In this document: one piece after another, positions 1 to 64,000 of the stretch
Layout of the letters: each line of letters starts with the position of its first letter
Position numbering within the stretch: position 1 is the stretch's first letter
Source of the DNA: Sulfurihydrogenibium sp. YO3AOP1
Lineage (GTDB): Bacteria > Aquificota > Aquificia > Aquificales > Hydrogenothermaceae
Direction of reading: 5' to 3'
Assembly (NCBI RefSeq): GCF_000020325.1
Contig: NC_010730.1
Location: forward strand, 1,137,501-1,201,500
DNA length: 64,000 nt
Translations under genes and position numbers: made by a program
Notes under the pieces: model-generated
Database searches by the model: none
What the model was told of the DNA's origin: nothing
Seen by the model: the letters and a program-made list of their open reading frames with translations, nothing else

Positions 1-465
1 CAGCATTACGATATAGAACCGGATATAATATCATTAGCTAAAGGTCTTGGCGGAGGCGTTCCTATAGGTGCCGTCATTGCAAAAGACGAAATAGCAAAAT
101 CATTTGTTCCAGGTACCCATGCATCAACCTTTGGCGGAAACTATTTAGCAACAGCTGCTGCTAAGGTTGTGTTAGAAGAGATATTATCTGATGGATTTTT
201 GGATAAAGTTATTAAAAATGGAGAATATTTAAAAGAGGGATTAAAAACTTTTGGCTATCCGGTAAAAGGGTTAGGTCTTATGATAGGCATGGATTTACCG
301 GAAGAAATTTCAGCAAAAGAGATAATGAAAAAAGCATTAGAAAATGGATTGATAATTGGAACAGCAGGAAAAAATACACTAAGATTTGTTCCACCATTGA
401 TAATTCGAAAAGATGACATAGATTTAGCAGTAAATATTTTAGAAAAAGTTTTGGGGGAGAAGTAA
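1..465 (+). CDS. argD: Acetylornithine aminotransferase, C-terminal part (window-truncated)
   Basis: The reading frame is open from the first base and 155 codons are visible. The segment SLAKGLGGGVPIGA carries the lysine (codon 40-42) expected to hold pyridoxal phosphate in class-III aminotransferases. It is followed by a GTHASTFGGN segment and a C-terminal LRFVPPLII motif typical of ArgD/ornithine-type enzymes. The family transfers an amino group between glutamate and N-acetylglutamate semialdehyde in arginine synthesis. The stop is immediately followed by the GTG start of rnr, so the two are probably co-transcribed. The choice of ArgD over other class-III aminotransferases rests on these motifs only, because the N-terminal half lies outside the window. 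Confidence 0.88.
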   Translation, partial: QHYDIEPDIISLAKGLGGGVPIGAVIAKDEIAKSFVPGTHASTFGGNYLATAAAKVVLEEILSDGFLDKVIKNGEYLKEGLKTFGYPVKGLGLMIGMDLPEEISAKEIMKKALENGLIIGTAGKNTLRFVPPLIIRKDDIDLAVNILEKVLGEK

Positions 466-2571
466 GTGGAAATAACACAAGCCGCCATCGTAGATTTTCT
501 TAAAAATCAAAAAAAACCTGTCTATCTTAAACAAATTTTAAAAGCCTTTAATTTAGACAAAAAAGAAGATAAAAAATTAGTCAGAAGACTGCTTAGAAAA
601 CTTCAAAAAAATAAAATTGTTCTTTATAAAAACGGTGGTTATATCTTAAAAAGAGAAATTCAAGAAAAAGAAAATCTTATAAAAGGAAAAGTAGAAGCAC
701 ACGAAAGCGGTTTTGGATTTTTAATCAGAGAAGATGGAGAACCAGACCTTTTTATTCCACCTATTGAAATGAAGTATTTATTTGATGGAGATATTGTTTT
801 AGCAGAAGAGAAGATTTACAGAGGAAAAAAAGAGGCAAAAATTGTAAAAGTCTTAGAAAGAAGAGTAAAAACAGCGGTCGGAAAATTAAAGCAAGAAGGT
901 AATAGATATTTTGTTTATCTGCTTGACTTTGTAATACCGCATAAAATATACGTTGATAAAAAAGAAGCAAAAAAATATGAACTTGATAACTACGTAGTAG
1001 TTGAAATTTTAAGATATCCAGAGCCAAAAGTAGAAGCAAAAGGAAGAATAATAAAAGACCTTGGAAAAGTCAAAAACACCCAAACTGTCGCAGAAATAGT
1101 AGCAAGAAAGTATGACTTACCACTTACCCACTCTCCGGAGGCCTTAAAAGAAGCAGAAAAACTTCCTTCTGTTGTAAAAATTACAAAAAATAGAAAAGAC
1201 CTAACAAAACAGATATGTTTTACCATAGACCCGGAAAGTGCAAGAGACCATGACGACGCAGTAGCGATAGAAAAAGAAGGAGACAAATATAGACTATATG
1301 TTCACATTGCTGATGTCTCCCACTACGTTAAAGAAGGTTCTGTCATAGATAAAGAAGCATTCCAAAGAGGAAATACCTACTACCTTCCGGAAAGAGCGCT
1401 TCATATGCTACCGGAAAGGCTTGCAAGCCAGCTTTGTAGTTTAAAACCTCGCGAAAAAAGGTATGCATTCACATGCGAGATGCTTATAGACAAAAAAGGG
1501 AACGTGGTTGAGTATGATATATATGAAAGCGTTATAGAAAGCAAAGCAAAGCTTACATACGACCAAGCACTTGGAATAATCCTTGGACAGCCAGAGCTTG
1601 AAAAAGCCTTTCCATACTTAGTCAAGCCACTTAAACATATGAAAGAGCTTGCAGAAATTTTAATGAAAGCCAAAGAAAAAAGAGGAAGTATAGACTTTGA
1701 CATGCCGGAGTCTCAAATACTGTTTGACCAATACGGTAATCCTTATGATGTTGTACCTTACGAAAGACATTTAGCCAACAGAATCATAGAAGAGTTTATG
1801 ATAATAGCAAACGAAACAGTCGCTAAACATATGGAAAAAAACGGATATCCATTTATCTATAGGGTTCATGAAAAACCAAAATTAGAAAAAGTTATGGCAT
1901 TTGTAGATTTAATAGCAGGTCTTGGCTACAAAGTAGAGTATCCAAAAAAAGATGTAGACTCTAAATTTATTCAAAAAATTATAGAAATGGCAGTAGGAAC
2001 TCCGGAAGAGTCATTGGTTAGATTCTTGGCTCTGAGAACGATGAAGCAGGCAAGATACTCACCAGAAAATATAGGACACTTTGGCCTTGCTTCAGAATGT
2101 TATACTCATTTTACATCTCCGATACGAAGATATGCTGACGTGTGGGTTCATAGACTTCTTAAAAAAGCAATCAAAAAGAAATTTACAAAGAAAGATATGG
2201 AAGAATTGCCTAAGAAGTTAGATATAATTGCAAAACAATGCTCAGAAAGAGAAAGGGTAGCAGATGATGCAGAAAGAGATGCCTTAGACATCTTAAAATT
2301 AAGAATTCTCAAAGATAAAGTTGGAGAAAAGTTTGAAGGTATCATTACAGGCGTTATGGCTGTTGGTTTATTTATAGAAATAGAAAGATATATAATTGAA
2401 GGTTTAGTTCCGATAGACTCTCTGCCCGGTAAATTCAAATACGATGAAAAAAACCATCAACTTATAGGCGATAAGATGAAGTTTAGACTTGGGGATAAAG
2501 TTTTAGTTGAAATTGTAAAAGTTGATGAAGATACTAAAAGGATAGATTTAAAGTTGGTGGAAAAGTTATAG
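466..2571 (+). CDS. rnr: Ribonuclease R (3'-5' exoribonuclease)
   Basis: The protein has 701 residues, with a GTG start directly abutting the argD stop. An N-terminal winged-helix-like segment (about residues 1-60) precedes cold-shock-like RNA-binding domains. The RNB catalytic domain follows, with the Asp-rich motif DPESARDHDDAV near residue 255 that binds the catalytic metal. A C-terminal S1 domain starts near residue 619 (GEKFEGIITGVMAVGLFIEI). This order is that of RNase R/VacB, which degrades structured RNA in the cytoplasm. It is shorter than the E. coli enzyme because the basic C-terminal tail is missing. RNase II is less likely because of the helix-turn-helix N-terminus. Confidence 0.95.
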   Translation: MEITQAAIVDFLKNQKKPVYLKQILKAFNLDKKEDKKLVRRLLRKLQKNKIVLYKNGGYILKREIQEKENLIKGKVEAHESGFGFLIREDGEPDLFIPPIEMKYLFDGDIVLAEEKIYRGKKEAKIVKVLERRVKTAVGKLKQEGNRYFVYLLDFVIPHKIYVDKKEAKKYELDNYVVVEILRYPEPKVEAKGRIIKDLGKVKNTQTVAEIVARKYDLPLTHSPEALKEAEKLPSVVKITKNRKDLTKQICFTIDPESARDHDDAVAIEKEGDKYRLYVHIADVSHYVKEGSVIDKEAFQRGNTYYLPERALHMLPERLASQLCSLKPREKRYAFTCEMLIDKKGNVVEYDIYESVIESKAKLTYDQALGIILGQPELEKAFPYLVKPLKHMKELAEILMKAKEKRGSIDFDMPESQILFDQYGNPYDVVPYERHLANRIIEEFMIIANETVAKHMEKNGYPFIYRVHEKPKLEKVMAFVDLIAGLGYKVEYPKKDVDSKFIQKIIEMAVGTPEESLVRFLALRTMKQARYSPENIGHFGLASECYTHFTSPIRRYADVWVHRLLKKAIKKKFTKKDMEELPKKLDIIAKQCSERERVADDAERDALDILKLRILKDKVGEKFEGIITGVMAVGLFIEIERYIIEGLVPIDSLPGKFKYDEKNHQLIGDKMKFRLGDKVLVEIVKVDEDTKRIDLKLVEKL

Positions 2572-2663
2572 TTAAGAAGGTGGTGGTGAGATACAAGAAG
2601 TTAAATAATTCTATTTTCTCACTTTCTTAATTCTTTGATAGTGAGACTGCTTGCAAAAATTTG

Positions 2664-2760
2664 CATCCTCATTCTACAGCCGGCGAAGAATTTCCTGTTT
2701 TTCTTTTTAATCAAAAAATCAAAAGATGAGATCCTTTGGCCTTCGTCCTCAGATGACACG
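2664..2760. repeat. Degenerate copy of dispersed palindromic repeat in the rnr-thioredoxin gap
   Basis: The 543-base gap after rnr contains two decayed repeat arms: a TCATTCTACAGCCGG-type arm at 2669-2696 and a GAGATCCTTTGG-type arm at 2728-2758. These resemble the arms of the intergenic repeats seen elsewhere in the window. The rest of the gap holds no convincing gene. Confidence 0.6.
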
Positions 2761-2890
2761 GAAAAGTAAGCTTACAAAAATTTTGGAACATTTTTTTGCT
2801 ATTTGATTTATTTGCAGTTTGATTATATATTATTGTTTTGAGAAATTGGCAAAATTTTTAAAATTGAATATGCGTTTTTTCGGTATTATA

Positions 2891-2921
2891 GCCTTAGAAA
2901 AAATAAGGCTTGATATCAAGC
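2891..2921. other. Overlapping short hairpins of unknown role
   Basis: GCCTTA (2891-2896) can pair with TAAGGC (2904-2909). A perfect 14-base palindrome, GCTTGATATCAAGC, spans 2908-2921, so the two structures are mutually exclusive because they share bases. They lie about 200 bases before the thioredoxin-like gene. A terminator or a leader switch is possible, but there is no T-run directly after them. Confidence 0.3.
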
Positions 2922-3114
2922 GGCAAAAATAAAAGACTTATTATATCATTTTGTTTTCTTTACGAATTACAGACGATGCTTCAAATGTTATCATTTCGTA
3001 GCTAAGCAAAAATTCTGCCGAGAGATCATTTTGTTAAATCTTGGCATTGAATTTCTTACACTAAAAGTTTATATTATTGTTTAGCAAAAGAAAACTTGGA
3101 GGTTTTATTAAAAA

Positions 3115-3627
3115 ATGAAGAAAATATTTATTTCACTACTTCTACCAATTATATTTTTATTTTACTCATGCAACAAACAATCTGAGCCAAAATTTACAAT
3201 TGACCCAAATCCTGTGATTAAGCAGGCTATGGAAAATAAGAAAAATCTTATAGTAATCTTTGAATCAGAAACATGTCAGTATTGTGATAAATTAAACAGA
3301 GAAGTTTTAAAAGATATGGAAGTCAAGCAAAGCTTAATAAAAAACAATGTGGAGATAGCTATCGTTAACGTTGACGGTAAAAGAAAAGTCTTAGACCCGG
3401 AAGGAAAAAAAGAAGTTGACGAGCAAACATTAGCGGGAATTTATAGAGTGACAGGATATCCGACAATAGCGGTATTTTTACCGGATAAAAATTATGAGCT
3501 TTACGGAGTAATTCCAGGATTTATTCCAAAAGATTATTTCATAATGCTTGCAGATTTTATTGGTTCAAAGTGTTATCAAAAAATTGATAACTTCCAAAAG
3601 TATGTAGAAAATGGAGGAAAATGTTGA
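3115..3627 (+). CDS. Thioredoxin-fold lipoprotein
   Basis: The protein has 170 residues. A hydrophobic signal ends in a lipobox (FYSC, Cys19), so it is probably a lipid-anchored periplasmic protein. The active-site-like CQYC motif is at residues 54-57 and the cis-proline loop GYPTIAVF has its proline near 116; both are hallmarks of thioredoxin-like oxidoreductases. It resembles SoxW/DsbE-type or DUF255-like thioredoxins, but the exact partner cannot be told. A GGAGG ribosome-binding site lies 12 bases before the ATG, and the gene overlaps moaE by seven bases. Confidence 0.82.
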   Translation: MKKIFISLLLPIIFLFYSCNKQSEPKFTIDPNPVIKQAMENKKNLIVIFESETCQYCDKLNREVLKDMEVKQSLIKNNVEIAIVNVDGKRKVLDPEGKKEVDEQTLAGIYRVTGYPTIAVFLPDKNYELYGVIPGFIPKDYFIMLADFIGSKCYQKIDNFQKYVENGGKC

Positions 3628-4040
3628 TCCCACAAATATATATTGGAGAAAATTGGTTTGCTTTAGATGAAGTTTTTAAAAGCTATTCCAATCCTGAATG
3701 TGGCGGAGTAGATATATTTATCGGGGTTGCAAGGTCGGCGCCCGAGGATGGAGATGTAAAAGAACTTCATTACGAAGCTTATATTTCAATGGCTGAAAAA
3801 GTTATAAAAGAAATCATAGAAGAGGCTAAAGAAAAGTTTAAAATACATCATGCAGTAGTACATCATAGAACAGGTGTTGTTTCGGTCGGCGTTCCATCAT
3901 TTTTGGTAGTTGTATGGGCAGGACATAGACAGGAGGCTTTTAGTGGATGTAGGTATATTGTTGATAACGTTAAAGCTAGAGCTCCAATTTGGAAAAAAGA
4001 AGTGTTCAATACAGGACAATCTCAATGGAAGGAACAATAA
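3621..4040 (+). CDS. moaE: Molybdopterin synthase catalytic subunit
   Basis: The 139-residue protein matches the usual MoaE length. The signature AGHRQEAFSGCR near residues 100-111 is followed by the conserved lysines of NVKARAPIWKKE (K118 and K125/126), which in MoaE line the site where sulfur is passed from MoaD thiocarboxylate to precursor Z. This makes molybdopterin in the cytoplasm. The start overlaps the end of the thioredoxin-like gene. No MoaD gene is visible next to it. Confidence 0.93.
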   Translation: MLIPQIYIGENWFALDEVFKSYSNPECGGVDIFIGVARSAPEDGDVKELHYEAYISMAEKVIKEIIEEAKEKFKIHHAVVHHRTGVVSVGVPSFLVVVWAGHRQEAFSGCRYIVDNVKARAPIWKKEVFNTGQSQWKEQ

Positions 4041-4044
4041 ATAA

Positions 4045-5361
4045 ATGAAAGTGGCAGTTATAGGTGCAGGATTAGCCGGTTCAGAAGCAGCATATAAAAT
4101 AGCCCAAGCAGGATATAAAGTAGACCTTTATGAAATGCGACCAGAAAAACAAACTCCAGCACATAAAACCCCCTACTTTGCTGAAATCGTATGTAGCAAC
4201 TCTTTTGGTAGTGAATCTTTAACATCCGGAGCAGGTTTATTAAAAAAAGAGATGGAAGTTTTAGGCTCTATTATTTTAGATGTTGCAAAAGAATTTAAAG
4301 TTCCCGCCGGTCAGGCATTTGCAGTGGATAGAGAAAAATTCTCTAAAAAATTGACAGAAATTTTAGAAAACCATCCAAACATAAATGTAATAAGACAGGA
4401 AGTTAAAACCTTGCCGGATGCAGATATAATCGTAATTGCAACCGGACCCCTTACATCAGAAGAGTTTTCTAAGGAGATTCAAAAAATTACAGGAAGTGAG
4501 TATTTATACTTCTACGATGCAATAGCTCCTGTAGTTGATGCTTCAACGGTTGATTTTTCAAAAGGATTTTGGGCTGATAGGTACGGAAAAGGAACAGGAG
4601 ATTATTTTAACTGTGTATTATCTGAACAAGAGTATGAAATTTTTTATCAAGAGCTTTTAAAAGGTGAACAAGTACCATTAAAAGATTTTGAAAGAGCTGT
4701 ATATTTTGAAGGTTGTCTTCCAATAGAGGAAATAGCACGAAGGGGAAAAGAAACCCTTTTATATGGTCCAATGAAACCTGTTGGATTGATAGACCCAAAA
4801 ACAGGTAAAAGGCCTTATGCAGTGGTTCAACTAAGAAAGGAAAACATAGAAGGAACTCTCCTTTCTTTAGTAGGTTTTCAAACAAAGCTAAAATATCCAG
4901 AGCAAAAGAGAATTTTTAGCTTAATACCTGCATTAAAAGATGCTGAATTTGTTAAACTTGGTTCTATTCACAGAAATACATTTATCCAATCTCAAAAATT
5001 GTTAAAACCAACTCTACAGCTTAGAAAAAAACCTAACATATTGTTTGCCGGGCAGATTACAGGAGTAGAAGGATATATGGCATCCGCTGCAACTGGCATT
5101 ATTGCTGGTATAAATGTAGCAAGAATGTTGGAAGGTAAAGAGCCAGTAGTTCCACCAAAAACCACAATGATAGGTGGGCTTATAAACTACATAACAACAG
5201 CAAAAAATGAACTTCAACCAATGGGTCCAAACTATGCACTTCTTCCGGAGCTTGAAGAAAAGATAAAAGGAAAGGAAGAAAGAAAGTTAAAAAAAGCAGA
5301 AATTGCACTGAAAGACATAAAAGAATGGACAAAAGAGATAGAATCGGCTGTTTTTATCTAA
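4045..5361 (+). CDS. trmFO: Folate/FAD-dependent tRNA (uracil-54-C5)-methyltransferase
   Basis: The 438-residue protein has the N-terminal FAD-binding motif GAGLAGSEAA, then EMRPEKQTPAHKT and EIVCSNSFGSES, which are diagnostic of TrmFO (formerly Gid). Near the C-terminus, GQITGVEGYMASAATG is a second conserved block. The enzyme uses methylenetetrahydrofolate and FAD to make ribothymidine at position 54 of tRNA. MnmG (GidA) is excluded by length and by these motifs. It starts four bases after moaE and is the last gene of this plus-strand run. Confidence 0.95.
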   Translation: MKVAVIGAGLAGSEAAYKIAQAGYKVDLYEMRPEKQTPAHKTPYFAEIVCSNSFGSESLTSGAGLLKKEMEVLGSIILDVAKEFKVPAGQAFAVDREKFSKKLTEILENHPNINVIRQEVKTLPDADIIVIATGPLTSEEFSKEIQKITGSEYLYFYDAIAPVVDASTVDFSKGFWADRYGKGTGDYFNCVLSEQEYEIFYQELLKGEQVPLKDFERAVYFEGCLPIEEIARRGKETLLYGPMKPVGLIDPKTGKRPYAVVQLRKENIEGTLLSLVGFQTKLKYPEQKRIFSLIPALKDAEFVKLGSIHRNTFIQSQKLLKPTLQLRKKPNILFAGQITGVEGYMASAATGIIAGINVARMLEGKEPVVPPKTTMIGGLINYITTAKNELQPMGPNYALLPELEEKIKGKEERKLKKAEIALKDIKEWTKEIESAVFI

Positions 5362-5440
5362 CCTAAGTTGCTACGTGCAAGTAATCGCGACATTGTAGTT
5401 GGTCGAGTGGTTAAGCAAGGATGCTCTATTTTACCTTCCT

Positions 5441-5600
5441 CGTCATCCTGAGGATTTTAGTCCGAATGATCTCCTCTTTTAAAAAGGTGAGAAAGTGAGC
5501 AAGTGAACAAGTGAGAGGTAAAAGGACGGAGATTCTTCAATTCGTTCAGAATGATGATCAAAAGAATTAATTTTTAGATTTGGTTAAAATTTTAAAGCAC
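5441..5600. repeat. Dispersed intergenic repeat in the trmFO-peptidase gap
   Basis: The gap 5362-5721 has no gene. It carries a GTCATCCTGAGG...CCGAA.GATCTCC arm (5442-5473), a stretch of GTGAGAAAGTGAGCAAGTGA direct repeats, and an inverted GGAGATTCTTC...TCAGAATGA arm (5528-5553). It then ends in AATTAATTTTTAGA...GGTTAAAATTTTAAAGCAC. The same order recurs near 18184-18340, 46720 and 50641. Confidence 0.8.
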
Positions 5601-5721
5601 TCTCACTAAAAATTTGATTTAAATAAGGTTCTTGTCATATCACACTTCACATATAGCCTTTCACTTTTATTCACTTCATCACTACCATCAATACAGCTGC
5701 TTTTCCGTTTTATCTAAATAT

Positions 5722-6792
5722 TTATAAATAAATCAAATCTAACCCTACTTTACTTAATACTTCTCCTTTATCTTTTCTTGCTACTACAATATTTTCAAGT
5801 CTTACGCCACCAAGCCCGGGAATATAAATCCCTGGTTCTATCGTAAAAACTGTATTCTCTTGAAGAATCCCTTTGTTATCTTTATATATTCTTGGTTCTT
5901 CATGAATGTCTATTCCTACTCCATGACCTGTTGAATGAGTAAAATATTCACCATATCCGTATTTTTCTATAACTTTTCTTGCTGCTAAATCTATTTCTTT
6001 TATAGGAATTCCGGCTTTTACAACAGATAAAGCTTTTAAATGAGCTTCTTTTACAATGTTGTAAATTTTTTCAAACTTTGGATTTGATTTTCCTAAGAAA
6101 ATAGTTCTTGTAAAGTCGCTACAATATCCTTTATATTTCATTCCCATATCTATAAGCAGTGGTGCATTATTTTTTATCTTGTGGCTAGATGTTTCCCAGT
6201 GGGGTATGGCAGAATGTTTACCTGATGCAACTATAGCCGGAAAGCTTTCTCCTGTCCCGCCTTCTTCAAAAATATAGTTTACAATTTTTTGTCTTATAGA
6301 GCTCTCAGGTTTTCCTATTAAACTTGGAATATCTTCTAAAACTCTTTTGTATACTCTGTCTGTCTTTCTAACGGCTTGAGTAATAATCTTTATTTCTTCT
6401 TCAGATTTGACCATTCTAAATTCATTTAAAAATCCTTCAAAGCCAATAAAATTCATACTTATATCTTTTGTAAGTTTTTCATAAAAAGATAAAGTTATTT
6501 TATCTTTCTCAAATCCAACATTTTTAAGATTTAAACTCTCTAAAATCTCTTTTAAATGGTTTAAACCTTTTTTATTTCCTTCTCCAAGCTTGATAACATT
6601 AAAGTCTTTAAGTTTTTCTTTAGCATTATCATAATATCTTGAATCTGTAATAAAGTATTTACCTTTGTCGGTTAAAATTACAAAAGCATTTGATGAACTA
6701 AACTTTGACAGATAAAAAACATTAGAGTACGAAGAAAATAAAAATCCATCTAAATTTTCTCTTTTGATTTTCTCAAAAATTTTTTCAAACAT
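5722..6792 (-). CDS. pepP: Xaa-Pro aminopeptidase family metallopeptidase (M24)
   Basis: The 356-residue protein has an N-terminal creatinase-like domain (about 1-120) and a C-terminal pita-bread domain. The metal ligands appear in order as Asp in LLIDMGMKYKGYCSDFTR, His in HSTGHGVGIDIHE, and Glu in FTIEPGIYIPG and GGVRLEN. The family removes N-terminal residues before proline in cytoplasmic peptides. The length and motifs fit the short bacterial Xaa-Pro dipeptidase/aminopeptidase (PepP/YqhT-like). The symbol is therefore a family-level label. A short open tail (codons ending IREEV-like) just upstream may be a remnant of another gene. Confidence 0.85.
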   Translation of the reverse strand: MFEKIFEKIKRENLDGFLFSSYSNVFYLSKFSSSNAFVILTDKGKYFITDSRYYDNAKEKLKDFNVIKLGEGNKKGLNHLKEILESLNLKNVGFEKDKITLSFYEKLTKDISMNFIGFEGFLNEFRMVKSEEEIKIITQAVRKTDRVYKRVLEDIPSLIGKPESSIRQKIVNYIFEEGGTGESFPAIVASGKHSAIPHWETSSHKIKNNAPLLIDMGMKYKGYCSDFTRTIFLGKSNPKFEKIYNIVKEAHLKALSVVKAGIPIKEIDLAARKVIEKYGYGEYFTHSTGHGVGIDIHEEPRIYKDNKGILQENTVFTIEPGIYIPGLGGVRLENIVVARKDKGEVLSKVGLDLIYL

Positions 6793-6839
6793 TTATACTA
6801 ACTCTCTAATTTTTTCTTCAACTTCTTCAATGTTTGTAG

Positions 6840-7737
6840 CTAAGCAACTACCTTTAATAATTGCTTTAACTTATCAACTTCTTCAACTTTATTTATTATA
6901 TCTACAAATTTAGAGCCGTTATCACCGAATTTAGTTTCTATCAGCTCTATTAAACTTTCTTTGATTCCTTCTTTTATCTCCTCTTTTATCCCCTCAATTT
7001 TACCTTCCATTTTCCATTTTCCTGTTAAAGTCATCATTTCTTTTTCACCTCCAAAGGCTTCTTTGAGTATCTGTTCTATCTTTTCTGTATCTTCTTTTAC
7101 TGATACTATATAATCGAGAATAAGATATATACATTCTGCATCTTTATATAAGGCTAATCTTTTAAAAATTATATCCAAATTTTCTTCGTTTTCAAAAATA
7201 TATTTCATGGTCAAAAGGCTCAAAACGGTACAATAGTCTTCATAAGATATCAGCTTTCCATCATCAACTTTGCTTAAGTCTATAAGTGTATAGTTAAGGT
7301 TTGATGTAAGCTCTTCTAATGTCTTATCTAAATTTTCGGGCAGTTTTGTTGGAATATTCCACCTTTCTTTTCCATGGTATAAAACAATGTTAATGATAGG
7401 TGGATATTTTTTATTTTCTTTTAAAGATTCTTCCCATAAAACAGCTTCATAGTATTTCAGCTGTATTGGTAAGTTTAAGTCTACATATGATTTGTGTTCA
7501 AAAACCAATCTCAATAAAATATCATGATTTTTAATCTTAAAAGAGTAAAGTAAATCAAGCATAAATTTTTTTCTTTTTCTTTGAAAGCTTTTCAATATTG
7601 ACAAGTTTTAGGCTATCTATTTCAATCTTTTTAGATAATTTTGGCAGAAAAATATCAAGAAGGGTTTTTACACTTTTTGAATTTGAAAAAACAATCTTAA
7701 AAAACCAATCATGTGGCTGTAAATCTTCTTTTTTCAT
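6840..7737 (-). pseudogene. Rpn/YhgA-like PD-(D/E)XK nuclease gene split by a frameshift
   Basis: The first frame (7737 down to 7555) encodes HDWFFKIVFSNSKSVKTLLD, the typical N-terminus of Rpn recombination-promoting nucleases. The second frame (to 6840) continues FMLDLLYSFKIKNHDILLRL, with a catalytic-like FEHKS and QLKYYEAVLWE. The frames join if one base is removed from the seven-base T run at 7566-7572 (A run in the gene). Together they give about 300 residues, the normal family length. Rpn proteins are mobile-element-linked DNA endonucleases. The break may be true decay, a sequencing error or a transcriptional-slippage site. Confidence 0.8.
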
Positions 7738-7738
7738 A

Positions 7739-8287
7739 CTAACAGTTAAATAACATTGCCTGTTTCAGCTGGTCTGCCTTCTCTTTGCCAGCTAATTTTT
7801 TTACTATTTTGAAAGCAAAGCATGCAGCTGTTCCTGGTCCCCTTGATGTCAATACATTTGAATCTTCAACGACTGTATCTTCTAAGTAATTAACATTTCC
7901 AAGTTTTTCTTTATAAGTTGGATATGATGTGGCTTTTTTTCCTTCAAGAACTCCTGCATTTGCAAGAACGTATGGAGCTGCACAAATTGCACCTGTAAGC
8001 TTCCCTTTGTTGTAAAAATCTTGTATTAACTTTTTAACCCTCTCGTCTGCATTAAGGTTATCTGTTCCTGGCTGACCACCGGGTAAGACAATCATATCAA
8101 AATCTTCAGCTTTTATAGTATCTATGGTAGTATCCGGCAAAACTTTTACACCTCTTGCACTTGTAATTGGTCCTTCATGAAGTCCTGCTATTACAGTTTC
8201 TATCCCAGCTCTTCTTAAAATATCTATAATACTCATTGCCTCTATTTCTTCAAAACCGTCCGCTAAAGGTACTACTACTCTTGCCAT
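7739..8287 (-). CDS. DJ-1/PfpI family protein (deglycase/chaperone-like)
   Basis: The protein has 182 residues when started at the ATG at 8287, which sits behind AGGAGAGGTGG; the open frame extends seven codons further to 8308. The motif ADGFEEIEA near the N-terminus and the nucleophile elbow AICAAPYVLA (Cys near residue 100) are the conserved Glu and Cys of the DJ-1/ThiJ/YajL family. Members act on damaged or glyoxal-modified proteins, or as redox sensors, in the cytoplasm. It lies 17 bases after purF and just before the nuclease gene, with no evident functional link. Confidence 0.9.
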   Translation of the reverse strand: MARVVVPLADGFEEIEAMSIIDILRRAGIETVIAGLHEGPITSARGVKVLPDTTIDTIKAEDFDMIVLPGGQPGTDNLNADERVKKLIQDFYNKGKLTGAICAAPYVLANAGVLEGKKATSYPTYKEKLGNVNYLEDTVVEDSNVLTSRGPGTAACFAFKIVKKLAGKEKADQLKQAMLFNC

Positions 8288-8304
8288 GTTTCCACCTCTC
8301 CTAT

Positions 8305-9705
8305 TCAAGATATTTCTACTTCTGTAAAAATTTCATCTAACACTGGATAAATTCCTGTAAAGCATGCTGTGCAGTAGCCTTTAGATTTTGCAGCCTCTAC
8401 CATTCCTTCTAATGAAAGATAATGAAGACTATCTGCACCTATGAATTTTCTTATTTCTTCTACGGTCATCTGAGATGCTAAGAGCTCTTCTTTTGTCGGT
8501 GTATCTATACCGTAATAACAAGGACTAATTACAGGCGGTGAGCTTATAAGCATGTGAACTTCCTTAGCACCGGCTTTTCTGAGCATGTTTACTATTTTTT
8601 TGCTTGTCGTTCCTCTAACGATTGAATCATCTACAACGATAACTCTTTTTCCTTCTATTGCCTCTCTAACTGGATTTAGTTTTAATCTTACTGATAAATC
8701 TCTGATTTCTTGAAGTGGCTGTATAAAAGTTCTACCAACATAATGATTTCTTATAAGACCAATTTCAAATGGAATTTTACTTTCCTCACTGTATCCCATT
8801 GCTGCAAGTAAACCAGAATCTAAAACAGGAATTACACAATCTGCATCCATTGGATACTCTCTTGCAAGCCTTCTTCCCATCTCTTTTCTAATTTCATACA
8901 CCCAATCTCTAAAAATTTTGCTATCTGGTCTTGCAAAGTATACAAACTCAAAGATACATTTTTTTGGATTTTCTGTATGTTCAAACGGATAGTATGACCT
9001 TATTCCAGCATCGTCTATGACAAGTACCTCACCCGGATTTATATCTCTTAAATATTCAGCATCTACAATATCAAATGCACAGCTTTCTGATGCGACAAAA
9101 TAACTTCCAAACCTATTTTTTCCGAGAGCTAATGGTCTAAATCCGTATGGGTCCCTTATGGCTATAAGTTGTTTTTCTCTTAAAATTAGCAGAGAATATG
9201 CACCTTTTACCTTTCTCATTGCTTCAAAAACATGTGGCAAAAAGTCTTCATCATTTTTATGAAGGTTTATATGTGGTGGAGCGGGTTGTTTAGACCTTGC
9301 TATAAGATGTATAAATACTTCTGTGTCTGATGTAGACCTAAAAATTGCACCTTCTATTTCAAGTTCATGCCTTAATCTCAATGCATTGACAAGATTTCCA
9401 TTATGGGCGATTGCAAAACTTCCACCGTAAAAGTGAGCAAAGAAAGGTTGAATATTTTTTGGATTAGAACCGCCAGCTGTTGAATACCTTACATGACCTA
9501 TTGCCAAATCTCCTTTTAACTCTTTAAGGTCTTCTTCCTTTATTGCTACATTAACAAGACCTTGTCCAAGTTTTAGATTTATGTCATAACCGTCAGATAC
9601 AGCTATCCCGGCAGATTCCTGTCCTCTATGCTGCAAAGCATGTAATCCTAAATATGTAAGCTCGGCAGCAGATTTATTATTATAAACTCCAAAAACACCA
9701 CACAT
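8305..9705 (-). CDS. purF: Amidophosphoribosyltransferase
   Basis: The 466-residue protein begins MCGVFGVYN, so Cys2 becomes the N-terminal nucleophile without a long propeptide. The glutaminase part includes GQESAGIAV and GHVRYSTAG. The phosphoribosyl part includes [14 protein letters not shown], the PRPP-binding loop. Cysteines in [18 protein letters not shown] and GYCTACFTG match the iron-sulfur-binding type of PurF known from Bacillus. The enzyme makes phosphoribosylamine from PRPP and glutamine, the first step of purine synthesis. A TATAAT-type -10 lies about 40 bases upstream. Confidence 0.96.
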
Positions 9706-9742
9706 ATTAAATCACCTCTTTAAAAAATATACCTCATTTTAA

Positions 9743-9748
9743 ATTATA
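9743..9748 (-). promoter_or_regulatory. Probable -10 box of the purF promoter
   Basis: Read on the minus strand this is TATAAT, 38 bases before the purF ATG. No good -35 match is visible at the right distance, so only the -10 element is called. Confidence 0.45.
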
Positions 9749-9772
9749 CAATAAAAGAGAATGGACTACAAA

Positions 9773-10300
9773 TTAAGGTATAAATTTAATTAAATAATTT
9801 TCAAGAATTCCTGCCAAGAAACCAAAAAAATAACCAACTAATACATCCAGTGGGAAGTGTGCTCCCATATAGACCCTTCCATAACCAATTATTAAAGCTA
9901 TAATCAAAAGAATTAAAGATAAATATATATTTCCATAAAATAAAGAGACAGTAAAAATTGTAAAAACGTAGCCACTATCAGCAGACGGAAAGCTCTTTAA
10001 AGATACAGGTTCAAGAAGGTTTACATTTTCAAGTAAAGCTGAAGGTCGTTTATGTCTAAATGAATACTTTAAAGTCGGCATAATTATTCCTGTTATTAGT
10101 AAACTTACTATCAAATGTTTTAGAAAGCTAAAATCTTTTAAAAAGGTATAAAAAATCATAATATAGACAGGAGTTGAGTAAGATTTTCCCATGTAAAAGA
10201 AATACTTGTAAAACTTATCAAGAAAGCTATTTCTTCTTGAATTTATAAAATAAAATAATTTGACATTCCATTTAATGCTAACTTCCCAATCATTCCTCAC
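9773..10300 (-). CDS. PAP2-superfamily membrane phosphatase
   Basis: The protein has about 175 residues and several hydrophobic segments. The phosphatase motif 1 is KYSFRHKRP and motif 3 is GRVYMGAHFPLD (Arg, His, Asp), as in lipid phosphatases and undecaprenyl-diphosphate phosphatases. Motif 2, normally PSGH, reads PSADS, so the usual general-acid histidine is not where expected. I chose the GTG at 10300 behind GAGG; the frame is open with TTG codons to 10312. It overlaps the end of the PHP-domain gene, suggesting translational coupling. The lipid substrate is unknown. Confidence 0.8.
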   Translation of the reverse strand: MRNDWEVSIKWNVKLFYFINSRRNSFLDKFYKYFFYMGKSYSTPVYIMIFYTFLKDFSFLKHLIVSLLITGIIMPTLKYSFRHKRPSALLENVNLLEPVSLKSFPSADSGYVFTIFTVSLFYGNIYLSLILLIIALIIGYGRVYMGAHFPLDVLVGYFFGFLAGILENYLIKFIP

Positions 10301-11357
10301 TGACAACCTCAAAAAAGTTAGTTATTACAACGGGTCTAAATCCAAAGTAAAGATTAAAAATTCTAAAATCATACTCATAAACTTCTAAATGATAAATGCC
10401 TCCTTCTTTAAGTTTATAAGAAAAATGTTTTTTATCTGTTATGAAAACTTTTTTACCATCTTTAAATAAGATTTTAACTCTCTTGCTTTTATCAAAGGAA
10501 AAGTAAATTTTACCATCTTTACAAACTCTCTCGCCGAGAATTTTAATACCTTCCTTGTCTATGGCAAATATATCAACAAAATTTTGATTTATGCTTAAAT
10601 AAAGATTGCCATCTGAAAGAGACTTTAAAACATCTTCTTTTGAATTTAAAGGTTCTTTTGAGTAAACTTTATTGATAAGCCATTTAAAGCCTGACTTGTA
10701 AGAAGGAATTAATACCCCGTGGGTTTTTTCTTGGTAAACAACTTTTACATGCAAATCCAAACCACCAATAATGTTTAATCCTTTTGCTCTTGTAAAATAA
10801 AGTTCTCTCCATTTATCAATAGGAATAAGACAGTTCCATTTGTGAATCAAATTTCTTGAAATTGGCAGGATTAACAGGTTTTTTATAAGACAGATGCCTG
10901 TAAAAAATTTGTTCCATACGATAATATCTTTTATGTCAATAAATTCATACAGATAGCCTTTTCTAAACTCTCCTTTCCATCTGTAGTGGTCAAAATCAAA
11001 GTTATGTGGGTGAGATATTACGGGTAGCTGATTTCCAAGAAGCAGTAATCTACCATCTGGTGTGTTTTTTTCTATACCCGCAAATACTTTACCATCTTCA
11101 AAATATTTGTAATCAAGATTATCATGGTCTGTGATGAAAACATAATCAATATTATTAATTTCCATAGCTTTCTTTATGTCTGATGGTTTGCCAAGTGAAT
11201 CAAATGAAAACTGCGTATGAACATGGACTATAACGTTGTATGTATATAGATTATGAGAAGGTATAGCCTCTTCTTTTGTTTCATCTAATTTTAATACTTT
11301 AAATGGTCTAAACTCTAAGTATAGAATAAGCAAAATAAGAATGATTAAAAATTCTAT
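10290..11357 (-). CDS. Membrane-anchored PHP-domain protein, possible AUA start
   Basis: The PHP signature is visible as VHVHTQFSFDS (HxH), ITDHDNLD and a later HPHNFDFDHY, all metal-binding histidine/aspartate motifs of polymerase-and-histidinol-phosphatase domains. The first TTG codon (11333) cuts a hydrophobic helix in half. Extending the frame to 11357 restores a full segment (IEFLIILILLILYLEF), and the codon there is AUA, nine bases after an AAAGGAG ribosome-binding site. An AUU at 11345 is another rare option. A membrane-tethered phosphoesterase coupled to a PAP2 phosphatase suggests envelope or lipid metabolism, which is inference. Confidence 0.7.
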   Translation of the reverse strand: MEFLIILILLILYLEFRPFKVLKLDETKEEAIPSHNLYTYNVIVHVHTQFSFDSLGKPSDIKKAMEINNIDYVFITDHDNLDYKYFEDGKVFAGIEKNTPDGRLLLLGNQLPVISHPHNFDFDHYRWKGEFRKGYLYEFIDIKDIIVWNKFFTGICLIKNLLILPISRNLIHKWNCLIPIDKWRELYFTRAKGLNIIGGLDLHVKVVYQEKTHGVLIPSYKSGFKWLINKVYSKEPLNSKEDVLKSLSDGNLYLSINQNFVDIFAIDKEGIKILGERVCKDGKIYFSFDKSKRVKILFKDGKKVFITDKKHFSYKLKEGGIYHLEVYEYDFRIFNLYFGFRPVVITNFFEVVSEE

Positions 11358-11471
11358 CGTTTAAAACTCCTTTACTCAAAAAGTGGTTTTAATATTTTAG
11401 CAAATCGGAAATATAAATCATTACAGGTTTGTTAGGATTAAAATTTAGTATCATTTACGATGATTAAAAAA

Positions 11472-11653
11472 GAGATCCTTCGGACTTACGTCCTCAGGAT
11501 GACAGCTAAAGGTTGACTGATAAGCATTAAAAGAAGGACAACCTTATTTGTCATTTTGAAGTCATGTGAAAAATCTCATACTTTATGCCGCTACAGTGTC
11601 ATTCTGAGCGAAGCGAAGAATCTCATACTTTTTTGAATTTCTCATCCGACATA
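11472..11653. repeat. Dispersed palindromic repeat unit
   Basis: The gap 11358-11712 has no gene. A GAGATCCTTCGGACTT-type left arm starts at 11472 and includes TCAGGATGACAG at 11494-11505. An AAGGTTG/CAACCTT inner stem follows. A GTCATTCTGAGCGAAGCGAA right arm is at 11598-11625. The unit ends in ATTTCTCATCCGACATA, as other units do. The 12-mer at 11494 is identical to the reconstructed insertion target of the IS110 element. Confidence 0.85.
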
Positions 11654-11712
11654 TATATAACTTCTTTAAATTTTACTATTGGCTATGCTCATCATATTCT
11701 TACTTCTCACTA

Positions 11713-14112
11713 TCAAGCAATGTTAACTAAATCAAATCTTTGACCGTACTTTTCAAATAATATCTGCTTTAAATCTCTATGATTTTCAAGCTCTGGGTCT
11801 TTTTTTATCAATTCTTCAGCTTCTTTTGTAGCTAATTCTAAGATTTCTTTATCTCTTGTTAAGTCGGCAATAGAAAAATCGCTTTCGCCGGATTGTCTTG
11901 TTCCTGTAATTTCTCCTGTTCCTCTAAGCTCTAAGTCTTTTTCTGCAATCTCAAAACCATCTGTTGTTTTTACAAGAATTTTTAGTCTTTCTAAGGTTTT
12001 TAATCTTGATTTTTCTTTTGTACTATCTTTTAGTGGATATTTTAGATTAGCCGGGACTACTAAAAAGCAGTAGCCTTCATACTGACCTCTTCCAATTCTA
12101 CCTCTTAGCTGATGAATTTGAGAAAGTCCAAATCTATGAGCCTCTTCTATTACCATCACCGTTGCATTTGGAACATCTACACCAACTTCTATAACCGTTG
12201 TTGATACAAGAATATGAGCTTTTCCTTCTTTAAACTGTTTCATTATCTCATCTTTTTCTTCTTGGCTCATTTTTCCATGAAGTAGTAAAACTTTTTTATC
12301 CGGAAATCTTTCCTGCCAATGTTTATAGCCTTCTTCAGCAGATTTTAGGTCTGATTTTTCAGATTCTTGGATTAATGGATAAACTACAAAAGCTTGTCTT
12401 CCTTTGTTAAGCTCTTGTTTTATGATTTCATACATTTTTTCTCTTTCGTCATCAAAAAGCAAGACTGTTTTTACGGGTTTTCTGCCTTTTGGAAGCTGGT
12501 CCAATTTAGATATATCTAAGTCTCCGTAGTTTGCCAATGCTAAGGTTCTTGGAATTGGTGTTGCTGTCATCACTAATACATGGGGCATTTTGTCTGAACG
12601 TTCGATCAATGCTTTTCTTTGCTCAACTCCAAATCTATGCTGTTCGTCAACCACTGCCAAAGCTAAGTTTTTGAATTTTAGTTTTTCTTCTAGTAATGCA
12701 TGAGTTCCGATTAAGATTTTTATCTCTCCAAGTTCTACCGCTTTGTATACCTGCTTCTTTTCTGAAGTCTTCATACTTCCTGTTAAAATAGCTATTTCAT
12801 AATCTTTTAGATAATTTTTGAGAAAGTTTTTAAAATTATGGTAATGTTGCCATGCAAGAATTTCTGTTGGTGCCATTACTGCAGCTTGGTAGCCGTTTAA
12901 AGCCACTGCCAAAGATGCAGTCGCTGCTACTACCGTCTTACCACTTCCAACATCTCCTTGAACCATTCTGTTCATCGGGATTTCTTTTTGTATATCCGCT
13001 AAAATCTCTTTTATGGTTCTAATCTGAACTTGAGTTAATTCAAAAGGTAGATTTTTTTGAAAATTTGTTAAAAAGTTTGGATCTACACTGATTTTATAGC
13101 TTGGGTGTTTCTGTAGTAAATATCTTCTGTATTTTTGGGCAAGCTGTAATAAAAAAAGCTCATCAAAAATTAAACGCTTTTGATGTATATCTTGGAAGTT
13201 ATTTAATAAATCTATATCAAAGCTATCTTCTGGGAAATGAACATTTTTTATAGCCTTTGAAAGAGGCGGAAAGTTATACTTACTTAATATATCATCAGGC
13301 ATATAATCTTTAACAGATGAGAATTTTTCTACAATCTTATACATTCCTCTTCTTAGATGGTTCAAAGTCTGTCCTGTCGTTTTTACAGAACTATCTCCTC
13401 TTAAAGAGTAAACAGGTGCTATTCTATCTATAATATCTTCTACCGGCTCTAAAATCTCCGGCTGAATGATTGATATATTTTTATTAAAAAAGCTAACTTT
13501 TCCAAATATTTTTACTTTTTTACCTTTTCTAAATGCTATAAAAAGATAAGGGCTATCATGGGTGAAAAACGCCGAAAATCTTACATTATCTTGTTTTAAA
13601 ATGACCTCTACTTTTAACTTTCCTTTGTTGACTTTTTTTATATCCTCAACTTCTGCGATAAATGTTCCTGTTTCTCCGTCTTTGACTTTTAGGATTTTCT
13701 TTATTCTTCTGTCTTCATATCTGTTTGGAAGGTTAAAAAGAGCATCTCTTACATTGCAAACTTGGATTTTTTTAAAGGCTTTCTTTTCTGTGGCTAATAA
13801 GGATTGGAGTTTTTCAATGCTTAACTTTGTAAGCTGGACTAAATCAAACTTAGCTTCTTCTTGTTTTTGTGTAGTTTGTTTTTCATACTTTGATTTTACT
13901 TCTTCTAAAAAGTTTAAAACTATCTTTAAAAATTCTCTTTTTTTATTGACGTTTATGCTATCAATGGATTTTAAGTCTTCTTTTAGTCCGGGAGTAAGAA
14001 TATCGCCTACGTTTTCAAGTATTGCTTGGGATACTTTTACTCTTTCTAAAAGTTTATCGTTGTAAGATAAAACGGTTCTAATAATTTCAAGTGTTTTGTT
14101 GATTTTTTCCAT
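11713..14112 (-). CDS. recG: ATP-dependent DNA helicase RecG
   Basis: The protein has 799 residues. It carries an extra N-terminal helical region of about 120 residues before the wedge/OB domain, as known for Aquificales and Thermotoga RecG. Helicase motifs include GDVGSGKTVVAA (Walker A), VVDEQHRFGVEQR (DEQH box), MTATPIPRTL, and the C-terminal QLRGRIGRG. The enzyme remodels stalled replication forks and Holliday junctions. The start overlaps the end of the DUF1858 gene by 26 bases. Confidence 0.96.
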   Translation of the reverse strand: MEKINKTLEIIRTVLSYNDKLLERVKVSQAILENVGDILTPGLKEDLKSIDSINVNKKREFLKIVLNFLEEVKSKYEKQTTQKQEEAKFDLVQLTKLSIEKLQSLLATEKKAFKKIQVCNVRDALFNLPNRYEDRRIKKILKVKDGETGTFIAEVEDIKKVNKGKLKVEVILKQDNVRFSAFFTHDSPYLFIAFRKGKKVKIFGKVSFFNKNISIIQPEILEPVEDIIDRIAPVYSLRGDSSVKTTGQTLNHLRRGMYKIVEKFSSVKDYMPDDILSKYNFPPLSKAIKNVHFPEDSFDIDLLNNFQDIHQKRLIFDELFLLQLAQKYRRYLLQKHPSYKISVDPNFLTNFQKNLPFELTQVQIRTIKEILADIQKEIPMNRMVQGDVGSGKTVVAATASLAVALNGYQAAVMAPTEILAWQHYHNFKNFLKNYLKDYEIAILTGSMKTSEKKQVYKAVELGEIKILIGTHALLEEKLKFKNLALAVVDEQHRFGVEQRKALIERSDKMPHVLVMTATPIPRTLALANYGDLDISKLDQLPKGRKPVKTVLLFDDEREKMYEIIKQELNKGRQAFVVYPLIQESEKSDLKSAEEGYKHWQERFPDKKVLLLHGKMSQEEKDEIMKQFKEGKAHILVSTTVIEVGVDVPNATVMVIEEAHRFGLSQIHQLRGRIGRGQYEGYCFLVVPANLKYPLKDSTKEKSRLKTLERLKILVKTTDGFEIAEKDLELRGTGEITGTRQSGESDFSIADLTRDKEILELATKEAEELIKKDPELENHRDLKQILFEKYGQRFDLVNIA

Positions 14113-14311
14113 AATCTGCTATAAACTGCTTTAGCTCCTCTACAAATTGATTTGGGTCATGTCCGTAGTTAATGGCTGCAATCTGTAATCTTTCATGGGG
14201 TTTGCAAGCACAAACATTGCAGTACATATTTTTAGATTCAAAAAATCTTCTTGTAAATGGATACTTTCTCAATACTTGTTCTACCGTTGTATTTAAATTT
14301 ATTTCTTTCAT
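14087..14311 (-). CDS. DUF1858-domain protein with clustered cysteines
   Basis: This 74-residue protein starts MKEINLNTTVEQVLRKYP, the usual opening of DUF1858 proteins, a small helical fold often found with hybrid-cluster or redox proteins. Cysteines in YCNVCACKP (residues about 31-37) could bind a metal or form a disulfide. It sits between ispF and recG and overlaps the recG start. A redox role is suggested only by the family; nothing here identifies a partner. Confidence 0.8.
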   Translation of the reverse strand: MKEINLNTTVEQVLRKYPFTRRFFESKNMYCNVCACKPHERLQIAAINYGHDPNQFVEELKQFIADYGKNQQNT

Positions 14312-14314
14312 GAT

Positions 14315-14800
14315 TTAATCCTCCGTTTTTGTCAGTAGAACTACAACATAACAAGATGCTGCTTCTTGTTTGCCTATGCTGTCTAATTTTTCATTGGTTT
14401 TAGCTTTTATAAAAATTCTGTCTTCGCTTATTCCAAGAATTCTGGCTGTGTTTTGTATAATTTGCCTTCTGTAAGGTAAAAGCTTAGGTTTTTCTATTAT
14501 TATAACGCCATCTATGTTTGAGATTTTATATTTTTTATCATCTACTATTTTTTTAGCATAAAAGAGAAAGTATTCACTTGGTTTGTTTTTATATTCTGGG
14601 TTTGAGTCTGGGAATAGTTCTCCAATATCTGCGTATCCTACAGCTCCAAGAAGTGCATCGGTTAAAGCATGAAAGAAGATATCACCATCAGAATGAGCTA
14701 AAAAACCTTTTTCAGATGGTATTTCCACACCACCAATGATTAACTTTTTACCACTTTCTAATTTATGAATATCGTATCCGATACCAACTCTTACTTCCAA
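14315..14800 (-). CDS. ispF: 2-C-methyl-D-erythritol 2,4-cyclodiphosphate synthase
   Basis: The 161-residue protein has the metal-binding GIGYDIHKL (Asp and His) and the signature SDGDIFFHALTDALLGA, both diagnostic of IspF. It converts the CDP-methylerythritol phosphate intermediate into the cyclodiphosphate in the non-mevalonate isoprenoid pathway. IspH is found later in the window, consistent with this pathway. The start overlaps the nadK end by ten bases. Confidence 0.96.
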   Translation of the reverse strand: MEVRVGIGYDIHKLESGKKLIIGGVEIPSEKGFLAHSDGDIFFHALTDALLGAVGYADIGELFPDSNPEYKNKPSEYFLFYAKKIVDDKKYKISNIDGVIIIEKPKLLPYRRQIIQNTARILGISEDRIFIKAKTNEKLDSIGKQEAASCYVVVLLTKTED

Positions 14801-15633
14801 TTTAACTTTTCCCTCAAAATATCAAAGTAATTTTTATATGGAGTTCTTACGATATGCGCATAATATGGAGATTGTTTTACAACAATCTCATCACCATAAA
14901 AAATTTGAGTACCTTCTTGCCCGTCTAAGGTTAGCCATGCGTCTTTTTCTTTAGAAATCATTTTAATGGTGATTGGTTCTAAGGTTGGCAAAATTATAGG
15001 TCTGTCTGTTAGAGTATGGGGACAGATAGGAACTAAAACAAATACTTCCATCATTGGATACACAATCGGACCACCTGCTGATAAAGCGTAGGCGGTAGAA
15101 CCGTTTGGTGTTGATACGATAACTCCATCTCCGTTGTAAGTAGTTATATATCTATCTCCAACATAAACTGAAACATCAACAATTCTTGCAAGAACTGCTT
15201 TATTGATAACTACATCATTTAATACATCAGCTTCTAATATTTTATTTCCTTCTCTAAAAAGACTTACTCTTAACATCATACGCTTTGATATACAAAGTGG
15301 CTTAGATAGTATGGTTTCAAGCTCTTTAAAAGCATCATCTTTACTAATTTCTGTTAAAAATCCAAGTCTTCCAAGATTGATTCCGATTATTGGAATTTGA
15401 AATTTTGCAACTCTTCTTGCAGTTATCAATAAAGAACCATCCCCACCAACAACAACTAATAAATCTATGCCTTTTAAATTTTCTTCTTTTTCAAGGTCTG
15501 ATAAATTTTCAAAAATATTGCTTTCTATGTTTTTACTTTCAAACCATGCTTTTAATTCTTTTGAAAACTCCTTAGCTTCTTCTGATTGCTTTGTAAATAT
15601 ATCAACTTTTTTATAAAACGGTAAGATTGCCAT
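14791..15633 (-). CDS. nadK: NAD kinase
   Basis: The 280-residue protein carries the GGDGSLL motif (about residue 64) and NGDGVIVSTPNGSTAYALSA, the two conserved blocks that bind and phosphorylate NAD. It makes NADP from NAD in the cytoplasm. It is the first gene of the nadK-ispF-DUF1858-recG run, all on the minus strand with overlaps. Upstream lies the mobile-element scar. Confidence 0.95.
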   Translation of the reverse strand: MAILPFYKKVDIFTKQSEEAKEFSKELKAWFESKNIESNIFENLSDLEKEENLKGIDLLVVVGGDGSLLITARRVAKFQIPIIGINLGRLGFLTEISKDDAFKELETILSKPLCISKRMMLRVSLFREGNKILEADVLNDVVINKAVLARIVDVSVYVGDRYITTYNGDGVIVSTPNGSTAYALSAGGPIVYPMMEVFVLVPICPHTLTDRPIILPTLEPITIKMISKEKDAWLTLDGQEGTQIFYGDEIVVKQSPYYAHIVRTPYKNYFDILREKLNWK

Positions 15634-15803
15634 ATCTCTCCTTGATTTAGCGTTATATAGTTTTTATTAAGTTAATGCTACTTGATATTTTTTACATGCT
15701 TACAATCATCTTAAAGAAATATTTTATCAAAAAAATGGTTTTGCAAGAGATTGTATGGATTAATGCTTAAAAATAACAAAAGGTAATTACTCAAAATAAT
15801 CCA

Positions 15804-15827
15804 CCTATACTATAATAGTATAGGAGG
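15804..15827 (+). promoter_or_regulatory. Palindrome holding both a -10 box and a ribosome-binding site
   Basis: CCTATACTAT-A-ATAGTATAGG at 15804-15824 is a perfect inverted repeat with ten-base arms. It contains TATAAT (15811-15816) and runs into AGGAGG (15822-15827). Two further outer C/G pairs are possible. In a transcript that enters from upstream the hairpin would hide the ribosome-binding site. A transcript started from the internal -10 would lack the left arm. This resembles known protection of IS transposases from read-through expression. Confidence 0.55.
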
Positions 15828-15836
15828 TAAAACATA

Positions 15837-16232
15837 AATTTAGTAGAATTACTACAAATAGCATCGTCGGAAGAAAAAGCAGAGGAATTTTTAAGAGAAA
15901 AAGGCATACTTAAAACGTTTGATAGTTGTCCTTTCTGTCATGCCAAAAACATTGGTAGAATTAGAAGAAACTTCTACAAATGCTATAAATGTAAAAAAGA
16001 ATGGAGTGTTAGAAAAGACAGTATCCTTGAAGATTTAAAAATTCCATTTTCTAAATTTATATTGGCTGTAAAACTATTCATTCTTGAAGCCGCTGCTCAT
16101 AAAGCACATAAAGAGCTTGATTTAGCTTATAATACTACACACAAAATCTACACAAAACTTAGACAGTGTATATTCAAATTTGTCTCAAAAGATGACCAGC
16201 TTTTATCAGGAGAAGTAGAAATGGATGAAAGC
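15837..16232 (+). pseudogene. IS1595-like transposase, 3' truncated
   Basis: The frame is open from about 15834 and encodes a zinc-ribbon DNA-binding head (CPFCHAKN...CYKCKKEW). It then reaches SGEVEMDES, the first acidic motif of IS1595-type transposases, where it runs into an IS256-type remnant that supplies a stop. About two thirds of the gene is missing. No ATG is present; the codon at the proper distance from AGGAGG is ATA (15834-15836), perhaps a decayed ATG. Family assignment rests on the zinc ribbon plus this motif. Confidence 0.65.
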
Positions 16233-17143
16233 TAAGACTTGTCAATAATTTTGTGTCTGGATTGAAAACTTTTTATTAAACAATTGTAGAATATCATAAG
16301 AAGTTCCTTTAAAAGCAGGCATAGGTTTTTTCCATTTTCTATTCTTTAAATTATCTCTTTGTATAAGCAGATTTATCTCAAGTATATCCACAGATTGAAA
16401 ATATCCACCTAAATTTATTCTTACTTTCTCTATCGTACTATTAACACTTTCCACTGTATTTTTTGCTACATAAGTCATCTAATTTTTCTAATCCATCTTC
16501 ATAATCTAAGCTGTTTTCTTTTATGTTTTTTAATTCTTTGTTAAATACTTGTGAATCTTCTTTATCCATCTGATTTCTAACGTTTCTTTGTAAATGGGCT
16601 AAACATAGCTGATGGTCTGTATAAGGAAATAGTGTTTCTATGGCTTTTGTTATCCCAGGAAAATCATCACTTACTATAAGCATTACTCTTTTTAGTCCTC
16701 TATCTATTAAATCATTGAATACTTTTATCCAGTCTGCTTTGTTTTCACAGTGGTATACGTCTATATACAGTACAAATACATCTAATGAAAGCTCTCTTGT
16801 TTTGAAGACACTCAAGTCTTTCTATAAGTTGTTTTTTGATTGCATCCATATGTTGTTTTTAAGTAGTTTAAACCTAAGCTTTTTAATGTAGAATCTATTT
16901 TACTTTCTGAGTATCCATTGGATACTAAACTCACAAGAAGGTCTATATAATCTTCGTTAACTCTTTTGTAAGGGTCAGGTAGTATTTGTGGTCTAATCTT
17001 TTTTTGGTTTGCTATACCGTCTGGAAAAAATTCTTTTACTAATTCCACTGTGGATCTGTTTAATACTTTTTCAAAGTATTCTTTTTTTATCCATTATTAT
17101 TCCTCCTTTAAATTTTATTTAGACACAACATTATTTTAACTCC
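16233..17143 (-). mobile_element. IS256-type element, internally deleted copy (copy 1)
   Basis: Both ends match the intact copy at 32479-33772: TAAGACTTGTCAATAATTTTG on one side and the GTTAAAATAATGTTGTGTCT end on the other. The element is only 911 bases against 1294, because three internal blocks are missing. The flanking eight bases (ATGAAAGC and CGAAACAA) do not match, so one neighbour has been deleted or rearranged since insertion. Confidence 0.85.
16242..17094 (-). pseudogene. Decayed IS256-family transposase
   Basis: Compared with the intact 411-residue protein encoded at 32488-33723, this copy has an extra A right after the start (GATAAAAAAAGAATAC). It lacks roughly residues 32-91, then about 36 residues after YHC. 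It also lacks about 38 residues after the LDDLC segment. Further single-base shifts break what remains. Preserved pieces include VSDDFPGITKAIETLFPYTD and VRINLGGYFQSVDILEIN. It cannot encode an active transposase. Confidence 0.85.
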
Positions 17144-17253
17144 CGAAACAAAAGTTAAAAGAGAAATTAAAACAAGAGAAAAACATTTATTAACAAAGTC
17201 CAATAAAAAAAAGAATTAAAAGAAATAGAAAAAAGTATAAAAAACATCCAAAG
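17144..17253 (+). other. Short coding-like scrap beside the IS remnant
   Basis: From 17145 one frame reads ETKVKREIKTREKHLLTKSN and then meets an A-run and a stop. A one-base shift in that A-run would extend it by about 40 residues into the structured region. It is lysine-rich and I do not recognise it. It could be the 3' end of a transposon gene whose RNA end is the structured region that follows. Confidence 0.25.
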
Positions 17254-17462
17254 CCTTCAAAGTGAGCCAAGTTTCTGCGAGATAGCCGATGGAAGGAAAT
17301 CCAAACAGAATAAAAAGACTTGCAAGTTTTGAAGGTAGCCCTTGTCTTTCCTATCCTTGGAAAGTCTTTTGTAAGAGACTATTCCTCCCTGAAGTCATTA
17401 ATGATTTCAGGGACGTGGGATAGGATGACAAGAAGGTTAGCCCCGTTTCAGGCTGGTGGGGC
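17254..17462 (+). ncRNA. Candidate structured RNA of unknown class
   Basis: Several nested helices can be drawn. CCTTCAAA (17254-17261) pairs with TTTGAAGG (17328-17335). CAAGT (17268) pairs with ACTTG (17318). CTTGTC and CCTATCC (17341-17356) pair with GGATAGG and GACAAG (17418-17432). AGTCT/AGACT lie at 17363 and 17376. CCCTGAA (17387) pairs with TTCAGGG (17406). GCCCC (17440) pairs with GGGGC (17458). This stretch is visibly more GC-rich than its surroundings. It could be the omega-RNA end of a lost TnpB transposon or the leader of the DUF2203 gene. I do not recognise the class. Confidence 0.45.
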
Positions 17463-17525
17463 GTTCCTACGATAAAGTAGGGTTTTACAAGCAGTTTGAT
17501 CATAGTTGATGACAGGATTTTTTGA

Positions 17526-17531
17526 TATAAT
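17526..17531 (+). promoter_or_regulatory. Probable -10 box for the DUF2203 gene
   Basis: TATAAT lies 35 bases before the start codon. A -35 match at 16-18 bases is not clear. An AGGAG ribosome-binding site follows, eight bases from the ATG at 17567. Confidence 0.4.
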
Positions 17532-17566
17532 TTAAACGGAAAAAGTTAATCGTAGGAGTATGTATA

Positions 17567-18004
17567 ATGATAATGAGATATTTTACAGTAAAAGAGGCTA
17601 ATGCTATATTACCTCAAATAAAAGTTTTAGTTGAAGAAATTATAGAAAAAAGAGAAGAGATTTATAGTTTAGTTGGTAAATATGAAGAATTAAAAGAGTT
17701 ATCAGAAAAAAGCGACTTAGAAGAGCTTGAATATATATATGCAAAAAGCAAAATTCAAATTTTAGATGATGAAATTAAAGAGCTTGTTGATACTATTCAA
17801 AATTTTGGAGTAATGGTAAAAGGTGTTGATCCCGTTTTAATTGATTTTCCGGCAAAAAACGGAGAGGAAGAGATACTTCTTTGCTGGAAGGAAGATGAAG
17901 ATGAAATAATGTATTGGCATGGCTTGTATGAGGGATTTAGAGGAAGAAAGCCAATATCAATGTTAAAACCGGATAAAAGAAGCCCGTTTAATTTTGGACT
18001 TTGA
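17567..18004 (+). CDS. DUF2203 family protein
   Basis: The 145-residue protein begins with YFTVKEANAILPQIK, then a charged helical region, then VKGVDPVLIDFPAK and the C-terminal LCWKEDEDEIMYWHGLYEGF block. This layout is that of the DUF2203 family, whose function is not known. It stands alone on the plus strand behind the structured RNA candidate. Confidence 0.85.
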   Translation: MIMRYFTVKEANAILPQIKVLVEEIIEKREEIYSLVGKYEELKELSEKSDLEELEYIYAKSKIQILDDEIKELVDTIQNFGVMVKGVDPVLIDFPAKNGEEEILLCWKEDEDEIMYWHGLYEGFRGRKPISMLKPDKRSPFNFGL

Positions 18005-18084
18005 AAGTAAAGAGTGTTTCTATAGTGAATGGTACGTAGAGAGTATTCTAAATTTTTTTTTTCTTAAGCTATAGAATGTATACA

Positions 18085-18340
18085 TATATCGGGGTGAGAA
18101 ATTCAATAAAAGTTTGAGATTCTTCGCTTCGCTCAGAATGACATCTAAGGTTATTCCTGATGCTTACCATTGAACCTTTTCCTGTCACCCTGAGGACTTT
18201 AGTCCGAAGGATCTCCTCCTTTCAAAGAACGCGAGAAAGTGAGTAAGTGAATAAGTGAGAGGCAAAAGACAGAGATTCTTCACCATCTGCAGAATGACGA
18301 TTAAAAAGCTAATTAATTCTTAGACTTAGTTAAAATTTGG
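18085..18340. repeat. Dispersed repeats, both families side by side
   Basis: The gap 18005-18362 has no gene. ATATCGGGGTGAGAAATT (18086-18103) and GAGATTCTTCGCTTCGCTCA (18117-18136) form one half of the palindromic unit, here in inverted orientation. CCTGTCACCCTGAGGACTTT and CCGAAGGATCTCC (18181-18216) form the other. The second repeat family (GTGAGTAAGTGAATAAGTGA, then AGAATGACG and AATTAATTCTTAGACTTAGT) follows to about 18340. Confidence 0.8.
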
Positions 18341-18362
18341 AATACCTCACGGTGCTTATAAC

Positions 18363-19169
18363 TTAAAATAGCCTTTTCCCTATCACTATCACAAAAAACA
18401 CGATAGAATAAAGTATAACTATCGTTGAGCCGGATGGAAGGTTAAAATAAAATGAAAGAATTATTCCGGCACTTACAATTATTAGACTAAATATAATAGA
18501 AAGAGTAATAATCTTTTTATAATGCCATGTAAGTTGAGAAGAGACAGCAGCTGGCAAGATTATCATCGCAGCTGATAAAATAGACCCTACAAGCTTTATA
18601 GATAAAACAGTTGCTATTGCTATCAACGTTATCACGCTGTAGTATAAAAAGTTTGTATTAACTGCGCCAATATAAGCAAGGTCTTCATCAAAACAGCAGT
18701 AAAGAATTTCGTCAAAGTATTTAAGTAAAAATCCAATGGTAAAAACTGTAAAGATAGAAATGTAAATTAAATCTTCTTTTGTGATTGTTAAGATATTTCC
18801 AAACAAAAATGCAAATAAATCAGAATTATAATTATTAGAAAAGGAGATTAAAACTACACCAAAAGCCATTGAAAAAGAAAGCAAAATTCCTATTGTCAAA
18901 TCTTCATGAATTTTTCCTTTTTTGCTAATGTATCCTATCAACACACCCACCAAAACAGCAAAAATACTACCTGTTAATGTTGGATTGATTCCGGCAAAAA
19001 AGCCAATTGCAAGCCCACCAAATGCAGCATGAGAAATACCAACATTTATAAACGACCATTTTTTAACATAGATAAAAAATGACAAAACAGAAAGTAAAAC
19101 ACTTACCAGTAGACCACCAATAAACGCATTAAGCATAAATGGAACTGTGAAAATATCTAAAAAACTCAA
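18363..19169 (-). CDS. Metal ABC transporter permease (ABC-3 type, ZnuB/MntB-like)
   Basis: The 268-residue protein has about eight hydrophobic segments. The conserved family stretches INVGISHAAFGGLAIG and VGSILSAAMIILPAA are present. ABC-3 permeases import zinc, manganese or iron across the inner membrane. It overlaps the ATPase gene by four bases. The substrate-binding protein expected for the importer is not in this window. Zinc versus manganese cannot be decided from sequence alone. Confidence 0.88.
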   Translation of the reverse strand: MSFLDIFTVPFMLNAFIGGLLVSVLLSVLSFFIYVKKWSFINVGISHAAFGGLAIGFFAGINPTLTGSIFAVLVGVLIGYISKKGKIHEDLTIGILLSFSMAFGVVLISFSNNYNSDLFAFLFGNILTITKEDLIYISIFTVFTIGFLLKYFDEILYCCFDEDLAYIGAVNTNFLYYSVITLIAIATVLSIKLVGSILSAAMIILPAAVSSQLTWHYKKIITLSIIFSLIIVSAGIILSFYFNLPSGSTIVILYSIVFFVIVIGKRLF

Positions 19170-19945
19170 TGTCGTATCTCCAACATCTTGGGATTAAAAT
19201 GTTGACAGGTCAAACACTCATCAGAATGAATTAGCAGACTAACATCTGCTGAATATAGTTTTTGCAGATTTTCTTTTGTTAAAAAGTCTTTAGCAGAACC
19301 AAAGTAGTGAAGCCTCTTATTTAAGCCGGCTATTTTATGTGAAAAGCTTACAACTGCACCTATATCATGGCTTACCATTATGATGGTCATCTTTCTTTCT
19401 TGATTTAAACGTTTTATAAATTCATAAAAACTTTCTTGAGCCACTACATCAACTCCTGTGGACGGTTCATCAAGTATCAAAATTTTTGGGTCTGATACTA
19501 ACGACCGAGCTATCATGATTCTCTGCTGTTGACCACCGGATAACCGTCCGAAAATTTTATTTTCAAACCCTTTCATACCAACGTATTCAATGTATCTTAA
19601 AGCTAAATCTAATTTCTCCTTTTTTGATAGATTCTTACCAATTAAACCAAACAAAACAACATCCAAAGCACTAACCGGAAAATCTAATTCTTGTTTACTT
19701 TTTTGTGGCACATATCCAATCATATGATTTTTTATTGCATAGTAAGGATCTTTACCATCTATTAAAACTGTTCCAGAAGTTGGTTTTAATAATCCAAGTA
19801 AGACTTTGATTAATGTAGTTTTTCCACCACCGTTTGGTCCAACTATAGAAACAATCTCTCCTTGATTTACTTCAATGTTAATATCTTCAAGAATGACGCT
19901 ATCTTCTATTTTTACGGTAAGGTTTTTAATCTCTATAAAGCTCAT
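19166..19945 (-). CDS. Metal ABC transporter ATP-binding protein (ZnuC/MntA-like)
   Basis: The 259-residue protein has Walker A GPNGGGKTT (about residue 36), the signature LSGGQQQRIMIARSLV, Walker B LILDEPSTGVD and the switch histidine in VSHDIG. The C-terminus carries a cysteine/histidine cluster (HSDECLTCQHFNP) that could bind metal. It powers the permease encoded just downstream and is coupled to it by a four-base overlap. Confidence 0.9.
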   Translation of the reverse strand: MSFIEIKNLTVKIEDSVILEDINIEVNQGEIVSIVGPNGGGKTTLIKVLLGLLKPTSGTVLIDGKDPYYAIKNHMIGYVPQKSKQELDFPVSALDVVLFGLIGKNLSKKEKLDLALRYIEYVGMKGFENKIFGRLSGGQQQRIMIARSLVSDPKILILDEPSTGVDVVAQESFYEFIKRLNQERKMTIIMVSHDIGAVVSFSHKIAGLNKRLHYFGSAKDFLTKENLQKLYSADVSLLIHSDECLTCQHFNPKMLEIRH

Positions 19946-20967
19946 ATCTTAACTACAATCTTTCCAAAAAACTGTCTGCTTAGCAATTTTTCATAAGCTT
20001 TTTGAATATCTTCTAATTCAAATACAGAGTCAATGACTGGTCTGATTTTATTTGGAATGAGTTTTAAGACATGTGAGAACTCGCCTTTTGTTCCCATGTA
20101 TACACCGTGTATGGTTAGATTTTTTCCAAATACATATCTTAAATTTATGTTGACTTCAGCTCCTGTTGTTGAACCAAAGGTTATAACATTTCCACCTTTT
20201 TTAGCACAGGATAGAGACTTATTAAATGTTTCAGCTCCTATATGGTCTATAACCACATCACAAAGATTGTTACTTGTAATTTCTTTAACCTTTTCTACAA
20301 AATCTTCATTTTTATAGTTAATCACATAATCAGCACCAAGATTTTTGCATTTTTCTACCTTCCAATCATCACCAACGGTTGTGATAACAGTAGCACCAAA
20401 TAATTTTGCAAGTTGTATTCCAGCCGTTCCTACACCACTTGCCCCACCATGAATTAAGACTATATCACCGGCTTTTATTTTTGTTCTTGTGATTAAAGAA
20501 TGCCACATCGTAATGTATGTAATTGGTAAACATGAAGCTTCTTCAAAAGAGAAATCATCCGGAATTTTAAAAACATTTACAGCCGGAACTTTTACATACT
20601 CAGCAGAAACACCATCTTCTAATACCCCTAAAGGTCTAAACTGATTACATTCATTGTCTCTTCCGGATAAACATTTTTCACAGTATCCACAAGAAAGACC
20701 GGAGAAAATAACGACCCTATCACCTTCTTTTACATTCTTAACATTTTTACCAGTTTTTGCTACTATACCCGCACCATCAGATGCAAAGATATGCGGCAGA
20801 GGAATAGGCATAGGATACTTACCTTCCATAACCCAAACATCTAAATGGTTTAAAGAAAACGCTTTTATATTGACTAAAACTTCATCATCGTTTATCTCCG
20901 GTATAGGAAAATCTCCAATTTTGATTGCTTTATACCCTTCTAATTTGTCATAGTAAGCAGCTTTCAT
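19942..20967 (-). CDS. Zinc-type medium-chain alcohol dehydrogenase/quinone reductase-like protein
   Basis: The 341-residue protein has the structural zinc loop CGYCEKCLSGRDNEC (four cysteines), the glycine-rich substrate domain start, and the nucleotide-binding HGGASGVGTAGIQLAKLFGA. The catalytic-site segment GDRVVIFSGLSCG fits the MDR superfamily. The substrate is unknown; the family includes alcohol dehydrogenases, enoyl reductases and quinone reductases. It is the first gene of the operon and overlaps the ABC ATPase by four bases. Confidence 0.85.
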   Translation of the reverse strand: MKAAYYDKLEGYKAIKIGDFPIPEINDDEVLVNIKAFSLNHLDVWVMEGKYPMPIPLPHIFASDGAGIVAKTGKNVKNVKEGDRVVIFSGLSCGYCEKCLSGRDNECNQFRPLGVLEDGVSAEYVKVPAVNVFKIPDDFSFEEASCLPITYITMWHSLITRTKIKAGDIVLIHGGASGVGTAGIQLAKLFGATVITTVGDDWKVEKCKNLGADYVINYKNEDFVEKVKEITSNNLCDVVIDHIGAETFNKSLSCAKKGGNVITFGSTTGAEVNINLRYVFGKNLTIHGVYMGTKGEFSHVLKLIPNKIRPVIDSVFELEDIQKAYEKLLSRQFFGKIVVKI

Positions 20968-20995
20968 TTAATTCCTCCTATTTATTCCTTAATTT

Positions 20996-21361
20996 TTAAA
21001 TTTTCTTATTTAGTAAACTGCCTGAAGATTTTTTTGATTCACCTTCTGATGAGTATGTAGTAGCAGATTGAAAAACAGCTTGAAAAATTTCTTCTATTAA
21101 ATTTAAATTAGAAGATGCTATTGTTTGATTGATAGCTGTAAGTTCTTTAATTTTATTTATTTTTTCTTTTAATGTTGGGGATAGATTTTCAAAATCTTTT
21201 ACTTCAAAATTCGCAAGCTCTGATAGTAAAGACTGCTTTTCTTCAACGATTTTCATTATTTCTTCAGGTGCTTTGTCATCATTAATAGCGTTTATTAAAA
21301 GCTTATTTTCTTTTTCAAGCAAGTTTATTAAATTTTCTAAGATTTTTTCTATTTTATCCAT
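20996..21361 (-). CDS. FlgN-like protein (possible flagellar export chaperone)
   Basis: I start at the ATG at 21361 (MDKIEKILENLINLLEKENK), giving 121 residues. The open frame runs further upstream but into the divergent IclR promoter region. The protein is almost all helical. It contains the FlgN-like pattern of an N-terminal heptad helix, EEKQSLLSEL, a NQTIASSNLNLIEEIF helix and a serine-rich tail after TTYSSEG. FlgN holds hook-associated proteins before export. No other flagellar gene is in the window, so the call is tentative. Confidence 0.6.
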   Translation of the reverse strand: MDKIEKILENLINLLEKENKLLINAINDDKAPEEIMKIVEEKQSLLSELANFEVKDFENLSPTLKEKINKIKELTAINQTIASSNLNLIEEIFQAVFQSATTYSSEGESKKSSGSLLNKKI

Positions 21362-21394
21362 TTTTGGCACCTGTATAATAAAATCAAATTGTGT

Positions 21395-21400
21395 TATAAT
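21395..21400 (+). promoter_or_regulatory. Probable -10 box of the iclR-like gene
   Basis: TATAAT lies 34 bases before the ATG at 21435, in the divergent gap with the FlgN-like gene. No clear -35 is seen. Confidence 0.4.
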
Positions 21401-21434
21401 CATTCTAACATAAGAAACGGAGAAAGATAACAGA

Positions 21435-22106
21435 ATGCAGAAAAAGGGTGCGAAGAAATCTATTGAAAAAGCTTTAGATTTATTAGAAGCTTTGAAGGAA
21501 AAAGACAATTTAGGCGTTACTGAACTTAGTAATATTCTTGGATTAAATAAAAATAACGTTTTTAGACTCCTTGCAACTTTAGAAGTAAAAGGTTTAATAG
21601 AGCAAGACCCAGAAACAGGACATTACAGACTTGGAGTAAAAACTTTACTTTTAGAATATTCATTTATAAAAAATTTAACAATTTTAAACCAGGCAAAACA
21701 GTTTGTTAAACAGCTAAGGAATAAAACAAATGAAACAGTTTACTTGTCATTGATGCATCAAAATGATATTGTCTATTTTTACTCTAAGGATAGTAAATCT
21801 TCTGTTTTAGTCAATTCAAGAATTGCTAAAAGATATCCTGCTATTGAAACTGCACCGGGTAGAGCTATTTTAAGGGCAAAAAAAGAGCTTGGTGATATTT
21901 TTGAGTATGATTTCGAAGGCTTAGAGCCGGAGGTATCAGAGATAGCCACAGTTATAAGAGATGAAAGTGATTATCCAGTTGCCGCACTTTCTATAGTTGC
22001 ACCAATTTCAAGACTTAATAAATCAAATTATGGCGGACTGTTTAAACATGAATTACTACAAACAGCAAAAGAAATAACAAATTTGTATAAAATAGATTTG
22101 CCTTAA
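21435..22106 (+). CDS. IclR-family transcriptional regulator
   Basis: The 223-residue protein has an N-terminal helix-turn-helix (KSIEKALDLLEAL..., LGVTELSNILGLNKNNVFRLL) followed by GHYRLGVKTLLL. It ends with the IclR effector domain (about 75-220), including AIETAPGRAILRA and VAALSIVAPISRL. IclR proteins repress or activate carbon-metabolism genes on binding a small ligand. It is followed after only three bases by lnt. The ligand is unknown. Confidence 0.9.
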   Translation: MQKKGAKKSIEKALDLLEALKEKDNLGVTELSNILGLNKNNVFRLLATLEVKGLIEQDPETGHYRLGVKTLLLEYSFIKNLTILNQAKQFVKQLRNKTNETVYLSLMHQNDIVYFYSKDSKSSVLVNSRIAKRYPAIETAPGRAILRAKKELGDIFEYDFEGLEPEVSEIATVIRDESDYPVAALSIVAPISRLNKSNYGGLFKHELLQTAKEITNLYKIDLP

Positions 22107-22109
22107 AAA

Positions 22110-23651
22110 ATGCTTTATATTGTTTTATCAGTTATATCTGGTTTAACTTTAGCAATATCCTTGCCAAATTATTATATTCCATTTGCTTTTTTGGTTGGCT
22201 ATGGACTTTTGTTTTATTTGATAGAAAAAAATGATACCAAAAGACTAATTCTATACTCGTTTATCGCAGGACTTGTTTTTTCTGGAATTTCTTTTTACTG
22301 GATAATATACGCCATTCATTATTACGGAAAGATTAATTTATACCTTTCTTCCGGACTGTTCTTATTATTTATCACTGCTTACAGCTTATATGCTTTTGTT
22401 CTTTTTTCTATCTTGTTAAAACTGTTTTATAAAAGATACAATTACAAAGGCTTTTTTATATCACCATTTCTAATAGTACTTTTAGAAGTAGTCCGGGAGT
22501 ATTTTCCATTTACAGGCTTTCCTTGGAATTTAAACGGATACATGCTTTCATACATAAATCAAATTGCACAAATATCGTCACTTTTTAGCATCTATGGACT
22601 TTCTTTTTTAGTATTGTATTTTTCTGTTTCTTTCTACATGATGTTTTCAAATCAACATTTTAGATGGATCATATTAAATTTACTAAATATAGCATTATTC
22701 ATTTCTATATTTCATTGGGGGCAAAGCAGAATTGAAAGCTATGCTGACAAAGGAGAGTCTTATAAAGTATCAATCTTACAAGGTAATATAGACGAGACGC
22801 TAAAGATTGAAAGAAATACAGAAAATGACATGGTCGTTTTAAATAAATATATATATTTATTTGAAAAAGCAAAAAAAGACAACCCAGATTTAGTCATTCT
22901 TCCAGAATCTGCGCTACCTTTCTTTCCATTTATTGACAATGATAAAAAAGAGTATTTTTTTAAAGAGTTTGAAAAAATTAGGATTCCATTTCTTTCTGGT
23001 TTTGATAACGTGATTCTTAATAAAAACTTAGAGATAGAAAAAGTTTACAATTCATTATTCTTAGTAGATGAAAACGGAAAGTATGTAGATTATTATTCAA
23101 AGATAAAGATAGTACCCTTTGCTGAATATTCACCAATCAGATTTAAATTTCTTGAAGAGATTTTTGAGTATATGAAAGGAATTGATTTTTCTCCGGGCGA
23201 GGGTCAAAAATTGCTTACTTTTCAAAAGAATAATAAAAAACCAATGAAGATAGTATCTCTCATTTGCTTTGAGTCTATCTTTCCTGAATATGTTTCAAGT
23301 TTTGTAAATAAAGGTGGGAATGTAATTGTAAATATTACAAATGACGGATGGTTTGGAAAGACTTCTGCCCCTTACCAGCATTTTGAAATGGCAAGAATTA
23401 GGGCTATTGAAAATAATGTTTATCTTATTAGAGCTGCTAACACCGGTATTAGTGCGGTAATAAATCCTGTTGGAAAGATAAAAAGTAAGTTAAACCTAAA
23501 CACTGAAGGTGTGCTTACTGATTATGTTTATCTTACAGATGGTAGGTCTTTTTTCAATCAAAATAGGATTTTTATTTTAATTGGATATATGGTTTTGTTT
23601 GGCTTAGTTTTAGGATTGTTAGAGTTTTATAAGGCAAGAAGTGAAAAATAA
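22110..23651 (+). CDS. lnt: Apolipoprotein N-acyltransferase
   Basis: The 513-residue protein has about six N-terminal membrane segments (1-210) and a C-terminal nitrilase-like domain. The catalytic triad is visible as Glu in VILPESALPFFPF, Lys in YYSKIKIVPFAEYSP and Cys in LICFESIFPE. The enzyme adds the third acyl chain to lipoproteins at the inner membrane. Two predicted lipoproteins in this window (3115, 28793) are possible substrates. Confidence 0.95.
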   Translation: MLYIVLSVISGLTLAISLPNYYIPFAFLVGYGLLFYLIEKNDTKRLILYSFIAGLVFSGISFYWIIYAIHYYGKINLYLSSGLFLLFITAYSLYAFVLFSILLKLFYKRYNYKGFFISPFLIVLLEVVREYFPFTGFPWNLNGYMLSYINQIAQISSLFSIYGLSFLVLYFSVSFYMMFSNQHFRWIILNLLNIALFISIFHWGQSRIESYADKGESYKVSILQGNIDETLKIERNTENDMVVLNKYIYLFEKAKKDNPDLVILPESALPFFPFIDNDKKEYFFKEFEKIRIPFLSGFDNVILNKNLEIEKVYNSLFLVDENGKYVDYYSKIKIVPFAEYSPIRFKFLEEIFEYMKGIDFSPGEGQKLLTFQKNNKKPMKIVSLICFESIFPEYVSSFVNKGGNVIVNITNDGWFGKTSAPYQHFEMARIRAIENNVYLIRAANTGISAVINPVGKIKSKLNLNTEGVLTDYVYLTDGRSFFNQNRIFILIGYMVLFGLVLGLLEFYKARSEK

Positions 23652-23686
23652 GAAGTTAATATTTTTAGCTTATATTAATTATCAAA

Positions 23687-23866
23687 ATGCCTTGGCGAGA
23701 AATTAGTGATTTTTATAGAATTTAAAATTAAGATCCTTCGGACTTACGTCCTCAGGATGACAACAAAAGGTTGAATGATAAGCATTAAAGGAAGGATAAC
23801 CTTAGATGTCATTCTGTAGCCAAGCGAAAAATCTCCTACTTTTATTAAATTCTTCACCCGACATAT
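23687..23866. repeat. Dispersed palindromic repeat unit
   Basis: The unit runs from CCTTGGCGAGAAATTAGTG (about 23690) to ATTCTTCACCCGACATAT. Between them lie AGATCCTTCGGACTTACGTC (from 23731), an AAAGGTTG/CAACCTT-like inner stem in which the right side is decayed, and GATGTCATTCTGTAGC (23806-23821). It carries TCAGGATGACAA at 23752-23763, one mismatch from the IS110 target. The rest of the gap 23652-24124 holds nothing recognisable except TATAAT at 24081 before gltB. Confidence 0.85.
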
Positions 23867-24124
23867 TTTATAAAATTTAAAAAGGAAATATTTCAGATTT
23901 AAATTCTCATAATGTTTGAACAGTAATGGGTAAAAATTAAATAGACATCTTAACAATAATCTTTCACACCTCATATTTTTTTAAGTACGGGCAATTCATG
24001 AATTGCCCCAACATCCATCAATCTCACTTTCTTACCTTTTCACATCTCACATTGAATTTATCAAGCAAAGTTTTGAATTTTATAATAAAATATTTATTTA
24101 CCAGAAAACTTAGAGGTGGTAGAA

Positions 24125-27100
24125 TTGTCTGAAATTTTAGAAAAAGACGCTTGCGGAGTTGGATTTATCGCAAATATCAAAGGTATAAAATCTCATAAAA
24201 TTCTTCATAATGCTCTTGAATCTCTTGCGAATTTAGACCATAGAGGTGCTGTAAGTGCCGATGGTAAAACAGGAGACGGAGCAGGAATTTTAACACAGAT
24301 TCCATATAAGTTTTTTGAAAAACAATTATTAAAATTAAATATAAAAGCTCCATCGGTTGAAGATTTGGCAGTTGGTATGTTTTTCTTGCCAAAGGGTAAA
24401 GAAGAATCTATAAAGAAAGAAATTGAGGATATAATAAATCAAAGATTTAAGTTTTTGACTTGGAGAGAAGTTCCAATAAACGAAGCTGAAATCGGAGAGA
24501 TTGCAAAGAGAACGCAGCCAACAATCTATCAAGCTTTTATATCAAAAGAAGGTATAAAAGTTGATAATTTTGAAAGGGAATTATTTATTTTAAGAAAAAA
24601 ACTTGAAAAGCTTGCTGATAATCCCGATTACAAAGATTTTTATATTCCTTCTCTATCTTCAAGAACAATAGTTTATAAAGGACTTATCACAGCTCCAAAA
24701 TTGAGAGATTTTTACTATGATTTACAAGATGAAGATTACGAAACAGCTTTTGCAATATTCCATCAAAGATATTCAACTAACACATTTCCTAACTGGAAGC
24801 TTGCTCATCCTTTCAGAATACTTGCCCATAATGGGGAAATAAACACTATTTCAGCAAACAGAAACTGGCTAAAAGCTAAATATCAAGACATTAGAGAAGT
24901 ATGGGGAGACCTTGCCGAGTATATTTTGCCAATTACAAACGATACTGACAGCGACTCTGCATCTCTTGACAATGCAGTAGAATTTTTAGTCCATTCTGGA
25001 AAAGACATTTTGACTGCAATTAATGTATTAGTTCCAAGAGCATGGGAAAACGATACAAGATTAACACCGGAAGAAAGAGCATTCTATGAATATTTTGCAT
25101 GTATTTTTGAAAGCTGGGATGGTCCTGCAGCTATAGCATTTACAGATGGAAAAATCATAGGTGGAAAGTTAGACAGAAACGGTCTAAGACCGGCAAGGTA
25201 CATAATTACAGAAGACACTATACTTATGGCTTCTGAAGTTGGAGTTATAGAATTTCCGGAAGAAGAAGTAAAATTAAAAGGAAGATTAGGTCCGGGAGAT
25301 AAAATAGCTCTTGATTTAGAATCAGGAAAGATCTATTTCTCAGAAGAGATTATAGACCTACTTGTAAAAAATAAAAAATACAAAGAATGGGTGGAAGAAA
25401 ATATTACTCCGTTTATACCGGCTAAGGATGGTCCGGAAGTAGAAAGAAAAGATGTATTAAAAGAGTTAATTACTTTTGGATATGATAAAGATGAGATAAA
25501 CATGGTTGTTAAAGAAATGGCTCTTAAAGGAACAGAGCCTATCTACTCAATGGGTAATGACACGCCTATATCTGTTTTATCAAGAAGACCTAAAATGCTT
25601 GCCTCTTACTTTAAACAAAGATTTGCACAGGTTACAAACCCACCGATAGACCCAATCAGAGAAAAAGCCGTTATGTCTTTAAAGACATACGTAGGAAAAA
25701 AAGAAAACTTTTTACTTGAGACACCACAGCATGCAAAACAGATTGTTTTTGATTCACCAATTATTTTTGACAACGAAATGCAAGAGCTTATACAGACATA
25801 TCCAGAAAAAATCCAAATAATTCCAACTATATTCCCACCTTACGATACTGCGTTAGAACCAGCTTTAGATGAGATTTGCCAAAGAGTTGAAGAAGCGGTA
25901 GATAATGGAAAGGAAATTATAATCTTATCAGATAGAGATGTATCTATTGAAGGTGCTCCAATTCCTATGGGTCTTGCTGTTGGAGCTGTTAATGCTTATA
26001 TGTCAAGAAAAGGTAAAAGAAGTAAATTTAGCATAATAGCAGATTCAGGAGAGGTTAGAGATACTCACAGCATAGCTTTCTTAATAGGATATGGTGCTAC
26101 TCTTGTAAATCCATACATGGCTGTACAGGTAATAAGAAATCTTGTTGAAGAAGATAGTAAGCTTGAAATATCTTTTGAAGAAGCGGTAAAGAATTATAAA
26201 AAAGCTGTTAATGAAGGTCTTTTAAAGATAATGTCTAAAATGGGAATTGCTACAATAAAAAGTTATAGGTCTGCTGGTTTATTTGAAGCTCTTGGTATTT
26301 CTCAGGAAGTCATAGATAAATGTTTTCCGGGAACAATTTCTAAGCTTGATGGAATAGGATTTGTAGAGATAGCAAGGGAAACCTTAGCAAGATTTAATAA
26401 AGCATTCTCAGGAGAGCTTACAGAACTTCCAGTAGGTGGAGAATACAGACATAGAAGAGAAGGTGGAGAGTTCCACTCTTGGAATCCAAAAGCTTTAACT
26501 TCTCTACATAGGGCAGTAAGACAGATTAAGCTTGATGAATATAAAGCATTTACAGAATATGCTTATGCAGAAAAACCGGTAGAGCTAAGAGATTTACTTG
26601 AAATAACATCAGATAGACCACCAATTCCGATAGAAGAAGTAGAACCAATAGAAAGTATAATGAAAAGATTTATCGGTGCTGGAATGTCTGTCGGAGCTTT
26701 AAGTAGAGAAGCTCACGAAACCATAGCAGAAGCTTTAAACTCTATTGGTGGTAAATCAAACTCCGGTGAAGGTGGTGAAGACCCAGCAAGGTATGGAACT
26801 ATAAAAAATAGTAAAATCAAACAGGTTGCATCAGGAAGGTTTGGAGTAACACCAGAATATTTAAATTCAGCTGAAGAGATAGAAATAAAAATAGCCCAAG
26901 GTGCAAAACCGGGAGAAGGCGGACAGCTACCGGGTAAAAAGGTTGATGTATACATTGCATTTTTAAGACATGCAAGACCCGGAACAACTCTAATATCTCC
27001 ACCACCACATCATGATATTTACTCAATAGAAGATTTAGCACAGCTAATTTATGACTTAAAAATGATAAATCCAAGAGCTAAGATAATCGTAAAACTGGTA

Positions 27101-28531
27101 TCAGAAAGTGGAATTGGTGTTGTAGGTTCCGGAGTAGCAAAAGCATTTGCTGATATTATCCATATCTCCGGACATGATGGTGGAACTGGAGCATCTCCGT
27201 TAGTATCCATAAAGCATGCTGGAACAATTTGGGAACTCGGACTTCCGGAAGTCCATAGAGCCTTAATAGATAATGATTTAAGAGGAAGGGTCAAGTTAAG
27301 AGTAGACGGTGGAATCAAAACAGGTAGAGATATTATCATAGGAGCATTACTTGGAGCGGAAGAATTTGGATTTGGAACCGCTTTAATGATAGCTGAAGGA
27401 TGCGTAATGGCAAGACAATGTCATTTAAATACATGTCCTGTTGGAATAACAACGCAGGATAAAAGACTTAGAGAAAAATTCCCAGGAAAGCCAGAGCATA
27501 TTATCAACTACTTAAAATTTGTTGCACAAGAAGTTAGACAGTATCTTGCAGATATGGGATATAAAAGCTTAGACGAAATCATCGGAAGAGTAGACCTGTT
27601 AAAACCAGCTATACCAACAGACCATTATAAAGCTAAAAAATTGAAATTAGATTATGTATTACAAAAACCAGACTTTTCCAAACCAATCAAGTGTATTCAA
27701 GACTCTAATCCAATACCACAGTCAAAACAACCATTTGACTTAGAAGTATTGAAAGATATACTTCCTGCGATTGAAAAAGATGAAAACTTCTCAGGTTTTT
27801 ATGTTTTGAGAAATACTTACAGGTCATTTGGAACAAGAATAGCCCATGAAATCGTAAAGAGATACGGAGATAGAGGATTAAGAACAGGTAAATTAGAGCT
27901 TAATTTAAGAGGAACTGCAGGGCAAAGCTTTGGTGCATTCTGCGTTCCAGGAATGATTTTGTTTTTAACAGGACAGGCAAACGATTATGTAGGTAAAGGA
28001 ATGGCCGGTGGAGTAATCATAATCAAGCCACCAAAAGAATTCAAAGGCGAAAGTCATAAAAATGTAATTGCCGGCAACACAATACTTTATGGAGCTACAG
28101 GCGGTCAAGTTTATATCTCCGGAATGGTCGGAGAAAGATTTGCAGTAAGAAACAGCGGAGCTACGGCAGTAGTTGAAGGTGTTGGAGACCATGGCTGCGA
28201 ATACATGACAGAAGGAACAGTTTTAATACTTGGGAAAATAGGCATAAACTTTGGAGCTGGTATGACCGGCGGAACAGCTTACATCTACGATCCAGAAGGT
28301 GAAGTAGATAGAAAAATCAATAAATCATATGTAAAAACTGAAGCACTCGAAGAGGAAGACATAGAAGAGATAAACAAACTCCTATTAAAACATGTTGCCT
28401 ATACAGAAAGCAAAATAGCTAAATATATATTAGACAATTTTAAAGAAGAAATTAATAACTTTGTTAAAGTTGTAGCGTTAGAATCTAAAAAACCTGCATT
28501 AGACACAGATGAAGCAGTTGTAGGAAAGTGA
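24125..28531 (+). CDS. gltB: Glutamate synthase large subunit
   Basis: The protein has about 1468 residues. I prefer the TTG at 24125 (GAGGTGG five bases upstream) over the in-frame GTG at 24116, which has no ribosome-binding site. The start leaves a short propeptide before the class-II glutaminase cysteine of KDACGVGFIA. The FMN domain contains SGGEGGEDPARYG-like text, and the 3Fe-4S cysteines are in CVMARQCHLNTCPVGI (near residue 1093). A C-terminal GXGXG beta-helix (GGQVYISGMVG) ends the protein. It makes glutamate from glutamine and 2-oxoglutarate. No gltD is adjacent. Confidence 0.95.
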   Translation: MSEILEKDACGVGFIANIKGIKSHKILHNALESLANLDHRGAVSADGKTGDGAGILTQIPYKFFEKQLLKLNIKAPSVEDLAVGMFFLPKGKEESIKKEIEDIINQRFKFLTWREVPINEAEIGEIAKRTQPTIYQAFISKEGIKVDNFERELFILRKKLEKLADNPDYKDFYIPSLSSRTIVYKGLITAPKLRDFYYDLQDEDYETAFAIFHQRYSTNTFPNWKLAHPFRILAHNGEINTISANRNWLKAKYQDIREVWGDLAEYILPITNDTDSDSASLDNAVEFLVHSGKDILTAINVLVPRAWENDTRLTPEERAFYEYFACIFESWDGPAAIAFTDGKIIGGKLDRNGLRPARYIITEDTILMASEVGVIEFPEEEVKLKGRLGPGDKIALDLESGKIYFSEEIIDLLVKNKKYKEWVEENITPFIPAKDGPEVERKDVLKELITFGYDKDEINMVVKEMALKGTEPIYSMGNDTPISVLSRRPKMLASYFKQRFAQVTNPPIDPIREKAVMSLKTYVGKKENFLLETPQHAKQIVFDSPIIFDNEMQELIQTYPEKIQIIPTIFPPYDTALEPALDEICQRVEEAVDNGKEIIILSDRDVSIEGAPIPMGLAVGAVNAYMSRKGKRSKFSIIADSGEVRDTHSIAFLIGYGATLVNPYMAVQVIRNLVEEDSKLEISFEEAVKNYKKAVNEGLLKIMSKMGIATIKSYRSAGLFEALGISQEVIDKCFPGTISKLDGIGFVEIARETLARFNKAFSGELTELPVGGEYRHRREGGEFHSWNPKALTSLHRAVRQIKLDEYKAFTEYAYAEKPVELRDLLEITSDRPPIPIEEVEPIESIMKRFIGAGMSVGALSREAHETIAEALNSIGGKSNSGEGGEDPARYGTIKNSKIKQVASGRFGVTPEYLNSAEEIEIKIAQGAKPGEGGQLPGKKVDVYIAFLRHARPGTTLISPPPHHDIYSIEDLAQLIYDLKMINPRAKIIVKLVSESGIGVVGSGVAKAFADIIHISGHDGGTGASPLVSIKHAGTIWELGLPEVHRALIDNDLRGRVKLRVDGGIKTGRDIIIGALLGAEEFGFGTALMIAEGCVMARQCHLNTCPVGITTQDKRLREKFPGKPEHIINYLKFVAQEVRQYLADMGYKSLDEIIGRVDLLKPAIPTDHYKAKKLKLDYVLQKPDFSKPIKCIQDSNPIPQSKQPFDLEVLKDILPAIEKDENFSGFYVLRNTYRSFGTRIAHEIVKRYGDRGLRTGKLELNLRGTAGQSFGAFCVPGMILFLTGQANDYVGKGMAGGVIIIKPPKEFKGESHKNVIAGNTILYGATGGQVYISGMVGERFAVRNSGATAVVEGVGDHGCEYMTEGTVLILGKIGINFGAGMTGGTAYIYDPEGEVDRKINKSYVKTEALEEEDIEEINKLLLKHVAYTESKIAKYILDNFKEEINNFVKVVALESKKPALDTDEAVVGK

Positions 28532-28583
28532 GAGATAATGAGTTTTTATCTTACTTGCTTGGTTCATTTTAAAATTTTAAAAT

Positions 28584-28764
28584 ATACCTTGGGGTGAGAA
28601 ATTAGTGGTTTTTATAGAGTTTGTAAAGGAGATCCTTCGGACTTGCGTCCTCAGGATGACAGAGAAAGGTTTGTTGATAAACATCAAAGAAAGGGTAGCC
28701 TTATTTGTCATTCTGAGCGAAGCGAAGAATCTCCTAATTTTACCCAGTTTCTCATCCGACGTAT
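28584..28764. repeat. Best-preserved dispersed palindromic repeat unit (181 bases)
   Basis: The ends ATACCTTGGGGTGAGAAATT and TTTCTCATCCGACGTAT form an imperfect terminal inverted repeat. Inside are a GAGATCCTTCGGACTTGCGT arm (28630) and a GTCATTCTGAGCGAAGCGAA arm (28707-28726). TCAGGATGACAG at 28651-28662 equals the IS110 target sequence. It fills most of the gltB-SNase gap. Confidence 0.85.
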
Positions 28765-28792
28765 TTGTTTTATTTAAAGAATGGAGGAGTTA

Positions 28793-29335
28793 ATGAAATT
28801 AGCTAAGCATTATTTAGTTTTACTCTTAGCATTGTTAATAAGTTTTCAGTTTTCTTGTGGAGGTTCTAATAGAAAAGATAACTCTAAAACTTTAAACCTT
28901 CCGGAGGCTACTGTTAATCATGTGATAGATGGCGATACAATTGTAGTAATATTTAACGGTCAAAAAGGGCATGTGAGATTAATCGGAATTGATACACCGG
29001 AAAGTAGGATGAACCATAGGGTTGAAATTCAAGAAAGAAATTTGGGCGATGCTGAAAAAGTTATAGAGCTTGGTCAAAAAGCAAAGGAGTTTACAAAGTC
29101 GTTAGTAAAACCAGGAGATAAAGTTTATTTAGAGTTTGATGTTCAGCAAAGAGATAAATATGGCAGGTTGCTTGCATATGTATACTTAAGAGATGGAAGG
29201 ATGTTAAATAAAGAAATTATATGCAATGGTTATGCTATGCCATTAACTGTACCGCCAAATGTTAAATATCAAGAAGAATTCAAAAAATGCTATCAAGAGG
29301 CAAGAGAAAAAGGATTAGGCTTGTGGAAGGAGTGA
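28793..29335 (+). CDS. SNase-like (thermonuclease family) lipoprotein
   Basis: The 180-residue protein is started at the ATG at 28793, three bases after GGAGGAGTTA-type sequence; an in-frame ATG at 28781 lies inside the ribosome-binding site. A signal ends in a lipobox (FQFSC). The staphylococcal-nuclease fold shows NHVIDGDTIVV, VRLIGIDTPES and QQRDKYGRLLAYVYL, which hold the calcium-binding Asp and catalytic Arg/Glu positions. It is probably an envelope-anchored nuclease. The lepB gene follows at once. Confidence 0.87.
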   Translation: MKLAKHYLVLLLALLISFQFSCGGSNRKDNSKTLNLPEATVNHVIDGDTIVVIFNGQKGHVRLIGIDTPESRMNHRVEIQERNLGDAEKVIELGQKAKEFTKSLVKPGDKVYLEFDVQQRDKYGRLLAYVYLRDGRMLNKEIICNGYAMPLTVPPNVKYQEEFKKCYQEAREKGLGLWKE

Positions 29336-30061
29336 ATGGTGCAGCAGGATAAAAAATTAGATAATACTCAAAAAAAACAATCTATAAAACACTTTATCGA
29401 AACTATAGTTTTTATATTCGTTGTTGTATCACTTGTTAGAGTTTTTCTTGTTCAGGCTTTTAATATTCCTTCCGGCTCAATGAAACCAAGTTTGCTCATA
29501 GGAGACTTTATTCTGGTTAATAAATTAGTCTATGGTAACTGGGATATTGGAATTCCGTTTACTAATATTACTTTTTACCATCACAACAATAGACTTGCAA
29601 AGATAGATAGGGGAGATGTTATTGTATTTAAATATCCAGAAGACCCTTCTATAGACTTTATAAAAAGAGTAATTGCACTTCCGGGCGATATAGTAGAAGT
29701 TAAGAATGATATCGTTTATTTAAATGGAAAGCCTTTAAAAAGAGAGCCGGCTGGATTTTATGAAGAAGAAAATGAAAAAGTAAAAAAATACATAGAGACA
29801 ACTTATAGAAGTAATGGTAAACCATACTCGTATACTATTATGGAAATAGAAGACGGTATAGGACCAGATTTTGGACCTATTCAAGTGCCACCAAACAGTT
29901 ATTTTGTAATGGGAGATAATAGAGATAACTCAAAAGACAGTAGATTTTGGGGCTTCGTACCGGATGATTATGTAATAGGTCAAGCTTTTGTGATTTACTT
30001 CTCTATAGATTTAAAGAAGCCAACTATAAGATTTGATAGATTAGGAAAGGTTATTTATTAG
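29336..30061 (+). CDS. lepB: Signal peptidase I
   Basis: The 241-residue protein has an N-terminal membrane helix and the catalytic serine in IPSGSMKPSL. The catalytic lysine is in FIKRVIALPGD, and the C-terminal box is YFVMGDNRDNSKDSRFWGFV. It cleaves signal peptides on the outer face of the inner membrane. The ATG directly follows the nuclease stop codon, so the two are likely translated together. Confidence 0.95.
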   Translation: MVQQDKKLDNTQKKQSIKHFIETIVFIFVVVSLVRVFLVQAFNIPSGSMKPSLLIGDFILVNKLVYGNWDIGIPFTNITFYHHNNRLAKIDRGDVIVFKYPEDPSIDFIKRVIALPGDIVEVKNDIVYLNGKPLKREPAGFYEEENEKVKKYIETTYRSNGKPYSYTIMEIEDGIGPDFGPIQVPPNSYFVMGDNRDNSKDSRFWGFVPDDYVIGQAFVIYFSIDLKKPTIRFDRLGKVIY

Positions 30062-30108
30062 AAGGTTTAGTGAAGGTTTAGTAGTATAAAAACCATATTT
30101 TATTTTAG

Positions 30109-30260
30109 GATGCTTTAAAATTTTAACCAAGTCTAAAAATTAATTAATCTTTTTTATCGTCATTCTGCAGCCGGTGAAGAATCTCCGTTCTTTTATGATC
30201 CTACTTTGTTATTCTGCAGCTACAACAAAGAATTTCAGTCCTTTGAACTTCTCACTTATT
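30109..30260. repeat. Dispersed intergenic repeat, second family
   Basis: TGCTTTAAAATTTTAACCAA and CTAAAAATTAATTAATC (30109-30146) lead into TCGTCATTCTGCAGCCGGTG (30159-30178) and GAAGAATCTCCG. They are followed by CTTCTCACTTATTCACTTTC. This is the inverted order of the copies at 5441 and 18230. The gap 30062-30312 has no gene. Confidence 0.75.
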
Positions 30261-30285
30261 CACTTTCTCATCTTCTTTAAAATAG

Positions 30286-30315
30286 GAGATCCTTCGGACT
30301 TACGTCCTCAGGATG
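30286..30315. repeat. Left half of a repeat unit split by the IS110 element
   Basis: GAGATCCTTCGGACTTACGT at 30286-30305, followed by CCTCAGGATG, stops exactly where the IS110 element begins. The other half (ATGACAGCTAAAGC...) resumes at 31579. Confidence 0.9.
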
Positions 30316-30329
30316 TTCTATGTTAAATG

Positions 30330-31334
30330 TCAAGTGCAAAAATTTTCATCAAATGGTCTTCTGCTTTTTAATACACCATATGCTTGCCTTAATAACTTAT
30401 GTGCTACAGCCACTAATGCTAACTTTTTAGCCTTACCTTTACTTACTAATCTTTCGTATAATTCTCTGCAGTATTTGTTAAACCTTATTGCTGATAATGC
30501 TGCCATGTATAATATCTTTCTTGCATATGGATTTCCCATCTTTTTTATCCGGACACTTTTCTTTACACATGCTGCACTTTCATATGGGCTTGGATTAATT
30601 CCTATAAAACTTGATGCATCTTTTACACTCTTAAATCTTTCAAAATTTCCATATACTGATATTATCATTCCTATAGTCCTATCACTTATACCAGGTATGC
30701 TTTTTAAAAGTTTGTATTCCTCTTGATAATTCTTCTTAGACAATTCTTTTATCTCTTTCTCAAGTTCTTTTATGTTTTTTTCTATTTTTCTAATTAGCTC
30801 ATCGTAATATTCTAAATTCTCTTTCAATTTTTTCATTGGTACATAGGTTAATGATTCTCTTTTGTTTCTTAGCATTGTAAGCTGCTGTTGTAGGTCTTCC
30901 AATATCTTTAGTTTTACTTCTATTTCTTTTTCTACATCTGATTTTGGTTTATAAAGCTCTCCATCGAAAAACGTTCTTCCATATTCTGCAATAAAGAATG
31001 AATCAGCTTTATCTGTTTTAACTCTTGTCATTTTAGCTTCCATAAATTTCTTTATTGAAAATGGATTTACTACTGCTACTTTATAACCATTTTCATACAG
31101 ATAATTAGCAAGCTTTAAATGGTAAACTCCCGTATGTTCCATTATGATAAGCATATCTGACTTTTTAAACTTCTTAAGGTAAGGCTTTACTTTCATTTCA
31201 AACTCTACCGGGTCAGATTTAACTTCAAAAGTTTCTTTCTTGTTATCATACAAAACTGTAGCAGTGAATGAGTTTTTAGATACATCAACTCCTATAACAA
31301 TTTTGTAGCTGTTCATAATAGTACCTCCTTTCAT
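30330..31334 (-). CDS. IS110-family transposase (DEDD recombinase)
   Basis: The 334-residue protein has an N-terminal RuvC-like DEDD domain: VIGVDVSK (Asp), IIMEHTGVY (Glu) and MTRVKTDKADS (Asp, Asp). A coiled-coil linker (about 140-200) follows. The C-terminal domain with SIPGISDRTIG and IGINPSPYESA holds the serine expected to attack DNA. It appears full length with no frameshift. An AAGGAGG ribosome-binding site precedes the ATG. IS110 recombinases use a bridge RNA made from the element's own non-coding end. Confidence 0.93.
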   Translation of the reverse strand: MKGGTIMNSYKIVIGVDVSKNSFTATVLYDNKKETFEVKSDPVEFEMKVKPYLKKFKKSDMLIIMEHTGVYHLKLANYLYENGYKVAVVNPFSIKKFMEAKMTRVKTDKADSFFIAEYGRTFFDGELYKPKSDVEKEIEVKLKILEDLQQQLTMLRNKRESLTYVPMKKLKENLEYYDELIRKIEKNIKELEKEIKELSKKNYQEEYKLLKSIPGISDRTIGMIISVYGNFERFKSVKDASSFIGINPSPYESAACVKKSVRIKKMGNPYARKILYMAALSAIRFNKYCRELYERLVSKGKAKKLALVAVAHKLLRQAYGVLKSRRPFDENFCT

Positions 31335-31344
31335 AAAATACTTG

Positions 31345-31505
31345 ACATGAAAGAAACTTCCTGATAACCTATCATCGTAGTTAAATACAGGCTTAAAAGC
31401 CTAATGTTCTGATTCAGGTTTTAGGAAGTAGAGGAAGGACAGTCTAAAACATCCTGATCGGTCTTAAAAGACCAATGACAGAAACTTGATCTGTCCTTCT
31501 TTTTT
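31345..31505 (-). ncRNA. Bridge RNA (seekRNA) of the IS110 element, guides readable
   Basis: On the minus strand two internal-loop hairpins follow each other. The target loop has a nine-base-pair outer stem (31491-31499 with 31434-31442) and an inner hairpin 31460-31473. Its sides carry CUGUCAU (31481-31475) and UCAGGAUG (31457-31450), which match the two flanks of the insertion site. The donor loop has outer stems 31423-31428/31357-31362 and 31416-31420/31366-31370 and an inner hairpin 31389-31402. Its sides carry AGAACAU (31410-31404) and UACGAUG (31379-31373), which match the element's right and left ends. The order agrees with published IS110 bridge RNAs; exact RNA ends are not known. Confidence 0.82.
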
Positions 31506-31578
31506 TCTCCCATGTCTATAATTATTATAAAACTTATTCTCTTATAGTTTAAAAAATTTTTGGTATATTTAATATACG

Positions 31579-31690
31579 ATGACAGCTAAAGCTTGATTGA
31601 TAGGCATCATAGAAAGGGTAACCTTATTTGTCATTCTGAGCCGGAGCGAAGAATCTCTTACTTTTGTTGAATTTCTCAACCGACGTATAA
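31579..31690. repeat. Right half of the repeat unit split by IS110
   Basis: ATGACAGCTAAAGCTTGATTG (31579) continues the arm left at 30315. GTCATTCTGAGCCGGAGCGA (31630-31649) and ATTTCTCAACCGACGTATAA finish the unit. An extra CCGG in the right arm distinguishes it from other copies. Confidence 0.9.
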
Positions 31691-31704
31691 ATTATCATTC
31701 AAAA

Positions 31705-32301
31705 TCAACAATCTTTTAATAAAATCTCATACAGCTGTTTTACTTTTTCTTCAAGTTCTTGGGTGGTGCCAGTATTTTCTATTATGTAGTCTGCATACTT
31801 TCTTTTTTCTTCTATATCCATCTGTGCGTTGATTCTTGCTAAAGCTTCTTCGTAAGAATAGCCTTTATTTTCTATTAATCTTTTTATTTGAAGTTCTCTT
31901 GGTGCATAGACTAAAACAACCTTATCATACTTTTTATAACTTCCTGTTTCTATCATAAGCGGTACAGATACGAATAAAACTTCATCTGAATTTTCTTTTT
32001 TATTGATTTCTATCCACCTATCAATCTCTTGATTAACTTTTGGATGTAGTATATTTTCAAGAATTTTCTTTTTTTCATAATCATTAAACACAATACCTGC
32101 CAACTTTTTTCTATCTATGTTTCCTTCATTATCAAAAGCATCAGGAAAATATTGCCTAATCTCGTTTTTAACATTCTCATCATTTAACAGTTTATGAACA
32201 ACTTTGTCTGCATCTATTACCTTTGCACCAAGATTTTCTAAGATTCTTTCTACAGTTGATTTACCTGTTGCTATTCCACCTGTAAGACCTATTACTTTCA
32301 T
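31705..32301 (-). CDS. coaE: Dephospho-CoA kinase
   Basis: The 198-residue protein starts MKVIGLTGGIATGKSTVERI with a P-loop at residues 8-15, then VIDADKVVHKLL, and ends with a lid region and KRKYADYIIENTG. This is the usual CoaE pattern; the enzyme phosphorylates dephospho-CoA in the last step of coenzyme A synthesis. It stands alone on the minus strand between two mobile elements. Confidence 0.94.
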   Translation of the reverse strand: MKVIGLTGGIATGKSTVERILENLGAKVIDADKVVHKLLNDENVKNEIRQYFPDAFDNEGNIDRKKLAGIVFNDYEKKKILENILHPKVNQEIDRWIEINKKENSDEVLFVSVPLMIETGSYKKYDKVVLVYAPRELQIKRLIENKGYSYEEALARINAQMDIEEKRKYADYIIENTGTTQELEEKVKQLYEILLKDC

Positions 32302-32392
32302 AGAGAATCCTTTTTTATGTCTATTAACCAGTCTCTAACTCAATACTCTTTTATATTTTTCTACTGGCAAATTTATACTTTTGTTTTATAAT

Positions 32393-32417
32393 ATTACCAT
32401 AAAGCTATCACGGTAAT
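32393..32417. other. Hairpin just before the tnpB start
   Basis: ATTACC (32393-32398) can pair with GGTAAT (32412-32417) across 13 bases, seven bases before the tnpB ATG. It could be a left-end hairpin of the IS200/IS605-type transposon or a translation-control hairpin. Confidence 0.3.
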
Positions 32418-32423
32418 CAAGAA

Positions 32424-32478
32424 ATGAGTGGTAAAATAAAAGAAAAAACATCAGAAGATAGAATATTTGGCTCTTATC
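32424..32478 (+). pseudogene. TnpB gene, 5' fragment (split by IS256-type element)
   Basis: The ATG at 32424 opens a frame (MSGKIKEKTSEDRIFGSY) that is cut at 32478 by the IS256-type element. When the element and one copy of its eight-base target duplication (CTCTTATC) are removed, the frame joins at 33781 without any shift. The whole gene is then 1503 bases or 500 residues. Confidence 0.85.
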
Positions 32479-33772
32479 TGAGACTTATCAATAATTTTGT
32501 GTCTGGATTGAAAACTTTTTATTAAACAATTGTAAAATTTCATAAGAAGCTCCTTTAAAAGCAGGTATAGGTTTTTTCCATTTTCCATTCTTTAAATTAT
32601 CTCTCTGTATAAGCAGATTTATCTCAAGAATGTCTACAGATTGAAAATATCCGCCTAAATTTATTCTTACTTTCTCTATCATGCTATTAACACTTTCAAC
32701 TGGATTTGTTGTGTATATGTGCTTTCTTAGATTTTCTGGATATTTTAAAAAACATAAGTATCTCTCTTTGTTAGATTGAATATGTTTTATAAAGCTTGGA
32801 TATTTAGATTTAAATCTACTACATAAATCATCTAATTTTTCTAATCCATCTTCATAATCTAAGCTGTTTTCTTTTATGTTTTTTAATTCTTTGTTAAATA
32901 CTTGTGAATCTTCTTTATCCATCTGATTTCTAACGTTTCTTTGTAAATGGACTAAACATAGCTGATGGTCTGTATAAGGAAATAGTGTTTCTATGGCTTT
33001 TGTTATCCCAGGAAAATCATCACTTACTATAAGCATTACCCTTTTTAGTCCTCTATCTATTAAATCATTGAATACTTTTATCCAGTCTGCTTTGTTTTCA
33101 CTACTGAAAAATGTGTAAAATCCAAATATATCTTTATTTCCTTGTAAATCTATTCCAAGAACTACATAGACAGAAGCCTTTCTGATTTTGTTTTTCTCTT
33201 TTATATCACAGTGATATGCGTCTATATACAGTACAAATGCATCCGATGGAAGCTCTCTTGTTTTAAAATCATTAAGTCTTTCTATAAGCTCTTTTTTGAT
33301 TTTATCCATATGTTGTTTTGAGTAGTTTAAGCCCAAGCTTTTTAATGTAGAATCTATCTTGCTTTCTGAGTATCCATTGGATACCAAACTCATAAGAAGG
33401 TCTATATAATCTTCATTAACTCTTTTATAAGGGTCAGGTAATATTTGTGGTCTAAATTTACCCTTTCTATCTCTTGGGACATTTATGTTAAGCTTGAAAG
33501 AACCAGTATTTAGGCTTCTTTCATAATACCCATTTGCTTTGTTATCTTCATCATTTTCAAGGAAGAAATTTCTTTCCTGATTCATGACCAGTTCTACAAC
33601 AGATTCTAAAAGCTTTCTTATACCTATCTTTTCTTTGGTTGTTATACCGTTTGGGAAAAGTTCTTTTACTAATTCTTCGGTAGATCTGTCTAATATTTTT
33701 TCAAAGTATTCTTTCTTATCCATTACTACTCCTCCTTATAATTTTATTTAGACACAACATTATTTTAACTCC
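32479..33772 (-). mobile_element. Intact IS256-type element with perfect target duplication (copy 2)
   Basis: The element is 1294 bases. It is flanked by CTCTTATC at 32471-32478 and again at 33773-33780. The ends TGAGACTTATCAATAATTTT and, inverted, GGAGTTAAAATAATGTTGTG share an imperfect terminal repeat. The perfect duplication and the open transposase suggest a fairly recent insertion. Confidence 0.95.
32488..33723 (-). CDS. IS256-family (mutator-type) transposase, full length
   Basis: The 411-residue protein shows the DDE catalytic residues in context: Asp in VLYIDAYHCD, Asp in VSDDFPGITKAIETLF, and Glu in PVESVNSMIEKVR. The HQLCLVHLQRNVRNQM helix between the last two is typical of the family. 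An AAGGAGGAG ribosome-binding site precedes the ATG. Of the three related copies in this window this is the only one with an unbroken frame, so it could mobilise the others. Confidence 0.95.
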   Translation of the reverse strand: MDKKEYFEKILDRSTEELVKELFPNGITTKEKIGIRKLLESVVELVMNQERNFFLENDEDNKANGYYERSLNTGSFKLNINVPRDRKGKFRPQILPDPYKRVNEDYIDLLMSLVSNGYSESKIDSTLKSLGLNYSKQHMDKIKKELIERLNDFKTRELPSDAFVLYIDAYHCDIKEKNKIRKASVYVVLGIDLQGNKDIFGFYTFFSSENKADWIKVFNDLIDRGLKRVMLIVSDDFPGITKAIETLFPYTDHQLCLVHLQRNVRNQMDKEDSQVFNKELKNIKENSLDYEDGLEKLDDLCSRFKSKYPSFIKHIQSNKERYLCFLKYPENLRKHIYTTNPVESVNSMIEKVRINLGGYFQSVDILEINLLIQRDNLKNGKWKKPIPAFKGASYEILQLFNKKFSIQTQNY

Positions 33773-33780
33773 CTCTTATC

Positions 33781-35228
33781 TATTTATAAATTACGCAAAT
33801 AAGAGCAAAATAGAGAAAGTCAAAAATACTCTCAAAGAATATAGGAAAACTGCTAAGGATATATCTAAGTTTCTATGGGATATCTTCTTTATAGCAGGTA
33901 ATCTCCCTCACAAAAAGAAAATAAACATCAAGCATATTCCAAGTTACCTATCGGAACGTTATAAGTATGTATGCTTATGGCAGACTTACGATGTTTTAAG
34001 TAGCTATATAGCAAATATTCAATATCAGTTTGCTAATGTTGTGTTTAATTCAAGTTTAAACAAAGAAGACAAATTAATACTGCTTGCATTGAATAATGTA
34101 AAGGGTTGGCTTATATACGATAAAGATGAGATAGAAGTATATGAGAAAGACAAGAAGAGAAAGGTTAAAGTTTCAGAGTTTCATAGAAAATTAGCAAAGA
34201 AAATATTTAAACATCTGCTTGGTAAAAATAGAAGACCAAGATTTGATAATATTTCAATGCATTTGGACGGTAAAGTAACAGAAATAAGTAAAAAGGAAAA
34301 AGATGGTGCTAAGAGTTTTGATTATTGGTTAAAGATATCTACATTAGAGAAAGGAAAACCGGTATGCATACCACTTAAAGCAAATACATATGCAGAAAAG
34401 TTAGAAGGAAAATTTTTAAATTACTGTCAAGTAGTTGAAAATGATGGAAAGATAGAATTTAGAATAATAAAACAGTTAAAGAAAAAAGAATACATACCTG
34501 CTACAGATGAGATAGCAATTGACTTAGGATTAAGACCGTTATTTGCAACAGATAAGGGAGATTTATTTGGTAGAAATTTCTTTGATACTTTGAAAGCTTT
34601 TGATAAGAAAATAACAAAAAGAATGGCAAGTTTGCAAAAGAGAAAGATAAAACCAAGAGATGATAAGAAATACAGAAAATATAGAGATAACTTAAGAGAT
34701 TATCTGAAAAATGAGATAAATAGACTGATAAACGTTATTGTAGAAACTTATAAGCCAAAAAGAATCATTATAGAGAGATTAGATTTTAGAAGCCCTGAGC
34801 TTTCTAAGAGACTAAACAGAATGATACAAAATTTTGGAAAGAGATATATAAAACAAAAATTAGAGAGATTGCAACAGCTTTATGGAATTGAAATAATAGA
34901 AATAAATCCAGCTTATACAAGTCAAGAATGTAGCTCTTGTGGATATATAGATAAAAAGAATAGAAAAGATACTCAAGAATTTGAATGTAAAGTATGTGGA
35001 AATAAAACAAATGCACAAGTAAATGGAGCTAAGAATATTCTCAAGAGAAGTTCTCTTGGGAGTTTATATCTGACAAAAAAGCAAGTCCTCAAGATACTGA
35101 TAGAAAGGTATCTTGAGAGACACAAAGGGTGTAAGAGTCCTCCCTTGGATGTTATCAAAGGTAATCCATACTTTAAGGATTATCTTGATAGCATTTTAAA
35201 CCCTTGTCAGAACCTAACGCCAAGTTAG
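33781..35228 (+). pseudogene. TnpB gene, 3' fragment, RuvC-III Asp replaced by Gln
   Basis: Continuing the frame of 32424-32478, this encodes most of an IS200/IS605-type TnpB. The RuvC-I aspartate is in EIAIDLGLRPLFAT (residue 266 of the reconstructed protein) and the RuvC-II glutamate in RIIIERLDF (350). The zinc ribbon is CSSCGY...CKVCGN. The RuvC-III block reads NAQVNGAKNIL: Gln431 occupies the position of the catalytic aspartate (DxNGA in Cas12a/TnpB). A GTG at 34041 could start a shortened product. TnpB proteins are RNA-guided DNA endonucleases; this copy is probably inactive. Confidence 0.85.
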
Positions 35229-35269
35229 GTGTGTATAAACAAATATTTTTTCCATACATGGAATATTTG
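35212..35269 (+). other. Two hairpins at the tnpB 3' end
   Basis: ACCTAAC (35212-35218) pairs with GTTAGGT (35224-35230). CAAATA plus TTCCAT (35240-35255) pair with ATGGAA plus TATTTG (35258-35269). They lie between tnpB and the convergent mscS gene, so they may be the transposon right end, a guide-RNA scaffold or a two-way terminator. Confidence 0.45.
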
Positions 35270-35270
35270 T

Positions 35271-36308
35271 CTATACAGAGGGGAACTCTTTAATATGCAC
35301 GTCTAATTGTGGATATGGAATTTCTATACCTTCCTTTTTTAATCTTTTAAATATTCTCTTTCTAAGCTCGCTTTGAACTAAAAAACTATCTTCATAATTT
35401 GCTGCATAAAAATAAAGCGTAAAGTTTAAAGAACTATCTTTAAAGCCAGGAATAAATCTAAGTACTGGAACAGGGTCAAGTAACAATTTATCATTTTCTT
35501 TTGCTAAGTTATAAACTTCTTCCATTACTATTTTTTCAAACTTTTCTATATCTGTATAATAACTAACAGGAATCTCTATAGCTACTCTTGTAAGTTCTAC
35601 AGGCTTTGCAAAATTAACAATGATGCTTTGAGCAAGCTTTTCGTTAGGAAGGATTACAACATCGTTAGATAAAGTTTTTATTGTTGTAGTTCGCCAGTTA
35701 ATGTTCATAACATAACCTTTTTTACCATTTTCAAGCTCTATAAAATCACCAACCTTTATATTTTTCTCAAGCAGTATATAAAGACCTGAAAAAATGTTTG
35801 ATAGTGTATCTTTTAGAGCTAAACCTATTGCAAGACCACCTATTCCAAGCGTTGTAATAATTGGCATTATAGAGATACCAAAATAAGACAGCATCATTAA
35901 TATTCCAATCAAATAGATAAAAACTTGAAGTAGGATAAATATTAGCCCTGTCTCTGGAAGATTTTTATTTTGTAAATAAAGTTTAACGATTCTTGTGGAA
36001 AGGTTCGCAATCAGTATTGTAATTGAGAATATCAATAACACGTCTATTACTTTTGTTATTAGATTTATCTGATTTTGGGGCAATCTTGAGAGATAGACCG
36101 TTGCATGTGCAGAAAGTAAAATTACCCAAATTAAGGATGGAATTTTTATGCTTTTATAGATAGTATTTAAAATATTATACGATAGACCTTCAAATCTATT
36201 TCTAAATGCCTTTAAAAATCTTAAAGCTGTAAGCCTTAAAATGTATAAAACAACAAAAGAGCCAACGAATAATATCAGCTCTTTATAATCGTTCAATAAA
36301 TTATTCAT
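35271..36308 (-). CDS. mscS: MscS-family small-conductance mechanosensitive channel
   Basis: The 345-residue protein has about four to five membrane segments. It then has the pore-lining helix and beta domain signature LGIGGLAIGLALKDTLSNIFSGL followed by KVGDFIELENGKKGYV. This is typical of MscS/YbdG/YnaI-like channels, which release solutes on hypo-osmotic shock. Its start overlaps the end of hisD by eight bases. The symbol is a family-level label. Confidence 0.9.
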   Translation of the reverse strand: MNNLLNDYKELILFVGSFVVLYILRLTALRFLKAFRNRFEGLSYNILNTIYKSIKIPSLIWVILLSAHATVYLSRLPQNQINLITKVIDVLLIFSITILIANLSTRIVKLYLQNKNLPETGLIFILLQVFIYLIGILMMLSYFGISIMPIITTLGIGGLAIGLALKDTLSNIFSGLYILLEKNIKVGDFIELENGKKGYVMNINWRTTTIKTLSNDVVILPNEKLAQSIIVNFAKPVELTRVAIEIPVSYYTDIEKFEKIVMEEVYNLAKENDKLLLDPVPVLRFIPGFKDSSLNFTLYFYAANYEDSFLVQSELRKRIFKRLKKEGIEIPYPQLDVHIKEFPSV

Positions 36309-37587
36309 TATTTTTTCTTATCTCAACACTTAATTTGTGAGCTTCAAGACCCTCGGACTTAGCCATATTAATAGCATGTTTTGCTACTCTGTCAAAGCCT
36401 TCTTTTGATACATATATTACAGAGCTTCTTTTTATAAAGTCATAAACTCCAAGGGGAGATGAAAATCTTGCTGCTCTTGAAGTAGGTAATACGTGATTTG
36501 GTCCAAGGATGTAGTCCCCAAGTGGTTCTGTTGCATACTCTCCAAGGAATATTGCTCCAGCATGATATATTTTGTTAAGTAAATCAAACGGATTTTTTGT
36601 TATGATTTCTAAGTGTTCAGGGGCAATATAGTTTGAAACTTCGCAAGCAGTATCTAAATCTTCTACAATAAAAGCATGTCCATATACATTTAAAGATTTT
36701 TCTGCTATTTCTTTTCTTGGAAAATCTTTTAATAGTTCTGTATATAAATACTCTTTTACTTTCTTTGCAAGGTCTTCTGACGTTGTAACAAGTATGGATG
36801 CTGCCAGCTCGTCGTGTTCTGCTTGAGATAGTAAATCTGCTGCAACCCATTTGTAATTTGCAGTTTCATCTGCTATCACAAGAATTTCTGAAGGTCCTGC
36901 TATCATGTCTATGTCAACTATTCCATATAAATTCTTTTTAGCTAAAGCTACGTATATATTACCCGGACCAACGATTTTATCAACTTTTCTAACTGTTTCT
37001 GTTCCATAAGCCATTGCAGCAACTGCTTGAGCACCACCGATTCTATAAACAGTATCTATACCACATACAAAAGCAGCTGCCAATGTGTATTTATTTGGAT
37101 TTGGAGAACACATAACAATCTCTTTAATGCCGGCTACCCTTGCAGGAGCTGCATTCATGATTACACTTGAAGGATAAGCTGCCTTGCCACCTGGAACGTA
37201 TAGTCCAACTACTTCCAAAGGTGTTATTTTCTGACCAAGAATCATTCCCTCTTCTTCTTTAAAGAAAGATTTCTCTTTCTGATTTTCATGAAATTCATAA
37301 ATTCTCTCATAAGCTACTTCGTAAGCCCATCTAACATCATCTTCTATCTCATTATATGCTTTTTCAAGCTCTTCATATGGAATTACAAGGTCTTCCGGAT
37401 TTAACTTAACTTTATCAAACTTTTCTGTAAATTCTACAAGAGCCTCATCTCCTCTTTCTTTTACTTCTTTTATGATAGTTTTTACAATAGGTTCGTATTT
37501 TTCTGTCTCTATATCTCCTCTTTTTATTAGAAATTCCAGACTTTCATCCTCTTTAAAATATCTCCCTCTCAAATCAACGATTTTCAT
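36301..37587 (-). CDS. hisD: Histidinol dehydrogenase
   Basis: The 428-residue protein has normal HisD length. The conserved segments [51 protein letters not shown] and the zinc-binding [11 protein letters not shown] are all present. It oxidises histidinol to histidine with NAD and zinc in the last two steps of histidine synthesis. It is the only his gene in the window. mscS follows with an eight-base overlap. Confidence 0.96.
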
Positions 37588-37661
37588 TAACTTCTCCTTG
37601 TACAGATGTAATGAAAAATATTATATCAGTTATAGATGGTAAATTATTTAACAGACCGCTT

Positions 37662-38800
37662 TTAAAAAGCAAAAGAAATTAAAACTGTAAAAATCAGAAT
37701 ATATAAGATGTTTACTCCTTTGTATATTGCGATAAAGCTTATTAAGGCAAAAATCAGTTTAAAAAAGCTCCAATCTACAGAATTGGCAAAATTTAAACTT
37801 GTAAATAGAAGCAGTCCTGAAAAAGAAGCAATAAGTCCTCTTTTTGCCCTTAAAAAGACTTGTAAATTCTTAATTTTTTCAGAAATTTCAAAAGCTAAAA
37901 CTAACATTACAAAAGATGGAGTAAAAACTGAAATTGTAGCTATAAGAGCACCCAAGAAACCTTTTAATAAATAGCCTATAAATGTTGCTGTAATAACGAT
38001 AGGTCCGGGTGTAAGCTGTCCTAAAGCAATCCCAACCATCATAGTTTTAGTATCAATCCAGTGTAATCTATCTACAACTTCGTGCAACATTAAAGGCAAA
38101 GAGGCATACCCACCTCCAAAAGCAAAAAGGTCTATTTTCATCATTACTATAGAAAGTTCAAATAAAAATTTATCTAAAAAATAAAGGACAAGTAATCCAC
38201 CAGCTACTACCAAAAGAATACTTAAAATACCAATAACATTAAATTTTTTTGAAACATAACTTTTTGAAGTAGAAATATCTTTAAAAACTATTTGAGAGAG
38301 TAAAAAACAAGAAATAATTATAAAAAATGGATTTACTTTTAACAGATAGAGAGTAAAAGAAAAAAGGCTAAAAACGTCTCTGCTTTTGATTTAATTAAAG
38401 GTTTAGCGAAGCTTATTAAAGCATTAATCACGATAGAAATGACCACTACTTGAAGAAAAGAAAAAACAGTTTTAATCTCTGGAAGGTTATGAATACTTAC
38501 ATAGATGTATGATAAAAGAAGCATAAGAAAAAATGCCGGTAATCCAAAAGCTATAAAACTGATAATTCCTCCTAAAATTCCTCTTGTAATAAGACCAACG
38601 AAACCTGCAACTTGTATGGCAGTTGCTCCAGGAATAGTTTGTACGATAGCAAGACTTTCTTGAAAGGCTTCATTATCAAGCCATTTTTTTTCTACAGCAA
38701 GATTACGAATATACGCCACCATAGCAGGACCGCCATAAGCAGTTAATCCAAGCTTAAAAAAAGAAAAAAATAAAGTTGTTAATTTGACTTTCTCTTGCAT
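37662..38800 (-). pseudogene. chrA: Chromate transporter (ChrA) gene split by a frameshift
   Basis: The first frame (38800 to 38339) encodes the N-terminal half with FFKLGLTAYGGPAMVAYIR and IPGATAIQVAGFVG. It ends at a stop after FLLLSIC. A second frame is open from about 38350 down to 37662 and carries the mirrored half with KIDLFAFGGGYASLPLM and GQLTPGPIVITATFIG. A one-base change in the AGAGAG tract near 38348 joins them into a normal-length two-half CHR protein. The family exports chromate or related anions. The gene may be decayed or mis-sequenced. Confidence 0.8.
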
Positions 38801-38868
38801 AGTATCCTTTATTTTACTATTTGTAATAATTATATATACATTAAGTGAAAAAAAAACGAAAAAAATAT

Positions 38869-39010
38869 GAGATTCTTGATTCGATTAGAATGACAAAGAA
38901 AGATAATTTTCTCTAATATTTAACAATTAACTTTTTTGTTATCCCGAAGACGAACTCAAGGATCTCTTAATTAAATTATATTTCTTTGCCAATTTCTCAC
39001 CCAACGTATA
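38869..39010. repeat. Dispersed palindromic repeat unit, diverged
   Basis: GAGATTCTTGATTCGATTAG...AATGACA (38869-38895) and ATCCCGAAGACGAACTCAAGG plus ATCTC (38941-38966) form the arms. AATTTCTCACCCAACGTATA closes the unit. It lies in the chrA-DUF2934 gap (38801-39058), which has no gene. Confidence 0.75.
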
Positions 39011-39058
39011 TTTAAGATATTCCAATCCTACATTTTTTTTGAAAAAAGCTATTTACAA

Positions 39059-39250
39059 CTATTCATCTTTTTGTTTATTACAATGCTCTTTATGCTTTTT
39101 ACAAAAATCAAAAAACAAATTAACAATCTCTTCAGCATCTAACCAATTTTGCAGTGTTCTTGTATCGTTTTTTCCGGTTATGAGATAAATCCTATAAGCT
39201 ATTTGTCTAATCAATTCTTCTTTGTTCATTGTTTTATCCTCCATCATCAA
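39059..39250 (-). CDS. Small DUF2934-like protein
   Basis: The 63-residue protein reads MMMEDKTMNKEELIRQIAYR then IYLITGK...TLQNWLDAEEIV. The spacing of AYxIY...G......W..AE resembles the short DUF2934 family of unknown function. A start at the internal ATG (39229) with GAGGATAAAACA before it is about equally likely. The tail is rich in Lys, His and Cys. Function unknown. Confidence 0.6.
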   Translation of the reverse strand: MMMEDKTMNKEELIRQIAYRIYLITGKNDTRTLQNWLDAEEIVNLFFDFCKKHKEHCNKQKDE

Positions 39251-39342
39251 ACTTTTATAGATAACCTAAGTTTCCACTTTAAAAATATCAAATATTAAAT
39301 GTTGCTGTAGGAGTATGACCAAACGAAAACTCCAGTTTTAGT

Positions 39343-39714
39343 TTACTTCGATAGAGCTTCCAATATAGGTTCTGCATAGCCTATAACACTTGAGTGTGCA
39401 GCATGTTTTACTATCTTGATTATAGTAATAAGCTCTTCTTTTGTTGCTCCCATATTTAAAGCTGCGTTTAACTGTGTCTTTATACATTCTGTGTCTTTCA
39501 TAGCTAATGCTACAGCCAAAAAGATTAAAGTACTTGTTTTAGCATCAAAAGGTAAGTTTGGATCACCTACACTACTTTTTGAGCTGGAAGCTACATCGTA
39601 AACAAGTTCTGGAGCAACAGTTTTTGCATACTGTATTGCTTTTGGTATTTTTTCTTCACCGCCTAATTTTTTTGCCATAAGTCCTAAGATTTCGTCAACG
39701 GTTGGCTTTTGCAT
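39343..39714 (-). CDS. Carboxymuconolactone decarboxylase (CMD/AhpD-like) family protein
   Basis: The 123-residue all-helical protein contains LNAALNMGATKEELITIIKIV and KHAAHSSVIG, the CMD-family core. Only one cysteine (KDTECIK) is seen, so the CxxC of AhpD peroxidase partners is missing. This suggests a different or lost redox role. A GGAGGAAAG ribosome-binding site is present. It stands alone upstream of the broken tolC end. Confidence 0.82.
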   Translation of the reverse strand: MQKPTVDEILGLMAKKLGGEEKIPKAIQYAKTVAPELVYDVASSSKSSVGDPNLPFDAKTSTLIFLAVALAMKDTECIKTQLNAALNMGATKEELITIIKIVKHAAHSSVIGYAEPILEALSK

Positions 39715-39750
39715 TTTCTTTCCTCCTTTTATTAAAGTTTAAATAAATTA

Positions 39751-39923
39751 TCACTCACCATTAAGATTCATCAAATCAAAGATTTTTAAATTATAGTTAT
39801 AAAGCGTGTTTAGATAGGTTAACTGTGCTGATTGGTAGTTATTTTCTGATTCTAATACTTCTAATGTGTTTGCTATGTTTGTTTTAAATCTTTCTGTTGA
39901 TAATCTAAGTGCTTCTTTTTGCT
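39751..39923 (-). pseudogene. TolC-family gene, 3' fragment cut off by IS256-type copy 3
   Basis: Read on the minus strand, this encodes KEALRLSTERFKTNIANTLE then a stretch ending NYNLKIFDLMNLNGE and a stop. This is the C-terminal helix pair of an outer-membrane efflux protein. It joins the 5' fragment at 41222 when the element and one target copy are removed. The last eight bases (39916-39923, TTTTTGCT) are the target duplication. Confidence 0.88.
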
Positions 39924-41221
39924 GGGAGTTAAAATAATGTTGTGTCTAAATAAAATTATAAGGAGGAGTAGTAATGGATAAGAAAGAATACTTTGAAAAA
40001 ATATTAGACAGATCTACCGAAGAATTAGTAAAAGAACTTTTTCCAAACGGTATAACAACTCAAGAAGAAAAGATAGGTATAAGAAAGCTTTTAGAATCTG
40101 TTGTGGAACTGATTATGAATCAGGAAAGAAATTTCTTCCTTGAAAATGATGAAGACAACAAAGCAAACGGATATTATGAAAGAAGCCTAAATACTGGTTC
40201 TTTCAAGCTTAACATAAATGTCCCAAGAGATAGAAAGGGTAGATTTAGACCACAAATATTACCTGACCCTTACAAAAGAGTTAATGAAGATTACATAAAC
40301 CTTCTTATGAGTTTAGTATCCAATGGATACTCAGAAAGCAAGATAGATTCTACATTAAAAAGCTTGGGCTTAAACTACTCAAAACAACATATGGATAAAA
40401 TCAAAAAAGAGCTTATAGAAAGACTTAATGATTTTAAAACAAGAGAGCTTCCATCGGATGCATTTGTACTGTATATAGACGCATATCACTGTGATATAAA
40501 AGAGAAAAACAAAATCAGAAAGGCTTCTGTCTATGTAGTTCTTGGAATAGATTTACAAGGAAATAAAGATATATTTGGATTTTATACATTTTTCAGTAGT
40601 GAAAATAAAGCAGACTGGATAAAAGTATTCAATGATTTAATAGATAGAGGACTAAAAAGGGTAATGCTTATAGTAAGTGATGATTTTCCTGGGATAACAA
40701 AAGCCATAGAAACACTATTTCCTTATACAGACCATCAGCTATGTTTAGTCCATTTACAAAGAAACGTTAGAAATCAGATGGATAAAGAAGATTCACAAGT
40801 ATTTAACAAAGAACTGAAAAACATAAAAGAAAACAGCTTAGATTATGAAGATGGATTAGAAAAATTAGATGATTTATGCGGTAGATTTAAGTCTAAATAT
40901 CCAAGCTTTATAAAACATATTCAATCTAACAAAGAGAGATACTTATGTTTTTTAAAAATATCCAGAAAATCTAAGAAAACACATATACACAACAAATCCA
41001 GTTGAAAGTGTTAATAGCATGATAGAAAAGGTAAGAATAAATTTAGGCGGATATTTTCAATCTGTAGACATTCTTGAGATAAATCTGCTTATACAGAGAG
41101 ATAATTTAAAGAATGGAAAATGGAAAAAACCTATACCTGCTTTTAAAGGAGCTTCTTATGAAATTTTACAATTGTTTAATAAAAAGTTTTCAATCCAGAC
41201 ACAAAATTATTGACAAGTCTC
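39924..41221 (+). mobile_element. IS256-type element inside tolC (copy 3)
   Basis: The element is 1298 bases, with the same ends as copies 1 and 2. It is flanked by TTTTTGCT (39916-39923) and CTTTTGCT (41222-41229), an eight-base duplication with one mismatch. It interrupts the tolC gene of the efflux operon. Confidence 0.92.
39974..41213 (+). pseudogene. IS256-family transposase broken by a one-base insertion
   Basis: The protein is nearly identical to the intact copy at 32488 up to KERYLCFLK. There an extra A in the A5 run at 40954-40958 shifts the frame and gives a stop at 41005. The remaining frame resumes with SMIEKVRINLGGYF. The third catalytic residue (Glu) lies just past the shift, so the product should be inactive unless slippage restores it. 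It also has one extra residue near TTQEEKIG. Confidence 0.88.
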
Positions 41222-42284
41222 CTTTTGCTACTTTTAAGTTTTCTTCATTTGCTTTTAGCTGATGTTCTAATGCTTTTATATCTGCCAATATTTTGTTTAA
41301 TGTTGTTTTTAATTCTGTGATTTTATCTTGGTAGGTTATCTCATTTTTTGTTTTATCTATCTTTGCTTGCAGTACTCTGCTATCTTTTGCAAAACCGTCA
41401 AACAGCGTCCAATTTAGTGATAATCCAAGGTTGTAGCCTTTTTTCCATACTTCTGATGTAGATGGATATTTTACTTGGTTGTTTGTTTGGTAGTTTAAAA
41501 ATGCTGAAAGTGATGGATAGTTTGCTGATTTTTGGTATTCTACTTGCTGTTGTGCTACTTTTATTTGCTGGTTTATTACTTTTACTGCTGTGTTGTTTTC
41601 TATGTTTATTTCTTTGTTATATGTTAGTTTTTCTAAATTTCCTTCTGGTGGTGTTATGTTTTCTGTCATTAGAAATCTTTTTAGGTCTTCTATGGATTTT
41701 TCGTAGTTTGCTTTTGCGTTTTCATAGTCTGCGATTGCTGATTGTAGCTGTGATGATGCTCTCATAAAGTCGTATTTTGCAAGTAGTCCTACGTTGTACT
41801 TTGCTTCTACGTATTTATAGTTTTCCTGCCAATATTTTAGATTTTCTTCTTTTATTTTCATTATTTCTTTGTATGTTAAGGATGTAAGAAATAGTCTTCT
41901 TGCTGTGTCTTTTACTTGCTGTTTTATATCTTCTTTTATTACTTTTTGTAGTTCTGAATTACTTTCTGCTACTTTTATGAGATTAAAGACTTGGTAGTCA
42001 AATATTTTTTGAGTTAGTCCTGCTTTTGCTGAGTATTGGTTTTTTGGTGTAAATCCTGTTATATAGTTTGGATCCCATCTTGTGTATGAGCCTGTAATGG
42101 ATGCTTGTGGCAGTACATTACTTTTTGCTTCTTTTATTTGTGCTTCTACTTTTTCTATATCTTTATCTGATAGCCTTATTTTTGTAGCGTTTTTTTCAGC
42201 AATGTTGAGGGTTTCTTCTAAGGTTATGCTGTATGCGTTTATTAATGGTGCTGCTATTAGACTAAGTATTAGCTGTTTTTTCAT
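41222..42284 (-). pseudogene. TolC-family outer-membrane efflux protein, 5' fragment
   Basis: From the ATG at 42284 (GAGGTG upstream) it encodes a signal peptide (KKQLILSLIAAPLINAYS) and about 350 residues of long helices and strands typical of TolC. One example is the ASITGSYTRWDP region; another is LGLSLNWTLFDGFAKDS. The frame then runs into the IS. The reconstructed gene would be about 410 residues, normal for the family. The start overlaps the RND permease end. Loss of the outer-membrane channel should disable this pump unless another TolC substitutes. Confidence 0.9.
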
Positions 42285-45200
42285 TTTTTTCACCTCTATC
42301 AATTAAGTAATAGAAAAATGGCACGTACACTAAGCTTAAAAATGTTCCAACGATTAGACCACCTATAGCAACCACTGCAAGAGGTGAAAGTCTTTCAAGT
42401 CCTATAGCCCATTCTAATGCAATTGGTATCATACCAACAGCTGTCCCGAATGCAGTCATCATAACTGGTCTTGTTCTTATGTTAACACTTTCTAAAATAG
42501 CCTCTTCCTTAGAGTAACCTTTTTCTCTGTATGTTTTTATAAACTCTATAATCAGAATTGAATTTTTAACTATGATTCCAGCAAGGAGAATAAATCCCAT
42601 AATAGCCGGTAAACACATATGTTTATCTGCAATCAGTAATGACCATGAACCACCTATTACAGAAAGAGGAATTGCTAACATAATTGCCACAGGGTCTTTC
42701 CAAGATTTAAACACTGCTGCTAAAACTAAATATAAAATTACCAATCCAATCAAAATAGCTTTAAACATTCTTCCCATAGAATCCATCATCTGCTGGATAT
42801 CTCCGGTTTGCTCTATCTTTATGTTAGGCAGTGGAAAACCTGGATGAGTTTTTGCATACTTTTCAAACTCTTTCTGGAAGTTTTCCATTATGTGAGATAT
42901 AGCATTTGTGCCTCTGTATCCGTAAACGTCCTGTGTATAATCTAAAGCTTGTCTTGTGATTATTGTCGGCTCTGCTTTTTGAGTAAACTCTCCAAGAGCT
43001 TCTAACGGTACAAACCCTTTTGGAGTTTTTATCAAGTAGCTTTTAAACTGGTCTATATAGCTTCTTTGTTCTTGCGAAAGAATCACTCTGATTAAAAATC
43101 CTGTTTCATTTGGAATGGTTAAAACAGATGAGATCTGACCTTGCAAGCCAGCACTTACTTGAACAGCTACATCGTAAGGAGTTGTATTATAAAGAGCTGT
43201 TTTTTGTTTATCTATTTTAAACTCATACTCAATCTTATCCATGTCCCAGCTTTTAGATGCTGATTTTAGCCCCGGTGTATTGTTTGCTATCTCTAAAATT
43301 GTGTTTCCTGTTTTATTTAAAGCTTCGAGATTATCTGAGTATAAAGTTGTATCAAGATTTGCTTTTATTGATGATAAAGCTGTTGCTCCGTAGTCATAGA
43401 CATCAGTATACTTTACGTTAGGTAAAGTGTGAATATAATCCCTTATTTTGTCTTCAAGCTGCCATATTGTTTCTTTTCTTTCAAATCTATTGACAAATGT
43501 TATTGTAAATGATGCGGTTTGAGGTGTTCCACCGCTGATTGTTAAGACTCCCGGTTCAGTTCCTATTGCGACAGAAACTCTTTTTACATTTCCAAGAGAG
43601 TAAATATAATCTTGAATTTTTTTAACTTCCTGATTTACCTGCCAAATAGATGTATTACTGTTAAAAACAACGTTTGCCTTAACAATTCCTGTATCCATCG
43701 GTGGCATTAAATCTCTTCCTGTAAAAGGAATAAGTTTTAAACTTATAACAAACAGCACTGTAAGAGGTAAAACGGCAAGAGGTCTTATTTTCTTTTTGTG
43801 AATCAACGTTTTTATCCAATCTGTGTAAATATTTTTTAAAGGATTTAGCCATGCTAGCATAAGTTGATTGATTTTAAGCTCCCAAGCTGATTTTTTATCT
43901 GCATTTTTCAAAAACTTGATTGCTAAAATTGGAATTAAAGTGATTGAAACAACGTAAGATACAAGGATAGCAATTAAAAGTGTACCTGCCAATGGTCTAA
44001 ATATTTTTTCTGGAAAGTCTCCAACAAATAACATCGGAAATATGACAGCAGCAGTTGCAACAGTGCCACCAAAAACAACAAGCATAACTTCTTTTGTTCC
44101 ATCTATTGCAGCTTCAACAGGCGATTTTTTTAATTCAAATAGATGTCTTTCTATATTCTCTAAAATAACTATCGCATCATCAACAAGCATACCAAGAGCT
44201 AAGATTACACCTGTCAAAGAAACTGTGTTAAATCCTATACCAAAAAGCCACATAAAGGCTATGGTGGCCAAATAAACAAAAGGTATTGATAAACCTGCGA
44301 TTATAGTCATTCTTAGATTTGCCAAGAATAAAAAGATTACCAAAGATGTAAAGATTATTGCATCTCTTAAAGCCTCAAGCATATTTTCATTACTTTGTTT
44401 AACCAACTCTTTTTGTGTATCTGATATATCTATATTTAACTGTGGAAATTGAGCTTTTATTTTTGGCAGAACCTCTTCAACTGCTGAAATTGTACTTAAA
44501 ACAGCTCCACCGTAAGGTCTTTGAATTGCAAGAGCTATTCCTTCTTTTCCATTTCCTTGATACATTGCAGTAGGTGGTTTGATACCAAACTCTACTTTTG
44601 CAACATCGCTAAGCTTAACATCTTTTGTTATCTGAATGTTTTTTAGTTCATCTAAGCTTTTTGCCTCTGTTTTTAAGATAAACGTGTTTTGTGTATCTTT
44701 GTTAATCATTATTCCAAGTGGCATATCATTGTTTGATTTTTGGATAGCATTGATTATATCCTGAGGAGATAATCCATAAGAGCTTAACTTAGCATTGTCT
44801 ATTTGAATATGTACTTCTTTTGTATAGCCTCCAAAAACATCTACATTTGCTACTGCATTTGTTCTAAGTATTTCATTTTTAATCTGATTTTCTGCTATAT
44901 ACCTTACATCTTCCAAAGACGGGTGCGAATCTTTCTTAGGACTTACAATTAAAACCATTACAGGTGGTGTGTAAGATGTTATTTCATAAATCTGTGGTGG
45001 CAATATATCCTTTGGAAGTAAGTTTTGGACTTTGCTAAGAGCATTGGCTACGTCTGTTTTTGCCTCTGCTAATGGCTTAGAATAATGAAATTCTGCTATA
45101 ACTGTACAAAATCCATCGTTTGATGTTGAATATACTCTTCTTATACCGCTTATAGTATAAAGCTGCCTTTCAATAATAGATGCTGTATGGTCTGCTATGT

Positions 45201-45366
45201 ATTTTGCAGTTGCTCCCGGCTCTTGAACTACTACTGCTATTTGAGGTCTATCAGCCGGTGGAAATAAATCCCTTGGCATAGAAAAAAATCCGATAATTCC
45301 CATAAAAGCAAAAGCAATTAAAATTGAAAATATAAGGTGAGGTTTAGATATATACCATTTTAGCAT
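42262..45366 (-). CDS. RND-family efflux transporter permease
   Basis: The 1034-residue protein has twelve membrane segments in the 1+5+1+5 RND pattern and two large periplasmic loops. The proton-relay ALGMLVDDAIVILENIERH (Asp-Asp) is near residue 400, and ILLAGIIVKNSILIIEF is near 925. It is closer to the drug/hydrophobe (HAE) type than to heavy-metal CusA/CzcA, judging by the Asp pair and loop text; this is not certain. It sits between adaptor and outer-membrane genes, with overlaps on both sides. Confidence 0.92.
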   Translation of the reverse strand: MLKWYISKPHLIFSILIAFAFMGIIGFFSMPRDLFPPADRPQIAVVVQEPGATAKYIADHTASIIERQLYTISGIRRVYSTSNDGFCTVIAEFHYSKPLAEAKTDVANALSKVQNLLPKDILPPQIYEITSYTPPVMVLIVSPKKDSHPSLEDVRYIAENQIKNEILRTNAVANVDVFGGYTKEVHIQIDNAKLSSYGLSPQDIINAIQKSNNDMPLGIMINKDTQNTFILKTEAKSLDELKNIQITKDVKLSDVAKVEFGIKPPTAMYQGNGKEGIALAIQRPYGGAVLSTISAVEEVLPKIKAQFPQLNIDISDTQKELVKQSNENMLEALRDAIIFTSLVIFLFLANLRMTIIAGLSIPFVYLATIAFMWLFGIGFNTVSLTGVILALGMLVDDAIVILENIERHLFELKKSPVEAAIDGTKEVMLVVFGGTVATAAVIFPMLFVGDFPEKIFRPLAGTLLIAILVSYVVSITLIPILAIKFLKNADKKSAWELKINQLMLAWLNPLKNIYTDWIKTLIHKKKIRPLAVLPLTVLFVISLKLIPFTGRDLMPPMDTGIVKANVVFNSNTSIWQVNQEVKKIQDYIYSLGNVKRVSVAIGTEPGVLTISGGTPQTASFTITFVNRFERKETIWQLEDKIRDYIHTLPNVKYTDVYDYGATALSSIKANLDTTLYSDNLEALNKTGNTILEIANNTPGLKSASKSWDMDKIEYEFKIDKQKTALYNTTPYDVAVQVSAGLQGQISSVLTIPNETGFLIRVILSQEQRSYIDQFKSYLIKTPKGFVPLEALGEFTQKAEPTIITRQALDYTQDVYGYRGTNAISHIMENFQKEFEKYAKTHPGFPLPNIKIEQTGDIQQMMDSMGRMFKAILIGLVILYLVLAAVFKSWKDPVAIMLAIPLSVIGGSWSLLIADKHMCLPAIMGFILLAGIIVKNSILIIEFIKTYREKGYSKEEAILESVNIRTRPVMMTAFGTAVGMIPIALEWAIGLERLSPLAVVAIGGLIVGTFLSLVYVPFFYYLIDRGEKNEKTANT

Positions 45367-46553
45367 CAGTTTTCACCTCTAAACTCAATAAGCTTTTGAC
45401 CTTCATAAATTCTTTGTAGCAAAGACTCATCTCCGACAACTACTTTATCTATTGTGCTTAAATTACCATCAACGCATGCCTCAGTTAATGTTTTAGCTTT
45501 CACTACAACAGGAACTAAATGAGCCTTTGAGTCTTTTATTCCTATCACATAATAACCATCTATTTTTTTTACTACAGAATTAGCATGGACTATAAAGCCA
45601 TCACATCTACCTTCTTTAATAAAAACGTCAACGAATGTATGAGCAGGCAGATTGAAAGGATTATTTGAAACAGAAAGTTTTAGGATTGATAGATTATTTT
45701 GAGCAGATTGTAAAACATCTTCCACAACAACATCGACAGACTGGCCGTTATAGCTAACTTTCTCTACATCTCCTTTCTTTACTTTTAAAGCTAATTCAGT
45801 TGGCACGTTGACATAAACTAAGTATTTCCCACTTCCTACAATCTCAACTACCGGCTTACCAGCCAAAGCCACATCTCCAACATTAACAAATTTACTTGCC
45901 ACAACTCCATCAAAAGGAGCTCTGTATTCTGTGTAATTTAGATTAGATTTTAAAGACTCTATTTGACCGGCTACAGATTTAGCTTGGTCTTCTAACTGTT
46001 TTACTTTACTTAAAGCATTTTCTTTATTGGCCAAAGCTTGTTTATATAGATTTTCCATATTTTCTAACTGTTCTTTAGAAATAAGCTCTTTTTCATAAAG
46101 CCCTTTATATCTTTCATACTCTTTTTTGGCATTTATATACTGTGTATTTGATGCTTCAATCTGAGCTTTTGCACTATCTATTTGGTCTAAAATAGCTTTT
46201 TGAGAGTACGTCAAAGCTGATATGTTTGATTCTATATCACTGGAATCCAACTTAAAAACCAAATCTCCTTTTTTAACCTTTGTCCCTTCATTTGCAACAT
46301 ATAAAACCGTTGCACTAAACTTTGAACTTACAAGAGCATCATTTTCTGGTCTAAACTCACCTAAGAATTTTTGATAAGATTCAAGCTCTCCTTGTTTTAC
46401 GTTAGATGTATTTACTACCAACGGATAGCTTTTAGGTTTTTCAAAGCTTGCCAACTCTCGTTTCTTTCTAATGACAGAAAAAACAGCAATTAAGATGACT
46501 ATCAAAACTACAAAAATAAAAATCTTTTTACTTTTACCCATCTTAGTCTCCAT
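45366..46553 (-). CDS. RND efflux periplasmic adaptor (membrane fusion protein)
   Basis: The 395-residue protein has an N-terminal anchor helix (KIFIFVVLIVILIAVFSVI), the lipoyl-like halves around NEGTKVKKGDLVFKLDSSD and YRAPFDGVVASKFVNVGDVA, and a long coiled coil between them (about 110-195). A C-terminal beta-barrel/proximal domain follows. It bridges the RND pump and TolC. It is the first gene of the operon and overlaps the permease start. Confidence 0.92.
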   Translation of the reverse strand: METKMGKSKKIFIFVVLIVILIAVFSVIRKKRELASFEKPKSYPLVVNTSNVKQGELESYQKFLGEFRPENDALVSSKFSATVLYVANEGTKVKKGDLVFKLDSSDIESNISALTYSQKAILDQIDSAKAQIEASNTQYINAKKEYERYKGLYEKELISKEQLENMENLYKQALANKENALSKVKQLEDQAKSVAGQIESLKSNLNYTEYRAPFDGVVASKFVNVGDVALAGKPVVEIVGSGKYLVYVNVPTELALKVKKGDVEKVSYNGQSVDVVVEDVLQSAQNNLSILKLSVSNNPFNLPAHTFVDVFIKEGRCDGFIVHANSVVKKIDGYYVIGIKDSKAHLVPVVVKAKTLTEACVDGNLSTIDKVVVGDESLLQRIYEGQKLIEFRGEN

Positions 46554-46719
46554 ATTCTTAATTTATAAAAAATTTTTTATATAAACATTTTTAAATAATT
46601 CGAAGGTTGAATATATGACTTAAATCATAAAAGTAGCTCTTTTACGTTATTTTGAATGAAGGCGTTCTAAAATTCCTGTAAGTTGTATAATGTACATGTA
46701 AAATGAGTTTACTTTTTCT

Positions 46720-46835
46720 TGTCATCCTGAGGCTGTAAGCCGAAGGATCTCCTCTTTTAAAAAAGGTGAGTAAGTGAGAAAGTGAGAAGTTAAAGGACGG
46801 AGATTTTTCACTGTAGCTTCAGAAATGACGATGTT
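46720..46835. repeat. Dispersed repeat upstream of the ferritin-like gene
   Basis: TTGTCATCCTGAGGCTGTAA plus GCCGAAGGATCTCCTC (46720-46755) is followed by GTGAGTAAGTGAGAAAGTGA and GGACGGAGATTTTTCACTGT, then AGAAATGACG. The gap 46554-46924 otherwise holds only the promoter below. Confidence 0.8.
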
Positions 46836-46862
46836 GATTTTTGCAAGCATTCTCTTTTTGAA

Positions 46863-46891
46863 TTGACATTTTTAAATTCAAATATTATTAT
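46863..46891 (+). promoter_or_regulatory. Strong sigma70-type promoter
   Basis: TTGACA (46863-46868) and TATTAT (46886-46891) are 17 bases apart, 33 bases before the ATG of the ferritin-like gene. Confidence 0.65.
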
Positions 46892-46924
46892 TAGAAAGAA
46901 AAAAACAAAAACAGGAGATAAAAA

Positions 46925-47854
46925 ATGAAAGACATAGAAAGAGAAAAAATAATAAATTACTTTAACTACAATATAGCCTTAGAGCATAGTGCAATCATTC
47001 AGTATTTATTTCATGCCTACACAATTGGAGAGGCTGAAACGGAAAATGAAATTGAAGAAATAGCAAGAGAAGAGATGAGACATCTAAGAATGTTTGCTCA
47101 TAAAGTTGTTGAACTTGGTGGAGACCCTGCAATTTCTGAAAGAGCAGCAGTATTTTTACATGCACCAACCTTAGAAGAACTAATGCAGCTTAACATTGAT
47201 GCAGAACTAATGGCTATTAAAGAATATTCAAACCAATTAAATGATATAAATGATGAACCAAACAAAAGAATTCTTTCAAGAGTCATAAATGATGAAACAG
47301 CACACAGTCATATTTTTATGAAAATGAAAGAGAATTTAAAACAATTAATCAAATCATCTTCTTCACAAGCCGAGCAAGAAAGAATGGAAATAGCACAGTT
47401 ATTAAATACAGTACTACAAAAACAATACAAAAAGATTTTAGAAGAGCTTTACCAATCATTCATAACAAGATTTAAGAATCCACACTTAAGCGACGAATTA
47501 GAACAAAAAGCGATAGATAAAATGAAACACTTTGGCTGGATAGCCGAAGAGCTAACAGAGAATGGATTAGAAATTGACGTATCTTTACCAAAAGTTGAAA
47601 AAATAAATCAAATTAATCAAATAGTAGAATACAATGTCCAAGAAGAAAATATATCTTCACAGGAGTTTAAAGAACTTTCAGAAAAAACCAAAGAAGAAAG
47701 TTTAAAATGGATTTTAGAAAGGATCTCAAAAAGAGAAATACATTACAAAGATTTAAAAGCCTTCTTAGAAAGAAGCGACCTTACAGAAAAAGAACATTCT
47801 AAGATAATATCAGCTTTTACTGTTGGCAGTTTATTTAAAAAAGGAGCTAAATAG
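46925..47854 (+). CDS. Ferritin-like di-iron protein with C-terminal extension
   Basis: The first 150 residues form a ferritin-like four-helix bundle. The ligand-like motifs are ALEHSAIIQYL, REEMRHLRMF, DAELMAIKEYS and NDETAHSHIFMKM, giving paired Glu/ExxH sites. A second helical region of about 160 residues follows, with KHFGWIAEELTENG and a lysine/glutamate-rich end. Members store iron or act as di-iron oxidases. The extension is not recognised. It has its own strong promoter and converges on mtnP with an eight-base overlap. Confidence 0.8.
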   Translation: MKDIEREKIINYFNYNIALEHSAIIQYLFHAYTIGEAETENEIEEIAREEMRHLRMFAHKVVELGGDPAISERAAVFLHAPTLEELMQLNIDAELMAIKEYSNQLNDINDEPNKRILSRVINDETAHSHIFMKMKENLKQLIKSSSSQAEQERMEIAQLLNTVLQKQYKKILEELYQSFITRFKNPHLSDELEQKAIDKMKHFGWIAEELTENGLEIDVSLPKVEKINQINQIVEYNVQEENISSQEFKELSEKTKEESLKWILERISKREIHYKDLKAFLERSDLTEKEHSKIISAFTVGSLFKKGAK

Positions 47855-47865
47855 CAGCTCCTTTT
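47839..47865. terminator. Bidirectional terminator built from overlapping gene ends
   Basis: AAAAGGAGCT (47839-47848) and AGCTCCTTTT (47856-47865) form a ten-base-pair stem with a seven-base loop, flanked by A-runs and T-runs on the proper sides for both strands. It covers the last codons of both convergent genes. Confidence 0.75.
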
Positions 47866-48686
47866 AGCACATTTTCACATTCACAATTAAATCTTTCTGG
47901 AAGATTTTCTATAAAAGTTAGTATAACAGTTTTTATCTGCTCATTTTTTTCTTTCATCATTTCTACAACTTCATCAGATGTTAATCTATTTTGTGATATA
48001 CCTGCTGCAAGGTTTGTCACAACGCTGATAGAAGCAAAATGCATTTTTAACTCTCTTGCAAGAACAATCTCCGGCACAAGGGTCATCCCTACTATATCAG
48101 CACCAATTAATCTTAAAAATTTTATTTCAGCTGATGTTTCAAGTCTTGGTCCTTCTGTGGCTGCATAAACACCTTTTTGATGAAAAGGAAAGTTATTTTT
48201 ATCACACACTTTTATCAAAACATCTCTCATTTCCGGGCAAAAAGGGTCTGTTACATCTATATGAACAACTCTTTTACTATTTAAAAATTCAGAAACCTCG
48301 TCCTTTATTTCAGTATCATCATTTTTTGAGTAAATGCCTTCATAAAAAGTTTGAACTCTTGACTTAGTAAAATCAATAAATTGGTTAGATATTACAAAAT
48401 CCCCTGGGTTTAAATTTGGATTAATTCCACCAACCGCAGAGATGGATAAAATTTTATCCACTCCCAGCTTTCTAAACCCCCATATATTAGCTCTAAAATT
48501 TATCAAATGTGGCGGGTATTTATGACCTTTTCCATGTCTTGGCAAAAAAACTACTTTTCTACCTTTGTACTGAGTAAAGATATATTTATCTGACGGCTCT
48601 CCAAAAGGCGTTTTTATTGCTATCTCATCTAAGATTTCAATTCCATCAATTTGATATAGTCCGCTACCACCTATTACCCCTAACAT
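47847..48686 (-). CDS. mtnP: S-methyl-5'-thioadenosine phosphorylase
   Basis: The 279-residue protein starts MLGVIGGSGLYQIDGIEIL, with the phosphate-binding GGSG, then FLPRHGKGHKYPPHLINFRAN and CPEMRDVLIK. EGPRLETSAEIKFLRLIGAD includes the conserved purine-site residues. NRLTSDEVVEMM ends the catalytic core. It cleaves methylthioadenosine to adenine and the ribose phosphate. A 6-oxopurine (PNP-like) specificity is possible for close relatives. Confidence 0.9.
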   Translation of the reverse strand: MLGVIGGSGLYQIDGIEILDEIAIKTPFGEPSDKYIFTQYKGRKVVFLPRHGKGHKYPPHLINFRANIWGFRKLGVDKILSISAVGGINPNLNPGDFVISNQFIDFTKSRVQTFYEGIYSKNDDTEIKDEVSEFLNSKRVVHIDVTDPFCPEMRDVLIKVCDKNNFPFHQKGVYAATEGPRLETSAEIKFLRLIGADIVGMTLVPEIVLARELKMHFASISVVTNLAAGISQNRLTSDEVVEMMKEKNEQIKTVILTFIENLPERFNCECENVLKGAAI

Positions 48687-48695
48687 AATAACTCC

Positions 48696-49406
48696 TTATT
48701 TAGACTCGTAAAATAGATATCTGCCACAGTTAGGGCAAGTAAATAATTTTTCTGACTTTAAAAGTTCTGTAAATATTTTTGGCGGAATTACCATATAACA
48801 GCCGGTACATACTTGGTCTTCAACTATTGCTATGACTTTATTTTTTACTCTTTTCTTGATACTTTCGTACTGACTTAAAGCTTGTGGTTTTATGGTATTG
48901 ACTAATTCTTGTCTTTGTGTGATGAGTTTATTAAGCTCTTCTTCTAATTGAGTTTTTTTGGAATTTAGAGTCTGAATTTCATTTTCTAATTCTTTAATTT
49001 TTTCTTCTTTAATCTTTTCAAATTCTTTAATCTCTTTTGCTAAATTTTCTATCTCTTCCATTAATTGAAGAATCTCATCTTCTAAATGAATGATATTTTC
49101 TTCAGCTTGAGCTTTTTCTCTCAGCAGAGCTTTATACTCTTCATTACTTTTTACTTTATTTAAAGCTATTTCAAGCTTTGCTATTCTATCTTGAAATGTT
49201 TGAATGTCTAATTCTTTTTCTTTTTTTTGAAGCTCTAACTCTTTCTTTCTATGGATAATTTGGTCATGTTTAATTTTTAAAGATTCAATTTCTTTTTGGA
49301 GTTTTTCTATTTCTGCCGGAATTTTTTCTAATTCTGAATTTATGTTTTCTATTTGATTATCAAGTTCTTGGAGGTTTAATAATTTTGATGCTGTAACACT
49401 ATCCAT
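48696..49406 (-). CDS. Coiled-coil protein with C-terminal C4 zinc ribbon
   Basis: Nearly all of the first 185 residues are heptad-rich coiled coil (IENINSELEKIPAEIEKLQK). The end has CTGCYMVIPPK and CPNCGRYLFY, four cysteines that should bind zinc. This is the layout of the C4-type zinc-ribbon/DUF164 (CT398-like) family, thought to bind nucleic acid or secretion components; the function is uncertain. It lies ten bases upstream of mtnP and just after a tRNA gene. Confidence 0.85.
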   Translation of the reverse strand: MDSVTASKLLNLQELDNQIENINSELEKIPAEIEKLQKEIESLKIKHDQIIHRKKELELQKKEKELDIQTFQDRIAKLEIALNKVKSNEEYKALLREKAQAEENIIHLEDEILQLMEEIENLAKEIKEFEKIKEEKIKELENEIQTLNSKKTQLEEELNKLITQRQELVNTIKPQALSQYESIKKRVKNKVIAIVEDQVCTGCYMVIPPKIFTELLKSEKLFTCPNCGRYLFYESK

Positions 49407-49433
49407 TCTTTCTCCGATGTAATTTTAGATTTA

Positions 49434-49507
49434 TGGGCCCGGAGGGACTCGAACCCCCGGCCGGACGGTTATGAGCCGTCTGCTCTAACCAACTGAGCTA
49501 CGGGCCC
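49434..49507 (-). tRNA. tRNA with CAU anticodon (elongator Met, possibly Ile2)
   Basis: Read on the minus strand, the acceptor arms GGGCCCG and CGGGCCC pair fully. The D-arm is AGCTCAGTTGGTTAGAGC, the anticodon loop CTCATAA gives CAU, and the T-arm is GGGGGTTCGAGTCCCTC. The discriminator is A and CCA is not encoded. A full G1-C72 pair argues against the initiator. Methionine and lysidine-modified isoleucine tRNAs cannot be told apart here. Confidence 0.95.
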
Positions 49508-49601
49508 TTTGCTTTTGGAGTAAATAATATAATACATTTTCAAGGGGTTGTCAATTAGAAAAAATTAGTTTATAATAACCTATACTTAAGGAGGTAATGC
49601 G

Positions 49602-50516
49602 ATGATGAAGGTATTGATATACGCATATTTTATGGTTTTACTAATAGGATTAAACGTTTTAAAGGCAGAAACTTTGGAGCCGAAAAATGTAAGTTCGGCT
49701 GTTGAAGATAAGCTTGAAAACTCTCAAGACGTTAAAGCTTTAGAAGATTATTTAAACAAATCAGAAGAGGAATTGGTTAAGGTTGAGATTGAGAAGAAGA
49801 AAAAAGATTATATTTCAAAGCATAGAAGAGAGTTAGAATCTTACATTGAAAATGGGAAAAATGTTATTCCTTTAATTTACAGCATTTTTATAAAACATAA
49901 TCTGCCACCAGAACTTTTAGCAATTCCTGTAATAGAGAGCCATTACAGAATTATGGTAAAATCACCAAAAGGTGCTGCAGGCTTATGGCAATTTATGCCT
50001 GAAACTGCAAGAAATTTTGGACTAAAAGTAAACAAAGAAGTTGATGAAAGGTTAGATCCTATAAAATCTACTCTTGCAGCAGTGAAATATTTTAAAAAAC
50101 TTTATTCTGTTTTTGGAGATTGGCATTTAGTTCTTGCAAGTTATAATGCTGGGCATAACAAGATAATAACAAAAGTTAGCTATCATGGAAATTCATTTAG
50201 TAGCATCAAAAATTTCTTACCAAAACAAACAAAAGAATACGTTTTAAAGTTTATCGCAATTGCTGAAGCAACAACAGAGATAATTAAGAAAAAAAGATTA
50301 GATAAAGAAGATACCAACTTTGATATTGTAAAAGTAAATAAAGGATTCACTTTTGAAGAAATATCAAAATTAACTTATATTAAAAGAGAAACTTTAGATA
50401 CATTAAATCCTCACTTATTGAAAAAAAGAATACCTAATGATGGAGAAGAATACAATCTATATGTACCAAAAGGTTATGGAAACCTTGTAAAAGCTCTACT
50501 TGATGATAGTGTTTAA
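49602..50516 (+). CDS. Lytic transglycosylase, MltD/SLT-like
   Basis: The 304-residue protein has a signal peptide (KVLIYAYFMVLLIGLNVLKAE). The SLT domain has the catalytic Glu in LLAIPVIESHYR, GAAGLWQFMPETARNFGL and ASYNAGHNKI. A LysM-like C-terminal region (KGFTFEEISKLTYIKRETLD) follows. It cuts peptidoglycan between MurNAc and GlcNAc in the periplasm. An AGGAGG site precedes the ATG by seven bases. MltD is the closest named member. Confidence 0.9.
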   Translation: MMKVLIYAYFMVLLIGLNVLKAETLEPKNVSSAVEDKLENSQDVKALEDYLNKSEEELVKVEIEKKKKDYISKHRRELESYIENGKNVIPLIYSIFIKHNLPPELLAIPVIESHYRIMVKSPKGAAGLWQFMPETARNFGLKVNKEVDERLDPIKSTLAAVKYFKKLYSVFGDWHLVLASYNAGHNKIITKVSYHGNSFSSIKNFLPKQTKEYVLKFIAIAEATTEIIKKKRLDKEDTNFDIVKVNKGFTFEEISKLTYIKRETLDTLNPHLLKKRIPNDGEEYNLYVPKGYGNLVKALLDDSV

Positions 50517-50640
50517 ATTCGTGATTCAGAGTGAATGAGTTTGATGGAAGAAGTAAATAATATTTATCTTATATCATTATGGAGATTATTTTAAAATTTT
50601 TGTAAGCTGTAGAATATAAATATAGATATAACTGTACCTT

Positions 50641-50900
50641 CCTCGTCATCCTGAGGACCTAAGTACAAAGGATCTCCTCTTTTAAAAGCGAGAAAATAAG
50701 AAGTGAGAATGGGGAGAGAAGATTCTTCGCTAACGCTCAGAATGACACGAATGGTGGTTTTACGTCATCCAGCAGCGAAGTGAAGGACCTCCTCTTTGTA
50801 ATGTCTTTTAAAAAGAAGAGAAACAAAAGGAGATTCTTCGCTGTAGCTTTAGAATGACAATTAAGAGATTGATTGCTTTTTAGGCTTGTCAAATTTTGTT
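50641..50900. repeat. Tandem pieces of both dispersed repeat families
   Basis: CGTCATCCTGAGGACCTAAG with CAAAGGATCTCCTC (50644-50679), AGATTCTTCGCTAACGCTCA plus GAATGACA (50730-50757), GTCATCCAGCAGCGAAGTGA plus GGACCTCCTC (50764-50793), and GAGATTCTTCGCTGTAGC with AGAATGACA (50830-50859) follow one another. The gap 50517-51029 holds no gene; its last 120 bases are the control region below. Confidence 0.75.
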
Positions 50901-50916
50901 AATTTATCAAACAACC

Positions 50917-50973
50917 CTTAAACTTTCTTAATATACTCTTAAATTTTCTTAAAATGACGTAATCAAATCTTAA
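50917..50973 (+). promoter_or_regulatory. Helically phased CTTAA array (OmpR/PhoB-type operator candidate)
   Basis: CTTAA occurs at 50917, 50927, 50938, 50948 and 50969, with CGTAA at 50958. The steps are 10, 11, 10, 10 and 11 bases, one helix turn each. TATAAT at 50996-51001 follows 22 bases after the last copy, and no -35 box is needed at such activator sites. The gene started is the OlsB-like acyltransferase at 51030. Confidence 0.6.
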
Positions 50974-50995
50974 TCAAAATTTAAAAATAAACCTC

Positions 50996-51001
50996 TATAA
51001 T
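50996..51001 (+). promoter_or_regulatory. -10 box of the lipid-modification operon
   Basis: TATAAT, 28 bases before the first ATG. The -35 region overlaps the CTTAA array rather than a TTGACA match. Confidence 0.5.
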
Positions 51002-51029
51002 CTCATAAATCCAATTTTGGAGGATTGCT

Positions 51030-51872
51030 ATGATAGGCGTAGAAAAGTTAAAAAACTTTAAATCTTTTAAAATTCCTGTAAATCCAACAGACATTTACAA
51101 GTACAAGCTCAAAAACTTTAGACCTAAAATAAAATTACAGTTTGAAACAAGTAAATACATTGTTAAAACAGCAGAATCTCATACAGAGCTGTTAAAAGCT
51201 TTAAAATTAAGGCATAGAGTATTTTTTGAAAAGACAAAGAAAATAGTCAAATTAGACAGTGATAAATTCGATATGATAGCAGACCATCTACTGCTAATAG
51301 ATAAAAATTCAAAAGAAGTGGTTGGAACATATCGTTTGATTGGGTCAAACTTCTCTAAGGAGTTTTATACAGAATCTGAATTTTTTATTGATAAGATTAA
51401 AAGCATAAAAGACCCAATACTTGAAATGGGAAGGGCATGTATAGATAGCAATCACAGAAATGGAATAGCATTGTCACTGCTTTGGAGAGGTATCAGCCAG
51501 TATGTTTACACAGGTGGATATAAGTATCTCTTTGGATGTTCAAGCATTTTTCAAATAGATATAGAAAAAGTAGCATTTATTTACATGTATCTAAAATCAA
51601 AATACTACCTGTCAGAGTTAGAAGCTTACCCAAAGTTTAACTACAAAATTTTAAGCTTGAAGAAGTATACAGAATTTTTAGAATACATAGAACCAAACTA
51701 CGAAAAAGCATCAAATTATATTCCGCCACTCCTTGAAGGATATTTAAAAGCAGGTGCAAAGGTTTGTAGTGAGCCAGCATTGGATAAAAAATTTAGATGT
51801 ATTGACTTTGTAACAATCTTAGACACAGAAAATTTAACTAAAACGTTTGAAAAGAAATACAAGAAGGAATGA
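51030..51872 (+). CDS. GNAT-fold N-acyltransferase, OlsB-like
   Basis: The 280-residue protein resembles the OlsB/COG3176 family, which attaches 3-hydroxyacyl chains to ornithine or other amines. Supporting stretches are LLKALKLRHRVFFEKTKK, VVGTYRLI, ILEMGRACIDSNHRNGIALS and LFGCSSI. Autoinducer synthases share this fold. The next gene, a PlsC-like O-acyltransferase overlapping by four bases, matches the known OlsB-OlsA pairing that makes ornithine lipids. A GGAGG ribosome-binding site is present. Substrate is inferred, not shown. Confidence 0.78.
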   Translation: MIGVEKLKNFKSFKIPVNPTDIYKYKLKNFRPKIKLQFETSKYIVKTAESHTELLKALKLRHRVFFEKTKKIVKLDSDKFDMIADHLLLIDKNSKEVVGTYRLIGSNFSKEFYTESEFFIDKIKSIKDPILEMGRACIDSNHRNGIALSLLWRGISQYVYTGGYKYLFGCSSIFQIDIEKVAFIYMYLKSKYYLSELEAYPKFNYKILSLKKYTEFLEYIEPNYEKASNYIPPLLEGYLKAGAKVCSEPALDKKFRCIDFVTILDTENLTKTFEKKYKKE

Positions 51873-52645
51873 GCTATCTAAGACTCTTTTACAGGCTTAA
51901 CATTTTTATTGTTTTACTGATTTTATTTTTACTGATTTCTTTATCAATAGATTTGACTGTACGAAGCCAGTACAAAAAAAAGAGATTGTTTTTAAAAAAT
52001 GCAGGAATTTTCAGAGATATAGCCTGCAGACTTTACAAAATAAATGTCTTGATAGACAACGCTTCAATCCATAAATTGGATAAAAACTATCTTATTCTTT
52101 CAAACCATCTTTCCTACTTAGACATTATAGCTTTGATGTATAACAATAAAAATGCCTTTGTCTCAACCACAGAAGTTAGAGAATCTTTTTTGATTGGAAA
52201 GCTTGCACAGTATGGAGGAAGTGTTTTTATAGACAGAAAAAATAAAAACGGTATAAAAGAAGAGATAGAAATGATTAAAGATTTATTGCATAATGGTTTT
52301 AACGTTGTTATCTTTCCGGAAGGGACTACATCTAATGGCGAATGTGTTTTACCTTTTAAATCTTCATTTTTAGAACTTGCTTTCCTGGTTGATGCTCTTG
52401 TAGCTCCATGCTGTATAAAGTATACAAAAGTTAATGATGGACCTGTAAATGAGAAAAACAGAGATTTACTTTACTACTATGGTGATATGGAATTTTTCAG
52501 TCATTTTTTTACTTTTTTAAAGAATGTAAAAAGTGTGTTTATAGAAGTTAAGTTTTTAAAGCCAGAAGACCCAGAAAATTTTAAAGATAGAAAAGAGCTT
52601 TCAAAATACTTACATTCAAAAATAGAAAAATGCTACAAAAGTTAA
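51869..52645 (+). CDS. PlsC/OlsA-like O-acyltransferase
   Basis: The 258-residue protein has an N-terminal membrane helix (LNIFIVLLILFLLISLSI). The acyltransferase motif 1 is modified to SNHLSYLDII (HX4D), and VFIDRKNKNG and VVIFPEGTTSNG follow. The family transfers acyl chains to lysophosphatidate or lyso-ornithine lipid. A second, more typical PlsC is encoded at 58158, so this copy may serve the specialised lipid. It is overlapped by its neighbours on both sides. Confidence 0.82.
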   Translation: MSYLRLFYRLNIFIVLLILFLLISLSIDLTVRSQYKKKRLFLKNAGIFRDIACRLYKINVLIDNASIHKLDKNYLILSNHLSYLDIIALMYNNKNAFVSTTEVRESFLIGKLAQYGGSVFIDRKNKNGIKEEIEMIKDLLHNGFNVVIFPEGTTSNGECVLPFKSSFLELAFLVDALVAPCCIKYTKVNDGPVNEKNRDLLYYYGDMEFFSHFFTFLKNVKSVFIEVKFLKPEDPENFKDRKELSKYLHSKIEKCYKS

Positions 52646-53319
52646 ACATCTCTATACACGATGTTACTAAATCAAACCTTGAAAAAGTTTACTATCTCAA
52701 AGACATCTTAGAAGACTTAGGTGTTAGTAAAATCACATATCTATTGATACCATACTATCATGAAAAAGAAAATCTGTTAGAGATAAAAGAAGACTTAGAA
52801 AACTTTAAAGTTAATGGAGAGTTTGTATTACACGGTTATAGCCACAAATCCGGCTGTTTTAAAGGACTGAAAAGTTTATTTACAAACTGTGAAGGCGAGT
52901 TTTTATACTACCAAGACTTGGAAGACAGACTAAAAAAGGGTTTAGAGATTCTAAATAAACTTAGCATACACCCAAAAGGCTTTATACCACCTGCATGGTT
53001 GATGAGAAAAGAAGACTATAAAGTACTAAAACAGTATGGATTTAGATTTACAGAAGACCGATTGTATATTTATGACTTACAAAAAGATAAAAAAATCTTA
53101 TCACCGGTTTTAAGCTTTGGCAGTAGGGGAATAGTTGAGGTTGTATCTAAATTATCTTTTAAAGCTTATTTTTATGCATTAAGACTTTCCAAAATAAACG
53201 TCATAAGAATTGCTCTACACCCGGTAGATGCCATAGATGAAGACAAAATAAAATTAATCGTCAAGACATTGAAAGGCAAAGATTTTAAATATATGCATCT
53301 TCAAGATTTGATAAAATAA
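52630..53319 (+). CDS. DUF2334-type polysaccharide deacetylase-like protein
   Basis: The 229-residue protein shows ISIHDVTKSN (Asp), EFVLHGYSHKSG (metal-binding His pair) and FIPPAWLMRKEDYKVL. It ends with RIALHPVDAIDED. This is the pattern of the DUF2334/NodB-like deacetylase group that removes acetyl groups from sugars. No signal peptide is seen, so it may be cytoplasmic and act on a glycolipid precursor. Its start overlaps the acyltransferase end by 16 bases. Confidence 0.75.
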   Translation: MLQKLNISIHDVTKSNLEKVYYLKDILEDLGVSKITYLLIPYYHEKENLLEIKEDLENFKVNGEFVLHGYSHKSGCFKGLKSLFTNCEGEFLYYQDLEDRLKKGLEILNKLSIHPKGFIPPAWLMRKEDYKVLKQYGFRFTEDRLYIYDLQKDKKILSPVLSFGSRGIVEVVSKLSFKAYFYALRLSKINVIRIALHPVDAIDEDKIKLIVKTLKGKDFKYMHLQDLIK

Positions 53320-53351
53320 AAGAAAAAACATCTCATAACTTACGTTCTAAA

Positions 53352-53727
53352 ATGATACATTGGTTTTGTCCTTACTGCTGGAAAGAAATTCAAGAAAACG
53401 ACAAAATCTGTCCTTATTGTAAAGCAGATGTAAGCTTTTTTTACTCAATTGGACTACGATGATAAACTTATTCTTGCACTTAATAATCCAATAACACAAA
53501 ACAGAATGGTTGTTATAGAAATCCTTGGCAAAAGAAAAACCAAGAAAGCTGTTTCTAAGCTTTGTAAAATGCTTTTTGATAAGAGAGATACTTATGAGCT
53601 TATAGAGATAGCCAAAGCCTTGCAGAACATTGGAACAGATGAAGTTTTAGAATGTTTAAAGGAAAGAAAGAAAATTCAAGATAATATAATCTTAGAAAAG
53701 TTCTTAGATCAAATTATCAAAATTTAA
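53352..53727 (+). pseudogene. Double zinc ribbon/HEAT-like small protein gene with frameshift
   Basis: From the ATG at 53352 the frame encodes WFCPYCWKEIQE and KICPYCKADVSF (two CxxC pairs) and then stops. A second frame from 53449 encodes LDYDDKLILALNNP and a helical HEAT-repeat-like region ending LEKFLDQIIKI. Removing one T from the T7 run at 53436-53442 joins them (SFFTQLDYDDK) into a protein of about 125 residues. No function is known. Confidence 0.7.
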
Positions 53728-53733
53728 CAAAAC

Positions 53734-53770
53734 CTTAATAATTCTCTAACACTTTTAATGTATCCTTTAA
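53734..53770 (+). promoter_or_regulatory. Second, weaker phased TTAA cluster
   Basis: TTAA/CTAA words at 53735, 53746, 53755 and 53767 are spaced 11, 9 and 12 bases, upstream of the PHP-glycosyltransferase gene. The spacing is less regular than in the array at 50917, so a shared operator is only a suggestion. Confidence 0.3.
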
Positions 53771-53795
53771 TCAATCTCTGATAAGGGGGCAAAAA

Positions 53796-56109
53796 ATGAT
53801 TAAAGTTGACCTACATTTACACTCAGAAGCTTCAAATAAGCCCGGTGGTTATCTTTCTAATAAACTTAAAATAAGTGAAAGCTATGTTAAGCCGAAAAAA
53901 GTTTATGAAAAATTAAAAGAAAGAGGAATGAGCTTATTTACAATTACAGACCACGACACAATAGATGGCTGCTTAGAAATCGCACACTTGCCAAATGTAT
54001 TTATATCAGAAGAGATCACAACTTACTTTCCAGAAGATAGAGCAAAAATCCACGTAATTGTCATAGATATAAACGAAAAAATTCACCAAGATATTCAAAA
54101 AGTTAGAGGAAATATATACGAGCTTGTTGATTACTTACAAAAAAATAATATCACTCATATACTTGCCCATCCCCTGTATAACATGGACGGAAAGCTTACA
54201 AAATCGCACATTGAAAAGTTAGGACTTTTATTTGACAACTGGGAAATTTTAAACGGCACAAGGTCTAAGACTTCTTCTCAGATTACAGAAAAAATTGCAA
54301 ATTATTTTAGTCAAAAAGATGTAATTGAAAGATTGTCAAATAAGTATTTTTAACAAAAGAAGAAGAGGCTTTATATCCTTTACAGGTGGTTCTGACGACC
54401 ATGGAGGACTTGATTTAGGCACAGGTTACACAATTGCAGAGGGAGAGACAGTTGAGGACTTAAAAAATGCAATCAATGAAGGAAAAACTCGTTACGATGG
54501 GATATACGGAAATCCAAAAAGATTGACCCATATGGTTATGAACATCGCAAAAGAAGGCTTAAAAAGACAGTACAACCTTGGAAATTTTGGAGTGCTTTTA
54601 GATTATCTTTTTGAACCAAGGCAACAATCAACCTACATTTTAGACCAAATCCTTGGTAGAAATAGCATTTTAAACTTTATTGAAACAGTAATCAAGCACA
54701 AAGGAGAAGTTTCACAAGACAATCATGAGAATATACACAGATTTTTTATAAATCTAATACCCTACTACATCTCAAACATAAGAAATCAAAAAAATTTAGA
54801 TTTTGACAAATTAAGCATGTACTTAGGAAAAATTTTTATATTCTCGTCTTCTTACTTATTTTACGTTTCAGTTTACAAACAAAGGGCAGATGAAAAGAAT
54901 TTTTCTAAAAAAATCTATAAAGAATTTTTCGATAATGGTCATGTGAAAGGAAAAATAGCATATCTTACAGATACATTTTTTGAGATTAACGGAGTATCAA
55001 GAACAACCCAAAAACTACTAAACTTAGCAAAAGAAGAAAATTTAGACATTAAATTTATCATTTCATACGACAAAAGTATAGAAGAAGATGAACATCTAAT
55101 AAACTTTAAGCCGATGTTTACGTTCAACCTTCCTGAGTATGAAGAAATTCCGATAAACATTCCAAACTTTTTAGAACTTTTAGATTACATAGAGCAAAAT
55201 AACTTTGACGTAATCTACGCTCCAACTCCGGGACCTGTTGGCTTGATGGGATTTGCTATATCCAAAATCCTTGGCATACCATTTGTTACTACATTCCATA
55301 CAGATTTTCCAGAGTATGTTTACAGATACACAAGCGAGCCAGCATTAAAAGAATTTGTAGCCCAAGGATTGAAATTTGTCTACAACAATAGTGAGAAAGT
55401 GTTAGTTCCATCAAGATATTACTTTCAAAAGCTTGCTGAAATGGGTGTTGAACCAGAAAAGATGGAAGTTTTCAAAAGAGGAGTAAATCAAGAAAAATTC
55501 AATCCATCGTTTAGGGATAAAAACTTTTGGAAAAAATACGACCCTAAGTACAATTTTGAACAAGTTGTATTATACGTTGGAAGAGTTGCAAAAGAGAAGG
55601 ATTTAGATGTTTTTATAGAAGTTTATGAACTGATGAAAAACAATCCAAAGGTTAAGTTTGCGATCGTAGGAGATGGTCCGTATTTAAAAGAGTTAAAACA
55701 AACTTACGAAGGAAAGATAATATTCACAGGATTTCTTGAAGGAGAAGAGTTATCTAAAGCCTTTGCATCTGCTGACTTTTTCCTATTTCCAAGCACAACA
55801 GAAACATTTGGAAATGTAGTGCTTGAAGCTATGGCAAGCGGTTTAATTCCTCTTGTGTCACACAAAGGAGCATCCAAGGAAAATATTGTTGAAGACATCA
55901 CAGGGTTTGTTATTTCCAATAACGACCCAAAAGAATACAAATTAATCCTTGAAAGATTGATAGAAAATCCAGTTTTATCACAAAAAATAAGAAATAACAT
56001 TTTAAAATTAGTCTCAAATCTTGGTGAAAGAAATCTATTGCTTGAGATGGTTGAAAAATTTAGCTTAGATTATCTTTCAAAAAAACAGCTTGAGGAGGTT
56101 TATGTATGA
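53796..56109 (+). pseudogene. PHP-domain/GT4 glycosyltransferase fusion with a one-base frameshift
   Basis: The N-terminal frame (53796-54353) has the PHP motifs DLHLHSEAS, ITDHDTIDG and ILAHPLYN. The second frame has the missing PHP block FTGGSDDHGGLDLG and then a GT4 transferase. The transferase part contains GVSRTTQKLLNLA, FVTTFHTDFPEY, VLYVGRVAKEKDLD and STTETFGNVVLEAMASG. Removing one T from the T5 run at 54347-54351 gives one protein of about 770 residues. Such fusions couple a phosphoesterase with sugar transfer. The gene may be functional if the shift is an error. Confidence 0.82.
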
Positions 56110-56342
56110 GGTCAAGAAAATCCTACTACCCAATAGACATAACTCCAACAGTCAAAATGAGAGACAATGACTGGTGGATAGCTAAAGATATCCAAAGTGA
56201 GATTATAAAGAGAAAAAATAAATATGTAAGCCTTGTATACATTGGAAGAACAGCCAATAAGTATAATCTTAGCAAAAAAACAAGCTTTGGATTTAAACTG
56301 TATCACAAAAAACTTGTTGATTTAATTATTAATGAATTATGA
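56106..56342 (+). CDS. Small conserved-looking protein of unknown function
   Basis: The 78-residue basic protein contains DNDWWIAKDIQSEIIKRK and FGFKLYHKKLVDLIINEL. It overlaps both neighbours by four bases (ATGA), so it is translationally coupled to two glycosyltransferase genes. I do not recognise a family. It has no membrane segment or signal. It may be a small partner of one of the transferases, which is only inferred from position. Confidence 0.6.
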   Translation: MRSRKSYYPIDITPTVKMRDNDWWIAKDIQSEIIKRKNKYVSLVYIGRTANKYNLSKKTSFGFKLYHKKLVDLIINEL

Positions 56343-57460
56343 GACTATTAGATATAACACATTTCTACTCTGAAAAAGGGGGAGGGATTAAAACATACAT
56401 TCAAAACAAGATAGAATACCTAAAAGATAAAGAAGATATTCAGCACACATTAATAATTCCAGGGGAAGAGGATGGGGAACTTTTTTTAAAAAGAACCAAA
56501 ATAATTAAAATCAAATCTCCCTACTTTCCATTTAATAACCACTATAGACTTTTGATTAATCCTGTTAAACTTTCAAACATATTAAAGCAAGAAAAACCGG
56601 ATGTAGTAGAAATAGGCTCTCCTTTTTTAATTCCAACAGTTGTAAATTCAAAAAAAGAAAGTCTAAAATATAAAACCGTAGGTTTTTTTCATTCAAACTT
56701 AGAAAGTGTCGTTGAAAATATAAACAAAATTAAAGGAAAAATTATAGTTAAAAAAATTGCAAGGTCCTACACATATAAAACTTACTCAAATTTAGACCTT
56801 GTTATTGCTCCATCTTACTACGTTAAAAACTATCTTTTAGATATTGGTGTGCAAAATGTTGAAGTTATCTATCATGGTATAGATGTTGATTTTTTTGATA
56901 AAATTCAGCCAGAGGAAGACCTTAGACAAAAATTCAATATTCCTGTTAACAAAATAGTTTTTATTTATGTTGGAAGGTTTTCGGAAGACAAAAATTTTGA
57001 TGAGCTGATAAAAATTATAAAATTGCTTTTACAAATCCAACCAAATAGATTTTTCTTTTTACTCATAGGAGCCGGACCGTTAAAAGATTATGCTTTAAGC
57101 AGTTTAAATAGTAATTCTTTAATTCTTGATTATATCAGCGATAGGGAATATTTAGTTAAAATGCTTAAAATGTCAGATATTTTTATTACAGCATCTAAAA
57201 CTGATACTTTTGGACTATCTTTGGTTGAAGCCCAAGCCTGCGGACTTCCGGTTTTAGCTTACAACAAGACTTCCTTTCCGGAGATAGTATTTTATAAAAA
57301 GTATCTCGCGACGGATGTTTTGGACTTTGCATCTAAGGCTTTAAAGTTAAGCAATAGCTTAAACAATCTTGATAGAAATTTAATGAAAAATTTTATAAGA
57401 AATGAGTTTGATTTAAATAAGAATTTCGACAAGCTTTTTAGGATTTATAGAGAGCTATAG
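56339..57460 (+). CDS. GT4-family glycosyltransferase
   Basis: The 373-residue protein has the GT-B layout. Supporting stretches are an N-terminal EKGGGIKTYIQNKIEYL, FFHSNLESVV, VIYHGIDVDFFDK, IYVGRFSEDKNFDELI, and the donor-site motif TASKTDTFGLSLVEAQACGLP (Glu-x7-Glu-like). It resembles mannosyl/glucosyl lipid transferases. As the last gene of the operon, it may modify the lipids made by the acyltransferases upstream. Confidence 0.85.
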   Translation: MRLLDITHFYSEKGGGIKTYIQNKIEYLKDKEDIQHTLIIPGEEDGELFLKRTKIIKIKSPYFPFNNHYRLLINPVKLSNILKQEKPDVVEIGSPFLIPTVVNSKKESLKYKTVGFFHSNLESVVENINKIKGKIIVKKIARSYTYKTYSNLDLVIAPSYYVKNYLLDIGVQNVEVIYHGIDVDFFDKIQPEEDLRQKFNIPVNKIVFIYVGRFSEDKNFDELIKIIKLLLQIQPNRFFFLLIGAGPLKDYALSSLNSNSLILDYISDREYLVKMLKMSDIFITASKTDTFGLSLVEAQACGLPVLAYNKTSFPEIVFYKKYLATDVLDFASKALKLSNSLNNLDRNLMKNFIRNEFDLNKNFDKLFRIYREL

Positions 57461-57524
57461 GGTTAGTATCATAAAAAGTTTGTATTAATTCGCGCTGCTA
57501 TCTTTTTACAGTTCTTACATCAAT

Positions 57525-57553
57525 TTGCAAACAAAAAATCATAATGTTATAAT
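57525..57553 (+). promoter_or_regulatory. Sigma70-type promoter before the DUF507 gene
   Basis: TTGCAA (57525-57530) and TATAAT (57548-57553) are 17 bases apart, 30 bases before the ATG at 57584. Confidence 0.6.
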
Positions 57554-57583
57554 GTTTTACTATCTTAAAATTGGAGGATATTT

Positions 57584-58132
57584 ATGAAACTACCAGCAAA
57601 GCTGGTGGAGATAGTATCTCAAAGCATTGCAGATAAGCTTATAAATGAGCATATTGTTGAAGCAGATGATGAACAAAAATTTAGACATGACATTCTTGAA
57701 ATAATCAAAAAAGCTGTAGAAGAAGAGAAAGAACTTGAAGAAGAAGCAGAAAAGCTTGTTGAACAACATATAAAACAGTTTGAGCATGAAGATATAAGAT
57801 TTAGAACAGCTGTTTTAAAAGTAATGGAAAAATTAGCCGAGGAACGAAACATTCATCTTGACCCAGAAGAGAGATTAAATCAAATTGCAAACAGAATAAA
57901 AAGATACATTGAAACAGAAGATTCGGTAGAAATATTTGAACATCCAAACAAAATAAGAAGAATAGTCTTAGAACTTTTAAAAAGATTGGTAAGAGAACAA
58001 AGAGAGATAGATAAAGAAGTTAGACAAAGAATCAGGTCTTACTCAAGAAAAATCGTTGAAGGGACTCCTGAATGGAGAATTCTCTACAATAGAATATATG
58101 AAGATGCTTTAAAAAGGAGAGGTTGGCTATAA
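57584..58132 (+). CDS. DUF507 family protein (two repeats)
   Basis: The 182-residue, highly charged helical protein begins MKLPAKLVEIVSQSIADKLI and repeats the pattern in its second half (LNQIANRIKRYIETEDSVEI). This is the DUF507 family, seen widely in Aquificae, without assigned function. It starts with a GGAGG site and leads the plsC-ispH-rpsA run. Confidence 0.82.
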   Translation: MKLPAKLVEIVSQSIADKLINEHIVEADDEQKFRHDILEIIKKAVEEEKELEEEAEKLVEQHIKQFEHEDIRFRTAVLKVMEKLAEERNIHLDPEERLNQIANRIKRYIETEDSVEIFEHPNKIRRIVLELLKRLVREQREIDKEVRQRIRSYSRKIVEGTPEWRILYNRIYEDALKRRGWL

Positions 58133-58157
58133 AAAATCTCTCTTTTGGAGATAATTT

Positions 58158-58787
58158 TTGGAGAAAAAAGCCCCATACTCAGAATTTGGTTATAAAGTTT
58201 TTTATAAAGTCAGACCGGCGTTAAAAAAGCTATTAAAAATAAATGTCGTAGGGCTTGAAAATATACCATTGACCGGTGGCTGTATCTTAGCTGCCAATCA
58301 CAGAAGCCATTTAGACCCACCAGTTTTAAACATCATATCTCCAAGACCAATAATCTTCTTAGCAAAAAAAGAGCTTTTTGAAGTGCCAATCCTTGGTTGG
58401 ATAATTAGAAAGGCTGGGGCTATTCCTGTAAAAAGAGACAATAGAGATTTAAGCACAATAAAAAAAGCCATCTCTTTACTTAAGGAAGGTTATGTAATAG
58501 GAATTTTTCCGGAAGGAACAAGAGCAAGACCGGGAGAGTTTAGAAAACCACAACCAGGAGTTGGCTATCTTATAGAAAAAGCAAAAGTTCCAGTGATACC
58601 AATTCTTATTGAAGGTACAGATAAAATACTACCAGTAAAATCAAAATTTCCTAAATTATTCAAGTATAATATTGATGTAATTATTGGAAAACCTATAAAT
58701 TTTGAAGGAATATCATCTTACGAGCATGTGGCAGAAAAAGTAATGCATGAAATCAAAAAGTTAAAAGAGGTAAAAAGAGATGGCTAA
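58158..58787 (+). CDS. plsC: 1-acyl-sn-glycerol-3-phosphate acyltransferase
   Basis: The 209-residue protein (TTG start behind TTGGAG) has the acyltransferase motifs NHRSHLDPPVL (HX4D), GAIPVKRDNRD and IGIFPEGTRARPGEF, then KVPVIPILIEGTD. It adds the second acyl chain to lysophosphatidic acid at the inner membrane. Its end overlaps the ispH start by eight bases. Confidence 0.92.
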   Translation: MEKKAPYSEFGYKVFYKVRPALKKLLKINVVGLENIPLTGGCILAANHRSHLDPPVLNIISPRPIIFLAKKELFEVPILGWIIRKAGAIPVKRDNRDLSTIKKAISLLKEGYVIGIFPEGTRARPGEFRKPQPGVGYLIEKAKVPVIPILIEGTDKILPVKSKFPKLFKYNIDVIIGKPINFEGISSYEHVAEKVMHEIKKLKEVKRDG

Positions 58788-59646
58788 TATAATAGTTGCA
58801 CAAACAGCAGGATTTTGTTTTGGTGTAAGAATAGCTGTAGATATGGCAAAGCAAGCCGGAGAAAAACTCGGACATGCATATACAAATGGTCCAATAATCC
58901 ATAACAAGCAAGTTGTTAATTATCTCAAATCTATTGGTGTTGAAGAGATGCAGGACTATTCACAACTAAAACCCGGCGATACTGTAATTATAAGGTCACA
59001 TGGTGTACCACCCAAAACAGAAAGAATGTTAAAAGAGTTGAATATAAACGTTCTTGATGCTACATGTCCGTTTGTAAAAAAAGTTCATGATAAAGTCAAG
59101 CAACTTGTTGAAGAAGGGTACTTTGTAGTAATAATAGGTGAAGAAGGGCATCCGGAAGTGATAGGAACGCTTGGACACCTTGAAGAAGTTGGCGGAAAAG
59201 GCGTTGTTGTTGAAAATTTTGAAGATTTAGTCAAAAAAGTTCCAAAAAGAAATAGAATCGGAGTAGTAGCACAAACAACCCAAAGTGAAGACTTCTTCAG
59301 AGAAGCGGTAGGATATTTGGCAGAAAATACAGAAGAGTTAAAAGTTTTTAATACAATTTGCGATGCTACTTCTGTAAGACAAGAAGAGGTTAAAAAAATA
59401 GCACCAGAAGTTGATGTGATGATAATCATCGGTGGAAAACACAGCGGAAACACACAAAGACTTTATCAGATTTCAAAAGCATTAAATCCAAATACTTATC
59501 ATATAGAAACAGCAGACGAGCTACAAAATCAGTGGTTTGAAAATAAAGAAAATATAGGTATATCAGCCGGTGCATCCACACCTGACTGGATAATTCAAGA
59601 AGTTGTAAATAAAATCAAAGAAATAAAAGGAGTTAGCCATGAATGA
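58780..59646 (+). CDS. ispH: 4-hydroxy-3-methylbut-2-enyl diphosphate reductase
   Basis: The 288-residue protein has three cluster-binding cysteines: TAGFCFGVRIAVDMA, DATCPFVKKVH and NTICDATSVRQ. VAQTTQSEDF and GGKHSGNTQRLY complete the IspH (LytB) pattern. It makes isopentenyl and dimethylallyl diphosphate in the last step of the pathway that includes ispF. It overlaps plsC and rpsA by eight bases each. Confidence 0.96.
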   Translation: MANIIVAQTAGFCFGVRIAVDMAKQAGEKLGHAYTNGPIIHNKQVVNYLKSIGVEEMQDYSQLKPGDTVIIRSHGVPPKTERMLKELNINVLDATCPFVKKVHDKVKQLVEEGYFVVIIGEEGHPEVIGTLGHLEEVGGKGVVVENFEDLVKKVPKRNRIGVVAQTTQSEDFFREAVGYLAENTEELKVFNTICDATSVRQEEVKKIAPEVDVMIIIGGKHSGNTQRLYQISKALNPNTYHIETADELQNQWFENKENIGISAGASTPDWIIQEVVNKIKEIKGVSHE

Positions 59647-61336
59647 GTTTGAAAAAATGATGGAGCAAGCTGTAGAAGCATCTCGTTACTCAAAAAATCA
59701 AAAAGTAAAAGGAAAAATCGTAAAAATAACAGATGATAAAGTCTATGTAGATATTGGACAAAAAGTAGAAGCTGTTTTAAGAAAACAAGAAGCAGAAGGC
59801 TACAAAGAAGGTGATGAGATAGAGGCAGTATTTATTGGCAAAAGAGATAAAGACGGATACTTTATCCTGTCAAGAAAAGGCTTTGTCATGAAAGATAAGG
59901 TAAAGAAGCTTAAAGAGGCTTTTGAAAATAAACAAAAAGTAAAAGTTATGGTAGTTAGTAAAGGAGAAAAAGGATATATTGTTGATATAGAAGGCATTAA
60001 AGGATTTATGCCATTTTCAGAGTCCGGCACCAAAAGAGATGAAACTTTGCCTGAAGGTTATACGTTTGAAGGATACATTGTTAAGTTTGAAGAAAGAAAA
60101 GGCAGTCCTAACGTTGTAATATCAAGAAAAGAAGCATTAAAAGAAGAAGTAAACGCAGAAAAAGAAAAATACTTATCAGTTTTACAGCAAGGTCAAAAAG
60201 TTATCGGCAAGGTAGAAAAAATCACCGATAAAGTTGCTGTAATCTCTATTGATAATGTAGTTTATGGAATCCTGCCAAAGAGTGAACTTTCTTGGGATAA
60301 AAACAAAAAGTTTGAAGATGTTTTAAAAGTAGGAGATAGCATAGAATTAGTAATAAAAGAAATTAAAGATAAAAAGCCCATATTTTCTTTAAAAGCTTTA
60401 GAGCCAAATCCATGGGATAAGTTTGATAAAGATGTTGAGGATGTTGTAGAAGCTACTGTTAAAGAAATCAATAAATTTGGTGTAATTGTTGATGTAGATG
60501 GAGTTGATGGTTTTATCCATAACAGAGAAATTTCACATTTTGATTATATGAAAGCTAAGAAAAATTTAAAAGTTGGTAATAAAGTTAAGGCAAAAATTAT
60601 AGAGCTTGATAAAGAAAACAGAAAATTAAAATTAAGCATAAAAGCATTACAAGAAAATCCAGTAGAAAAATTCTTAAAAGAAAATCCTGTTGGTAGTGTA
60701 ATTGAGGCAAAAGTTAAAGATGCTAAGCAAAAAGTTGCATTTATAGACCTTGGTGAAATAGAGGGAATCGTAAAACTTGAAGATGCTACAGATAATAAAA
60801 ATATTAAGTCTATCTCATCAGTACTAAAGGAAGATAAAGTTTATAAATTTAAAGTCCTTGGTGTGGAAAAAGACAAAATCTTACTTGGAATAAAACAGCT
60901 CTTAGAAGAAGATTGGAATGAGTTTATCTCTAAATACAAAGTTGGCGATGTTGTTAAAGGAAAGGTCAAGAAACTTATAGAAAAAGGTGCAATTGTTGAT
61001 TTGGGAGAAAATATAGAAGGCTTTATACCAGTTTCTGAAATAGCATTAGAAAGAATAAACATTCCAAGCGATAAGTTAGAGCTTCATCAAGAAGTCGAGG
61101 CTAAAATAATAAAAATAGACCCAGAAAACAAGAAAATAACATTAAGCATTAAACAAATTTTATTAGATGAAGAGAAAAGAAAAAAAGAAGAAGAGAAAAG
61201 AAAAGCTGAAGAAGAGGCAAAAAGAAAGCTTTTAGAAAAATTAGAGAGTAAAAAAGAAGAAACAAAACAACCAGAAGGGGAAAGCTTAGGTACCCTGGGA
61301 GATATTCTTAAGAAAAAGCTACTGGAGAAAGGTTAA
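59639..61336 (+). CDS. rpsA: Ribosomal protein S1 (six S1 domains)
   Basis: The 565-residue protein contains six S1 RNA-binding repeats at about 20-85, 98-165, 185-255, 268-340, 355-425 and 438-510. Examples are KGKIVKITDDKVYVDIGQKV and KGKVKKLIEKGAIVDLGENI. A lysine/glutamate-rich tail of about 50 residues ends it. Bacterial S1 brings mRNA to the 30S subunit. An ispH-rpsA pairing is known in other bacteria. The fused cation exchanger gene starts on the S1 stop. Confidence 0.93.
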   Translation: MNEFEKMMEQAVEASRYSKNQKVKGKIVKITDDKVYVDIGQKVEAVLRKQEAEGYKEGDEIEAVFIGKRDKDGYFILSRKGFVMKDKVKKLKEAFENKQKVKVMVVSKGEKGYIVDIEGIKGFMPFSESGTKRDETLPEGYTFEGYIVKFEERKGSPNVVISRKEALKEEVNAEKEKYLSVLQQGQKVIGKVEKITDKVAVISIDNVVYGILPKSELSWDKNKKFEDVLKVGDSIELVIKEIKDKKPIFSLKALEPNPWDKFDKDVEDVVEATVKEINKFGVIVDVDGVDGFIHNREISHFDYMKAKKNLKVGNKVKAKIIELDKENRKLKLSIKALQENPVEKFLKENPVGSVIEAKVKDAKQKVAFIDLGEIEGIVKLEDATDNKNIKSISSVLKEDKVYKFKVLGVEKDKILLGIKQLLEEDWNEFISKYKVGDVVKGKVKKLIEKGAIVDLGENIEGFIPVSEIALERINIPSDKLELHQEVEAKIIKIDPENKKITLSIKQILLDEEKRKKEEEKRKAEEEAKRKLLEKLESKKEETKQPEGESLGTLGDILKKKLLEKG

Positions 61337-62337
61337 TGGTTCTTGATTTTGTTTTATTAGTAGTTGGTATACTTTTTGTTTTAGCAGCAGCCGAGCTGTT
61401 TACAAACGGTATAGAAGCTCTTGGACATAGATTAAACGTATCTAAAAATTTTACAGGTAGTGTACTGGCTGCCGTAGGAACTGCTTTACCAGAAACTTTA
61501 ATACCAATAATTGCAATAGTTTTTTTTGCAGGGAATAAAGGTCATGATATTGGCGTTGGAGCAATCCTTGGTGCTCCTTTTATGCTTTCAACTGTAGCAT
61601 TTCCACTTATTGGATTAACAGTGATCATTGGTCATTTATTGAAAAAACGCGGGATTACATTACATGCAGAAACCACAGGACTTAGAAGAGATTTAACATT
61701 CTTTTTATTTGCCTATTCCGTAGCTTTATTTATCGTCCCTTTTGAAGGTTATACACTGAGAGTTATGACTGCTATCTTTCTACTTAGTCTTTATGTTCTG
61801 TATGTATTTCAAACATTAAAAGGCGAAAGTGAAGATATGGAAACACCTGAACACCTGTTTTTTGCTCCTAAAAATCCACATCCGCATATATTTTTAATAA
61901 TTACTCAAGTAATCATCTCTCTTATAATAATGGTTGGTGGAGCACATTTCTTCGTTCATGGAATAGAAAAAATAAGTTTAGCTTTTGGATTAGACCCATT
62001 GATTTTTTCTCTTATTATCGCTCCAATAGCTACAGAATTACCTGAAAAAATTAACAGCGTAAAATGGATTTTAGAAAAGAAAGATACGTTAGCAGTTGGA
62101 AACGTTGCCGGCGCAATGGTGTTTCAAAGCACAATTCCTGTTAGCATTGGTGTCTTATTTACAGAATGGAACATCACAGGACTTGCATTAGTGTCCGGAA
62201 TATTTGCAATAATTTCAGCTTTTATAGCTTTAACATTCTCTTACATCAATAGAAAATATTTTGCTTATGGATTTACATCCGGTATATTATTTTTCATAGC
62301 CTATATATACTTAGTTTTAACAAATGGAGCAGGATAA
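61336..62337 (+). CDS. Sodium/calcium exchanger-like (CaCA family) membrane protein
   Basis: The 333-residue protein has about ten membrane segments. Two alpha repeats are visible, ending in GTALPETLIPIIAI (near residue 55) and APIATELPEKIN (near 232), which hold the ion-binding Glu. It most resembles YrbG-type cation:sodium or cation:proton exchangers. It overlaps rpsA by one base; the ion is unknown. Confidence 0.85.
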   Translation: MVLDFVLLVVGILFVLAAAELFTNGIEALGHRLNVSKNFTGSVLAAVGTALPETLIPIIAIVFFAGNKGHDIGVGAILGAPFMLSTVAFPLIGLTVIIGHLLKKRGITLHAETTGLRRDLTFFLFAYSVALFIVPFEGYTLRVMTAIFLLSLYVLYVFQTLKGESEDMETPEHLFFAPKNPHPHIFLIITQVIISLIIMVGGAHFFVHGIEKISLAFGLDPLIFSLIIAPIATELPEKINSVKWILEKKDTLAVGNVAGAMVFQSTIPVSIGVLFTEWNITGLALVSGIFAIISAFIALTFSYINRKYFAYGFTSGILFFIAYIYLVLTNGAG

Positions 62338-62338
62338 G

Positions 62339-63283
62339 ATGGATATAAATCAAGAATTGCAATCTTTACAAGACCAGATTGAGATATTAAGAGAAAGAGT
62401 AAAAAAAGGTGAGCATCATTTAATTAATGAGCTTGCAAAATTAAGAAGAAAATTTAAAAAACTATCTAAGGAAAAGATGGCAAGCTTGACAGCATGGGAC
62501 AGGGTTCAGCTTGCCAGACACCCAAAAAGACCACACACAATAGACTATATAAATAATTTATTCACTGATTTCATAGAACTTCACGGAGATAGAAGGTTTG
62601 CAGATGATAAAGCAATAATAGCAGGATTTGCAAACTTTGAAGGAAAGCCTGTTTGCGTAATCGGTCATGAAAAAGGAAGGGATACAAAAGAAAAGATAGA
62701 AAGAAACTTTGGAATGCCGCACCCGGAGGGATACAGAAAAGCCATCAGAGTAATGAAATTAGCAGAAAAATTTAAAAGACCAATTTTTACATTTATAGAT
62801 ACTCCGGGAGCTTATCCGGGCATCGGTGCAGAAGAAAGAGGTCAATCTCAAGCTATAGCAGAAAGTCTAATGGTAATGGGTAGCTTAAAAACTCCTATTA
62901 TTGCGACAGTTATAGGTGAAGGTGGTAGTGGTGGAGCATTAGCTCTTGGCGTTGCAGACAAAATACTTATGCTTGAAAATGCTATATATTCTGTCATATC
63001 ACCTGAAGGTTGTGCTGCCATACTTTTTAAATCAGCAGAATCAGCCCCTATCGCAGCAGAAAGTTTAAAAATTACAGCACAAGATTTAAAAGAACTTGGT
63101 ATCATTGACTGTATAGTAAGAGAACCACTCGGCGGAGCTCATTTACAGCCAAAGAAAATGTATAGATTATTAAGAAGAGCTTTGAGAAACTCTTTAAAAG
63201 AAATAATAAATATTGACTTAGATGAACTGGTTGAGTTAAGGCATAGAAAATTTTATTCAATGGGAAGGTTTACTGAGAAGTAG
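62339..63283 (+). CDS. accA: Acetyl-CoA carboxylase carboxyltransferase subunit alpha
   Basis: I start at the ATG at 62339 (MDINQELQSLQDQIEILRER), with GGAG nine bases upstream; another in-frame ATG at 62324 has no such site. The 314-residue protein contains HGDRRFADDKAIIAGFANF, GRDTKEKIERNFGMPHPEGY, TFIDTPGAYPGIGAEERGQS and VIGEGGSGGALALGVAD. These are the classic AccA biotin/CoA-site blocks. It makes malonyl-CoA with AccD, which is not in the window. Confidence 0.95.
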   Translation: MDINQELQSLQDQIEILRERVKKGEHHLINELAKLRRKFKKLSKEKMASLTAWDRVQLARHPKRPHTIDYINNLFTDFIELHGDRRFADDKAIIAGFANFEGKPVCVIGHEKGRDTKEKIERNFGMPHPEGYRKAIRVMKLAEKFKRPIFTFIDTPGAYPGIGAEERGQSQAIAESLMVMGSLKTPIIATVIGEGGSGGALALGVADKILMLENAIYSVISPEGCAAILFKSAESAPIAAESLKITAQDLKELGIIDCIVREPLGGAHLQPKKMYRLLRRALRNSLKEIINIDLDELVELRHRKFYSMGRFTEK

Positions 63284-63420
63284 TGAGGTAAGAAATTTAA
63301 AAGAATATGAAAATTTCTGTCGGCTTCAGCATGATGTTTTTTCTTTGTCTGAAGAAGCAAATTGAAGAATTTTATAATTATTAAATCTTTAAATTTTCAT
63401 AAACTAATATTAAGAGGAGT

Positions 63421-63630
63421 GCTTTAAAATTTTAACTAAGTCTAAAAATTAATTTGATTTTCATTCTGCAGCCGACGAAGAATCTCCTTTTGTTTCTCTT
63501 CATTTTAAAAGATATTAAAAGAGGAGATCCTTCACTTCGCTGCTGGATGACAAAAACCGCCAATGGTGTCATTCTGAGCGAAGCGAAGAATCTCATATTT
63601 TTATTGGATTTCCCACCCAAATGTATCTCA
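63421..63630. repeat. Dispersed repeats of both families before gpmA
   Basis: TGCTTTAAAATTTTAACTAA and CTAAAAATTAATTTGA (63420-63457) lead to TCATTCTGCAGCCGACGAAG (63460-63479) and AATCTCC. A second arm pair (GAGATCCTTCACTTCGCTGC, GTCATTCTGAGCGAAGCGAA at 63569-63588) follows. The gap 63284-63722 has no gene. Confidence 0.8.
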
Positions 63631-63722
63631 TAATTATTAAATCTTTAAACTTTCACAAACTAATACCAATCACCATTACTTACTTAATGATATAATAATT
63701 TTTAAAAACTTTGGAGGTTTCT

Positions 63723-64000
63723 ATGCCTAAATTAGTCTTAGTAAGACATGGACAATCTTTTTGGAACTTACAAAATAGATTTACCGGATGGGTAGATGTT
63801 CCACTCACAGAAAAAGGAAAAGAGGAAGCATTTAAAGCAGGGGAGCTTTTGAAAGATATTAGGTTCAAAGTTGCATACACATCTGCATTAACAAGAGCTC
63901 AAGAAACATTAAAAATCATTCTTGAAGTTATTGGTCTACAAATCCCAATTATAAAAGACCAAGCATTAAACGAAAGACACTATGGAGGATTGCAAGGTTT
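63723..64000 (+). CDS. gpmA: 2,3-bisphosphoglycerate-dependent phosphoglycerate mutase, N-terminal part (window-truncated)
   Basis: The ATG at 63723 (GGAGG upstream) begins [20 protein letters not shown], with the catalytic histidine in [24 protein letters not shown] and [11 protein letters not shown] are the phosphoglycerate mutase blocks. About 92 codons are visible before the window ends. It interconverts 3- and 2-phosphoglycerate in glycolysis. A TATAAT at 63691-63696 is a possible -10 box. Confidence 0.94.

Follow-up and report, generated by a model that had tools for sequence, protein, structure and literature searches.

A predicted Pho-type operator at the promoter of a putative lipid-remodelling operon in Sulfurihydrogenibium sp. 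YO3AOP1

The 64,000-nucleotide window analysed here, taken from the one-contig, 1,838,442-bp genome of Sulfurihydrogenibium sp. YO3AOP1, carries an array of tandem direct repeats ahead of an operon of lipid-modification genes, and this array is very probably a Pho-type activator site of the PhoB/OmpR class that overlaps the promoter of genes for lipid remodelling. Judged from the sequence, the cell probably swaps its membrane lipids once phosphate is exhausted. An earlier note on this DNA had guessed at a Pho-type operator, and the guess gains support from the sharing of the array with the psiE-phoB, porin and pstS sites and from its retention at orthologous ols genes. The features are collected in Table 1.

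Table 1. Promoter elements and genes of the lipid-modification operon, in window coordinates
Feature	Positions	Strand	Basis and remarks
Six tandem Pho-type units, CTTAAACT CTTAATAT CTTAAATT CTTAAAAT CGTAATCA CTTAATCA	50917..50976	+	Read from letters, pattern search, profile
Seventh unit, degenerate, TTTAAAAA	50980..50987	+	16-nt spacing rule from related promoters; occupies the -35 position
-10 box, TATAAT	50996..51001	+	28 nt separate the box from the start codon of the first gene
OlsB-like N-acyltransferase	51030..51872	+	Acetyltransf_5; best NCBIfam match OlsB, E=3.7e-37, under curated cut-off
OlsA-like O-acyltransferase	51869..52645	+	PF01553; best NCBIfam match OlsA, E=1.4e-34, under cut-off
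DUF2334 deacetylase, GpgD-like	52630..53319	+	NF053788, E=2.2e-28, under cut-off
Short HEAT-repeat protein, 92 aa, TTG start	53449..53727	+	
Second, internal Pho-type promoter, ATTATCAA TTTAACAA CTTAATAA TCTAACAC with TATCCT at +16	53713..53766	+	
Putative metallohydrolase (PHP/CehA-like) and GT4 glycosyltransferase fusion, two frames	53796..56109	+	
GT4 glycosyltransferase, GpgS-like	56339..57460	+	NF053787, E=2.4e-62, under cut-off

In the window, CTTAA is read at 50917, 50927, 50938, 50948 and 50969 and CGTAA at 50958, with unit spacings of 10, 11, 10, 10 and 11 bp (mean 10.4 bp) in A/T-rich surroundings. The earlier note had described six such words one helical turn apart, followed by TATAAT 22 bases after the last; all six words and the box lie where it had placed them, but the array is longer than six and continues into a seventh, degenerate unit. 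At least three tandem direct repeats with a 10-11 bp period, a feature of PhoB/OmpR-class operators, are thus present. The window units consist of CTTAA followed by A or T, without the C of CTTAAC, and three of the five spacings are 10 bp, not 11 bp. With its 10-bp spacings and no C at position 6, the olsB-side site may be weaker or differently tuned.

Three exact copies of CTTAA at 10-11 bp spacing occur at a single place in the genome, which is the window array, and the reversed-pattern control of this search gave no matches in 21 genomes. A triple pattern of TTAA alone was dropped as unspecific (27 matches against 16 in the control). An independent profile was built solely on arrays of a second family within the order (G019 and G025). 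As these training arrays had been collected with a CTTAA pattern, the profile tests whether the signal carries over from one clade to another and which genes lie downstream; it does not test the CTTAA letters themselves. With six units the window array scored 27.7 and ranked first in the 64 kb (runner-up 7.2; simulations at most 14.0), and with four units it scored 19.2 and again ranked first (runner-up 9.1; simulations at most 15.6). The same profile placed the psiE-phoB site first within its own locus, at 29.9.

The distance between the repeats and the -10 box is fixed. A TAnnnT hexamer starts exactly 16 nt past the start of the last repeat in all 17 listed promoters, a count in which the last unit was, in several promoters, partly picked by eye among degenerate candidates. 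In a second count, on arrays selected with no knowledge of the -10 box, TAnnnT lay at exactly +16 in 11 of 14, and the next commonest offset, +2, is produced by the repeat itself. It was through this rule in related promoters that the seventh unit of the window was recognised, and by way of this unit the window shows the fixed -10 distance and the overlap with the -35 position. At psiE-phoB, a TATAAT at +21 was considered as the -10 box; the TAAAAT at +16 fits the rule and is the preferred candidate. A CTTAA triple in G012 was set aside as probable chance, with no TAnnnT after it. At six loci the mRNAs of psiE-phoB and of gpgD-like genes look leaderless, with only approximately 7 nt between the -10 box and the start codon.

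The earlier note had the operon starting with OlsB-like and OlsA-like acyltransferases; these are indeed the best-matching NCBIfam families, but both proteins fall under the equivalog cut-offs (128.5 against 350 bits for OlsB and 119.4 against 300 bits for OlsA). The GpgS-like and GpgD-like proteins are homologous to their namesakes and likewise score under the equivalog cut-offs (210.8 against 480 and 99.3 against 280 bits). A composite model of repeats plus -10 box, with a simulation maximum of 16.7, found two sites above that value in the 64 kb: the ols promoter at 28.8 and the internal promoter at 23.5. The latter lies 29 bp ahead of the start of the metallohydrolase-GT4 gene and has counterparts in G002, G004 and G006. 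The metallohydrolase-GT4 gene is a single open reading frame in G002 (771 aa) and G004 (768 aa), and in the window it is broken by a 2-nt deletion near 54338 (within 54330-54345), which is either a real mutation of the strain or a sequencing error.

Arrays of the same layout lie ahead of psiE-phoB, a porin gene and pstS in this genome. The psiE-phoB promoter reads ATTAACAA-CTTAACCA-CTTAATAA-CTAAACAA, and the strongest site detected in the genome is this promoter of the PhoB-like gene itself. A composite pattern of four repeats, allowing no more than one mismatch, occurs seven times in the genome: at psiE-phoB, porin, pstS and ols, at a TonB receptor downstream of phoX, and also at a P-type ATPase operon and at a rhodanese gene. 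The site before the rhodanese-domain gene (C1:1314858) is near-perfect, and the one before the operon of small proteins and a P-type (E1-E2) ATPase (C1:1380638) is kept in G002 and G005. Weak matches near phoD (C1:768826) and at C1:1386275 were not used, having no good downstream gene at promoter distance. Between C1:763000 and 776000, phoX, the TonB receptor, exbD/tonB-like genes, phoD, porin and pstSCAB-phoU-phoR are clustered, an arrangement like a phosphate-scavenging island that includes a TonB system. The PhoB-like regulator has TIGR02154 as its best family (E=1e-68; 230.9 bits, under the cut-off of 296.2), and the PhoR-like kinase adjoining phoU matches TIGR02966 (E=8e-84; 281.4 bits, under the cut-off of 334.2).

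In related genomes, arrays lie upstream of phoX, porin, a lipoprotein/TonB-receptor operon, psiE-phoB and pstS, and also upstream of DUF2334/GpgD-like operons whose orthologue in the window is the distal half of its operon; units CTTAACCA at 11 bp occur in relatives. The earlier note had proposed looking for the array at phosphate-regulated genes and at orthologous operons, where its lack would speak against the reading; it occurs at both. With a model trained on non-lipid Pho genes alone, each of the nine genomes that encode an OlsB homologue showed a site upstream of its ols genes, with scores of 17-32; in the wrong-strand control, the 95 and 99 percent quantiles were 8.2 and 16.3. The more distant congeners G001, G003, G004 and G006 have weaker ols sites (17-20 against 26.5). 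Of 222 upstream regions taken as controls, those with the highest scores belong almost exclusively to phosphate or lipid genes. The distance from the -10 box to the start codon of the first gene is 27-29 nt in the seven genomes of the window's genus, 31 nt in G015 and 23 nt in G010. The close relatives G002 and G005 retain the array while the DNA immediately upstream differs. In the congener G004, the ols operon adjoins phoR-phoU-pstB-pstA-pstC-pstS-porin, and an array-headed psiE-phoB lies beyond. G010, from another genus, has an OlsF above the equivalog cut-off (730.5 against 620 bits), and a Pho-type array precedes the gene; from its family match, OlsF is a different predicted route to ornithine lipid behind the same promoter type. 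After phoR, a gene for a protein of 160-170 aa (L086, 6628-7116, and L087) has a Pho-type promoter that is among the strongest in the genus, and the L086 protein has no Pfam match.

Across 112 genomes of the order, a strict pattern was matched 34 times and its reversed control not once. Thirty of the 34 sites were inspected at translated starts: 12 precede gpgD-like genes, eight phoX, four porin-like genes and one psiE-phoB, and the remainder lie before an ATPase-operon gene, small uncharacterised proteins or a contig edge. In species genomes from all phyla, three copies of CTTAAC followed at 16 nt by TAnnnT were found at 55 loci, a scan that was conditioned on the -10 box and had no matched control. 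Fifty open reading frames downstream of these loci include approximately ten matches to PstS, five to PstC/PstA, four to PhoX and three to PHO4 transporters, together with two to phosphate-selective porins and one to a PhoB-type regulator. Firestonebacteria, Ignavibacteria, Desulfotomaculum, Planctomycetes and Elusimicrobia are among the groups in which the pattern precedes genes for phosphate transport and phosphatases. This distribution suggests one Pho promoter code across many phyla.

The Bacillus subtilis PhoP box consists of TTAACA repeats with a period of approximately 11 bp at Pho promoters, and is alike in its TTAAC-type repeats. The cyanobacterial SphR Pho box comprises at least three tandem 8-bp repeats of consensus CTTAACCT with 3-bp linkers, giving an 11-bp period, and lies upstream of pst and phosphatase genes in Synechocystis PCC 6803 and others (PMC1906773). 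The repeat described here resembles that consensus, whereas the window units have CTTAA plus A/T, are spaced at both 10 and 11 bp and number up to seven; the phylum is also different, and control of lipid genes is predicted in addition. In E. coli, the PhoB box has tandem 11-bp direct repeats that bind a regulator of the PhoB/OmpR class and lie approximately 10 bp before the -10 box (PMC1906773); its layout is alike, but its letters, of the CTGTCAT type as quoted in PMC8528852, are different.

Ornithine lipids under phosphate limitation are well known in other phyla (PMC12186959). Phosphorus-free lipids made when phosphate limits are attributed to OlsBA/OlsF and PlcP-Agt, and Pho boxes are reported before the glycolipid genes of P. 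aeruginosa (PMC12186959, PMC8528852). The present system differs in belonging to a thermophile of another phylum and in that the ornithine-lipid genes share an operon with GpgD/GpgS-like genes and the metallohydrolase-GT4 fusion instead of PlcP-Agt. In the gpgSDF genes of Pseudomonas aeruginosa, GpgS and GpgD make GlcN-PG (PMC12713373, in whose main text the term 'PhoB' is absent); the pairing of a GT4 enzyme with a DUF2334 deacetylase is alike, with the window matches under the equivalog cut-offs.

The regulator of the array is assigned by association, and the site could instead be the operator of another OmpR-family regulator, responding to stress, metal or the envelope, with the phosphate genes sharing the array through motif similarity. 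The genome encodes six PF00486 proteins, i.e. five OmpR-family regulators besides the PhoB-like one, and the layout also occurs before the P-type ATPase operon and the rhodanese gene, so that control may not be by phosphate exclusively. This explanation is nevertheless improbable, given that the strongest site in the genome is the PhoB-like gene's own promoter, that matches across the order lie nearly all before phoX, porin-like, psiE-phoB or gpgD-like genes, that the strict pattern precedes many PstS, PstC, PhoX and PHO4 genes across phyla, and that the repeats resemble the published SphR box in sequence.

Intrinsic bending by helically phased A/T tracts was the alternative offered by the earlier note; the tracts would then form an upstream element that needs no regulator of its own, and bending would suit a mean spacing near the helical repeat in an A/T-rich region. 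It leaves unexplained why the letters are fixed, why the repeats are strand-polar and why they keep an exact 16-nt phase to the -10 box. The conserved letters C-T-T-A-A-(C) contain a TpA step, and neither the uninterrupted tracts nor the lack of polarity expected of phased A-tracts is seen in the letters of the window and the relatives' arrays; relatives from another family keep CTTAAC while their spacers vary and contain C and G. Bending is accordingly a very unlikely explanation. A chance run of AT-rich words in intergenic DNA is less likely still: the window has approximately 32 percent GC and TTAA triples at this spacing are not rare, but the CTTAA triple is unique in the genome, the reversed control has no match in 21 genomes, the profile score is far beyond the simulations and the array is conserved in orthologues.

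Given the computed site, its geometry, its sharing with phosphate genes and its conservation at ols genes, the Pho-type activator site is the preferred reading, from which we infer PhoB binding, induction at low phosphate and the lipid products as follows. Phosphate limitation would lead the PhoR-like kinase, encoded beside pst-phoU, to phosphorylate the PhoB-like response regulator, which would bind head to tail along the tandem 10-11 bp repeats. In place of a -35 box, the last repeat would stand 16 nt ahead of the -10 box, so that bound PhoB would recruit RNA polymerase and turn on olsB-olsA-gpgD-(HEAT)-GT4-GT4, and the second Pho promoter, ahead of the metallohydrolase-GT4 gene, would boost the distal genes. 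The predicted products are ornithine lipids and an aminosugar glycolipid, which would substitute for phospholipids; a phosphorus-free acceptor is proposed for the GpgS/GpgD-like enzymes because GlcN-PG would save no phosphate. A broader reading, possible rather than probable, is that one Pho code (tandem CTTAAC at 11 bp, 16 nt, TAnnnT), common to many phyla, captured a full phosphate-sparing lipid programme in this thermophile order, with ornithine lipids made by OlsBA/OlsF and a GpgD/GpgS-like and metallohydrolase-GT4 pathway leading to a phosphorus-free glucosamine glycolipid, not GlcN-PG.

No relevant paper came up when full texts were searched for a Pho regulon of this phylum, and both the regulon and the placing of GpgD/GpgS-like glycolipid genes under predicted Pho control seem to be new. 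The hot-spring lipid literature describes ornithine lipids and glycolipids in streamer communities, and no organism-level phosphate experiment for this group was found in it. The exact promoter rule, combining repeat spacing with the 16-nt phase, can be used to predict phosphate-regulated genes across the order. The result would also link the remodelling of membrane lipids to phosphate in thermophiles that are a source of hot-spring lipid biomarkers, and it suggests a possible role in phosphate saving for genes of the GpgD/GpgS type.
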